Of a stretch of DNA of 47,514 nucleotides, positions 1 to 47,514 are shown piece by piece. Under the pieces are notes generated by a model. That model ran no database searches. It was not told the origin of the DNA and worked only from the letters and a program-made list of their open reading frames with translations. Every line of letters begins with the position of its first letter. Position 1 is the first letter of the stretch. Origin of the DNA: a candidate division CPR3 bacterium 4484_211 (GTDB lineage: Bacteria > Patescibacteriota > 4484-211); the NCBI GenBank assembly GCA_002084955.1, contig MZGJ01000005.1, positions 1 through 47,514 of the forward strand. Direction: 5' to 3'. The position numbers were made by a program, and so were the translations under genes.

Positions 1-120
1 CGGGGATTATCTTTTAAGATAACCTTATCGGAATTAAAATAGGAAAAAATACTCATCCCGACAGAAGATGCCAGCGCCGCGATAAACCAGGAAGCTCCTG
101 CTTCAAGCCGAATTCTGGCT
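1..120 (-). pseudogene. Possible HtpX/M48 peptidase N-terminal fragment, running off the window edge
   Basis: Minus-strand translation ...LEAGASWFIAALASSVGMSIFSYFNSDKVILKDNP resembles the second TM region of HtpX (SYFNSDKVIL). It lies directly downstream of lemA, the usual lemA-htpX order. No intact N-terminus or start is visible. Confidence 0.35.
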
Positions 121-165
121 GTGCAATTCCTTCTCTTGAAACGCCGCTGACCTGCCGGTGGGGCT

Positions 166-720
166 TCACTCCTTAAAGCTGACTTTGATATCTTTTCTTT
201 CCTCTTCCTCCGCTTCAAAGAACTCCTCAGGTTTAAAACCAAAAGCGTTGGCCACGATCACGCTGGGAAAAACTTTAAGCTTGATATTGTATTCCATCAC
301 ATTGGTGTTGTAAAACTGCCGAGCGTAGGCAATTTTGTCCTCCACATCAGCTAGCTCATCCTGCAGCTTCTTAAAGTTCTCGTTGGCCTTAAGTTGAGGA
401 TAGTTCTCGGCAACGGCAAAGAGGGTCTTTAGTGTTCCACTAAGAGCATTATCCGCCTGAGCTTTTTCTTGGGGAGTGGACGCGTTAACCAAAGCGCTTC
501 GAGCTCGGCTGACATTTTCAAAAATTTCCTTTTCATGCGCCGCGTATCCCTTTACTGTTTCTACCAAATTGGGAATTAAACTAGCCCGCCGCTTTAATTG
601 AACATCAATTCCTGACCAGGATTCCTCAACTCTGGTTTTTGCGGTAACCAGCCCATTGTAGGTTCCCCAAAGGTAAAGAATAATCACCGCCAGGAAGCCA
701 AGTATTATCATTCCAATCAT
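166..720 (-). CDS. lemA: LemA family protein
   Basis: N-terminal TM followed by [45 protein letters not shown], the typical LemA core. Confidence 0.95.
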
Positions 721-744
721 GTGTTTTCACCTCCCGTTTTTATC

Positions 745-822
745 TGGCGGGAGCGACGGGACTTGAACCCGCGACCTTCTGCGTGACAGGCAGACGCTCT
801 AAACCGTCTGAGCTACGCCCCC
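745..822 (-). tRNA. tRNA-Asp (GTC), CCA encoded
   Basis: Cloverleaf read on minus strand: GGGGGCG acceptor, CTGTCAC anticodon loop, GCGGGTTCAAGTCCCGT T-arm, 3' CCA. Confidence 0.95.
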
Positions 823-907
823 AACAGCTACATCCTATCAAACTCTTGTCTTTTGGTCAATTAACTGCTATAGTATAACATGCTATCACACAACACTGCC
901 CGGGGAG

Positions 908-1726
908 GTGATATATCTGGCAGAAACTAAAATTTCCGATTTAGATACAAAAGAAAAAATTTTGCAGTCAAGGGAATCGCAGCTGACCACGGTCATCATT
1001 GGGATTTTGCTGGTTGTGGCTGGGTTTTTAGTCTATAGTCACTTTCAATCTCCAGCAAGTCTTTCTACCGAGGAGACAGCTCCCACCCCGGTACCTGTTG
1101 AGCAGGTAAAAGGGGAAACGGATACCAGAAAACGCTACCAGGTTAAAGAAGGAGACACTCTTTGGAGTATTGCTCAGGAAGTTTATGGCGATGGCTTTAG
1201 ATGGCGAAAAATTGCCGAAGCCAATAATATTCCTTTGGAGCGGCCCTATGTAGAAGAAGGCCAGGAATTGGTTATTCCCGGCCCCGGAGAGGAATTAGCC
1301 GAAGAAACCAAAGATTTGATCTATACGGTACAAAAAGGCGACAGCTTATGGAAAATTGCCGAAGAAAAGCTGGGCAGTGGGTTTAGGTGGAAGGATCTGG
1401 CCAGAGTCAACAACATTCCTTTAGAAAATCCGCTAATTGATGTCGGTCAAAGCTTGATTGTCAGCGGGTTTGGCGGTCCGGAGGAAGGAGATGTCCTTTC
1501 TGCGCTGAGTACCGAACCTGCCAACGGAGGAATGAAGACCACTGAGACTTATACTGTTAAGAGAGGTGATACGCTCTGGGGGTTGGCGGAAAAGTTTTAT
1601 GGCAATGGAGGTGACTGGGTAAAAATTTTTGATTCTCCCGAGAATGATTTGAGCATGTACTCTCCTTTAAGCGGTGGTTCGGCCTATCCATTAATCCACG
1701 CCGGTAATGTTTTGGTGATACCTTAA
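908..1726 (+). CDS. Membrane-anchored protein with three LysM domains
   Basis: One TM helix then three LysM-like repeats (YQVKEGDTLWSIAQEVYGDG.., YTVQKGDSLWKIAEEKLGSG.., YTVKRGDTLWGLAEKFYGNG..). The start is uncertain: GTG908 overlaps the SD, and CTG917 is possible. Confidence 0.85.
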   Translation: MIYLAETKISDLDTKEKILQSRESQLTTVIIGILLVVAGFLVYSHFQSPASLSTEETAPTPVPVEQVKGETDTRKRYQVKEGDTLWSIAQEVYGDGFRWRKIAEANNIPLERPYVEEGQELVIPGPGEELAEETKDLIYTVQKGDSLWKIAEEKLGSGFRWKDLARVNNIPLENPLIDVGQSLIVSGFGGPEEGDVLSALSTEPANGGMKTTETYTVKRGDTLWGLAEKFYGNGGDWVKIFDSPENDLSMYSPLSGGSAYPLIHAGNVLVIP

Positions 1727-1794
1727 CGAGGCTCGGCTTACTTCTCCGCTTATCCGGTGCGGTTTTTAATAAAAGCGGCAACTCTTTTTTTCTT

Positions 1795-1867
1795 GCGAGA
1801 GTAGCTCAGCTGGTAGAGCATCTGCTTCCCAAGCAGAAGGTCGCGGGTTCAAGACCCGTCTCTCGCT
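1795..1867 (+). tRNA. tRNA-Gly (CCC), CCA not encoded
   Basis: GCGAGAG acceptor, TTCCCAA anticodon loop, GCGGGTTCAAGACCCGT T-arm, followed by TAAT. Confidence 0.93.
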
Positions 1868-1932
1868 AATGGCAGAGATTACCAATAGAAGACTTGACGT
1901 TTCTTAAACCATCTACTAGGATGGAGGGTAGG

Positions 1933-2676
1933 ATGGTGGAAAGAAAGCATATTATCCGAACCGAAAGGCTTTGCAAGGAGTTTCCCGCCGGACGGCGGCA
2001 GATTGGTGTCCTTCATGATATAGATCTTCATATTTACCCCCGGGAATTTACTATTATCTACGGGCCCTCTGGGTCCGGGAAATCCACCTTGCTGAATACG
2101 CTTTTGGGGCTGGAGCCGCCGACCAGGGGTAAAGTTTTTGTGCGGGGCCGCGATCTTTTCAAAATGGCCGATGACCAACGAGCCGAATTTAGAAACCGGA
2201 ACTACGGAGTGGTTTACCAGCAGCCGTATTGGGTTAAAAGCCTTAATGTTTTGGAAAATGTCTCTTTGCCTCTGCTTCTTCGGGGGGAATCACTAAAATT
2301 TGCTCGGGGAAGAGCCATGTATTCAATAGAGCAGGTAGGCTTGGAACGGTTTGCCAAATACGCTCCCACCCAGCTTTCCGGCGGGCAACAGCAAAAAGTA
2401 AGCCTGGCGCGCGCTTTGGTTACCGATCCCTCGGTAATTGTTGCCGACGAGCCGACCGGCAATCTGGACACCGCTTCCTCCAATGAGGTTATTGAAATGT
2501 TCATGGATCTCATTCAGCGGCTTGGCCGCACGGTGGTTATGGTAACCCACGAATTAAGATTTCTGGAATATGCCCACCGGGCTATATCTATTAGAGACGG
2601 TAAAATTGAAGGAGAATTTGGCAAAAGCGAGATAAAAAATTTGGTTAAAGACCTGAAGGCTATCGGAATAAAATAA
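1933..2676 (+). CDS. ABC transporter ATP-binding protein (MacB/LolD type)
   Basis: Walker [10 protein letters not shown], signature [15 protein letters not shown], Walker [13 protein letters not shown]. Start chosen at the ATG after GGAGGG; the ORF extends upstream to 1894. Confidence 0.92.
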
Positions 2677-3887
2677 TGAAGATTTCCTCTCTTTTTATTA
2701 TTGCTTTTAAGACACTATTCGGCAAAAAGCTCCGCAGTCTCTTGACCATCGGAGGGGTAACAGTGGGTATCGGGGCGATTGTCTTTTTGGTTTCTTTAGG
2801 TTACGGCGTTGAAAATCTGATTGTGGAAAGGATAACCGGACTGGATGCCCTGCGCATTATTGATGTTTCCACCATAAAAAGCAAGATTGTCAGGCTGGAC
2901 AGAGAAACTCTAGAGAGATTGTCTTCCCTGCAGAATGTAGAAGCGGTGGAACCGCTTATTAGTTCTCCCGGTCAGATAAGTTTTGGCGGGTCTTCTACTG
3001 ATGTGGTCGTCTTTGCTTCCAGCCAGGAATACATAGAGATGTCCGGCATTAAGGCCAGTTTCGGATCGGTTTTTGATCCTGGAACCGATAAACTAATCGT
3101 CAACGCGGCTGTTCTTAGGCTGGTGGGGGTTGATGAAGCAAATTACGGCCAGACGGTTGGTCAACAGGCCAAATTGAATGTGATCATTAATGCCGAACAG
3201 CAAAGATCCGAATCGGTGCCTAATCCTGAAGCAAAGAGCATAGAAAAGGATTTATCTATTGCCGGGGTAATTAGTGATAATGAAACCCCTTATGTGTTTG
3301 TTCCCCGTGAACTTCTGGAAAAAGAAGGGGTTTTAAATTATTCTCAGGCTAAAGTTAAGGTAAAGAATAAGTCTGATTTGGAATTAGTGCGCCAAAAGAT
3401 TGAGTCTCTTGGGTTGAGCACCACCTCGGCCTCGGACACGGTTCAGCAAATTGACCAGATTTTTTCGCTTTTTCGGATAATTTTAGCTGCTCTTGGTTCA
3501 ATTGCCTTGGTTGTGGCCGCTTTGGGCATGTTTAATACTCTAACCGTTTCTCTTTTGGAACGAACCCGCGAGGTGGGTTTAATGAAGGCTTTGGGAGCGA
3601 AAAAAAGAGATGTCTTCTCGCTTTTCCTTTCTGAGGCAATGATAATTTCCTGTATTGGGGGAGGCTTGGGGGTGGTGTTTGGGTTCTTTCTGGGCGAAGG
3701 GGCTAATTATATTTTAAATTACTTGGCGCAATCTACCGGAAATGAGCCGGTGGACATTTTCCACACGCCTTTCTTTTTTGTTTTGATTATTATCCTTTTT
3801 TCTTTTGTGGTCGGTTTTATTACCGGAATGTATCCCTCACGGCGCGCCAGCCGCCTTAATCCTCTGGATGCCCTAAGGTATGAATAA
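2676..3887 (+). CDS. FtsX/MacB-like ABC transporter permease
   Basis: N-terminal TM, periplasmic domain and C-terminal three TMs with LLERTREVGLMKALGAKKRDV and MYPSRRASRLNPLDALRYE. Overlaps the ATPase gene stop. Confidence 0.92.
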   Translation: MKISSLFIIAFKTLFGKKLRSLLTIGGVTVGIGAIVFLVSLGYGVENLIVERITGLDALRIIDVSTIKSKIVRLDRETLERLSSLQNVEAVEPLISSPGQISFGGSSTDVVVFASSQEYIEMSGIKASFGSVFDPGTDKLIVNAAVLRLVGVDEANYGQTVGQQAKLNVIINAEQQRSESVPNPEAKSIEKDLSIAGVISDNETPYVFVPRELLEKEGVLNYSQAKVKVKNKSDLELVRQKIESLGLSTTSASDTVQQIDQIFSLFRIILAALGSIALVVAALGMFNTLTVSLLERTREVGLMKALGAKKRDVFSLFLSEAMIISCIGGGLGVVFGFFLGEGANYILNYLAQSTGNEPVDIFHTPFFFVLIIILFSFVVGFITGMYPSRRASRLNPLDALRYE

Positions 3888-3930
3888 AAATTCTTTACCC
3901 ACCCGCGCTTTTTTGTTATATTCCTAATGA

Positions 3931-6900
3931 ATGAAGTCTTCAATTACTCAATTAAAGGAAGGATTAGTTAAAGATTTATCTCCTTTTACCCCTTTACTTA
4001 AAGGCTTTGGCTTATTAGTCTTAGTCGGCTTACTTCTCGGCATATTTCAACATCAGTCCTTGCAAAAAGGACCAACTACCTATCATCGTGAGATTTTGGG
4101 GTTAAGTCAAGCTTCAATTACCAAAAATACGGACACCCATTTTAACCAGGGATCTTTTTCCTCTACCGAAGTTTCGGGAACTGGCAGTGGAGCAGTCGTC
4201 CAACTGGCTGGTAGTGGCGGCGAAAACTGGTGGAACTCTAGTTATTCTTTTAGGAAGCAACTTACAGTGACCAATAATTCAGGAAGTCAAGCTCTGGCCC
4301 AAGGAAGTCTAGTGGCTTTAACGCTTAATCACCAGGCATTGGTGAACAATTCTAAGTCACAAGCAGACGGTGATGATATCCGAATAGTATATTATTCGGG
4401 TGGTAATACGGAAATTTCCCGGGCGGTAGCAGTTGATACCGGCTGGAACCAGGTAGACTCTAAGGTGATGTTTAAGACCCAGACCGAGATTGGTGCCGGC
4501 AGTTCGGATAATAATTATTGGCTTTACTACGGAAACGATTCTGTTGGCGCCCCCCCAGATATTAATATCGGTTTTGGTGACGGTTCTGATGGTGACTTAA
4601 CTGTGACCAGTGCGGGGACAGTAGTTAATAATTATGCCTATATTACCGACGCCACAGTCGCTTCCGGCTCAACAACTTTTAATGTTAACGATACTTCCGG
4701 CTTCACTGCCGGGGATGAAATTTTAGTCATTCAAGTTCAACACGACGGTGCCAATTCCAATGCCGGTGTGTACGAATTTCGGGAAATCTCCTCTATCAAT
4801 GGCGACCAGATTACATTAGGTTCAGCACTGAGTAATACCTACTATTCCAATGATTTTGATAATGCCACAGCTTCGGCTGCCCAAATTGTTAGAGTTCCCC
4901 AGTATGGGAATGTGAGTATTAGCTCGGGTGCAAGTATTACAGCTCCAGCTTGGAATGGTTACCAAGGGGGAATTGTTGTTTTTCGGGCGCAGGGCACGGT
5001 GAATATCGCCGGAGATATTGATGTTAGTGCCAAAGGTTATCGTGGGGGGTACCATGGGGCTTCCAGTAACTGTGATGGTGCTCAAGGAGAGAGTTATAAA
5101 GGGAAAGATACCACTAACACTTGCTATGGCTACGGAGCTAAGAAGCTGGCCAAAGAAGGTGGCGGCGGATCTTATATTTGTGGCGGGGGCGGAGAATATG
5201 CGGGTAATTCTACTAATAGCGATGACTGGAATGGTGATGGTGGTGATGAGTATGCGCGGCACGGTGAAACCTACGGCCAGGCAGATTTAAGCACAATATT
5301 TTTTGGTTCTGGCGGCGGAGGTCAATGGGATGGAAGTGAGGGCGGCGGTTGTGGTAGCCAAACAATTTCTGATGGCGGTAATGGAGGAGGGATAGTCTTT
5401 ATTTACGCTAATCAAATAACTTCCTCTACCGAGGGTATTTTATCCCAGGGACAAAGTACCAGCGGTTGTCAACGCGGTTCCTTCACCTATGGCTCTTCGG
5501 GGGGAGCCGGAGGATCAATATTTTTGATGGCCGAGGATATTAGTGGGACCGCGGGTTTTGCTGATGCCACAGGAGGTTCAGGTAATCATAGCCCCCAGAG
5601 AAGCGGCGGCGATGGTGGAGACGGCCGAGTTCGCTTGGTTTATTCCAGTCTCACGGGGTCTTCTTTTCCTTCAGCTTCAGATAAGGATTGGGATGATGAT
5701 GCCAGCGTTTCTGCGGGCGACGAGGTTTCGGTTCTTCCTCCATCAGGGAATTGGGCTTCTCCTACAAACTCCAATGTCATTGATCTTATCTGGAACGGAG
5801 GTTGGGGGGATGGGTCGGACAGTTCCACGGCCTTTTCGGCGACAGTTGCCAATGTAGGGGCAAACTCTTCAATAACTTTTGAAATGAAAGCCGCCTCAAG
5901 TGTAGTTGATCTTTTATCAGCCAGCTATATTACCTTGGGGACAGCTAATTCGGGGACGACTTTTACCAAGACGAAATCTGATTTGGACGCTTTAGGTTTA
6001 GATGCGGGAAGTAACCGGTATCTTCAGGTACGGGCCGCACTTGCCTCTGCGAATGGGGTTACTAACCCTCAGCTGGACTCATTTACTATTTACTACATGG
6101 CCGACCAAGACAATCCCAGTAATCCCACAAGTTTAACGGCGTTGAGTGCTGACGGGGGTGCAGTAATAAACACAGATACCTGGTACAACTATCCGAGTCC
6201 CTATTTTAGCTGGAGCGGGGCGAGTGATGCTGACAGTGGGGTAGCTGGTTATTATGTATATTTTGGCACGAGCAGTAGTGCCAATCCCTTAACGGCGGGC
6301 AGTTACCAGACAAATGCAAGCTATGCCGCTTCGTCCCTGTCTAGCCCAAATACCTACTACCTGCGCATAAAAACCAAAGATAATGCTGGCAATGTCTCCT
6401 CGGACACCTGGGCGCCGTTTAGTTACCGATACGAAACAGGGGAGCCTGCCAATCCCTCATCAGTTTCTGTATTGCCGGTGGGCTACACTTCCATCAATTC
6501 TTTTCAATTCAACTGGACTCAAGGGAGTGATGATGATTCGGGCATTTGGGGGTATTGCTACAAAACAGGGACAACGGATACGGAGAGTGTTTACTATACA
6601 GATCAATGTACTACCGAGACTTCAGTGTCTTCTATTCCCGCCTACCAGAATGATGTCAATATTTTTTATGTTCGAGCCAAAGATAACGCCAATAATGTTA
6701 ACAGTTCCTACAAGCAGATCAACTATTACTACAATGCCAATGCTCCCAGTGCCCCCCAGAATGTGGTGGTAACTGCGGCTTCTTCCATTGCGGGTACCAA
6801 TTGTACTTCCACAGATAACTGTTTTAGCGTTAGCTGGGATCTGCCAGCAGAATATTCGGGAAGTATTGAGGCCTACTACTATTCCATTAATGTGGAGCCC

Positions 6901-9111
6901 ACAGATAGTAATAGCACACAGACTAATGAGAGTCAGACGACTAACCGGGCTCTTAGTGCCCGTCCTTTGGCAACGCAACAGGGCGAGAATACTTTCTACA
7001 TTGTAGCTAAAGACAACAGCGGGAACATCAATTACAACATATACGGCAGTGCGACTTTTACAACCACTACCACGGCTCCAGGAATTCCAACCAATGTCCA
7101 ACTTAGCGATTCTTCAAACAGGGATGCAGAGAAATATCAATTAACAATTACCTGGGATGCTCCAAGTGAAGTAGGTTCAGGAATAGATCATTACAATATT
7201 TACCGTTCTACTGATGGGTCTAGCTACAGTCGGGTAGCTACGGCTTCGGCGGGCAGCACAGGCTATTTAGACACGGGTCTTGATAACAGCACCCGGTACT
7301 ATTACAAAGTAAGCGCCGAAGATAATGCCGGTGCAGAGGGGAGTTTTAGTACTGTGGTCAGTGAAATACCTACAGGGAGATACACCACTCCGCCGGAAAT
7401 TATTGTGGAGCCCAGCGTTAGCACTTCCATACTTTCGGCTACGGTATCCTGGCAGATGGAGCGGAGCTGCAAAGGCTATGTGCAGTTTAGAGAAAGCCAG
7501 GAGTCTAATTTTGTCGAGCAGGGGCCGGGGACAAGTGCTCTGGAGCATGAGGTAACGGTGGTAGGGCTTAAAGCTGATACCACTTACTACTACCGTATTC
7601 GTTGTGAGGATATTGATGGGAACGAGGCTTTTTCTGAGGAGGCGACTTTTAGCACGAACGATGCTCCCAGCGCGCCGATTAACCTGGCAGTAAGTCCGGC
7701 GAACAGCAGCACCAACAGCTTTGCCTTTTCCTGGGATGCTCCCACAGATATTGGGGTAACGATTGACTATTACTATTACAGTATTAATCAAGAACCTAAT
7801 GAGAGCAACATTTCCAAGACAGCCTTAACTAAATTAGATGCCGGGCCGTATGCTACCCAACAGGGGGTGAATACCTTTTATGTGGTGGCCGTGGATGATG
7901 CCGGAAATTACAATTTTGATAATTACGCCTCGGTCTCCTTTACCGCGCAAACCATGGCTCCGGGAATTCCTCGTAATGTTCAGGTGACGGACAGCTCCGA
8001 CCGCGCCAATAAAAGTTATCGTCTAACTATAGCCTGGAACAAACCATCAGACGGAATGGTTGACCACTACGATATCTACCGCTCACAGGACAACTCTGCT
8101 TTCACTAAGGTGGCGCAGGTAAGTGCTACAGGCTTCCTGGATACGGACTTAGATACCAATACCGTCTATTATTACTATGTCAAGTCAATTGACAACGCCG
8201 GGGCAACTTCAGCCCCGTCTACTACAGTCAGCAAGCAACCCACAGGCCGATATGTTACCCCGCCGGATTATGAAGGGGAGCCTAGTGTAGAAGCAACCTC
8301 CACCACGGCGGTTATTAAATGGACTACGGACCGGGCATCTACCTCTTTTGTCAATTATGGTGTTACTGAGGACATAGGGGAATCCAAGGGGAGTCTAGAA
8401 GAAGTTATTGCCCACGAGGTTGAACTAAGCGGGCTTGATCCTGCAACTAAATATTACTATCGGGTTCAGTCTTTTGACGAGGCTCGGGATTATACACTGG
8501 AGGAGGCTCAGTCCGATCTTTTCACTTTTACCACCTCGGTGGCTCCCGCGATTTCAGATGTAAAGATTGAGGATGTACGGCAGACAACGGCAATTGTTAG
8601 TTGGAAGACAACGACGGTGAGTACTTCCACAGTCAAATACGGGAAAACAACTGATTATGGGGGAACTATAGAGGATAAAAGTACGGGGTCAACAACAATA
8701 CACACCGTCCGTCTTGGGGATCTTGATTCTGAGAGCCTGTATCATGTACGAGTACTGGGCACAGACACAGAGGGGAACAAACTTGAGAGTGACGACTATG
8801 TATTCCAAACACTGGCTTTCCCAAGAATTTTCAACCTAAGTTTTGAGCCGGTGGCCGGGGCAGCCAGCGCCACCATAGTGGTTAGTTGGGAGACTAATGT
8901 GGAGACAGACAGCATTGTAGAGTTCGCGCCCGCAGGGGAGACATTTGCGGAGAAGGCAAGTTCTGAATTGGTGAAAGAACATGAGTTAACTATTGCCGAT
9001 CTCCAAGATAATACGGTTTATCATTTCCGGGCAAAGGGACGGGATCAATTTGGGAATGTGGCTCTGTCGGACCTGCAGGTTTATTCTACCCCTTTGAAGA
9101 TACCACTTTAA
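3931..9111 (+). CDS. Giant surface protein: N-terminal TM, DUF2341, Gly-rich region, multiple FN3-like domains
   Basis: 1726 aa; WWNSSYSFRKQLTV...YWLYYGN (DUF2341-like), Gly-rich block, then repeated FN3-like strands (TTYYYRIRCED, TKYYYRVQSFDE, TVYHFRAKGRD). Confidence 0.88.
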   Translation: MKSSITQLKEGLVKDLSPFTPLLKGFGLLVLVGLLLGIFQHQSLQKGPTTYHREILGLSQASITKNTDTHFNQGSFSSTEVSGTGSGAVVQLAGSGGENWWNSSYSFRKQLTVTNNSGSQALAQGSLVALTLNHQALVNNSKSQADGDDIRIVYYSGGNTEISRAVAVDTGWNQVDSKVMFKTQTEIGAGSSDNNYWLYYGNDSVGAPPDINIGFGDGSDGDLTVTSAGTVVNNYAYITDATVASGSTTFNVNDTSGFTAGDEILVIQVQHDGANSNAGVYEFREISSINGDQITLGSALSNTYYSNDFDNATASAAQIVRVPQYGNVSISSGASITAPAWNGYQGGIVVFRAQGTVNIAGDIDVSAKGYRGGYHGASSNCDGAQGESYKGKDTTNTCYGYGAKKLAKEGGGGSYICGGGGEYAGNSTNSDDWNGDGGDEYARHGETYGQADLSTIFFGSGGGGQWDGSEGGGCGSQTISDGGNGGGIVFIYANQITSSTEGILSQGQSTSGCQRGSFTYGSSGGAGGSIFLMAEDISGTAGFADATGGSGNHSPQRSGGDGGDGRVRLVYSSLTGSSFPSASDKDWDDDASVSAGDEVSVLPPSGNWASPTNSNVIDLIWNGGWGDGSDSSTAFSATVANVGANSSITFEMKAASSVVDLLSASYITLGTANSGTTFTKTKSDLDALGLDAGSNRYLQVRAALASANGVTNPQLDSFTIYYMADQDNPSNPTSLTALSADGGAVINTDTWYNYPSPYFSWSGASDADSGVAGYYVYFGTSSSANPLTAGSYQTNASYAASSLSSPNTYYLRIKTKDNAGNVSSDTWAPFSYRYETGEPANPSSVSVLPVGYTSINSFQFNWTQGSDDDSGIWGYCYKTGTTDTESVYYTDQCTTETSVSSIPAYQNDVNIFYVRAKDNANNVNSSYKQINYYYNANAPSAPQNVVVTAASSIAGTNCTSTDNCFSVSWDLPAEYSGSIEAYYYSINVEPTDSNSTQTNESQTTNRALSARPLATQQGENTFYIVAKDNSGNINYNIYGSATFTTTTTAPGIPTNVQLSDSSNRDAEKYQLTITWDAPSEVGSGIDHYNIYRSTDGSSYSRVATASAGSTGYLDTGLDNSTRYYYKVSAEDNAGAEGSFSTVVSEIPTGRYTTPPEIIVEPSVSTSILSATVSWQMERSCKGYVQFRESQESNFVEQGPGTSALEHEVTVVGLKADTTYYYRIRCEDIDGNEAFSEEATFSTNDAPSAPINLAVSPANSSTNSFAFSWDAPTDIGVTIDYYYYSINQEPNESNISKTALTKLDAGPYATQQGVNTFYVVAVDDAGNYNFDNYASVSFTAQTMAPGIPRNVQVTDSSDRANKSYRLTIAWNKPSDGMVDHYDIYRSQDNSAFTKVAQVSATGFLDTDLDTNTVYYYYVKSIDNAGATSAPSTTVSKQPTGRYVTPPDYEGEPSVEATSTTAVIKWTTDRASTSFVNYGVTEDIGESKGSLEEVIAHEVELSGLDPATKYYYRVQSFDEARDYTLEEAQSDLFTFTTSVAPAISDVKIEDVRQTTAIVSWKTTTVSTSTVKYGKTTDYGGTIEDKSTGSTTIHTVRLGDLDSESLYHVRVLGTDTEGNKLESDDYVFQTLAFPRIFNLSFEPVAGAASATIVVSWETNVETDSIVEFAPAGETFAEKASSELVKEHELTIADLQDNTVYHFRAKGRDQFGNVALSDLQVYSTPLKIPL

Positions 9112-9344
9112 CCAACTCACATCTGGTGATTGTCTCCGATCTTCGGCCCTCTAAGCCCTATCATTTGCGGGTAATTTCCAAAGACGGGGCGGGCAATGAA
9201 ACAAAATCTCAAGATCACGCGGAAATTACCGGGCGCGCCGCGGAAATTACCGGGCGCGCCACGGAAAGCGTGTTGGATTTGATTATTGTCAACCTGCAGG
9301 AAAGCTTTGGGTGGCTGGGCAATTTGGGGAAAATTTTTAGGTAG
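9090..9344 (+). pseudogene. Out-of-frame C-terminal continuation of the giant FN3 protein
   Basis: Frame 3 reads PFEDTTLTNSHLVIVSDLRPSKPYHLRVISKDGAGNETKSQDH..., the C-terminal half of an FN3 domain, adjoining the TAA at 9109-9111. Confidence 0.75.
9219..9260. repeat. Perfect 21-bp tandem duplication (GCGGAAATTACCGGGCGCGCC x2)
   Basis: Read directly; encodes AEITGRA twice in the frame-3 continuation. Confidence 0.97.
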
Positions 9345-9355
9345 CGGCCGGACGG

Positions 9356-9431
9356 TGGCGCCGACGGCAGGATTCGAACCTGCGGCCTACTGCTTAGAAG
9401 GCAGTTGCTCTATCCTCTGAGCTACGCCGGC
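9356..9431 (-). tRNA. tRNA-Arg (TCT), CCA encoded
   Basis: GCCGGCG acceptor, CTTCTAA anticodon loop, GCAGGTTCGAATCCTGC T-arm. Confidence 0.95.
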
Positions 9432-9435
9432 TTTT

Positions 9436-9524
9436 TGGTGGGCGAAGGGAGACTTGAACTCCCACGATCATTGATGATCATTAGCTTCTGAAGCTAACGC
9501 GTCTGCCAATTCCGCCATTCGCCC
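9436..9524 (-). tRNA. tRNA-Leu (CAG), CCA encoded
   Basis: Class II tRNA with long variable arm; GGGCGAA acceptor, TTCAGAA anticodon loop. Confidence 0.95.
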
Positions 9525-9569
9525 TCAGCGAATTGTTCAGCAATTATATTTTAACACGAGGATGGGTCA

Positions 9570-9660
9570 TGAATACCCAACTTGGTTGTAATGACAATAA
9601 CCAAGCACCAAATTACAAACAAATTCTAAATCCAAAATTCAAATAACCAAAACTTTTTGC
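9570..9660. repeat. A-rich dispersed intergenic repeat, copy 1
   Basis: ...GACAATAACCAAGCACCAAATTACAAACAAATTCTAAATCCAAAATTCAAATAACCAAAACTTT; near-identical to sequence at 29511 and 46566. Confidence 0.85.
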
Positions 9661-9671
9661 ATGGATAGGTC

Positions 9672-9687
9672 GCAGACTGAAGTCTGC
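9672..9687. repeat. Palindrome GCAGACT-GA-AGTCTGC
   Basis: Perfect 7-bp arms, 2-nt loop; same architecture at 29461 and 29369. Confidence 0.85.
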
Positions 9688-9729
9688 TACTGCAGTTAAA
9701 TCCTTTATGCCGCAGTTACATTTTAGCAT

Positions 9730-10425
9730 ATGAAAAAGTATCGTTTAGAATTTCATCTGCACACAAATTATTCCTATGATGCGGTGATAACAATAGAAGA
9801 TCTGGTCAAGGCTCGAGATGAGGGGAAATTTGACATCGTCTGCATCACCGACCACGATACTGCAGAGGGAGCACTAGAGATAAAAGGCAAAAATTTATTT
9901 CCGGTTATTGCTGGGGAAGAGATAACAAGCGCCGATGGCCATCTTATCGGCCTTTTTTTAAAGGAGACTATTCCTCCAAACCTTCCTGCCGAGGAGACAA
10001 TAGCCCGCATAAAAGATCAGGGCGGATTGGTCTATTCCCCGCATCCTTTTGATTTTCGCAATTTAGGTTTGGGCAAAAAAATCTACTCGCTGGCTTCTCA
10101 AGTTGATATCATTGAAGCCTTTAATGGTGCCGGAGATTTTTTCTGCCGAAATCATAGAGCAAAAAAATTTGCCGATGATTATCATCTTCCCGGAGTGGCC
10201 GGCAGTGATGCTCACTTTCCTGATGAAATTGGTACCTGTACCACACTTGTGCAGGCCCAATGCATTGATGATATAATGACCCCAAAAGGCCTGCTTAGTT
10301 CGCTGGACGATTGTGATGTGGATGCCCAATACCACTCTATATTTAAACACGCCGTGGAGCAGGTAATTTTATCTATAAAAAATAGAGGCTGGCGCGTTGT
10401 TAAACAAGGTTTTCGATTTAAATGA
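9730..10425 (+). CDS. PHP domain-containing metal-dependent phosphoesterase
   Basis: EFHLHTNYSYDAV...CITDHDTAEGALEI...GSDAHFPDEIG PHP metal-binding motifs. Confidence 0.9.
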   Translation: MKKYRLEFHLHTNYSYDAVITIEDLVKARDEGKFDIVCITDHDTAEGALEIKGKNLFPVIAGEEITSADGHLIGLFLKETIPPNLPAEETIARIKDQGGLVYSPHPFDFRNLGLGKKIYSLASQVDIIEAFNGAGDFFCRNHRAKKFADDYHLPGVAGSDAHFPDEIGTCTTLVQAQCIDDIMTPKGLLSSLDDCDVDAQYHSIFKHAVEQVILSIKNRGWRVVKQGFRFK

Positions 10426-11048
10426 ATTCACTGCCTATTTTAAAATGGGGTCTAAAATTGATGGGGGTGGTCTTGTGGGGCATTTCTTCGGTTTTTGTTT
10501 TGGGAGTGTCTTTTTTTATGCTCCTTAATTTTGCCCCCAATTCTTTAATTCCTTCTTTTGTAGAAAATAGTCTCAACTATTCTCTTTACAAGGCCCTGCC
10601 CAACCGCGGATCGGTTCTGGGTCACTTTGTTATTTCCCGTGATGCCAGAGGGGCTATTCTGCAAGAGTATCTAAAAGCCAGAAATTCTCCTCTTCTAAAC
10701 CATGCAGATGATTTCATTAGGGCGGCTGATCAATATCGGCTTCCCTGGACTTTACTGCCGGCCATTGCCGGTAAGGAATCCGGGTTTGGCAAATCTATAC
10801 CCAAGAATTCCTACAATCCTTTTGGCTGGGGAGTTTATACCGGTCAACAAACCGGTGTTAATTTTTCTTCCTGGAAAGAGGCCATTTTTAGTGTGGCCAA
10901 GGGGCTTAGAGAAAATTACTTTGACAAAGGACTGGACACGCCGGAAGAAATTGAGCCCTACTACACACCCCTCAGCCCGTCCAAGGGTCACCCTTGGCTT
11001 AATGATGTCTCCTATTTTATGCAAGAGATTGAAAACTGGCGGGAGTAG
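10422..11048 (+). CDS. Membrane-anchored glucosaminidase/lysozyme-like hydrolase
   Basis: TM, then LPWTLLPAIAGKESGFGKSIPKNSYNPFGWGVYTG, a lysozyme-like fold motif. ATGA overlap with the PHP gene. Confidence 0.75.
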   Translation: MNSLPILKWGLKLMGVVLWGISSVFVLGVSFFMLLNFAPNSLIPSFVENSLNYSLYKALPNRGSVLGHFVISRDARGAILQEYLKARNSPLLNHADDFIRAADQYRLPWTLLPAIAGKESGFGKSIPKNSYNPFGWGVYTGQQTGVNFSSWKEAIFSVAKGLRENYFDKGLDTPEEIEPYYTPLSPSKGHPWLNDVSYFMQEIENWRE

Positions 11049-11060
11049 ACGTGTTAATCT

Positions 11061-11145
11061 TGGTGCCGAGGGGGGGATTTGAACCCCCATCCCTTGCGGG
11101 ACATGGTCCTAAGCCATGCGCGTCTACCAATTCCGCCACCTCGGC
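11061..11145 (-). tRNA. tRNA-Leu (TAG), CCA encoded
   Basis: Class II; GCCGAGG acceptor, CTTAGGA anticodon loop. Confidence 0.95.
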
Positions 11146-11205
11146 AAGATTCATCTTTTCTATTTAGCTCTTTGACTAATTTTACCATTGTGTTAAAATG
11201 CTTGC

Positions 11206-12192
11206 ATGACCAGGATCGAGAAACTTCTGGGAGCAACTGTTATCGCATTAGTGGCCCTGCTGGGCGGCTCCTTTTATACAGACGGATATAAAAGCATTAG
11301 ATCATACATCCCTCTGGTTGCCGACAGCCAAATATCTGCTCAAGAGGCCAAAACCAAAGTTCTTGATTACATTGTGGCCAATTTCCCTCTTACCAAAGAC
11401 CAGGTTAATGTTGATCATATCAGTAAAGAAGACGGACTATATAAACTGGATATCACGGCTCAGGGACAAAAGGTTGTCAGCTATCTTACTCCGGACGGGA
11501 GGATGTTTTTCCCTCAAGGGTATAGGGTAGATGAGGGGACGGTCGCCGGATCGCAGAGTACTCCTTCCCCGGCATCTCAAGAAATTCCCAAAACCGGCCA
11601 GCCCGATGTTAAGTTGTTCACCATGGCTTTTTGTCCCTATGGAAATATAGCCGAAAAGGCAATGGCCCCGGTGGCTAAGCTTTTGGCCAACCAGATAGAT
11701 ATTGCGCCGCACTATGTGGTTTACAGTAATTATCAAGGCGGAGGTCCAAAGTATTGCCTGGATGATGAAAGCCAATATTGCTCCATGCATGGCGTTAACG
11801 AACTAAAGGAGGACATTAGGGAGTTGTGCATTTATAAAAACAACCGTGATAAGTACTGGGACTTTGTCTCAAAGGTTAATGAAAACTGCCAAGTTTCCAA
11901 CATAGAAACCTGCTGGAGACCGATTGCCGAAAATTTAAACTTAAGCGCGAGCAAGATAGAAGATTGCCTTAATACAATGGGAATAGAGTTTAGCAGGCAG
12001 GAACAGGCATTAAATGAAAAGTATCGGGTAACGGGATCTCCGACATTAATTATTAACGGAGTAAGATATAAAGGTCAAAGAACTTCTGAAGATTACAAAA
12101 AGGCCATCTGTAATGCTTTCACCAATCCGCCGGAAGAGTGCCAAACCAAGTTAACTTCCGAAACCAACCCGTCCAGCGGTTCATGCCAATAG
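11206..12192 (+). CDS. Secreted/membrane-anchored thioredoxin-fold (DsbA-like) protein
   Basis: N-terminal TM; VKLFTMAFCPYGNIAEKAMAPVAKLL and cis-Pro region VTGSPTLIINGVRYKG. Confidence 0.82.
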   Translation: MTRIEKLLGATVIALVALLGGSFYTDGYKSIRSYIPLVADSQISAQEAKTKVLDYIVANFPLTKDQVNVDHISKEDGLYKLDITAQGQKVVSYLTPDGRMFFPQGYRVDEGTVAGSQSTPSPASQEIPKTGQPDVKLFTMAFCPYGNIAEKAMAPVAKLLANQIDIAPHYVVYSNYQGGGPKYCLDDESQYCSMHGVNELKEDIRELCIYKNNRDKYWDFVSKVNENCQVSNIETCWRPIAENLNLSASKIEDCLNTMGIEFSRQEQALNEKYRVTGSPTLIINGVRYKGQRTSEDYKKAICNAFTNPPEECQTKLTSETNPSSGSCQ

Positions 12193-12644
12193 AAGATTTG
12201 CAAGAACAAGAAAAAACAAAAGCACCTCAGGACATTCCTAAAGCCGTTCTTCTTATTGAAGATGATATCTTTGTTAAGGATCTTTACGAAAGGACTCTCA
12301 CCAAGAGGGGATACAAGGTTATCGTCGCTGAGGATGGCGAGGAGGGAGTGAAAAAGGCCAATGAGAATGTGGAAGAGATTGGATTGGTTCTTTTAGATAT
12401 TATGATGCCCAAACTTAACGGAATTGAGGTTTTGCAAAAACTTATGTCTAACGAAAAGACTAAAAATCTTTATGTGGTTCTTTTAACCAATTTGGGACAG
12501 GAATCTATAATCAAGGAGGCTTTTAATATCGGCGCCAAGGGCTATATGCTTAAGGCAAGGCTGTTGCCAGCCCAAATTGCCGATAATATAGATGAGTTTT
12601 TCCGTACCGGCATCTTCCCTCTTCACGAGCCAAACGGTCTTTAA
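12183..12644 (+). CDS. Response regulator receiver-domain protein
   Basis: AVLLIEDDIFVKDLYERTL...LVLLDIMMPKLNGIEVL...VVLLTNLGQE...GAKGYMLKA CheY-like motifs. ORF extends upstream to 12138. Confidence 0.93.
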   Translation: MPIEDLQEQEKTKAPQDIPKAVLLIEDDIFVKDLYERTLTKRGYKVIVAEDGEEGVKKANENVEEIGLVLLDIMMPKLNGIEVLQKLMSNEKTKNLYVVLLTNLGQESIIKEAFNIGAKGYMLKARLLPAQIADNIDEFFRTGIFPLHEPNGL

Positions 12645-12686
12645 TTTCTGCTCCGTGAGCCAAGCCTCCACCAGAATAGCGGAGCT

Positions 12687-13250
12687 TTACTTTTTGACCA
12701 AGGGTTTTACTTCAGACAACAAGACGCTCTCCGACAAAAGTCCTTTCGGGTTGAAGAAAGCATCTAGTTCTTCGTCAATCTGCTGTTCAATTGTCCGGCG
12801 GTGATTGGTCACAACTTCATTAAAGGTATAATTGGCAATTACTGAGCGGATTCTAGATCGGGACACTGGCCGGACAATTTTGGAAACAAACCGGTCGCCA
12901 ACATTCTCCCACAATTCTGGAAGCATATTTTTATTAATTTTAAAAAGGATAGTACCTTCAACCACAACCAGTTTATTGTCGCGGGTCACAGCATTAATTG
13001 GCTCATCGCCAAAAACTTCCGGATTGGACAAATCTATAGTGTGGGAAATGTTATATTCCAAAGTTTGGGCGTTGAACAGCTTGGCTATCTGCCAGAAGGG
13101 GATTTTAAGATGCAGACCGGGTCCCCAAACTTTGGGCAAAATGCCCCGACCTCGGTCATAGACACAGGCTACATGCCCTGGAGGAACGGAAATAAAAAAA
13201 CCGCCGACAACTTCATCTACCAAAATAGAAACGACAAGTTTATCAAACAT
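12687..13250 (-). CDS. SPFH/Band 7 domain protein
   Basis: VVGGFFISVPPGHVACVYDRGRGILPKVWGPGLHLKIPFWQIAKLFNAQTLEYNI, a prohibitin-like N-terminus. Confidence 0.85.
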   Translation of the reverse strand: MFDKLVVSILVDEVVGGFFISVPPGHVACVYDRGRGILPKVWGPGLHLKIPFWQIAKLFNAQTLEYNISHTIDLSNPEVFGDEPINAVTRDNKLVVVEGTILFKINKNMLPELWENVGDRFVSKIVRPVSRSRIRSVIANYTFNEVVTNHRRTIEQQIDEELDAFFNPKGLLSESVLLSEVKPLVKK

Positions 13251-13276
13251 AACAATCTAAATAGCAATTTTATAAT

Positions 13277-13299
13277 TCAGCAGGCAGAGTCTGCTGAAT
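13277..13299. repeat. Hairpin TTCAGCAG-gcagagt-CTGCTGAA
   Basis: Perfect 8-bp arms between the SPFH gene and tRNA-Glu. Confidence 0.7.
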
Positions 13300-13306
13300 A
13301 AACTAA

Positions 13307-13385
13307 TGGTGCCGCCAGGGGGATTTGAACCCCCGATCTTCAGGATGAAAACCTGATGTCCTAGACCAGACTAGACGATGGCGGC
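13307..13385 (-). tRNA. tRNA-Glu (TTC), CCA encoded
   Basis: GCCGCCA acceptor, TTTTCAT anticodon loop, GGGGGTTCAAATCCCCC T-arm. Confidence 0.95.
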
Positions 13386-13403
13386 ATGGTAAAAGCGACA
13401 ACT

Positions 13404-14081
13404 TCAACGATTACCTTTCTGTGTAAGGGATTTTTTAATCGCCTCAAGTATTTCCGCTGCCAGATCTTTCCCTCCCAAACCAAAGGCCAATCCGCCAGCA
13501 ATGGCTATCATAGCCACCAGTCCGGTAAAGAGCGTATTAACCATCTGCTCGGCTATTTTCAGCTGGCTCAAGGCCGCCAAAATGCTAAAAGTAATCACCG
13601 TGTATTTAGACAGAGCAGCCAGAACATTGGCGGTAGATGAAGCCAGAGCCGCCGCTCCACTACGGACAAAGTCAGCTGTAAGGTCGGCAATGATTACTCC
13701 AAACATTACGATGACCACGGCGACAATAATATTGGGAATATAACCTAAAAGGCCTCTCATCATGACGGTAATCTGAGACAATCCCAATACTTCCACCGCG
13801 GGAGTTAAAAAGATAATGACCACTGTCCACTTTATTAGATCGGCAATCAGATCTACCGGGGTGACCGTACTGCCGAGATCCTGGAGTCTTCTGGTTAAAC
13901 CTACCTTATCGGCAAACGGCTCCAGTTGTATTACCTTAAGTATCTGTAAGGTCAGTTTCTTACAAATACCAGCCACCAGCCAGCCAATAAGAAAGATAAC
14001 CAGCATCCCTACCAGCCGCGGAGTAAAAGATATTACAGAATTAATTCCCTCATTAACGGCAATTATTACCTGATCAGTCAT
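13404..14081 (-). CDS. TM-helix-repeat protein related to small-conductance mechanosensitive channels
   Basis: LVGMLVIFLIGWLVAGICKKL...LLGYIPNIIVAVVIVMFGVIIADLTADFV...GGLAFGLGGKDLAAEIL; no MscS beta domain visible. Confidence 0.75.
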   Translation of the reverse strand: MTDQVIIAVNEGINSVISFTPRLVGMLVIFLIGWLVAGICKKLTLQILKVIQLEPFADKVGLTRRLQDLGSTVTPVDLIADLIKWTVVIIFLTPAVEVLGLSQITVMMRGLLGYIPNIIVAVVIVMFGVIIADLTADFVRSGAAALASSTANVLAALSKYTVITFSILAALSQLKIAEQMVNTLFTGLVAMIAIAGGLAFGLGGKDLAAEILEAIKKSLTQKGNR

Positions 14082-14347
14082 TTCTTATCACCACCTTTCA
14101 GTTCTTTCAATTTCCACATGAATATTTTACCACGAGATCTTGCCTTTGGATAATCCAGAGTAAAATTAAGCGCTTCCTTTAATAAAACTCGATCTTCTTC
14201 CTTGGCCAGTTTAATGTAGAGTGCCTTATGCCTTAAATCACCCAAAGCCAAAGCTAACCGGTAACCAAAATCTTGAAATTCGTGCCTAATAAAACCTTTA
14301 CCTTGCTTGTTTTTTCTACTTTCAAGAATTGATTTGAGGTTTTTCAT
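14078..14347 (-). CDS. Hypothetical protein, small basic
   Basis: 89-aa ORF overlapping the downstream channel-like gene by ATGA; co-directional. Confidence 0.6.
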   Translation of the reverse strand: MKNLKSILESRKNKQGKGFIRHEFQDFGYRLALALGDLRHKALYIKLAKEEDRVLLKEALNFTLDYPKARSRGKIFMWKLKELKGGDKK

Positions 14348-14499
14348 CTAAAAGCTAATTATGAGAGTTTTGCAGAATTTAGATTTAGCGTTATTTTTAG
14401 TAAACTCCAGGCACTGAATCTTAAATGTTAAATGTCAAAATTCAAAACCGCAAATTAAAACCCAAAATCTGATGGGATTTTAAATTTTAGATTCGGTAA

Positions 14500-14874
14500 T
14501 TAGAAACCTCCCACATTTTTAAACAATTCTATTTTAGACTGGCCTTCCTCCGAATTAAAGTGCACCGAGACGACATCTATTCGGTAAGCTTCGGGTAATC
14601 TTTTCTGGTGGTTACGGCTAAGAAATTGATAGGCGCTCTTCTTGAGTGTGCGCAATTTATGATTATCGACCGCTTCAAAAGGTTCCAGCATTTGGTCGCC
14701 GATGCGCGTTTTAACTTCAACAAAGGCCAGTGTGTCTCCGTCAATGGCAATCAAATCAATTTCTCCCCATCGGCGGGCGCGGTAATTTTTTTCGATGATC
14801 TGGTACCCATTCTTTTCAAGAAAATTCGAGGCTATCTTTTCACCAAGCTGACCAAGTGAGAGCGCAGAGGGCAT
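14500..14874 (-). CDS. YraN family (UPF0102) endonuclease-like protein
   Basis: GQLGEKIASNFLEKNGYQIIEKNYRARRWGEIDLIAIDGDTLAFVEVKTR. Confidence 0.94.
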   Translation of the reverse strand: MPSALSLGQLGEKIASNFLEKNGYQIIEKNYRARRWGEIDLIAIDGDTLAFVEVKTRIGDQMLEPFEAVDNHKLRTLKKSAYQFLSRNHQKRLPEAYRIDVVSVHFNSEEGQSKIELFKNVGGF

Positions 14875-14954
14875 GAATTATCGTCAAGCTTGCCGCTGCT
14901 AAACTGGATAACCACCAGGTGGAAAGCCACACTGGCAAGGACATGGCTTTCGGC

Positions 14955-15266
14955 TCAAGATACCGCTCCTGTGGAGCGGAGTTTTACCTGCATGGCCGCT
15001 TTGCCCTTTCTTTGCCGAAGATAATAAAGTTTGCTTCGTCTAACCTTGCCTTTTTTTATTACCTTAACTTCAGCAATTAATGGGGAATGTAGAGGAAAAA
15101 TACGCTCCACTCCTACCCCGCCCTTGGCAATCTTTCTAACCATAAAAGTACGGGAGATACCCTTTCCCTTCATGGCAATAACCACTCCCTGAAAGGCTAC
15201 CAGCCGCTCTTTTTCGCCTTCCCTTACTTTTGTTTTTACTTGTACCGTATCGCCAACAGAAAACAT
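14955..15266 (-). CDS. rplS: 50S ribosomal protein L19
   Basis: [61 protein letters not shown]...[18 protein letters not shown]. Confidence 0.97.
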
Positions 15267-15317
15267 GACAAATTATTAGGGATCAATTAATCTCTTATTA
15301 CATTTCTAATTATCTTA

Positions 15318-17924
15318 CTATTTTGCCTTCCTAAAAGCAAGCTGACCCAGCTTTTTATCCAATTTGACCTTAATTTTATCTCCTTCCCGAAACTCTCCGG
15401 CGATAATTTTATCCGAAAGTTGATTTTCCAGCTCTCTCTGGATAGCCCGCCGCAAAGGCCTGGCCCCAAATTGGGGATCAAAGCCGACTTCAGACAAAAA
15501 TTCTTTGGCCTCCTTAGATACCTCTAAGCTAATTCCCTGTTCGGCCAGTCTTTTTTTGGTATCTTCCAAAAGAAGATCCACAATCTTAAGAATTTGATCC
15601 TTGGTTAAAGATTTAAAAATTACAAATTCGTCAATACGGTTTAAAAACTCCGGTCTAAACTTAGCTTTGAGCAGTTCCTCCATTTTTGTCTCCAGTTCTT
15701 CGGCAGCTATCTTAGATAAGTGCGCGTCCTGGATTAACTTACTGCCCAGATTAGAGGTCATGATGATAATCGTGTTTCTAAAATCCACCGTTCTTCCTTT
15801 TCCATCGGTCAACCGTCCATCTTCAAGAATTTGCAGAAGCAAATTAAAAACATCCGGGTGCGCTTTCTCGATTTCATCCAACAAAATAATAGAAAAAGGA
15901 TGGCGGCGGACTTTTTCTGTTAATTGACCGCCTTCCTCAAACCCCACATACCCGGGGGGCGAGCCAATTAAGCGGGCTACCGTATGTCTTTCCTGATATT
16001 CACTCATGTCTAATCTAATCATGGCCTCTTCAGAGCCGTACAAGGTATCGGCCAGAGCTCTGGTTAACTCCGTCTTGCCCACGCCGGTTGGTCCTAAAAA
16101 CATAAAAGACCCAATAGGACGCCGGCGGTCTTTTAGCCCGGCCCGCGCTCTCCTGATGGCTTCCGAAACAATCTTAACCGCTTCATCCTGACCGACAATC
16201 TTTAAATGAAGTCTTTCTTCAAGTTTGAGCAATTTTTCCCGCTCTTTCTCGGTTAATTTGGTCACCGGAATACCGGTTATTTTGGAAACAACTCGGGCAA
16301 TATCCTCCACCGTAACCTCTGGCTGTTCGGTACCTCGGCTTCTTTTCCAGATTTCTTCAATTTCTTCTTGTGACTCGGTAAGTTTTTGGATTTCCTGATC
16401 AATCTCCCTAACCCGCTTTTTTTCTTTAGCTCTTTCTGCCGCCTCTCTTTCCTGTTTTAGAGCCTTTATTTTTTCTCTAAGCTGCACCAAATTAACCGGC
16501 GGCTTAATAGCTCTCATTCTTACCTCGGCCGAGGCTTCATCTATCAAATCAATCGCTTTGTCGGGCAAAAAACGATCGGCGATATAGTTATCAGATAATT
16601 TGGCCGCCGCTTCTATCGCTTCATCGGTGATTTTTACGCGATGGTGAGCCTCGTAACGATCGCGAAGTCCTTTTAGAATTTCAATAGTCTGTTCTACAGT
16701 ATTTTCGGAGACAATAATTGGCTGGAAACGGCGTTCTAAAGCGGCATCTTTTTCCACATACTTTTTATATTCCCCCAAGGTAGTAGCTCCAATAGCCTGG
16801 AGTTCTCCCCGCGCCAGAGCAGGCTTTAGGATATTGGCTGCGTCAATAGCGCCCTCCGCCGCCCCAGCCCCGACCAAGGTATGCAGTTCATCAATAAAAA
16901 GAATAATCTTCCCTTTGGCGGCGATAATCTCGTCTAGGGCGGCTTTAAGTCTTTTTTCAAATTCACCGCGATACTTAGTCCCCGCCACCATGCCGGCCAG
17001 ATCTAAGGCAATAACCCTTTTGTCTTTAAGAAGATCGGGGACTTCGCCTTTGGCAATTCGCATGGCCAGTCCCTCGGCGATGGCTGTTTTCCCCACTCCG
17101 GGTTCACCAATAAGCACGGGATTATTTTTAGTTCTGCGGCAAAGGATATTAATTACCCGTTCAATTTCCTTTTGCCGGCCGATAACCGGATCCAGCTTAC
17201 CTTCATGTGCCAGACGAGTCAAATCCCGAGAAAACTGATCCAGGGTTGGAGTAGAGGAACTCTCGGCCGCTTTTTCCCCTTCCTTTAATCCTTCGCCGAC
17301 CAATTTGATGACCGCGGCTCTGGTTTTGGGGAGATCCAAGCCGAATTTTTTAAGTGTTTGCGCCGCCAATCCCTCCCCTTCGCGAATTAAGCCAAGCAAA
17401 AGATGTTCTGACCCCACATAATTGTGATTTAGTTGACGGGCTTCATCATAGGCCAGTTGGAGAACTCGCTTAGTTCGGGGAGAAACATCAGGAATTTCCA
17501 CCTCGGTTGCTCCCCTGGGAAGAATATTTTCCAAATACTTAGCAATTTCATTCGGTTTTATTCCCAATTCCTGAAAAACCCTGGTCACCACATCAGTCTC
17601 TTCGGTTAAAGCTAGGAGTAAATGTTCGGTATCCAAAGTCTGATGATTGAGTTCCACTGCTTTTTGTGCCGCATTTTGAATAACTTTTTTGGCGCGTTTG
17701 GACATTAGTTCCATCACATCTACTGACTCTTCGCGGGGAACTCGGCGGAAGGATCTGAAGGGACTATCCTCAAAAAAGTCTTTAAACGGAGAGCCAAAGG
17801 AACTCTGCTCTCTTTGTCTCTGAGCGCAAACATCACAAAGATTGGTAACCTTGCGCCCACGGGCGGTAATATCCACAATTTTAGTCGTTGCCGGTCTTTT
17901 TCCACAAACATCACACAACTCCAT
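15318..17924 (-). CDS. clpC: ClpC-type AAA+ ATPase with N-terminal McsA-like zinc finger
   Basis: [18 protein letters not shown]...LCDVCA, Clp_N repeats, two Walker modules ([30 protein letters not shown]). The ORF extends to 18032 but ATG17924 fits the zinc-finger start. Confidence 0.95.
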
Positions 17925-18147
17925 ATTAATGGCCGGTAACAGCAGAACTAATTCTGCGTCTACAAAAAATCCGAATTGAGGTTCGCTATTACCGGGCGTT
18001 GCTCTCTCTTCCATTCTAGCACCTAAGGTCAATCAACTCGACATCGGCCAACCCGGGCGAGACGGCGGCAGCACCGAAGAAGATGATAATACAGAAGGCA
18101 CATTGGTGGTTGCCAAAATTTTGAACAAAAAGGATGAAGCGCGCAAC

Positions 18148-19923
18148 TTAAGGCAAGTTTGCCGTCTCAATTTTCGTAAAAAGAGGATGAGATCTGGTAT
18201 CGGTATTAATTTGGCTCACAAGTTCATTTAGATAATTTACTTCATTCTGGAGAGACGGCCAAAGCTGGGGTGAACGAAGACCAAGCATTTTAAAGATCTC
18301 TTCGGAAGTTTTTGGCATCAGGGGCATTAACAAATAGGCTATTGAAATGATTAGCAGATAGAGTTGTTTAAGCGCCCAAAAATAATTTTCGGAATCGGAC
18401 TTCTTAATTTCCCAGACTTTGGCTGTGTCAAAGAACTTATTTCCGAAGGCGGATAGATTAATTATGACCTCCAAATAGTTGCGGAACTGGCAATTTTCCA
18501 GAAAATTTCTGGAGTTCTGAAAAGCCTTGTTAATTTCTTCTTCAATCTCTTTTTTTATCTGTTGATCTTTAATTAGATTAATATCTGCTCCCTTGGCAAT
18601 TGATAAAGAGCGGTGGACGAAATTGCCGATATTACCAATAAGAATAGAATTAACTTTTTCCTTGAAATCTTCCCAGTAAAAACTGGCTTGCTTATTTTCC
18701 GGCATGATATAGGTGAGATAAAAACGGACGATATCATTTCCGTATTTTTCCACGAACTCTTTTATGTCAATGGAAATGCCGCGGCTTTTGGAGAACTTTT
18801 GCCCGGCCAAATTTAAAAACTTATTGATGCAGATAACATCGGGCAGGTGAAGATTAGAATTATAAATCATTAGCTGGCCGGGCCAAAACAAGGTGTGAAA
18901 GACCAAATTATCCTGTCCCATAAAATAATAATGCTTTGAAACAGTACCCGGTACTTCATGAGGGCTTGGTTGCCACCAATCGGCCAATTGACCATTAAGA
19001 AGATCTGTCTCTTCCTCTTGACTTGGCACCTGCAGTTCTGCCTTTTTCTGATCTAAACCATATTCTTGCATTCTAGCCCAGAGTAGGGAAGCTGAATAAT
19101 ATCCAATGACGGCATCAAACCAAACATAAATGCGCTTGTTCTCTATATCTTTGATCAACTTATCTTTAGGTATCCGATTTACGGGCAGGGGGACGCCCCA
19201 GTCTAGATCACGGGTAATAGCGCGGGGTTTTAATCTTTCTTTAAGCCAGCCCCGAGTTTCTTGATAGATCCAATCTCGCCAATTCCTGCCGTATTCAGTA
19301 ACATAGTTTTCCAGTTTTGGCTGCATTCTAGACCAGTCTAAAAAATAGTGCTGGGTATCTCTAAGCTCCACCTTACTATCAGAGAGCTTACTAAGCGGAT
19401 TAATAACTTCCCCCTGCTCCAGAATTTTGTTGCAGCCTTCACAGTAGTCACTGCGAGCATCCTTAAATCCACAATGGGGACAAGTTCCCACGATATAACG
19501 GTCAGGTAGAAATTTCTTCTCTTTTTCCGAATAGTATTGCTGGGTGGTGTCAATAAAAATATAACCCGCTTCCAATAATTTTATGAAGAAATTTTGGACA
19601 ATTCTATGATGGTGGGGCGTGTCAGTTCGTGTGTAAAGATCATAGCTTAAGCCTAAAACATTCAAAAAGAGGTTAATATCTTTGGCATGGTATTCTTCTA
19701 CAATTTCTTGGGGCGACCTACCCCTTTTATCCGACTCAACGGTAATTGGGGTACCATGGCAATCTGAACCGGAAGCCATCAAAACATCGTTGCCACTTAA
19801 GCGGTGATACCGAGCGCAGATATCGGCCGGTAAAAGATAGCCAGCATAATGGCCAACATGCAGATTCCCATTAACATATGGCCAGGCTACCCCGATAAAA
19901 ATTTTCCTCTTCATAATAGTCAT
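18148..19923 (-). CDS. metG: Methionyl-tRNA synthetase
   Basis: VAWPYVNGNLHVGHYAGYLLPADICARYHRL; Zn motif CPHCGFKDARSDYCEGC; KFSKSRG (KMSKS-type). Confidence 0.96.
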   Translation of the reverse strand: MTIMKRKIFIGVAWPYVNGNLHVGHYAGYLLPADICARYHRLSGNDVLMASGSDCHGTPITVESDKRGRSPQEIVEEYHAKDINLFLNVLGLSYDLYTRTDTPHHHRIVQNFFIKLLEAGYIFIDTTQQYYSEKEKKFLPDRYIVGTCPHCGFKDARSDYCEGCNKILEQGEVINPLSKLSDSKVELRDTQHYFLDWSRMQPKLENYVTEYGRNWRDWIYQETRGWLKERLKPRAITRDLDWGVPLPVNRIPKDKLIKDIENKRIYVWFDAVIGYYSASLLWARMQEYGLDQKKAELQVPSQEEETDLLNGQLADWWQPSPHEVPGTVSKHYYFMGQDNLVFHTLFWPGQLMIYNSNLHLPDVICINKFLNLAGQKFSKSRGISIDIKEFVEKYGNDIVRFYLTYIMPENKQASFYWEDFKEKVNSILIGNIGNFVHRSLSIAKGADINLIKDQQIKKEIEEEINKAFQNSRNFLENCQFRNYLEVIINLSAFGNKFFDTAKVWEIKKSDSENYFWALKQLYLLIISIAYLLMPLMPKTSEEIFKMLGLRSPQLWPSLQNEVNYLNELVSQINTDTRSHPLFTKIETANLP

Positions 19924-20056
19924 CCTACCACAGGATTAGAGAATAGACAATTGAACCTGCCCTCCCGGCGTGGCTTTTCGGTTTATGGGTGATAAAAACA
20001 ACGAGGCGAAATACTAAGGAGATTTTAGATATTGCCTGTGCTAGAATACATCTATA

Positions 20057-20923
20057 ATGCCGGATAAATTTAGCGCCACCTGGATTTCCTATACCTCAAT
20101 AAATGATTTTCTCACCTGTCCTCGTGCCTATTTTCTGAAAAATGTTTATCGAGACCCCAAAACCGGCCATAAAGTAAAAATTGTTACCCCTGCCCTAACA
20201 CTGGGTCAGGCAGTTCATGAAGTTTTGGAATCACTGTCCGTAATTCCAGTTGACAAAAGATTTGCAACTCCTCTTATCGCCCGGTTCGCTAAAATATGGG
20301 AAAAATACCACGGCAAAAGAGGGGGATTCCCCAGTTTAGAGGTGGAAGCAAAATATCGCCAGCGGGGACAGGAAATGATCAGACGGGTAATAAATCATCC
20401 CGGGCCTTTGGCCAATTTGGCAGTAAAAATTAATATGGATCTGCCGTACTTCTGGTTGTCCGCAGAAGACAGCATCATCCTCTGTGGGAAAATTGATTGG
20501 CTGGAATATCTACCGGAAACAGACAGTGTTCACATTATTGATTTTAAAACCAGTAAACTGCCCGAAGATTCGTCTTCACTTCAGCTGCCAATTTACTTTT
20601 TAATAGCCCAAAATTGCCAAAAACATAAAGTTGCCAAAGCAAGTTACTGGTACCTGGCCAGAAACAATACACCCACCGAAGTTCCTCTGCCCGATATTCA
20701 GGAAACAAGGGAAAAAATTTTAGGCATTGCCAAGCAGATCAAACTGGCACGTCAATTCGAAAAATTTATGTGTCCTCATAAAAATGGATGCCATGCCTGT
20801 TTGCCTTATGAAGCTATCCTTCGCAGACAGGCAGAGTTTGTCGGCACAGATAAATTAAAAAGAGACCTGTATGTTTTAGACAGATCATCTCTAAAACAGG
20901 TAAATGAAAGTACCATCCTCTAA
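20057..20923 (+). CDS. PD-(D/E)XK nuclease superfamily protein (RecB/AddB C-terminal-like)
   Basis: SYTSINDFLTCPRAYFLKNVYR...GKIDWLEYLPETDSVHIIDFKTSK...LPIYFLIAQ; terminal CPHKNGCHAC may bind a cluster. Confidence 0.85.
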   Translation: MPDKFSATWISYTSINDFLTCPRAYFLKNVYRDPKTGHKVKIVTPALTLGQAVHEVLESLSVIPVDKRFATPLIARFAKIWEKYHGKRGGFPSLEVEAKYRQRGQEMIRRVINHPGPLANLAVKINMDLPYFWLSAEDSIILCGKIDWLEYLPETDSVHIIDFKTSKLPEDSSSLQLPIYFLIAQNCQKHKVAKASYWYLARNNTPTEVPLPDIQETREKILGIAKQIKLARQFEKFMCPHKNGCHACLPYEAILRRQAEFVGTDKLKRDLYVLDRSSLKQVNESTIL

Positions 20924-20987
20924 ATCAACACTAGGAATAAGAAGATGTCAGCTTTGGGGATCCTTTAATGTAAATCGAAATGCACCA

Positions 20988-21062
20988 TGGCGCCCCTGGA
21001 GGGATTCGAACCCCCATCAACGGTTCCGAAGACCGTCACTTTATCCGTTAAGCTACAGGGGC
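20988..21062 (-). tRNA. tRNA-Arg (TCG), CCA encoded
   Basis: GCCCCTG acceptor, CTTCGGA anticodon loop, GGGGGTTCGAATCCCTC T-arm. Confidence 0.93.
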
Positions 21063-21153
21063 TAAATCTACTCTTATTCTATCATCTGCTTTTGACAAGA
21101 GCAAATAAAGGAAGGTAAAATAAAAGGCGCGAGGTTCACGTTTGATAAATCTT

Positions 21154-21237
21154 GCCGAGGTGGCGGAATTGGTAGACGCGCGAGACTTAAAATCTCGTGG
21201 TGGCAGCACCGTAAGGGTTCGATTCCCTTCCTCGGCA
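21154..21237 (+). tRNA. tRNA-Leu (TAA), CCA not encoded
   Basis: Class II; GCCGAGG acceptor, CTTAAAA anticodon loop, followed by CAA rather than CCA. Confidence 0.94.
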
Positions 21238-21250
21238 CAATCTCATAAAT

Positions 21251-22081
21251 ATGAAAGTTCGTCCGCCGGTCGTGGCAGGGGCCTTTTACCCCCAGGATAC
21301 TAATGAACTGCAAGCTCAGATTTATCACTTTTTAGAAAGTGTTGAAACCGTGATGAGGGAAACACCACCAATCATTATTGTTCCTCATGCCGGATATGTT
21401 TTCTCAGGTCAGGTGGCCGCCTATGGACTTAGGCAATGGAAGGGAAGCGATATCAAGACTGTTATTCTCCTGGGTAACAGCCACCAGAATTATTTTTATC
21501 AAGCCGCTCTAGACACTTCAGACCACTGGGTCACTCCATTGGGCGAAACTGAGGTAGACTTGGCACTTGGCCAAGACTTATTAGAAAAAAGCTCTCTGGT
21601 AACAGAAGATTTAAAGATTCATGCCGCGGAGCACTCTCTTGAAGTACAGCTTCCGTTTTTACAATTAATTTTAAACCAATTTAAAATTGTTCCTCTACTT
21701 TTGGGTTCGCCGTCCAAGCAAAGAGCCAAAAATCTAGCTCTCTTGCTCAAGTCCTACCTCAATCGGCAAACCGTTTTAGTGGCCAGCTCTGATCTTTCCC
21801 ACTATCCTTCTTACGAAACTGCCAACCTGGTTGATAAACAGACAATTGAGTCTATCTTGTCACTTGATGTAGACCGCTTTGAAATGACCACCGAGAGTCT
21901 AATGGCTCAAGCCTATCCCAATTTGGTTACCTGCGCCTGCGGGGCAGGAGCTATAAAAACGGCGATGTTTTTAGCTAGAGACTTGAATTTAACAGGACGG
22001 TTGCTTAAATATGCTAACTCTGGAGATGTAGGTGGAGAAAAAAGCAGAGTAGTGGGATACGGGGCAATAGCGTTCAGTTAA
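21251..22081 (+). CDS. amrB: AmmeMemoRadiSam system protein B (MEMO1 family)
   Basis: RPPVVAGAFYPQDTNELQAQI...IIVPHAGYVFSGQVAAYG...HAAEHSLEVQLPFLQ...VASSDLSHYPSYE. Confidence 0.94.
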   Translation: MKVRPPVVAGAFYPQDTNELQAQIYHFLESVETVMRETPPIIIVPHAGYVFSGQVAAYGLRQWKGSDIKTVILLGNSHQNYFYQAALDTSDHWVTPLGETEVDLALGQDLLEKSSLVTEDLKIHAAEHSLEVQLPFLQLILNQFKIVPLLLGSPSKQRAKNLALLLKSYLNRQTVLVASSDLSHYPSYETANLVDKQTIESILSLDVDRFEMTTESLMAQAYPNLVTCACGAGAIKTAMFLARDLNLTGRLLKYANSGDVGGEKSRVVGYGAIAFS

Positions 22082-22097
22082 AAAATAAAAGTGAAAA

Positions 22098-22652
22098 ATG
22101 AAAAATCTCAAAGAACTCCTCAAGATCGCTCGTCAAACTCTGGAAGAATACGTTAAAACCGGGCGGATACCAAGAATTGAGGTTCAAAACGAGGCCTTGC
22201 GGCAACCTCATGGAGCTTTTGTTACCCTCCGCAAAAATGATAAACTACGCGGTTGCATTGGCATTTTAGAATCAAATCAACCGCTTTGGCAGGTAATTCA
22301 GCAACAGACCATTGCTGCTGCCGCCCAAGATCCACGGTTTCCACCAGTCTCCGAAAGCGAATTAAAAGATATTAAGATTGAGATTTCAGTTCTATCTCCC
22401 TTGCAAAAAGTTAACTCTTGGAAAGAAATTGAACTTGGCAAACACGGCGTAGTCATAGAGCAGGGGAGTCGGCGAGGCGTTTTCTTGCCTCAGGTAGCCA
22501 AAGAGACCGGTTGGGACCTTAAGACTTTCCTCGGCCAATTGTGCTTTCAAAAAGCTGGCCTTCCCTGGAATGCCTACCAAAATCCCCAGACAAATATCTA
22601 CATTTTCAGTACAAAGACGGCAAGTGAATCAGATTCCTCCCAATCTTATTAA
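22098..22652 (+). CDS. amrA: AmmeMemoRadiSam system protein A (AMMECR1 family)
   Basis: HGAFVTLRKNDKLRGCIGILESNQPLWQVI...AAAQDPRFPPVSESELKDIKIEISVLSP. Confidence 0.95.
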   Translation: MKNLKELLKIARQTLEEYVKTGRIPRIEVQNEALRQPHGAFVTLRKNDKLRGCIGILESNQPLWQVIQQQTIAAAAQDPRFPPVSESELKDIKIEISVLSPLQKVNSWKEIELGKHGVVIEQGSRRGVFLPQVAKETGWDLKTFLGQLCFQKAGLPWNAYQNPQTNIYIFSTKTASESDSSQSY

Positions 22653-23077
22653 AAGGGCATGTCGTCAATTTCTTTCTCTGGCGGGACAGTTTCGCCTGTC
22701 GGTTCTTCTATCTTAGCCGATTGCGGAGGCGATGCTATTCCCTCGCCTTTAGCTTTAGGAATTACAAAATTCCTCACTACTACTTCGGTTGTGTAGCGAT
22801 CCTGCCCTTCTTTATCCTGCCACTTTCTCGTCTGCAGCCTGCCATCAACATAGATATAATTGCCCTTGGTCACATTCTGGCTAATGTATTCTGCCGCCTT
22901 CGCCCAAACTACGCACCGTGTAAACTCTGGCACCTCTTTCCACTCATCTCCTTCCCGGTAAGATCTGCTGGTAGCAATATTTAAAGTACAAACCGGCGTG
23001 CCATTAGCCGTATATCTTAATTCCGGATCCTGCGCACACCTGCCCAGCAGGGTTACATTATTGATACTAAAAGCCAT
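22649..23077 (-). CDS. ssb: Single-stranded DNA-binding protein
   Basis: INNVTLLGRCAQDPELRYTANGTPVCTLNIATSR...YVDGRLQTRKWQDKEGQDRYTTEVV...DDMPF acidic tip. Confidence 0.97.
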   Translation of the reverse strand: MAFSINNVTLLGRCAQDPELRYTANGTPVCTLNIATSRSYREGDEWKEVPEFTRCVVWAKAAEYISQNVTKGNYIYVDGRLQTRKWQDKEGQDRYTTEVVVRNFVIPKAKGEGIASPPQSAKIEEPTGETVPPEKEIDDMPF

Positions 23078-23317
23078 ACTTAATCACCACCCTTCAATGA
23101 TATAACATTAATAGACGAATTATTACCGACACTTTTTCAGATATAATTAATCTATACTTAACAAAATTACCATACTGCTTTCCTCTAGCATATTGACCCA
23201 ACTTGTTGTGTGCTTCAAAGCAAATTCCAGCAGCCGTGTACGATAAATTTGGATAAATTAATTCTTTCTTAGGCGCTATTAGCGTTCATTTGCATCATTC
23301 GCATTCGCTAGTATATT

Positions 23318-23347
23318 GGTATTGTACTGTGATTATTGTACAATACC
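23318..23347. promoter_or_regulatory. Perfect inverted repeat GGTATTGTAC-N10-GTACAATACC immediately 5' of ychF
   Basis: 10-bp arms ending 3 nt before the ychF ATG. Confidence 0.75.
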
Positions 23348-23350
23348 TTT

Positions 23351-24415
23351 ATGACTCTTTCCATCGGCATCGTGGGGCTGCCCAACGTAGGTAAATCTAC
23401 TCTTTTTAACGCCCTTCTTTCCAAACAGATTGCCGATACTTCTCCTTATCCTTTTTGCACCAAAGAGCCTAATGTGGGCGTCGTAGAAATACCAGATTCC
23501 CGCCCGCAAAAACTGTCTAAAATGGAAAAATCGAAAAGAGTTGTTCCGGCAGTGATTAAATTTGTGGACATTGCCGGCTTGGTTAAGGATGCCCACAAGG
23601 GTGCCGGGCTGGGCAATCAATTTCTAGCTCATATCAGAGAAGTAGACGCCATTATACATGTTTTAAGACTCTTCAAAAATGAATCAGTCGGCAAGGCAGG
23701 TAAAATTAAGCCTACTTTAGATTACCAAACCGTAGCCACCGAATTAATTTTTGCCGACTTGGCCACTTTAGAAAAGCAAAAAAAGCCTAAACCACCGCAG
23801 ATTACCAAAGAAGACCAATCTCGGTGGGAAGTTATCCAAAGAGCAAAAAAGCTTTTAAATGACGGTACCACTTTAGTTCGCAGTGATCTATCGGACAAAG
23901 AAAAGGCTCTTCTGTCCTCACTACACCTCTTAACTCTAAAACCAGAGCTGATCGTTTTAAACATTGACGAGTCTCAATACTCGAAACAAAAAGAAATTCT
24001 TGACCAATTTGCCGCCTTTGATGCGGTGGCAATTTGCGCCAGGCTGGAATGTGACCTCGGGGAACTCAACGATGAAGAACGGCGGGAATATCTGCAAACT
24101 CTAAATCTTGCCCACTATGGGCTGGAGCAGTTAATTCTCAAAACGTTTAAATTGCTAAATCTGGTCACTTTTTTTACAGTTAACCAAAACGAGGCGCATA
24201 GCTGGATAGTAAAAGAAGGGACTACAGCTCTAAATGCTGCCGGAGAAATCCATACTGACATGCAGAAAGGTTTTATTAAAGCTGCGGTTTGTCCATTTGA
24301 GACTTTTATAAAACATGGGGGATGGAAAAAGTCTCTAGAAGATGGAGCAGTGAGGTTTGAAGGTAAAGACTATTTAGTGCAGGAAGGAGACGTGGTTGAG
24401 TTTAGATTTAAGTAA
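23351..24415 (+). CDS. ychF: Redox-regulated ATPase/GTPase YchF
   Basis: SIGIVGLPNVGKSTLFNALL...YPFCTKEPNVGVV...DIAGLVKDAHKGAGLGNQFLAHIREVDAIIHVLR. ATG start chosen over TTG23336. Confidence 0.97.
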   Translation: MTLSIGIVGLPNVGKSTLFNALLSKQIADTSPYPFCTKEPNVGVVEIPDSRPQKLSKMEKSKRVVPAVIKFVDIAGLVKDAHKGAGLGNQFLAHIREVDAIIHVLRLFKNESVGKAGKIKPTLDYQTVATELIFADLATLEKQKKPKPPQITKEDQSRWEVIQRAKKLLNDGTTLVRSDLSDKEKALLSSLHLLTLKPELIVLNIDESQYSKQKEILDQFAAFDAVAICARLECDLGELNDEERREYLQTLNLAHYGLEQLILKTFKLLNLVTFFTVNQNEAHSWIVKEGTTALNAAGEIHTDMQKGFIKAAVCPFETFIKHGGWKKSLEDGAVRFEGKDYLVQEGDVVEFRFK

Positions 24416-24443
24416 GAAACTTAACTCCGCAACCTCAAACTTG

Positions 24444-25265
24444 CTACACCTGGGATGCAAAATTAAGACAGACGCGGGTGAAGGTGTCTGGATCTTCAAA
24501 CATAGGAATATGAGCCAGGTGATTAAAAATCTCAACTTTAGGATTGGGCAATAAAGAGGCAATACGTTCAGCGTGAAAGACAGGAATTACCCTGTCTTTT
24601 CTGCCCCAAATTAGCAAGGTTCGCACTTTAACCTCTCTAAAAACTCTCTCCAGGCCTGCGTACCTAATCTGGTGCAGAATTTCCCCTGTGGCGCGGCAGG
24701 TACACCAATCCTCCAAAATCTGGTTTAAAATCTCTTTTCTTTGAAGGTGCGGATTGCCAAAGAGGTGATAGTAATTTAAAACAATCTGCGGAAATGACAA
24801 AGGCAGGAATTTCAACAATTGTCTTCTTAACTCAGAGGGTAGGCGCGTTAGCTGTAAAACCAAAGGTAAATGGAAGGGCAGACCCACCGTATTGGCTAAA
24901 ATAAGCGTTTTTACTTCAGGAAGACGAGTAGCCAAAATGGCGGCAACCCCGCCGCCCATAGACGAGCCGACAAGCGTAATTCTTTCCAAACGCAGTTTGT
25001 TGATTACCTCTTCATAATCCTCCGCCAGAGACCAAAATACATTTGGCCTTCTCTGATAATATTCCAGATCCTTAGGTAGTTCAAAGGCGATGACACGGAA
25101 ATTTTTTACCAAAACGGGGAAACTTTGCGTCCAAATAAAAGAAGAAGATGCCCACCCGTGAAACAAAACCATCGGCCATCCCCACCCCTTGTCGTAGTAG
25201 GTAATAATCTCACCAGAGTTCAGACGAAATTCTTTTTTAAAAGAAAGAAATTCCTGATAGGTCAT
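24444..25265 (-). CDS. Alpha/beta hydrolase
   Basis: VLFHGWASSSFIWTQSFPVL, nucleophile elbow LVGSSMGGGVAAI, LLIWGRKDRVIPVFHAE. Confidence 0.93.
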   Translation of the reverse strand: MTYQEFLSFKKEFRLNSGEIITYYDKGWGWPMVLFHGWASSSFIWTQSFPVLVKNFRVIAFELPKDLEYYQRRPNVFWSLAEDYEEVINKLRLERITLVGSSMGGGVAAILATRLPEVKTLILANTVGLPFHLPLVLQLTRLPSELRRQLLKFLPLSFPQIVLNYYHLFGNPHLQRKEILNQILEDWCTCRATGEILHQIRYAGLERVFREVKVRTLLIWGRKDRVIPVFHAERIASLLPNPKVEIFNHLAHIPMFEDPDTFTRVCLNFASQV

Positions 25266-25412
25266 AAAAATACCCCTCAGATGTCAGCTGTCAGCGTATT
25301 TTTATATTACCACTTCTAAACCACTCTATTTTTTTATTTCTTTACCCGCGTACCAGAAAACCGCCAGTACCAGAAACTAAAAGAACATGATAGAATACGA
25401 GAGATCTTTTTT

Positions 25413-25486
25413 TGCCGGGTCGTCTAAGGGTAGGACAGCGGGTTTTGGGCCCGTTAATCGTGGTTCGAATCCACGCCCGGCAGCCA
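25413..25486 (+). tRNA. tRNA-Gln (TTG), CCA encoded
   Basis: TGCCGGG acceptor, TTTTGGG anticodon loop, CGTGGTTCGAATCCACG T-arm. Confidence 0.95.
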
Positions 25487-25504
25487 GCCAAGTAGGAGCA
25501 AACT

Positions 25505-26391
25505 AAGAACTGTTCTTAAAATAGCTTAGACATAAACAAAAAGTTAGACTCCTGGTACAATTAAAAATGCCCTCACCGAACATTTTAAAAGATTACTTTT
25601 CCAATGCCTACTATCACATCTATAACAGGGGTATCAACAAACAGGACATATTTAAACATCCCGATGATTATGAAAAGTTTATCGACCACTTTAAATTGTG
25701 TCTAACCCCGGTGCAAAAGTTAATAGAAGAAAAAAATGAACTTATCGTCAAAAAGGGTCCTACCCGTAGGATAGAACAGTTAATTAATGCCATTAATAAG
25801 GGACTTAAATACAGAACAGATAAAAACATCAGCTTACTTGCCTACTGTCTAATGCCTAACCATTTTCACCTACTTGTCTTTCAAAAAACCAAAGATGCCA
25901 TTACAATATTAATGAAAAGATTGGTTACCGGATATACCGGCTATTTTAATCATAAGTACAAAAGGCGCGGCCCGCTATTCGAAAGCCGCTATAAAGCCTG
26001 CCATTTTACCATTGATCCCCGAATTCAAACCTTATTGACCTGCAGATACATAGAAAGAAATCCTCTGGCGGCAAACATAATCAACATTAACAAACTCCAT
26101 CGCTATCCTTATTCAAGTTTGCAATTTTATGGGAATAGTCGAAAAATGAAGCCAGTCAAACCAATTTGGTTAAGTACCTTAAGGCTAAAAAGAATTTTTA
26201 GTAAGATAAAGCAGAGTCCCAACGGTCCAATTGAAAATCAAATTGCCAAAAAAGAAACTTATCTGGAGTTTGTTACGGGTGATTTACTTTTTAACACAGA
26301 AGACGTCCGCTTGGTAAATATGTTTGAATAATTAATTGTACCAGATTGTAGCGCTTTACGCGCAGTAGCAAGCATTTTAAGAACAGTTCTT
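25505..26391 (+). mobile_element. REPtron-like HUH element: Y1 transposase between nested terminal inverted repeats
   Basis: AAGAACTGTTCTTAAAAT (25505-25522) inverted at 26374-26391; CTGGTACAATTA (25552-25563) inverted at 26333-26344; 29-nt spacers on both sides. Confidence 0.85.
25567..26331 (+). CDS. REP-associated tyrosine (Y1/IS200-like) transposase
   Basis: AYYHIYNRGINKQDIF..., HUH motif LMPNHFHLLVF, YTGYFNHKYKRRGPLFESRYKA, CRYIERNPLAA. Confidence 0.94.
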   Translation: MPSPNILKDYFSNAYYHIYNRGINKQDIFKHPDDYEKFIDHFKLCLTPVQKLIEEKNELIVKKGPTRRIEQLINAINKGLKYRTDKNISLLAYCLMPNHFHLLVFQKTKDAITILMKRLVTGYTGYFNHKYKRRGPLFESRYKACHFTIDPRIQTLLTCRYIERNPLAANIININKLHRYPYSSLQFYGNSRKMKPVKPIWLSTLRLKRIFSKIKQSPNGPIENQIAKKETYLEFVTGDLLFNTEDVRLVNMFE

Positions 26392-29346
26392 ATGGGGCGC
26401 AATATATCTATCCGCGGAGCGCGGGAACACAACTTAAAAAATATTAATTTAGACATCCCCAAACAAAAACTAATCGTTTTCACCGGTATCTCCGGGAGCG
26501 GTAAGTCATCATTGGCTTTTGATACTATCTACGCCGAAGGACAAAGGAGATATGTCGAATCCTTGTCTCCCTATGCCCGCCAATTTTTGGGCATTATGGA
26601 CAAGCCGGATGTGGATCGAATTGAAGGCCTGGCTCCTTCCATCTCCATCGGACAAAAGGAAATCTCTCACAATCCTCGTTCTACCGTGGGAACAATCACC
26701 GAAACTTACGATTTCCTGCGCCTGCTCTTCGCCAGAATTGGCCACCCTCACTGCCCTCAGTGCAGCCAGGAAATCCAAACCCAAACTCCTCAGCAGATTG
26801 TTGACCAGATTACCTCTTTAATAAAGCGCGAACTTGGCAAAACCGTGAATAAAAAACGCGGGGTGCGGATAATTATCCTTTCCCCATTAGTCAAGGATCG
26901 TAAAGGAGAATACAGCGCCCTACTGGGGGAACTTCTCAGAAAAGGCTTTACCCATGCTCGGATTGACCGCCAAGTCCGCCGGCTTGACGAGGATTTGGTT
27001 TTAATCCGAACTAACCGCCACACCATCGAAGCTGTAGTAGACCGACTGGTAATAAAAAAAAGCCTAGATCAGGAACTAAAAAGAAGATTAACCGATTCCG
27101 TGGAAAAAGCCCTAAAATTAAGCAACGGCACTCTCATTGTCTCCTTGGTTAACGACTCTTCTTTTGATTTTCCCCAAAGCCCCCAAGATATGAAAGATCA
27201 CCTTTTTTCTGAACTCTTTGCCTGCCCTAAATGCAATATCAGCCTTCCCCAACTAGAGCCGCGCACCTTTTCGTTTAATTCACCTCACGGCGCGTGTCCA
27301 CTTTGCGGAGGGTTAGGCATACAACTTAAAATAGACCCGACCAAAGTTTACAATCCTAATTTAACCATCAACGAAGGCGGAATTTATCCCTGGTCATCTA
27401 TCGGCGACAGCAATAGCTGGATAGGCCGGCTGTTGGAAGCTCTATCCCAAACTTACCATTTCTCACTGGATATGCCAATCAAGGAATTGCCAGAAAAAAT
27501 CTTGGAAATCATTTTATTTGGCGCCGGAGACAAAACTTTCACAGTTAAAGCCTACAGCCGCTCGGGAAGTGTCCGAGAATACCGCACCAAATTTGAGGGC
27601 GTGGTCAACAATCTTGAACGCCGCTACCGCGAAACTAATTCCGATCAAATCCGCCGTTGGATTGAAAAATTTATGAAGCAAACAATATGTCCCAAATGCC
27701 AAGGGACGCGCCTTAAACCCGCTGCTCTGTCTGTAACCATAAAGGGCAAAAATATTGCCGAGATTTCTGCTTTGTCAATTAACGAATTTAAAAACTGGAT
27801 CGACGAACTTAAGGAAATAGAAGCAGTCCCTCGGGAGAGGTCTCCCCTAACTGAACGGGAAAGACAAATTGCCAGACCGATTATAAAAGAACTAACCAGC
27901 CGAGTAAGATTTTTAACCGATGTCGGTTTAGGCTATTTGACTCTCAACCGAACCGGATTTACCCTCTCTACCGGCGAAGCCCAGCGAATTAGACTAGCCT
28001 CACAGATCGGATCTGGGCTTTCCGGAGTTTTATATGTTTTGGACGAGCCCTCTATTGGTCTTCACTACCGTGACCACAAACGTCTGCTTGATACTTTAAC
28101 CAATTTAAGAGATTTAGATAACACGGTGATCGTGGTGGAACATGACCCGCAGACTATTCGCCGCGCCGACTGGATTGCGGATTTTGGCCCCCTGGCCGGA
28201 GAAAAAGGAGGTGAAATTGTCGCCTGTGGCACTCTAGACGATATTATCAATTCTCCCAGGTCTATTACCGGCCAGTATTTAAGCGGCAAAAAAACAGTAA
28301 AAATTATCAAAAAAACCACCGAAAGTCTCCCGAGCGCCGAAAAGCCCCAGCCAGTTATTAAACTCATCGGCTGCTGTCAGCACAACCTAAATAACATAGA
28401 TGTGGTTTTCCCTCTGGGCAAGTTCGTCTGCGTTACCGGAGTCTCCGGAAGCGGCAAGTCTACTCTGGTTATGGACACTTTGTACAAAAGACTAGCCCGA
28501 GAATTTTACCAAACCCAAGAAGTCCCAGGCAAACACCGCGCGATACAAGGGCTGGAACACATTAACAGAGTAATTAATATTGACCAATCACCCATCGGCC
28601 GCACCCCTCGTTCTAACCCGGCCACCTACACCGGCGCTTTCACTCCTATTCGGGAGCTCTTTGCCCAAACACCTGAGGCTCGGGCGCGCGGTTATCTAAA
28701 AGGAAGATTCTCGTTTAATGTTAAGGGAGGCAGGTGCGAAAATTGCCAAGGAGACGGACTAATAAAAATTGAAATGCAGTTTTTATCAGATGTCTATGTG
28801 GAATGTGAAGTCTGCAGGGGATTAAGATATAACCGAGAAACTTTGGAAATAAAATATAAAAACAAAAATATCGCCGAAGTTTTGGAGATGAGCGTAGACA
28901 GCGCCCTAGATTTCTTTAAAAATATCCCCTCCATAAAGCAGAAATTGAACACCCTCTCGCAAGTGGGCCTAGGGTATATTAAACTCGGGCAACCGGCGCC
29001 GACTCTATCCGGCGGCGAAGCACAACGGGTAAAACTTGCCAAAGAATTATCCAAAACCTCACGTGGACACACAGTTTATATTCTGGATGAACCAACTACC
29101 GGACTTCACTCCTATGATATTGAAAGATTGCTTCGGGTTCTGCATCAATTAGTAGACCAGGGAAACACAATTATCGTCATTGAGCACAATATGGATATAA
29201 TTAAAACTGCCGACTGGATTATAGATCTAGGCCCGGAAGGCGGTAATATGGGCGGCCGCATTGTCGCCCAAGGCTGCAAAGAAGAAATTATGAAATGCAA
29301 AAAATCATATACCGGGAAATATCTTAAAGAATATCTAGGTATCTAA
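26392..29346 (+). CDS. uvrA: Excinuclease ABC subunit UvrA
   Basis: SIRGAREHNLKNINLDIPKQKLIVFTGISGSGKSSLAFDTIYAEGQRRYVESLSPYARQF; zinc-binding motifs and two ABC signatures. Confidence 0.98.
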   Translation: MGRNISIRGAREHNLKNINLDIPKQKLIVFTGISGSGKSSLAFDTIYAEGQRRYVESLSPYARQFLGIMDKPDVDRIEGLAPSISIGQKEISHNPRSTVGTITETYDFLRLLFARIGHPHCPQCSQEIQTQTPQQIVDQITSLIKRELGKTVNKKRGVRIIILSPLVKDRKGEYSALLGELLRKGFTHARIDRQVRRLDEDLVLIRTNRHTIEAVVDRLVIKKSLDQELKRRLTDSVEKALKLSNGTLIVSLVNDSSFDFPQSPQDMKDHLFSELFACPKCNISLPQLEPRTFSFNSPHGACPLCGGLGIQLKIDPTKVYNPNLTINEGGIYPWSSIGDSNSWIGRLLEALSQTYHFSLDMPIKELPEKILEIILFGAGDKTFTVKAYSRSGSVREYRTKFEGVVNNLERRYRETNSDQIRRWIEKFMKQTICPKCQGTRLKPAALSVTIKGKNIAEISALSINEFKNWIDELKEIEAVPRERSPLTERERQIARPIIKELTSRVRFLTDVGLGYLTLNRTGFTLSTGEAQRIRLASQIGSGLSGVLYVLDEPSIGLHYRDHKRLLDTLTNLRDLDNTVIVVEHDPQTIRRADWIADFGPLAGEKGGEIVACGTLDDIINSPRSITGQYLSGKKTVKIIKKTTESLPSAEKPQPVIKLIGCCQHNLNNIDVVFPLGKFVCVTGVSGSGKSTLVMDTLYKRLAREFYQTQEVPGKHRAIQGLEHINRVINIDQSPIGRTPRSNPATYTGAFTPIRELFAQTPEARARGYLKGRFSFNVKGGRCENCQGDGLIKIEMQFLSDVYVECEVCRGLRYNRETLEIKYKNKNIAEVLEMSVDSALDFFKNIPSIKQKLNTLSQVGLGYIKLGQPAPTLSGGEAQRVKLAKELSKTSRGHTVYILDEPTTGLHSYDIERLLRVLHQLVDQGNTIIVIEHNMDIIKTADWIIDLGPEGGNMGGRIVAQGCKEEIMKCKKSYTGKYLKEYLGI

Positions 29347-29368
29347 ATGCAATTTTTTCTAGGTTGAT

Positions 29369-29384
29369 GCAGAATAAATTCTGC
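29369..29384. repeat. Palindrome GCAGAAT-AA-ATTCTGC
   Basis: Perfect 7-bp arms; same family shape as 29461 and 9672. Confidence 0.75.
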
Positions 29385-29460
29385 TACTACCAATAAAGTG
29401 TAACAGGGAACTCTTGCCGTACACCCCTGCAGTGCTGCGGTCAGTCCGCGCTTGAGGAAC

Positions 29461-29476
29461 GCAGACTAAAGTCTGC
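29461..29476. repeat. Palindrome GCAGACT-AA-AGTCTGC
   Basis: Perfect 7-bp arms; differs from 9672-9687 only in the loop. Confidence 0.85.
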
Positions 29477-29510
29477 CGTTACAGTTAGGCCTTGAAATTA
29501 TGTCCCAGTC

Positions 29511-29582
29511 ATAACGACAATAACCAAGCACCAAATTACAAACAAATCCTAAATTCAAAATTCAAATAACTAAAACTTTCCC
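29511..29582. repeat. A-rich dispersed intergenic repeat, copy 2
   Basis: ACGACAATAACCAAGCACCAAATTACAAACAAATCCTAAATTCAAAATTCAAATAACTAAAACTTTCCCG. Confidence 0.85.
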
Positions 29583-29646
29583 GTGTTGCGTCCGCTTCCG
29601 GGGCGGGGGAGCTTCAATGACAATAGCCTAACTCCCCAAGCCGCAA

Positions 29647-29674
29647 AAAGATGATAGACTAGTCTATCATCTTT
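29647..29674. promoter_or_regulatory. 28-bp perfect palindrome AAAGATGATAGACTAGTCTATCATCTTT
   Basis: Read directly; shares its 20-bp core with 29725-29748. Confidence 0.8.
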
Positions 29675-29724
29675 AACAAAAAAATACCCCTCTAATTCCC
29701 TGCAGTAACAACAAAAAGGTCCTG

Positions 29725-29748
29725 GTATGATAGACTAGTCTATCATAC
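29725..29748. promoter_or_regulatory. 24-bp perfect palindrome GTATGATAGACTAGTCTATCATAC
   Basis: Read directly; 76 bp centre-to-centre from the previous copy, about 90 bp upstream of the transglutaminase gene. Confidence 0.8.
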
Positions 29749-29836
29749 TGTTTCTCTCACCTACACACCTCTTTTACAATCTTCTTTCATCATGTAGAAT
29801 TAAAGCACTAAATTGCCAAGCCAGTAAGTTGCATCA

Positions 29837-31462
29837 ATGAACAACAGATTAATTCGTATCTTAATTTTAACCACAACCGCTTTTTTTCTCCTGACTATTC
29901 TTTTTCTACCCAGCAGCATCTGTGTTGCCGCTGATGACTTTACCACCGACTACCATATCACCTACACTATAGATCAAGCCGGCGCCGCCGCCATCAATCA
30001 AGACATTACCCTCATCAACAACACATCCAATCGCTATGTTTCTGACTACACACTAACCGTTCCTCTAAGCAAAATTACCGATATCTCCGCCGTAAACAGC
30101 CAGGGCCAGCTTAAAACCTTGGTAGAACAGCAGGAAAACAGCCAAACCATAAAAGTTATCCTGGGGTCATCTACCACCGGATTGGGTACCAAAACAAATT
30201 GGACTCTTACATACCACTGCCCCAATTTTGCCGAAAAGAGAGGCCGCCTTTGGCACGTTGTTATTCCCAAAATTCAACACTCAACTTCCATAAACAGCTT
30301 CCAACTGGAAATTAACGCTTCAGATAAACTGGGAGAACCGCAATTTATCATTCCTTTACCCAGTGAAACTAACCATTTGGATAACATTAATCAATATAAA
30401 TTTTTAAACGCCCAGGGGGAAAAGGTAAAAAACAGCGGCCTGGTAGCCGATTTTGGTGATTATCAACTGTTTTCATTTTACCTAACCTATCATCTCAGCA
30501 ATCCTTTGGATACCGCAGCCGTCACGGAAATTGCTCTTATCCCCAACTTCCCGCCTTACCAAAAAGTTTTTATTAAAAGCCTTAGTCCTCTGCCTAAAAA
30601 AATTGAAAAAGATCTGGATGGAAATTACCTCGCCACCTACCAGTTAAAAGCACACGAAAATGCCGCCATCACTTTTCAAGGCCAGGTCGCCGTTGACCTT
30701 TCTCCCAACAGAGCTTACCCTAAAACCTCTGCCAATTATTACGCTCTTCAAGCCCGCTACACTCAGCCGGCCAAATACTGGGAGACCACCGACCCCGCCA
30801 TTCAAAAAATTGTCCAAGAAAATGTCAATCAGCAAATGTCCACTCAACAAAAAGCCAGAACTCTTTATGCCTATGTTCTTAAAACTTTAACCTATAATAG
30901 TTTAAATTTTGAAGGGGATAAAAGCACCGCGGGGCAGAAACTTAAGCGCCTTGGAGCACTGGGTGCATTAAACGAGCCGGACAATTGTGTTTGCATGGAA
31001 TTTACCGATCTTTTAATTACTTTATTGCGGAGCGCCGGCATTCCTGCCCGGGAACTTGACGGATATGCTTACTCTCCCGACATCTCAAACCACCCCAAGG
31101 GAGATGTTCTCCACTCCTGGGTGCAATTTTACGACCGTGAAATGCAAAAATGGATTAGCGTTGATCCTACCTGGGAATCGACATCAGGACGCGATTATTT
31201 CACCGCCATGGACACCGATCGGATTATTTTTGTCATTAAAGGAATTGATTCCGAAAAACCTTATCCCGCCGGCAGCTATAAAAGTGAAGATAATAAAGAA
31301 ACACAGGATGTTAAAATTTCTTTTGCTCAACAACGAGAGAAGGGGACAATTCCTTTCAGCCTCTGGAAACAGAATTGGGAAAACGAGAATCAAAAGGTTG
31401 AACTGCTGGATAAAATCTTTAGGTGGATCGTGAAAACTTGGGAGAAAATCAAGCGCGGCTAG
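29837..31462 (+). CDS. Secreted transglutaminase-like domain protein
   Basis: Signal peptide/TM; NEPDNCVCMEFTDLLITLLRSAGIPARELDGYAYS...HSWVQFYDREMQKWISVDPTWES (Cys/His/Asp triad). Confidence 0.92.
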   Translation: MNNRLIRILILTTTAFFLLTILFLPSSICVAADDFTTDYHITYTIDQAGAAAINQDITLINNTSNRYVSDYTLTVPLSKITDISAVNSQGQLKTLVEQQENSQTIKVILGSSTTGLGTKTNWTLTYHCPNFAEKRGRLWHVVIPKIQHSTSINSFQLEINASDKLGEPQFIIPLPSETNHLDNINQYKFLNAQGEKVKNSGLVADFGDYQLFSFYLTYHLSNPLDTAAVTEIALIPNFPPYQKVFIKSLSPLPKKIEKDLDGNYLATYQLKAHENAAITFQGQVAVDLSPNRAYPKTSANYYALQARYTQPAKYWETTDPAIQKIVQENVNQQMSTQQKARTLYAYVLKTLTYNSLNFEGDKSTAGQKLKRLGALGALNEPDNCVCMEFTDLLITLLRSAGIPARELDGYAYSPDISNHPKGDVLHSWVQFYDREMQKWISVDPTWESTSGRDYFTAMDTDRIIFVIKGIDSEKPYPAGSYKSEDNKETQDVKISFAQQREKGTIPFSLWKQNWENENQKVELLDKIFRWIVKTWEKIKRG

Positions 31463-31502
31463 AAGCCGCCGCTTCCAAAGCGCTGGAGGTCCCCTATTCA
31501 AA

Positions 31503-32843
31503 ATGGAGTTTCCTCAAAATGTCCCAACAACTCCCGGCATCTATATTTTCCGCGGCGTAAAAAAGAGACCTTTATACATCGGCAAGGCGAAGAATTTAAA
31601 GAACCGAATCAGATCCTATTTTCAAACTAAAGTAGGGCCAAAAATAAGGCAAATGCTGGCCAAAGCCAAGGATATAAAATTTGTTGCCACCGATACCGAG
31701 CTGGAGGCTGTCCTGCTGGAGGCAGATCTCATAAAGAGGCTTAATCCAAAATATAACACGCAGTGGAAGGACGATAAAAACTTCAAATACATTGCATTAG
31801 ATTTTCCCCGAGTTTATACAACACGCAAAAAGTCAGTTCCTCACGCTGTTTATTTTGGACCTTTCCCTGATGGTAAAATCGTCAGTCAGGTTTTAAAAAC
31901 TCTGCGTAAAATTTTCCCTTTCCGCGACTGCACTAGAACAAAATTCAATCGTCACCAAAAAATTAAACGCCCCTGTTTGTACTACAATCTAAATCTTTGT
32001 CCGGGTCCGTGCATTGGCGCCGTCTCGGCTCAAAAATACACAGAAAATATTAACCGACTGATACTTTTTCTAAAAGGCAAAAAGAAAAAAATTATCCGGG
32101 ACCTAAAAGCAAAAATGAAGTCAGCCAGTGCCAACAAAAATTTTGAAGCCGCCGCCAAATACCGGGACCAAATAGAACGGCTTAACTATGTGCTTTTGCA
32201 ATTTCGTTATCAAGAAAATTACCTTAAAACGGCAGATCTGCTGGTTGATCAAAAAGCCAGAGAACTAGAAGAGCTCGACAAAGTCCTCACGGGGGTTCTC
32301 CCCCGCAGAGGAAGAACCTCTAACTATCATAGGTTCCGTTTGGAAGCCTATGACATTTCCAACCTGCAGGGGCAACAGGCAACAGGCTCAATGGCAGTGC
32401 TGGAAGGAGGAACGCCCAAAAAATCCGACTACCGCAAGTTTAAAATCCGCGCCGCCGGAAAAGTAGATGATGTGGGCATGATTAAAGAAGTTTTAAAAAG
32501 AAGGTTTTCCAACTTTAAGAAGCGTCCTAAAGAACATAGCAAAAAACACCGCCTCGATCTCTCCTTTAGTCAAGCTCCCCACCTTATCCTCATTGACGGG
32601 GGCAAACCGCAGTTAAACGCCGCTCTCCAGGTTCTTTCTCAACTTAAAATTAATCTTCCGGCAATTAGTCTCGCCAAAAAAGAGGAAATCGTCTATTGCC
32701 AAATTAAAGGTAAATTAGAGGAAATTAAACTGCCTAAAGATTCTGCCGCTCTGCACCTCCTACAGCGCGCCAGAGACGAAGCCCATCGATTTGCCCTCAC
32801 CTACCATCACAAACTTCGGTCCCGTTCACTGACCCACTTATAG
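31503..32843 (+). CDS. uvrC: Excinuclease ABC subunit UvrC, short form
   Basis: GIY-YIG (TTPGIYIFRGVKKRPLYIGKAKNLKNRIRSYF), UVR region, EAYDISNLQGQQATGSMAVLEGG, LILIDGGKPQLNAA; ends at RDEAHRFALTYHHKLRSRSLTHL without HhH. Confidence 0.95.
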   Translation: MEFPQNVPTTPGIYIFRGVKKRPLYIGKAKNLKNRIRSYFQTKVGPKIRQMLAKAKDIKFVATDTELEAVLLEADLIKRLNPKYNTQWKDDKNFKYIALDFPRVYTTRKKSVPHAVYFGPFPDGKIVSQVLKTLRKIFPFRDCTRTKFNRHQKIKRPCLYYNLNLCPGPCIGAVSAQKYTENINRLILFLKGKKKKIIRDLKAKMKSASANKNFEAAAKYRDQIERLNYVLLQFRYQENYLKTADLLVDQKARELEELDKVLTGVLPRRGRTSNYHRFRLEAYDISNLQGQQATGSMAVLEGGTPKKSDYRKFKIRAAGKVDDVGMIKEVLKRRFSNFKKRPKEHSKKHRLDLSFSQAPHLILIDGGKPQLNAALQVLSQLKINLPAISLAKKEEIVYCQIKGKLEEIKLPKDSAALHLLQRARDEAHRFALTYHHKLRSRSLTHL

Positions 32844-32873
32844 CCGCTCACCAAAACTCACCTCCACTCATGC

Positions 32874-34136
32874 CTAAAATGACCTCATAAACCCTTCCCG
32901 GGCTTTCATGGGGAAAGAAAGAGTAAAAGTACAGCCTTGCCCAGAATCGCTTGCTAAATCTACTGTACCCCCATTAAGGCCAACAAATCTCTTAACAATA
33001 TAAAGCCCCAAGCCCGTCCCTTTACTCATCTCAGCCGCCTTAGACTTTCCCCGATAAAAGGGCTTAAAAATTTTGCCCTGCTCTTTCTTAGCAATGCCCG
33101 GCCCGGTATCACGCACACTTATCAAAAAATTATTGTCCTCACACCAGCATCTCAATAGAACCTCTCCCTTTTGGGTATATTTCACGGCATTGTCCAGCAA
33201 GTTGGCCAAAATATTTTTAAACGTGCGCACATCAACCAACACCCAGACACTCATTTTTAGATCATCTTGGAATTCAAAATCCAGCCCCTTACCTAAGGCT
33301 GCCGGTTTCAAAGAGTTGAAAACCTCTTTGATTAGGGGGAGGGGATTAACCCACCGGCGCGAGATTTCTGTTTTTTTCGCCTGAATTTTAGAAACCTCTA
33401 ATAATTCATTAACCAACTTCTCCAAATTTGCCAAAACATCTTTCATCTGATCCAAAAATTTTCGACGCTCCTCAGACTCAAGATCTTCCTCTCCCAAGGC
33501 CTCCCAATATCCCTTTAAAGCCGTCAACGGGGTTCTAAAATTATGCACAGCCACCGAAATGTACTCATTTCTCAACTTAGCCGCTTCCTTCAAAGCATCA
33601 ACCTTTTTGGCCAAGACTTCCTTAGCTTTAATTTCTTTCTGCAAAATTTCACCCCAGTAACCGGATACCAAACAAACACTTAGCAAAGAAGCTGTTCTTA
33701 AAAGAAGCGCCGATTGTGTCAGTTCACCACTGGCCAAGACAAAATAAAAAAAGGAAACCAGAGAACCACTCATAAACCCAACCCATAAACCGCCGCGGAA
33801 AGGAATAACAATTAAGCTAACCAAACCCAGAAGATAAAAATCGGAGGCAAACAGGCGGAAGATAATTAAAACAGCCGCAAAGGTGAGAGCGTCAATTAAA
33901 ACCAGGGCGGTATATATGGCGGTAACCAAATTTGTCTTTCCTCGTTGATTAAAGTAGGACGAAAGCAGTTCTCCGCTAATTGATAAACAAAGCAGAAAAA
34001 TAAAGATTAAAAGTAGGTAAACGGGATATTGATAAAAAAGAATAGCAAAAAGCCCAATTAATTTTAGACCGATAAGAATATTGGTGGTGAGATGAGGAAT
34101 AGTTGGTGTCTGGTGCGTGTCTGAGTTAGTCATCAA
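32874..34136 (-). CDS. Membrane sensor histidine kinase
   Basis: Multi-TM N-terminus; HNFRTPLTALKGYWEAL H-box, NLLDNAVKYTQKG N-box, VRDTGPGIAKKEQGKIFKPFYRG, GTGLGLYIVKR. Confidence 0.93.
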   Translation of the reverse strand: MMTNSDTHQTPTIPHLTTNILIGLKLIGLFAILFYQYPVYLLLIFIFLLCLSISGELLSSYFNQRGKTNLVTAIYTALVLIDALTFAAVLIIFRLFASDFYLLGLVSLIVIPFRGGLWVGFMSGSLVSFFYFVLASGELTQSALLLRTASLLSVCLVSGYWGEILQKEIKAKEVLAKKVDALKEAAKLRNEYISVAVHNFRTPLTALKGYWEALGEEDLESEERRKFLDQMKDVLANLEKLVNELLEVSKIQAKKTEISRRWVNPLPLIKEVFNSLKPAALGKGLDFEFQDDLKMSVWVLVDVRTFKNILANLLDNAVKYTQKGEVLLRCWCEDNNFLISVRDTGPGIAKKEQGKIFKPFYRGKSKAAEMSKGTGLGLYIVKRFVGLNGGTVDLASDSGQGCTFTLSFPMKAREGFMRSF

Positions 34137-34166
34137 TTATCAGTTTTTTCAAACTTTTGCAAAACT

Positions 34167-34898
34167 CTAATCATTTAGAGAAAAAATTTGTGAAAAAACA
34201 ATCCCGCAAAACATAGTCAGCGCCCCAAAAAGGGTCAGATAATCCAAGACAGCTCCCCACTCAATAAAAAGGCGGAAGTGGGCAACCAAAATTGGGCCAA
34301 CATAAAACGCCATCCCCAAGCCAATAAAGAAACCTCTAAATTTGAGAACCAACGAGGATGAGCGGGCTGCCAGCAGAAAGAAGGCCAAAATATCAACCAA
34401 ACTCACCAGACCCACAAAAACCACCAAAGCCGCAGCTACCTGGGGCAACATATTCCAAAGAATTAAGCCTTTATTGGAAAGAGTAGGGTGAGGCAGGTAA
34501 ACCGCGACCAAAAAAAGAACAAAATACCCCCAAATTAGAACTATTTTTAAAAGGATATCTTCAAAAGCCGGATAAATAGCAGAAAACAGCAGCCGGCAGA
34601 GACTGTACCCGCCTAAAAATGCACTAAGAAGCGCCAGAAAATAAAACAATCCGGAAGCCGGCAGGACAAGATTTTGATTAATCTCTAAACTAATATTAAT
34701 TACCAAGCCGGCCGTTGCCCAAAAAGAGCTGGCCAAAGCCAAACCGGCAAAATAAAGTGCAAACAGACGCACCGAAGAACCTTTCTTGCGATAGGCAGAA
34801 CTAGCCAAGAAGACGCTGGCCAGCAAGAAAAGGGCACTGTCTATTAGGTGGACAACAGTGGTCAGGCTAATCATAATACTTACCAGACTATCACCCAA
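34167..34898 (-). CDS. Polytopic membrane protein (about 7 TM) upstream of the histidine kinase
   Basis: Hydrophobic segments throughout; co-directional, 30 bp from the kinase gene. Confidence 0.7.
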   Translation of the reverse strand: MGDSLVSIMISLTTVVHLIDSALFLLASVFLASSAYRKKGSSVRLFALYFAGLALASSFWATAGLVINISLEINQNLVLPASGLFYFLALLSAFLGGYSLCRLLFSAIYPAFEDILLKIVLIWGYFVLFLVAVYLPHPTLSNKGLILWNMLPQVAAALVVFVGLVSLVDILAFFLLAARSSSLVLKFRGFFIGLGMAFYVGPILVAHFRLFIEWGAVLDYLTLFGALTMFCGIVFSQIFSLND

Positions 34899-34970
34899 GA
34901 ATTATTTTGTCTACCCATTTACTGAAGATGCAATCTATAAACACCAAATCCCAAATACCAAATTGACAAT

Positions 34971-36197
34971 TTATCTGTCTAAAAGCTGTCTTGCCTTTCT
35001 AATACCCTCTATTAATCGGTCTATTTCCTTTTTGGTGTTATAAAAGCAAAAACTAGCTCGGGCTGAGGCCGGAATGCCCAATTTCTGGTGCAGGGGCATG
35101 GCACAGTGATGCCCGGAACGAATAGCAATTCCTTGTTCGTCCAAGATAGTGGCCAAATCGTGAGGGTGGATACCAGCGAGACTAAAGGAAATTAAAGCCC
35201 CCCTATCTACAGAATTCTCAGGTCCGATAATTTTTAAACCATCAAGTCGGGTCAATTTCTGGAGGGCGTAGCTGGTCAATTCCTCTTCGTATTTATAAAT
35301 TCTCTCCAAACCAACAAAATCAAGATAATCAATTGCCGCTCCCAGACCAACTGCTCCGGCAATATTAGGCGTTCCCGCTTCAAATTTTTCCGGACACCTA
35401 TTGGGGGTAAACCGCTGCCAATAAACCTCATCAATCATCCCCCCGCCTCCCAAAAAAGGCATCATTTTCTCCAGATGCTCTCTTTTAGCCCACAAGACCC
35501 CAATGCCGGTCGGCCCCAGCATTTTGTGGCCGCTAAAAGCCAAAAAATCTGCCCGATATTTTTTAACATTAAAACCCAAATGGCCCACCGATTGAGCCGC
35601 ATCCACCAGAACTAAAACACCTTTCTCATGCGCCCTTTTTATAATCTGCCCAAGGGGGTTAATAGTACCCAAAACATTAGAAACATGGGTTAAAGACAAC
35701 AGACTGGGATGAGCGTCAAGTAGCCCCCAAAGATGATTTAAATCCAAATACCCTTGACTATCAATTCGGGCATATTTAATATTCAGATGCTTTTCCTGCG
35801 ACAGAATTAACCAGGGGATAATGTTAGCGTGATGCTCCATCTCTGTCAACACCACCGCATCACCATCTTTAAAAAATCTCTTTCCCCAACTAAAGGCAAC
35901 CAAGTTTATGGCCTCGGTTGTATTTCGCACAAAAATAATTTCACGCGCATCGTCGGCACCAATAAATTGCGCCGTCTTCTTTCTCGCTTTTTCATAGGCA
36001 AGGGTGGCCTCCTCAGACAAGGAGTGAATTCCCCGATGGATATTGGCATTGCATTTCTGATAAAAACGAGAAACTGAGCGAATAACAGATCTGGGTTTTT
36101 GGGTAGTAGCCGCATTATCTAAATAGGCTAATGGCCGGCCACGAACCTCCCGTGAGAGGATAGGAAAATCCTTGCGAAATTTCTGAACATCAAACAT
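34971..36197 (-). CDS. sufS: Cysteine desulfurase, SufS type
   Basis: FPILSREVRGRPLAYLDNAATTQKPRSVI...DAAQSVGHLGFNVKKYRADFLAFSGHKMLGPTGIGVLWAK...IRSGHHCAMPLH. Confidence 0.96.
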   Translation of the reverse strand: MFDVQKFRKDFPILSREVRGRPLAYLDNAATTQKPRSVIRSVSRFYQKCNANIHRGIHSLSEEATLAYEKARKKTAQFIGADDAREIIFVRNTTEAINLVAFSWGKRFFKDGDAVVLTEMEHHANIIPWLILSQEKHLNIKYARIDSQGYLDLNHLWGLLDAHPSLLSLTHVSNVLGTINPLGQIIKRAHEKGVLVLVDAAQSVGHLGFNVKKYRADFLAFSGHKMLGPTGIGVLWAKREHLEKMMPFLGGGGMIDEVYWQRFTPNRCPEKFEAGTPNIAGAVGLGAAIDYLDFVGLERIYKYEEELTSYALQKLTRLDGLKIIGPENSVDRGALISFSLAGIHPHDLATILDEQGIAIRSGHHCAMPLHQKLGIPASARASFCFYNTKKEIDRLIEGIRKARQLLDR

Positions 36198-36215
36198 GGG
36201 TAAAATGCCAAACTA

Positions 36216-36470
36216 CTATTTAGGCCACAACTTCTCTCCTGACTCTTTGTCCACCGCCTCAATTGCTTCTACCGGGCATGACTGCGCCGCGGTAAGCTTT
36301 TCTTCATCCGTATTGCCCTCCTGATTAACCACCGAAGATTTACCATCCGTTCCAATTTGGAAAGTCTCCGAGGCTAAATTTACACAGGTCCCGCAACCAA
36401 TACAGGTCTCTTTGTTTACCTTTACCTCTATTTTTGAATCTGACATTAACTCTTCACCCCCTTTAGACAA
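36216..36470 (-). CDS. Ferredoxin, single 4Fe-4S type
   Basis: VNKETCIGCGTCVNLASETFQIG...AAQSCPVEAIEAV. Confidence 0.93.
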   Translation of the reverse strand: MSKGGEELMSDSKIEVKVNKETCIGCGTCVNLASETFQIGTDGKSSVVNQEGNTDEEKLTAAQSCPVEAIEAVDKESGEKLWPK

Positions 36471-36816
36471 CCGCCTTTTTAAGTACCGTCAACGGCAGCT
36501 GAACGCATTTCCTACGACCCGGGCTAATTTTGCCCGCCAATTGCCTTAATAGATTATCATCAAGTCTTTTAATCTTTTCAAGTGCCATTCCCTTCACTTT
36601 CTCGGTCAACATACTGCAAACACCTATACAGAGAGCGCATCCTTCCCCCTGAAAACGGATCTCTTTCACCTTTCCATTTTCTACATTAAGCTGAATTTTA
36701 ATCTGGTCCCCGCAGGAAGCATCAGAACCCTCGGCCGAATGCGTGAAATTTTTTAATCTACCAAAATTAAGAGGGTTTTTATAATGATCAATAATCTTTT
36801 GGCTAATAGTTGTCAT
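36463..36816 (-). CDS. sufU: SufU/IscU-like iron-sulfur scaffold
   Basis: MTTISQKIIDHYKNPLNFGRLKNF...SDASCGDQIKIQLN...FQGEGCALCIGVCSMLTE...RRKCVQLPL; three conserved Cys. ORF extends to 36855. Confidence 0.93.
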   Translation of the reverse strand: MTTISQKIIDHYKNPLNFGRLKNFTHSAEGSDASCGDQIKIQLNVENGKVKEIRFQGEGCALCIGVCSMLTEKVKGMALEKIKRLDDNLLRQLAGKISPGRRKCVQLPLTVLKKAVV

Positions 36817-36877
36817 AACAATCCTTATTTTATCCGATATTACCTCTTGCCGCAATTAGATTTTCCGTTTACTATAA

Positions 36878-37072
36878 TTCCACAACACCCTCTTTCTTGC
36901 CATTGTTCGCAATGCCAGCATGGAAGATGCCGCCGAGGTTATGCAAAAGCTGGGAGCCGCCAATGCTCTAAATCTTGACGGAGGAGGATCCTCGGCTATG
37001 TATTATAATGGATCTTATAAAGTAGGACCGGGAAGAAATTTACCCAATGCGGTTGTGTTGCAAAAAAGATAA
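36878..37072 (+). pseudogene. C-terminal remnant of a phosphodiester glycosidase (NAGPA-like) gene
   Basis: Frame reads FHNTLFLAIVRNASMEDAAEVMQKLGAANALNLDGGGSSAMYYNGSYKVGPGRNLPNAVVLQKR*; preceded by an in-frame stop. Confidence 0.75.
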
Positions 37073-37135
37073 AAAGCAGACCAAACTCGATAAGTCTAGA
37101 ACCCCAAGCCTGTCGGGTTTCGCCTAATTTGATAT

Positions 37136-37987
37136 ATGAACACCCACCAATATCTTATTCTTGCCCTTGACCACCGGCAAAGCCTAAAAAAATTACTCGC
37201 GCCGCATAAGCCTGGTTCCATCACTGCCGCAGAATTAATAAGATGGAAGACAATTGCTTTGCAGTACCTCCTGCCATATGTGACCCACGTATTAATTGAC
37301 CCGGAATTCGGTCTGCCCGCCTTACAAAAGATAGAGAGAAAAAACACTAAAGTTATTTTAAGTATTGAAGAATCAGGATACCAGAAAATTGACGGTGAGC
37401 GACTTACCCGCCTTAAGTACACGGTAGAAGATCATAAAAAACTAGGCGCCGACATAATTAAACTTCTCATTTACTTTAACCCTCGGGCTAAAACTGCCAA
37501 ACACCAAAAAGATCTAGTCCAAAAAATTTCCAAAGACTGCCAAAAGCACAACTTGCCATTTTTGTTGGAAGTAGCCCCCTATGGTTTGGAGCCTTCTTCG
37601 GGGGACGCCCCTCGAAGAGGAGCGACTCCCTACTCAGTCCTAGAAATAGCCAAAGAAATTATGTCCTTGGGCTGTAAAATTGACATCTACAAAACCGCCT
37701 ACCCCGGCGATAAAAACTGTAATCGGCTGACCAAAACTTTAAAAATCCCCTGGGTCCTATTGTCCGGCGGGGAGGAATTCCCAATTTACAGGAAAAACCT
37801 GCAGACAGCAATGCGGGGCGGCGCGGCTGGTTTTGCCGCCGGAAGAACTTTATGGAAAGACTTTATTCGTCGGCCTAGAGAAAAATGGCCGGAGTTCTTT
37901 AAAAAAGTGGCCAAAACAAGGCTGGAGGAAATTATCGGGATCGTAAAGAAAAATGCGCAGGACACAACTTCCCTAACTACTGCCTGA
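37136..37987 (+). CDS. Class I aldolase, tagatose-1,6-bisphosphate aldolase-like (LacD family)
   Basis: ILALDHRQSLKKLL...VLIDPEFGLPAL...LGADIIKLLIYFNPRAK...PFLLEVAPYGL...WVLLSGGEEF. Confidence 0.8.
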   Translation: MNTHQYLILALDHRQSLKKLLAPHKPGSITAAELIRWKTIALQYLLPYVTHVLIDPEFGLPALQKIERKNTKVILSIEESGYQKIDGERLTRLKYTVEDHKKLGADIIKLLIYFNPRAKTAKHQKDLVQKISKDCQKHNLPFLLEVAPYGLEPSSGDAPRRGATPYSVLEIAKEIMSLGCKIDIYKTAYPGDKNCNRLTKTLKIPWVLLSGGEEFPIYRKNLQTAMRGGAAGFAAGRTLWKDFIRRPREKWPEFFKKVAKTRLEEIIGIVKKNAQDTTSLTTA

Positions 37988-38050
37988 GTATTCAATTCCC
38001 GCGGCCACTCCACCAAAGAACTAAGAACGAGACATAAACGCCCAATATAA

Positions 38051-38085
38051 ATGGGGTGATGCCCTCTTTGAGGGTAACACTCCAT
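38051..38085. repeat. Degenerate hairpin ATGGGGTGATGCCCT-ctttg-AGGGTAACACTCCAT
   Basis: 12 of 15 arm positions pair; resembles the hairpins at 39095 and 41042. Confidence 0.6.
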
Positions 38086-38148
38086 TCAACCAACTATTGC
38101 GCGCATAGATCGCAGACTAACCGCAGTACCACTCGGTACACGGTAAAA

Positions 38149-39069
38149 TTACGTCCCGACCACATACTTCCGCAGCAAACAGCAGGGATGCAGATATTTT
38201 TTAAATTTGCGTAAACCCGCTGACCCCAGGTCCTGTTCAAAGTTGATAAATTCCAATTTACTTCTAAACTCTTGAGCTAAAGACCAAAAAAAGAACTCAC
38301 CCAACCCTTTAATCCCGCGAGCCGTCTTAAAATGATGAATCAGCAGTGTCTTTTTAGGTATTTCCTCTAATAGGGCAAAGGCTTTAAGCTGCCTATCAAT
38401 TGCTATTCCAAACATCGTCAAGTTCAATTGATCCCAAAACAGAAACGCCTTTTCTAAACCATCAGCTTCTCGCTGCAGACTCAATATGCTTTCTTTTTCC
38501 AAATTGACCTTACTCCTCCTCCATTCCTCCTGCAGCCGCCAGCAATCATCAAAGTTTGTCTTAGACAATTTCATAAATTTTGGAGAATATAAGCGCTGAC
38601 ATAAATTTCTCTTCCTCCTCAAATTCGCAAAATCAGCGCCTAGCAGGTCAGCCTGGTGAGCAATTTTATAGAGATAATCGCAATTGTCTCTATTCAGCTT
38701 AACCCGAAACCGCTCCGGGGACTCAAGAGCCTTAATAGCTAACTCTGGTACAAAAGTTAAGTAATTTATTTTTAGGCTGGTTCCGGCATACTCAAGAAGG
38801 GCATTCAATGACTGGTCCATACAGTTCTTCCCCAAAATGCTAAGAAGGGTCTCACCGCTAACCGAATCATCAAAAACCACCACCAGATTTTCATTTAAAT
38901 TTGAAATTTTAAGAGAATTATTGTTGTCCAGGGTAAAAAGGCTCGTAAAAACAAAGTCAGAATAGTTGCTGTTTAAATAGTTGTTAAAGCCACTGATGGT
39001 TGATTGGCAAGTAAGACCAAAAGGTTCAAACTGTGGAAAGTGAGGAATTTTTAGCCTGCTTTCGCGCAC
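38149..39069 (-). CDS. DUF2156/phosphatidylglycerol lysyltransferase-like GNAT protein
   Basis: FEPFGLTCQSTISGFNNYLNSNYSDFVFTSLFTL...FINFEQDLGSAGLRKFKKYLHPCCLLRKYVV. Confidence 0.75.
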   Translation of the reverse strand: MRESRLKIPHFPQFEPFGLTCQSTISGFNNYLNSNYSDFVFTSLFTLDNNNSLKISNLNENLVVVFDDSVSGETLLSILGKNCMDQSLNALLEYAGTSLKINYLTFVPELAIKALESPERFRVKLNRDNCDYLYKIAHQADLLGADFANLRRKRNLCQRLYSPKFMKLSKTNFDDCWRLQEEWRRSKVNLEKESILSLQREADGLEKAFLFWDQLNLTMFGIAIDRQLKAFALLEEIPKKTLLIHHFKTARGIKGLGEFFFWSLAQEFRSKLEFINFEQDLGSAGLRKFKKYLHPCCLLRKYVVGT

Positions 39070-39094
39070 ACGCCAATTCTAGCATAAATAGGTA

Positions 39095-39131
39095 AATAGG
39101 GTGACACCCTTTTTGAGGGTGTCACCCTATT
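39095..39131. repeat. Hairpin AATAGGGTGACACCC-tttttga-GGGTGTCACCCTATT
   Basis: Perfect 15-bp stem, 7-nt loop. Confidence 0.85.
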
Positions 39132-39174
39132 ATTCCCTGTCAGCCAGCCGTCTCTACCCTTGGCATTACCGCCA

Positions 39175-39198
39175 GTATGATAAACTAGCTTATCATAC
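39175..39198. repeat. Palindrome GTATGATAAACTAGCTTATCATAC (one mismatched pair)
   Basis: Same family as the palindromes at 29647 and 29725. Confidence 0.75.
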
Positions 39199-39335
39199 CG
39201 GACCTGCTAAGCCCGTAACCGCTTATTTACCACAGAATCAAATACGCTCCGGCAATGAGTTAGAATTTAAGGCAAGCAGAAATTCTAGAACTCAAGGAGG
39301 ATTATAAAGACAAAGGAACCCATTTAGAAAGAAAA

Positions 39336-40934
39336 ATGCCCATCACAACCCAATTACTCAAACAAATACTTACACAAAAAGCCAGCTCAAAAGAGGATTT
39401 GAGAAAAATTAAGCGGAAATTTTCCCGGGAGCATAAAATCCCTTTAATAAAAAACTCCGACCTGCTGGCCGAGTACTGGAGACAAGTGAATCGGGGGAGT
39501 ATAAAAAGAGATTACTTCCTTGAGGACCTTTTGCAGTTAAAAAGTACCCGTACCCTTTCCGGAGTCTCTCCGGTAGCCATTTTTACTAAACCTTACCCCT
39601 GTCCTGGGAAATGCATCTATTGTCCCACAAAAAGCAATGTTCCCAAAAGCTACCTGCCAAATGAGCCGGCGGTCATGAGAGCGGAGCTTAATCAATATGA
39701 CCCAATTCTGCAGATCAAAAACCGCCTGCAGCAATATAAAAATATCGGTCATCCCACTGACAAAATCGACCTAATTATTAAAGGCGGCACCTGGTCCGCC
39801 TACCCGGTCAGCTATCGAAAATACTTTATTAAACAGTGCTACGCGGCTTGCAACAACAAGCTTCAGCCCGCACAGGAGCATACCAGCCTATTTAAAATTC
39901 AAAAAATTAACGAAACAGCCCAACACCGCCTTATCGGCATTAACATAGAAACTCGACCCGATCTAATAAATGAAGAGGAAATCAAAAGGCTAAGAAATTT
40001 TGGCGTGACGCGGGTAGAACTCGGAGTCCAAACCCTTGATGACAAAATCTTAAAACTGGTTAGGCGTGGACACGGGGTAAAAGATACGATTCGGGCAACC
40101 AGACTCCTAAAAGAAGCTGGTTTTAAAGTTGGATACCACATGATGCCCGGACTTCCCGGCAGTAATCCCCAAAAAGACGTGGAGATGTTTAAACAATTAT
40201 TTACTGATCCCCGTTTTCAACCTGACATGCTAAAAATCTACCCCTGCGTAATTACCAAAAACACCCAGCTTTATACCTGGTACAAGCAAGGAAAATACAC
40301 CCCCTATAACGACCGGGAGTTAATTGAACTCTTAATTGAAATAAAAAAGATCCTTCCGCCCTATGTACGTGTAGACCGGATTGGACGGGACATACCGGCA
40401 CCGGATATTATGGCCGGGTCTAAAATTTCCAATATCAGGCAGGTCGTCCAGAAAAGGATGAAAGAGCAAGAATTATCCTGTCAATGCATCCGTTGCCGTG
40501 AAATAAGAGAACATTCCAAGAAAATAATCTCACCGACATTAAAGAAAATTACCTATCCTGCCTCCGGCGGAAGGGAATATTTCCTTTCGTTTGTGTCAAC
40601 CGTGCCCTCATCAAGAGGCAAAGTCCTAACAAGAAATTTGCTGGCACTGCTTAGATTAAGGTTTACCACAGACAATAAAGCGATTATCCGTGAACTGCAC
40701 ACTTATGGAGTCTCAATTAAAATAGGGATCACCCCTCGTAGAGGCACAACCTTCAAGAAGGGGGTACAGCATCGAGGATTAGGCAAGAAACTCCTAGAAG
40801 CAGCCGAAAACATTGTCAACAAAAAGGGGGTTAACAAAATCGCTGTTATCTCCGGAGTGGGAGTCAGGGAATATTATCGAAAACTGGGATATAAACTAGA
40901 AGGGACATATATGGTAAAGAAACTGGGTGATTGA
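39336..40934 (+). CDS. Elp3-family tRNA uridine-34 modification enzyme (radical SAM plus GNAT)
   Basis: SGVSPVAIFTKPYPCPGKCIYCPTKSNVPKSYLPNEPAVMRAELNQYDP...RVELGVQTLDD...C-terminal GNAT VQHRGLGKKLLEAAE. Confidence 0.95.
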   Translation: MPITTQLLKQILTQKASSKEDLRKIKRKFSREHKIPLIKNSDLLAEYWRQVNRGSIKRDYFLEDLLQLKSTRTLSGVSPVAIFTKPYPCPGKCIYCPTKSNVPKSYLPNEPAVMRAELNQYDPILQIKNRLQQYKNIGHPTDKIDLIIKGGTWSAYPVSYRKYFIKQCYAACNNKLQPAQEHTSLFKIQKINETAQHRLIGINIETRPDLINEEEIKRLRNFGVTRVELGVQTLDDKILKLVRRGHGVKDTIRATRLLKEAGFKVGYHMMPGLPGSNPQKDVEMFKQLFTDPRFQPDMLKIYPCVITKNTQLYTWYKQGKYTPYNDRELIELLIEIKKILPPYVRVDRIGRDIPAPDIMAGSKISNIRQVVQKRMKEQELSCQCIRCREIREHSKKIISPTLKKITYPASGGREYFLSFVSTVPSSRGKVLTRNLLALLRLRFTTDNKAIIRELHTYGVSIKIGITPRRGTTFKKGVQHRGLGKKLLEAAENIVNKKGVNKIAVISGVGVREYYRKLGYKLEGTYMVKKLGD

Positions 40935-41041
40935 GTAATTGTGAGAATCCAGAATTCAGAATTCAGAATCCAGGATAAAGAAAGGAAATTGGAATTAAGT
41001 AGGCAGAAAAGAGATATTCAGGCTGAATAGGGAATAAGGTA

Positions 41042-41087
41042 GGGAATAAGGTGACACCCTTTTTAAGGGTGTCACCCCTTTTATCCC
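41042..41087. repeat. Hairpin GGTGACACCC-ttttta-GGGTGTCACC with imperfect extension
   Basis: Near copy of 39095-39131, on the other side of the Elp3 gene. Confidence 0.82.
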
Positions 41088-41195
41088 TTCTATTACAATA
41101 AAATTTGACGTCCTTAATCTTAATTCACAGAAAGGAGAAAGAAGGGTTAGATAGTGGGCACACCTCTCTGGGGCACGACCTTTAAAATAAGTACC

Positions 41196-42194
41196 CTAAT
41201 CAGAGCTAACCAAGTCCTCTATTTTCTGCGGGAAATCCTCAACGGTATATGAAGGCAGGATGTAAATAATCTCTGACTGGTTGGTCTTAACAAAATAATC
41301 CTCGTTTTCATCCTGATTACCAATAGCCAATTCATAAAGACTGCCGTCTTTTAAATTTATGACATATTTCCACTGAGGATTATTCAATCCTGCCAGCTCC
41401 AGGTTGCCTTTCATCTGCAAGTCATTAGCCCTTAAACTAGAAAGAGTAGTAATAAAAGTTTGAATTTTCTTGGAGTCTAGACTCCCTTTGGCCGGCGATT
41501 CCTTAGAGCCAGGCTCTAAAGAATTCTCAAGAGCCTGGCTCTTTTCCTCGCCGGTTAGTTTCCATTCGCCATCCTTTTTCTCCAAAGTAAAACTATTGCC
41601 CTGATGCCAAACGGCAACCGAGCTAACATCATCGGCGACAAATTTTAACACCACCAGATTTCTCCACTCGGCCGTTGGCGAGAAGCCGGACAGCCACTCA
41701 GAAACCAAATAAACTCTGTCCTCACCTTCTTTCCGTATATAGGTGGTACCATATCCAGGCCCGGACTTGCCCAAATAATAGTCGGCAGTCAATGAATCAT
41801 CTCGGAACAGCCTAATTCTTATCCCAGATTCATCCACCTGCATATCCTTCTGCTTCTCTGGATTGGTGGAAATCAGCTCACTGCGGCTTAAACCGCCAGT
41901 TGTTTCCAGTAAATTGGCCACTTTCTGTTCATCCGCCAAAGCTTTTTCTTTTGTCTCAACCACCCACCGCGAATTTTCCTTTATCAGCTTGATTTCATCA
42001 TCTCCCTTTTTAACCTCAATCCGGTTAACTTCCTCCTTATTGAAGTGAGGGAAAAGCTTTGTTTCCCCACGCCCCCAGGGAAGACCACGGGTTAATAAGT
42101 AACCAATACCAATAAGAAAAACTAAAATAAAAAGAAGCAATATATTTTTATTCTTTAACACAATAGGAGACGCAAAACGCAAAATCAAAACCAC
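41196..42194 (-). CDS. DUF4340 domain-containing membrane protein
   Basis: N-terminal TM; FNKEEVNRIEVKKGDDEIKLIKENSRWVVETKEKALADEQKVANLLETTGGLSR, downstream of a GldG-like gene. Confidence 0.85.
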   Translation of the reverse strand: MVLILRFASPIVLKNKNILLLFILVFLIGIGYLLTRGLPWGRGETKLFPHFNKEEVNRIEVKKGDDEIKLIKENSRWVVETKEKALADEQKVANLLETTGGLSRSELISTNPEKQKDMQVDESGIRIRLFRDDSLTADYYLGKSGPGYGTTYIRKEGEDRVYLVSEWLSGFSPTAEWRNLVVLKFVADDVSSVAVWHQGNSFTLEKKDGEWKLTGEEKSQALENSLEPGSKESPAKGSLDSKKIQTFITTLSSLRANDLQMKGNLELAGLNNPQWKYVINLKDGSLYELAIGNQDENEDYFVKTNQSEIIYILPSYTVEDFPQKIEDLVSSD

Positions 42195-42283
42195 AGATTA
42201 AAACTAAAAAGCTTTAGATTGTGGTCTTTGCGTTTTCCACTTCAAGTTTTAAGATCCCATATCCTACCTATATCTTACCTTCA

Positions 42284-43840
42284 TCATTCAACCTTTGACC
42301 TTTTGTACATCCACACCACCCCGAACAAAATTAAGCCCAAAGCCGGGCCCAAAATATTGGCGTATTTTATCTGCAGTTTGAGCGGGTCTGAAACCGCCCT
42401 CAGCGGCCTAAAAGTTTGTCCCTTGGCCCTGATAGACGAAAGGGCACTTTCCGATGCCGCATAGTCCAGCATATTGGCAAAAAGATAAAAATTATTCTCA
42501 TCCCCCTGAATAAACCGATCGCTAATGAAATCAGCATCTCCTGCCACAAACAATTTAGCCGATTCCGCTTGCTCTTTATAGCCTTCTGCATCCACTTCTT
42601 CCGGAAGCGAATCCCGAGCAAAAGCACTTTTAATTTCCCCCTCAATTAAAGCTATTAAAATTTTTTCAGAAGCGTCATCGGGCACTTTAAACCTCTGGGT
42701 GGGATCAAGATTATAGGCATCACTCTGCACCCACGACCTGGGGCTGGATTTTACTAAGTCGGTAAATTCAACTCCGTCAGGAAACTTATCTTTTTCTACA
42801 TTTAAAGACGAAACCCACGGGAAAACAGCTGTTTCCAACTGCCTGGTTATCACCGAATTACTGCTTAGTCCCGCAGAGGTAATCCGCGGCCAAAAAGGAT
42901 AAGAAACAAAAAATGAGCTCTGACCGGTGTTAAAACTGGCAATTTCATTACTGGCATCCAAAACCAAGTTATGATTAACACTAACTCCATAGCTTTTTAG
43001 CCAATTAAAAACATTACTCTGGGCTTTCACCGCCTGCAGCCCCTGTTCTACCTTTACGCCGTCAATCAGAAAAAACACTGCTTTATTTTGCATAAGAAAC
43101 TGATCTACCAAATACCTTTCCTGATCAGAAAAATCTTTCTGCGGGCCAGCGATAATTAGAACACTCGTGCCGTCAGGCAGATCGTCCCCAGAAGTTAAGT
43201 CAACATCCTGCATTTGATACTGCTTCTGCAAAGCCCGGGAAACACTGCTTAGACCATTGGATAATGTTTTTTCTTCATGACCGGAAATAAAGACTACTTT
43301 TGGCTTTTCGGGGCGGGTTAAGTTGGCAATAGCCAAACTAATCTGGTATTCTAAATTACCGGTATCTTGAATAAAAGAAATTGTTTCATTTTTATCAGCA
43401 TAAAGAACAGCTAAACCAAAATACCCCTGAACCACCTCCAGTTTTTCCGACTGAATATCACTAAACTGCACCGGATAAATTCCTAAAGAATTGGCCGTCT
43501 GCATCGCCTCTGCATTGGTGCCGGGGTCAAAATACTGTACCTTTACCTTATTTCGCGCGGCATTTTGGTACTCCCACAGCAAGTCTTTTACCTGCTGGTA
43601 AACGGGGCTAAATCGCGCCGGCAGTTTCTTGGAAGCAAAAACCTTAATCGTCACCAGATCGTCAATATTTCTCACAATATCTTTGCTGGCCGGCGACAAA
43701 CTAAATCTTTTATTAGCCGTTAAATCTAAACGCAGGGGGAAGAGAGTAAGGATATAGTTGAGAGTAATAACTACACCGATAACCAGAGCCACATTGGCCA
43801 CTTCATTAAATTGTTGAACAAATACTTTCAATCTACGCAT
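42284..43840 (-). CDS. GldG-like ABC-type auxiliary component
   Basis: LTANKRFSLSPASKDIVRNIDDLVTIKVFASKKLPARFSPVYQQVKDLLWEYQNAARNKVKVQYFDP...FISGHEEKTL; C-terminal TM. Confidence 0.87.
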   Translation of the reverse strand: MRRLKVFVQQFNEVANVALVIGVVITLNYILTLFPLRLDLTANKRFSLSPASKDIVRNIDDLVTIKVFASKKLPARFSPVYQQVKDLLWEYQNAARNKVKVQYFDPGTNAEAMQTANSLGIYPVQFSDIQSEKLEVVQGYFGLAVLYADKNETISFIQDTGNLEYQISLAIANLTRPEKPKVVFISGHEEKTLSNGLSSVSRALQKQYQMQDVDLTSGDDLPDGTSVLIIAGPQKDFSDQERYLVDQFLMQNKAVFFLIDGVKVEQGLQAVKAQSNVFNWLKSYGVSVNHNLVLDASNEIASFNTGQSSFFVSYPFWPRITSAGLSSNSVITRQLETAVFPWVSSLNVEKDKFPDGVEFTDLVKSSPRSWVQSDAYNLDPTQRFKVPDDASEKILIALIEGEIKSAFARDSLPEEVDAEGYKEQAESAKLFVAGDADFISDRFIQGDENNFYLFANMLDYAASESALSSIRAKGQTFRPLRAVSDPLKLQIKYANILGPALGLILFGVVWMYKRSKVE

Positions 43841-43900
43841 ATTCTTAGAACTTATTAACTGAATAACTGATTAACTTAATAACCGATTAACACCTAAATT

Positions 43901-44252
43901 GTTATTCCATCATTCCGTTATTCTGTTATTCCGTTGTTCTGTTATTCCGTTATTCTGTTATTCCGTTGTTCTGTTATTCTGTTATTCCGTTATTCTGTTA
44001 TTCCGTTATTCTGTTATTCCGTTGTTCTGTTATTCCGTTGTTCTGTTATTCCGTTATTCTGTTATTCTGTTATTCTGTTATTCCGTTGTTCTGTTATTCC
44101 GTTATTCTGTTATTCTGTTATTCTGTTATTCCGTTATTCTGTTATTCCGTTATTCTGTTATTCCGTTGTTCTGTTATTCTGTTGTTCTGTTATTCCGTTA
44201 TTCTGTTATTCTGTTATTCCGTTATTCTGTTATTCCGTTATTCTGTTATTCC
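43901..44252. repeat. 44-unit 8-bp tandem array (consensus GTTRTTCY)
   Basis: 352 bp parsed by eye into 44 consecutive 8-mers without indel: GTTATTCC, GTTATTCT, GTTGTTCT, plus one ATCATTCC. Confidence 0.96.
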
Positions 44253-44628
44253 GTTTCTTTAACCTCGCATCTTTCCTAACTTTAGATGAGAAGGCAGATA
44301 ATTGCCTATTTAGGCCCTCTGCCCTTTTTAACCAATATCTGTGTTCTTCGTCCGTTATATATCCATCATCATGAGCAGCATCCAAACAAGCCACAACTTC
44401 GTCCAATGAGGTCAGTGATATGTTTAAAAATTTGCTAAACTCAAGATCTGAATACTTGGCTGATCCTTCAGCGATATTAAGTAGTATCGAATCTAGAGCA
44501 CGCCATAACTGATCAGTAAGACCAAACCGCTCATCCCTTGGGAACTTCTTTCTAGAAAACTCTTTCAGCTCCTTCCTAAGCTTTCTAATCTCTTTATAAA
44601 CTGGAAACTCTCTAAATCTAAAAATCAC
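44230..44628 (-). CDS. Four-helix bundle protein (23S rRNA intervening-sequence type)
   Basis: FPVYKEIRKLRKELKEFSRKKFPRDERFGLTDQLWRALDSILLNIAEGSAKYSDLEFSKFLNISLTSLDEVVACLDAAHDDGYI. Confidence 0.9.
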   Translation of the reverse strand: MIFRFREFPVYKEIRKLRKELKEFSRKKFPRDERFGLTDQLWRALDSILLNIAEGSAKYSDLEFSKFLNISLTSLDEVVACLDAAHDDGYITDEEHRYWLKRAEGLNRQLSAFSSKVRKDARLKKRNNRITE

Positions 44629-44638
44629 CCTATTAATC

Positions 44639-44718
44639 GTTATTCCGTTATTTTGTTACTCTGTCATTCTGTTATTCAGTTATTCTGTTATTCCGTTGTT
44701 CTGTTATTCAGTTATTCA
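44639..44718. repeat. 10-unit degenerate 8-bp array (GTTATTCN)
   Basis: Ten consecutive 8-mers related to the 43901 array, on the other side of the four-helix-bundle gene. Confidence 0.88.
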
Positions 44719-45457
44719 GTCTTTTCCCTGTCAAATACAGAAGCACTCCGGTAAATGATACAAAATAAACAACATCCCTTAGGTCTATTATCCCCTTGGC
44801 CATGTTTTGGAAATGGGTCAGGAAACTGACAAATCTAAAAAGCGGCGCAATGACATCGGGAGTACGGTCAAGAAAAAAACTGGTCCCCGTCACATAAAGC
44901 AGGAAACCAATTACCGCCGTTAGGGAGAAGCTGACAATTTGATTGTCGCTTAAAGCAGAAACAAAAAGGCCCAAGCTAAGATATAAAGCTCCCAAAAGAA
45001 GCGAGGCCAGATAGCCGCCGACTATCGGGCCTGGCTCCGGATGACCCAAGGCCGCCAAAGTAAAGGGAACACTGCCCGTTAAAACCAAGGCCAAGATGAG
45101 AATTAAAAAACTGCCCACGAATTTTCCCAAAACGACCCTGCCACTGGTAAGAGGCAAAGTTAAAAGCACCTCCAAAGTTTTGGCTCGTTTTTCTTCGGCA
45201 AAAGAAGCCATACTCAAGGCCGGAATTAAAAATAAATAGACAACAACCAAGTTCTGGAAAAAATCGCGCATTTCCGCCTGATTTACCAAAAAGAAATTCT
45301 GGAAAAAAAGCCAGTTGACCAAAATTAAAAAAAGACCCACAGCTACATAGGCGGTAGGGGAGTAAAGGAAAAAAGCCAGTTCTTTTTTAACAATAGCAAT
45401 AAGAGATCTTTTCATCATGTATTTTTTTGAACGCTGAGTAACCCAATAACCAATCAA
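44708..45457 (-). CDS. ABC-2 family transporter permease (GldF-like)
   Basis: IVKKELAFFLYSPTAYVAVGLFLILVNWLFFQNFF...LLTLPLTSGRVVLGKFVGSFLIL; six-TM architecture. Confidence 0.9.
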   Translation of the reverse strand: MIGYWVTQRSKKYMMKRSLIAIVKKELAFFLYSPTAYVAVGLFLILVNWLFFQNFFLVNQAEMRDFFQNLVVVYLFLIPALSMASFAEEKRAKTLEVLLTLPLTSGRVVLGKFVGSFLILILALVLTGSVPFTLAALGHPEPGPIVGGYLASLLLGALYLSLGLFVSALSDNQIVSFSLTAVIGFLLYVTGTSFFLDRTPDVIAPLFRFVSFLTHFQNMAKGIIDLRDVVYFVSFTGVLLYLTGKRLNN

Positions 45458-45499
45458 CTTATTAACTTAACGGGGGCTAATTCGTCAAATATCAAATTA

Positions 45500-45650
45500 A
45501 AAATGCCAAACCAAATCCAAATGACAAATTTCAAACAAGGGCCAAATTACAATTTTTACAATCCTAACCACGGGAAAATTTTGGTTACTTGAATTTTGAA
45601 TTTGCTTGTAATTTGGTACTTGGTTCTTGTCATCATAACTAGAACATAAT
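45500..45650. repeat. A-rich dispersed repeat, divergent copy in inverted arrangement
   Basis: CCAAATCCAAATGACAAATTTCAAACAAGGGCCAAATTACAA... followed by GAATTTTGAATTTGCTTGTAATTTGGTACTTGGTTCTTGTCATCAT, the reverse complement of the family core. Confidence 0.75.
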
Positions 45651-45755
45651 GCTGCACTTTGTCTGTAATAGCAGACTCCTGCCGTGTACCGAATGAGACT
45701 GCGGTCAATCTGCGTTGAATAAATTTGTAATATATTCAGTTACTCCGTTACTCAG

Positions 45756-46463
45756 TCATTCCGTTGGCAGAGTCAATTCTCTAAACACCTCCTCCAGTGT
45801 TTTATCCGCATCCGTAGTTAGTTCCCGCAAATTTCCCTGCCCAACAATTTTCCCGTGACTGATAATAATCACCCGATTGCAGGTGAGCTCAACTTCGGAA
45901 AGGATATGAGTAGATAGAATAACCGTTTTTTCTTTGCCCAATTCTTTAATTAGCTCTCTAATTTCCACAATTTGATTAGGATCTAGACCGGAAGTGGGTT
46001 CATCCATAATAAGAACCGGGGGCTTGTGAAGCATCGCCGCCGCCAACCCCACCCGTTGACGATAACCTTTGGAAAGTTTTTGGATTTCCTTTTTAAGCAC
46101 CTCCTGAATGCCACAAACTTCTATCATCTCCTCCACCTGACTCTGATCGGTTATACCTCGCACTTCGGCAATAAAGCGCAGATATTCGCGGACTTTTAGA
46201 AAATGATAAAGAGGATTATCCTCCGGCAAATAGCCAATTCGGCGCTTAACTTCTACGGGAGATTCGCCAACCTTTAACCCGTCAACAATAATCTGCCCCT
46301 CGTCTGCCGGGAAAAATCCGGTAATCAGGCGCATGGTAGTAGTCTTGCCGGCGCCGTTGGGACCAAGAAAGCCCAAAATCTCACCGGCTTTTACTTCAAA
46401 GGAGACATCTTCCACCGCCGCTTTCAATCCGAATCTTTTGGTTACGTTCTTCAACTCAATCAT
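45756..46463 (-). CDS. ABC transporter ATP-binding protein (GldA-like)
   Basis: Walker A GPNGAGKTTTMRLITGF, signature LSKGYRQRVGLAAAML, Walker B VLIMDEPTSGLDP. Confidence 0.94.
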   Translation of the reverse strand: MIELKNVTKRFGLKAAVEDVSFEVKAGEILGFLGPNGAGKTTTMRLITGFFPADEGQIIVDGLKVGESPVEVKRRIGYLPEDNPLYHFLKVREYLRFIAEVRGITDQSQVEEMIEVCGIQEVLKKEIQKLSKGYRQRVGLAAAMLHKPPVLIMDEPTSGLDPNQIVEIRELIKELGKEKTVILSTHILSEVELTCNRVIIISHGKIVGQGNLRELTTDADKTLEEVFRELTLPTE

Positions 46464-46537
46464 AAGCTGTTAAACAGTCTACCAATGAGGCATCACTTTT
46501 TCAAGTCTTACAAACATGTTAAAATAGTGTTGTTAAA

Positions 46538-46632
46538 GACGGGTCGGTAAATGCCAACCCGGTTGTAATTACAATAACCAAGCGCCAAATTACAAACAAA
46601 TTCTAAATCCAAAATCCAAATAATCAAAGCTT
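46538..46632. repeat. A-rich dispersed intergenic repeat, copy 3
   Basis: GACGGGTCGGTAAATGCCAACCCGGTTGTAATTACAATAACCAAGCGCCAAATTACAAACAAATTCTAAATCC, parallel to the copy at 9570. Confidence 0.85.
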
Positions 46633-46713
46633 GCCCGTATTTAGAATTCGGAAATTGTCATTTGGACATTGTTTGAAATCAACCACAGGGAGAAGATAGC
46701 TTAAAGATAACTT

Positions 46714-46803
46714 GCCGAAGTGGCGGAATTGGTAGACGCGCAACGTTGAGGTCGTTGTCCCCATTGAATGGGGGTGGAGGTTCAAGTCCTCTCTTCGGCA
46801 CCA
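46714..46803 (+). tRNA. tRNA-Leu (GAG), CCA encoded
   Basis: Class II; GCCGAAG acceptor, TTGAGGT anticodon loop. Confidence 0.95.
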
Positions 46804-46809
46804 AGCACT

Positions 46810-46886
46810 CGGGGATTGGCGCAGTTGGCTAGCGCGCCACGTTTGGGACGTGGAGGCCGTCGGTTCAAGTCCGACATCCCCGACCA
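46810..46886 (+). tRNA. tRNA-Pro (TGG), CCA encoded
   Basis: CGGGGAT acceptor, TTTGGGA anticodon loop, GTCGGTTCAAGTCCGAC T-arm. Confidence 0.95.
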
Positions 46887-47157
46887 GCGACTCACCGCCC
46901 TCCTGACAGCAGAGAGAGAAAAATCCTTCCCCCAAGCTTCTTTTTTGCCCACCTGCTTGGCGACAACACAATTTTTTTGGCAGGCGGCGAGACCGACATG
47001 TTCATAGTCGCCCCCACTCCACCTATATGCGAGGGCGACAAAAGGAAACCCCCTTGATGCTTTTTCTTTACTTTTTCTGGGTAATTAGTTATCATTATGG
47101 TAGAAAAATAAGAAAGTTTAGAATATAATCTATACATTTTAATATTAAACAATAACT

Positions 47158-47364
47158 ATGCAGATGTCAAATAAAATATCTGATAATCTAAAAAAATTAA
47201 GAGCTAAAAAAGGCTATTCTCTCGAAAAAGTAGCTCGACTTGCTGATCTTTCATTAAATACCGTTGTAAAAATTGAGAATGGAGTAAATAAAAACCCTAC
47301 TTTTGAAACTATAACTAAACTTGCGAAAGCGTTAGATGTGCCGATTGATGATTTGATTAAATAA
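47158..47364 (+). CDS. XRE/Cro-family HTH transcriptional regulator
   Basis: ISDNLKKLRAKKGYSLEKVARLADLSLNTVVKIENGVNKNPTFETITKLAKALDVPIDDLIK. Confidence 0.93.
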   Translation: MQMSNKISDNLKKLRAKKGYSLEKVARLADLSLNTVVKIENGVNKNPTFETITKLAKALDVPIDDLIK

Positions 47365-47366
47365 CT

Positions 47367-47514
47367 ATGCAAAATTTTCAACCAATAACAAAAAAATTAT
47401 TTCCTCCTGACTATCAGTTAATTGATGGAACTGATGAAATTTTTGAGTTAAATTTTGCTCTTTGGGAATATGAAAATCTTAATAAAAAAGATTTAATTAG
47501 GCGCAGTGCCTACT
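47367..47514 (+). CDS. Unknown partial CDS, truncated by the window edge
   Basis: Open frame MQNFQPITKKLFPPDYQLIDGTDEIFELNFALWEYENLNKKDLIRRSAY..., starting 2 nt after the XRE stop. Confidence 0.6.
   Translation, partial: MQNFQPITKKLFPPDYQLIDGTDEIFELNFALWEYENLNKKDLIRRSAY

Follow-up and report, generated by a model that had tools for sequence, protein, structure and literature searches.

In REP/RAYT systems (REPtrons, REPINs) multi-copy short palindromes flank a RAYT gene encoding a Y1/HUH transposase, each palindrome type goes with one RAYT clade, and some of the palindromes lie within genes. Cognate mobilisation of REPs by the RAYT has been proposed for these systems (PMC6006769). Intragenic REPs have been described in several bacteria, many of them in genes for DNA repair, tRNA synthetases or tRNA modification (PMC3733652). 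Rickettsia palindromic elements (RPE) are in-frame insertions in unrelated proteins (PMC10969869), and PARCELs are palindromic DNA translated as a tandem peptide repeat (PMC2996958).

The element described here, from candidate division CPR3 bacterium 4484_211 and its sister genera, is of the REP/RAYT type and enters genes in frame as well, a kind already known from intragenic REPs and RPE. It shares with REP/RAYT systems the multi-copy palindromes flanking a RAYT gene of one clade, but the foot of its hairpin lacks the GTAG tag (TAG or ATAG stands at both ends) and its self-palindromic unit recurs every 18 nt. Intragenic GTAG/CGTC REPs (PMC3733652) are likewise palindromes read in frame within genes for excinucleases, tRNA synthetases and tRNA modification, but they belong to other sequence families and other taxa, and their dimers or groups commonly code for 20-30 aa, compared with ~10-16 aa here. 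RPE likewise are palindromic repeats lying in frame within many unrelated proteins (PMC10969869); they are, however, ~150 bp long, whereas the arrays described here span 30-48 nt and a RAYT gene adjoins the copies. PARCELs (PMC2996958) are amphipathic repeats of 25 residues that form tracts in ORFs of unassigned function, unlike the scattered insertions into housekeeping genes seen here. A first-pass annotation of the locus had proposed an analogy with the Rickettsia elements. The analogy holds for in-frame insertion into unrelated proteins, but REP/RAYT systems are the closer comparison because a RAYT gene adjoins the copies. A partial literature search did not find an earlier report of such elements in this bacterial group.

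The window, that is, the whole stretch of 47,514 nucleotides that was analysed, encodes three proteins with a common P-R-R-G-x-T core. Their genes are:

31503-32843, plus strand: UvrC-like excinuclease subunit gene, host of a copy (PF08459, PF01541, PF02151)
37136-37987, plus strand: LacD/DeoC-like aldolase gene, host of a copy (PF01791, E 3.3e-24)
39336-40934, plus strand: Elp3-like radical-SAM/acetyltransferase gene, host of a copy (PF16199, PF04055; PDB 5l7j, E 1.7e-135)

PRRG.T matches three times in the 36 proteins encoded by the window (13,317 aa in all), where residue shuffling predicts 0.01; this comparison serves only as a lead because the pattern was picked post hoc. The codons reported in the first-pass annotation for UvrC (CCC CGC AGA GGA AGA ACC) and for Elp3 (CCT CGT AGA GGC ACA ACC) read as stated. 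The quoted LacD stretch was also found, starting at 37589 rather than 37588, inside the plus-strand ORF; positions 37589-37630 (GAGCCTTCTTCGGGGGACGCCCCTCGAAGAGGAGCGACTCCC) encode EPSSGDAPRRGATP, flanked by PYGL and YSVLEIAKE. The palindromic origin claimed for this stretch was supported, but the pairing drawn for it (CCTTCTTCGGGGG with CCCCTCGAAGAGG) was not: the true axis is GGGGACGCCCCTC-GAA-GAGGAGCGACTCC. The fold of the whole LacD stretch is barely above that of shuffles (z -1.6).

A hairpin scan of the window yielded three intergenic palindromes of one design, which were used to build the pattern for the genome search:

38050-38086, no strand: intergenic palindrome copy AATGGGGTGATGCCCTCTTTGAGGGTAACACTCCATT, stem 17, DNA fold z -5.5; a family copy in the genome search
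39095-39131, no strand: intergenic intact palindrome copy AATAGGGTGACACCCTTTTTGAGGGTGTCACCCTATT, fold z -9.1; 19/19 on the family model
41049-41077, no strand: intergenic palindrome copy with core GGTGACACCCTTTTTAAGGGTGTCACC at 41050-41076, fold z -6.9; 18/19 on the family model

An Rfam search of the window returned only tRNAs. The palindromes at 38050 and 39095 bracket a minus-strand gene (38149-39069) with a phosphatidylglycerol lysyltransferase C-terminal domain, which is located between lacD and elp3; in one sister genus and in the fourth genus of the family (G002 and G003, see below) lacD and elp3 are near neighbours, ~100 bases apart. A near-identical pair of other palindromes (core GATAGACTAGTCTATC), possibly an operator pair, is found at 29647-29674 and 29723-29750, upstream of the gene at 29837.

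The search covered the host genome (G000, 826 kb), two sister genera (G001, G002), the fourth genus of the family (G003) and the other members of a 380-genome sample of the phylum. A first consensus, GGAGT...ACTCC, drawn in part from the three coding copies, had no match in the 380 genomes, nor did a pattern with a spacer one base too short. The pattern derived from the window palindromes found 28 copies in G000 and 17, with other arms, in G001 (reversed control, 0). The design that emerged, GGG-N5-CCCT-N5-AGGG-N5-CCC, consists of two small palindromes 18 nt apart. Each half is itself palindromic (11-nt unit GGG-N5-CCC), the halves repeat every 18 nt, and some arrays contain three. Exact matches to this general design numbered 22 in G000, 21 in G001 and 15 in G002, with merely four more in the rest of the 380 genomes. 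When one mismatch was allowed, the counts were 30, 27 and 15, respectively, with none for the reversed pattern, and G003 had no copy. Thus the genome-wide search suggested in the first-pass annotation did find a multi-copy palindrome, intact between genes and in frame within genes. A scan of contigs of other bacteria, with the own genome left out, gave two isolated matches in unrelated bacteria, which were taken as chance. In a distant genome of the phylum (G182) three copies of the same design carry other arms, GGGCTTAGCCCTGCGGCAGGGCTAAGCCC (C5:17920, C13:15354, C20:85135).

The arms are genus specific: GGGTGACACCC in G000, GGGTTTAACCC plus GGGGTCRCCCC in G001, and GGGATCATCCC in G002. The inner arms are, by genus, TGACA / TTNAA and GTCRC / ATCAT, and both sides of the stem are altered. 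Each inner arm pair is Watson-Crick in 57-69 of 72 copies, with at least three pair types, which indicates that the palindrome was kept while its letters changed. The copies are flanked by ATAG...CTAT or AAGG...CCAT; inspection of the hairpin foot for GTAG (or GGAG) showed no GTAG consensus. Many intergenic copies of G000 are embedded in a bigger, BIME-like composite repeat (e.g. ACTGCAGTTAGTGCGCG...CCATTCAAATAATTATTACTGCGGTTGGTGCGC), and several are near contig ends.

In all three genera a RAYT gene of one clade, Y1_Tnp (PF01797), sits between two copies of the palindrome:

G000, contig C12, between the copies at 14612 and 15334: RAYT gene, PF01797 above the cut-off
G001, contig C10, between the copies at 25012-25058 and 25788-25834: RAYT gene, PF01797 above the cut-off
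G002, contig C39, between the copies at 22160 and 22883: RAYT gene, PF01797 just under the cut-off (21.6 of 23 bits)

The proteins of this flanked clade carry an HFH motif and are 50-55% identical to each other, compared with 28-37% identity to the other RAYT-type genes of the family. Against the NCBIfam model of REP-associated tyrosine transposases (NF047646) the G000 and G002 proteins scored 30.6-37.7 bits, under the cut-off of 80; judged by sequence, the flanked RAYT is homologous to this model but divergent. In G003, which has no copies, the sole Y1 hit matches the IS200 type over its full length. The window has a RAYT gene of its own (25567-26331), which was considered as the mover and rejected: its flanks bear other inverted repeats, and it shares 33-34% identity with the flanked clade, to which it does not belong. 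These flanks (25505-25564 and 26332-26391) contain an inverted pair, CTGGTACAATTAA/TTAATTGTACCAG, and the near-palindromes AAGAACTGTTCTT/AAGAACAGTTCTT.

The transposase is linked to the element by position and co-divergence only, and from this link we infer that the flanked RAYT would be the cognate mobiliser of these palindromes. The copies could instead be selected, non-mobile hairpins functioning as terminators, protein-binding sites or mRNA stabilisers. Such roles are possible for REPs and most copies of G000 are intergenic, but this reading has to accommodate copies within essential coding regions, at sites mostly different in each genus, and copies that form arrays and flank a transposase gene in 3/3 genera. 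It also has to accommodate a single half-unit inside the G001 RAYT gene itself (peptide GFNPVQ, C10 about 25155-25172). We consider it very improbable.

After merging of overlapping matches, 14 intact copies were found within ORFs and read through in frame, which agrees with the earlier proposal that several unrelated ORFs tolerate the element. Nearly every one has homologous protein sequence on either side. Conserved genes are among the hosts. The in-gene copies of G001 are in genes for a glycosyltransferase, asparagine synthase, Elp3, UvrB, PheT, MnmA, a LytR_C protein and a family-2 glycosyltransferase, those of G002 in genes for Elp3, PheT, two glycosyltransferases and UvrC. In G000 the intact in-gene copy is in a gene encoding a Pro-rich protein (C23:23802). 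Two more copies lengthen C-termini (L090, L156). The UvrB insert (NRVQPSNRVKPSNRVEP) adds ~15 aa net right past the conserved SATP motif and is not present in solved UvrB structures. UvrC and Elp3 bear independent intact copies in the sister genera. In PheT a triple unit occupies the identical codon position in G001 and G002; since the arms are genus specific and the spacers are opposed (TATTTTA versus TAAAATA), we take the two to have inserted independently. In Elp3 the G001, G002 and window copies are at three different places. Elp3 of two other genomes of the phylum (G029 and G020; L020, L023) contains other odd stretches, SSVIPSEVEESRSLRSSRDD and CRGGVSPPNTTSVFP, which look like read-through repeats too.

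The recurrence of the hosts could mean that the in-gene copies have been domesticated and that the G..P..G..P loops function in repair and tRNA-modifying enzymes. Elp3 is hit in three genera, by intact copies in two of them and by the probable copy of the window in the third; UvrC is hit in two genera, as is one and the same site of PheT, and the published survey of intragenic REPs likewise names repair, tRNA-synthetase and tRNA-modifying genes (PMC3733652). However, the positions in Elp3 and UvrC vary by genus and the window copies are decaying, which looks like tolerance; domestication seems to us quite unlikely. One frame of the element meets a TAG and two are open in either orientation, and arrays span 12+18n nt, so a copy that has landed in a loop can be kept as a peptide. 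It is possible, though doubtful, that the 18-nt unit, which keeps arrays a multiple of three with two frames open, was shaped for survival in genes, and that insertion into repair and tRNA-modifying genes is regular, with independent re-hits.

To relate the three window sites to this family, a score was defined on 14 fixed bases and 5 arm pairs (maximum 19), using intact copies with the LacD, UvrC and Elp3 sites left out. Every position of the window was scored, and the chance level was obtained from shuffles. Five sites reached at least 16/19, against 0.015 expected: LacD, UvrC and the three intergenic palindromes. Decayed coding copies were counted within the window only:

32292-32320, plus strand: decayed palindromic element translated as GVLPRRGRTS within UvrC; 16/19, with 5/5 inner arm pairs complementary
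37601-37629, plus strand: decayed palindromic element translated as GDAPRRGATP within the LacD-like aldolase; family-model score 16/19
40725-40753, plus strand: probable decayed element translated as GITPRRGTTF within Elp3; assigned by frame, length difference and half-unit match

In LacD the half-unit GGGGACGCCCCT is one base off the G001 unit GGGGTCGCCCCT, and just ahead of GDAPRRGATP the segment GLEPSS (37583-37600), which holds the 18-nt period, may be a third unit. The Elp3 site scores 12, which is not significant (~20 chance sites are expected at that level). Its TAGGGATCACCCCT is one base off the G002 half-unit TAGGGATCATCCCT, the only match in the window at two or fewer mismatches, and it shows the 6-residue period (GITPRR-GTTFKK). 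The Elp3 copy is probable and the weakest of the three.

The sites were also compared with orthologues and, by solved-structure alignments, with known structures. Relative to orthologues of the same family the net gain is ~5 residues in LacD, ~6 in UvrC and 6-7 in Elp3. The UvrC site is the linker ahead of the RNase H-like domain, and the solved-structure alignment begins right past it, at residue 277. In Elp3 the loop ahead of the acetyltransferase QHRGLG motif is ~6 aa longer than in most relatives and in the solved Dehalococcoides structure 5l7j. Of the predicted in-frame insertion with clean boundaries, the excess length over orthologues was confirmed, but not a clean unit of 14 residues, the gain being 5-7. 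As the nearest orthologues are only ~55% identical and a close empty site was not found, the alignments do not show precisely where the window copies begin and end. Since the gains (5, 6 and 6-7 aa) are below the full 10, either the loops were trimmed as well or the boundaries differ from those of intact elements. The LacD and Elp3 half-units are nearer to sister-genus subfamilies, and on this resemblance the trio does not appear to descend from the now-abundant GGGTGACACCC subfamily and looks older than the present subfamily of G000.

Could three loops have converged on PRRGxT by chance, with the palindrome family elsewhere unrelated? The motif was chosen after looking, among many possible five-residue patterns, and the Elp3 site is not significant by itself. 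Against coincidence, a model built without LacD and UvrC scores both at 16/19, all three sites show the period of 18 nt (6 residues) and share the G..P..G frame with the intact coding copies, all three fall where length varies, and UvrC and Elp3 were hit independently in sister genera. We regard coincidence as unlikely. The outcomes that the first-pass annotation had named as contrary to its reading did not occur: further copies exist, and distant orthologues have no counterpart at those sites. Its proposal of a mobile palindromic mini-element is thus supported by the multi-copy family, the in-frame copies and these orthologues.

Our preferred explanation, to which we assign a probability of about 0.82, is that the PRRG stretches of the window are decayed copies of a short modular palindromic mobile element, probably moved by a RAYT as single-stranded hairpins. 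The cognate RAYT, a TnpA-REP-like Y1/HUH transposase whose gene lies in another part of the genome, would be the mover. A copy landing in a protein loop would be retained as an added peptide of the form G-x-x-P-x-x-G-x-x-P (or R-x-x-P), which selection would merely tolerate.

Rickettsia and a few bacteria rich in REPs have already provided examples of intragenic palindromes. In the present case a single lineage with small genomes displays the transposase, intact intergenic copies, fresh and decayed in-frame copies, and genus-specific arms that co-vary. With the whole system visible in one lineage, the conversion of selfish DNA into protein loops can be followed, and the repeated hits in genes for excinucleases, tRNA synthetases and tRNA modification invite an explanation. 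For annotators, odd G-x-x-P-x-x-G loops in such proteins are insertions.
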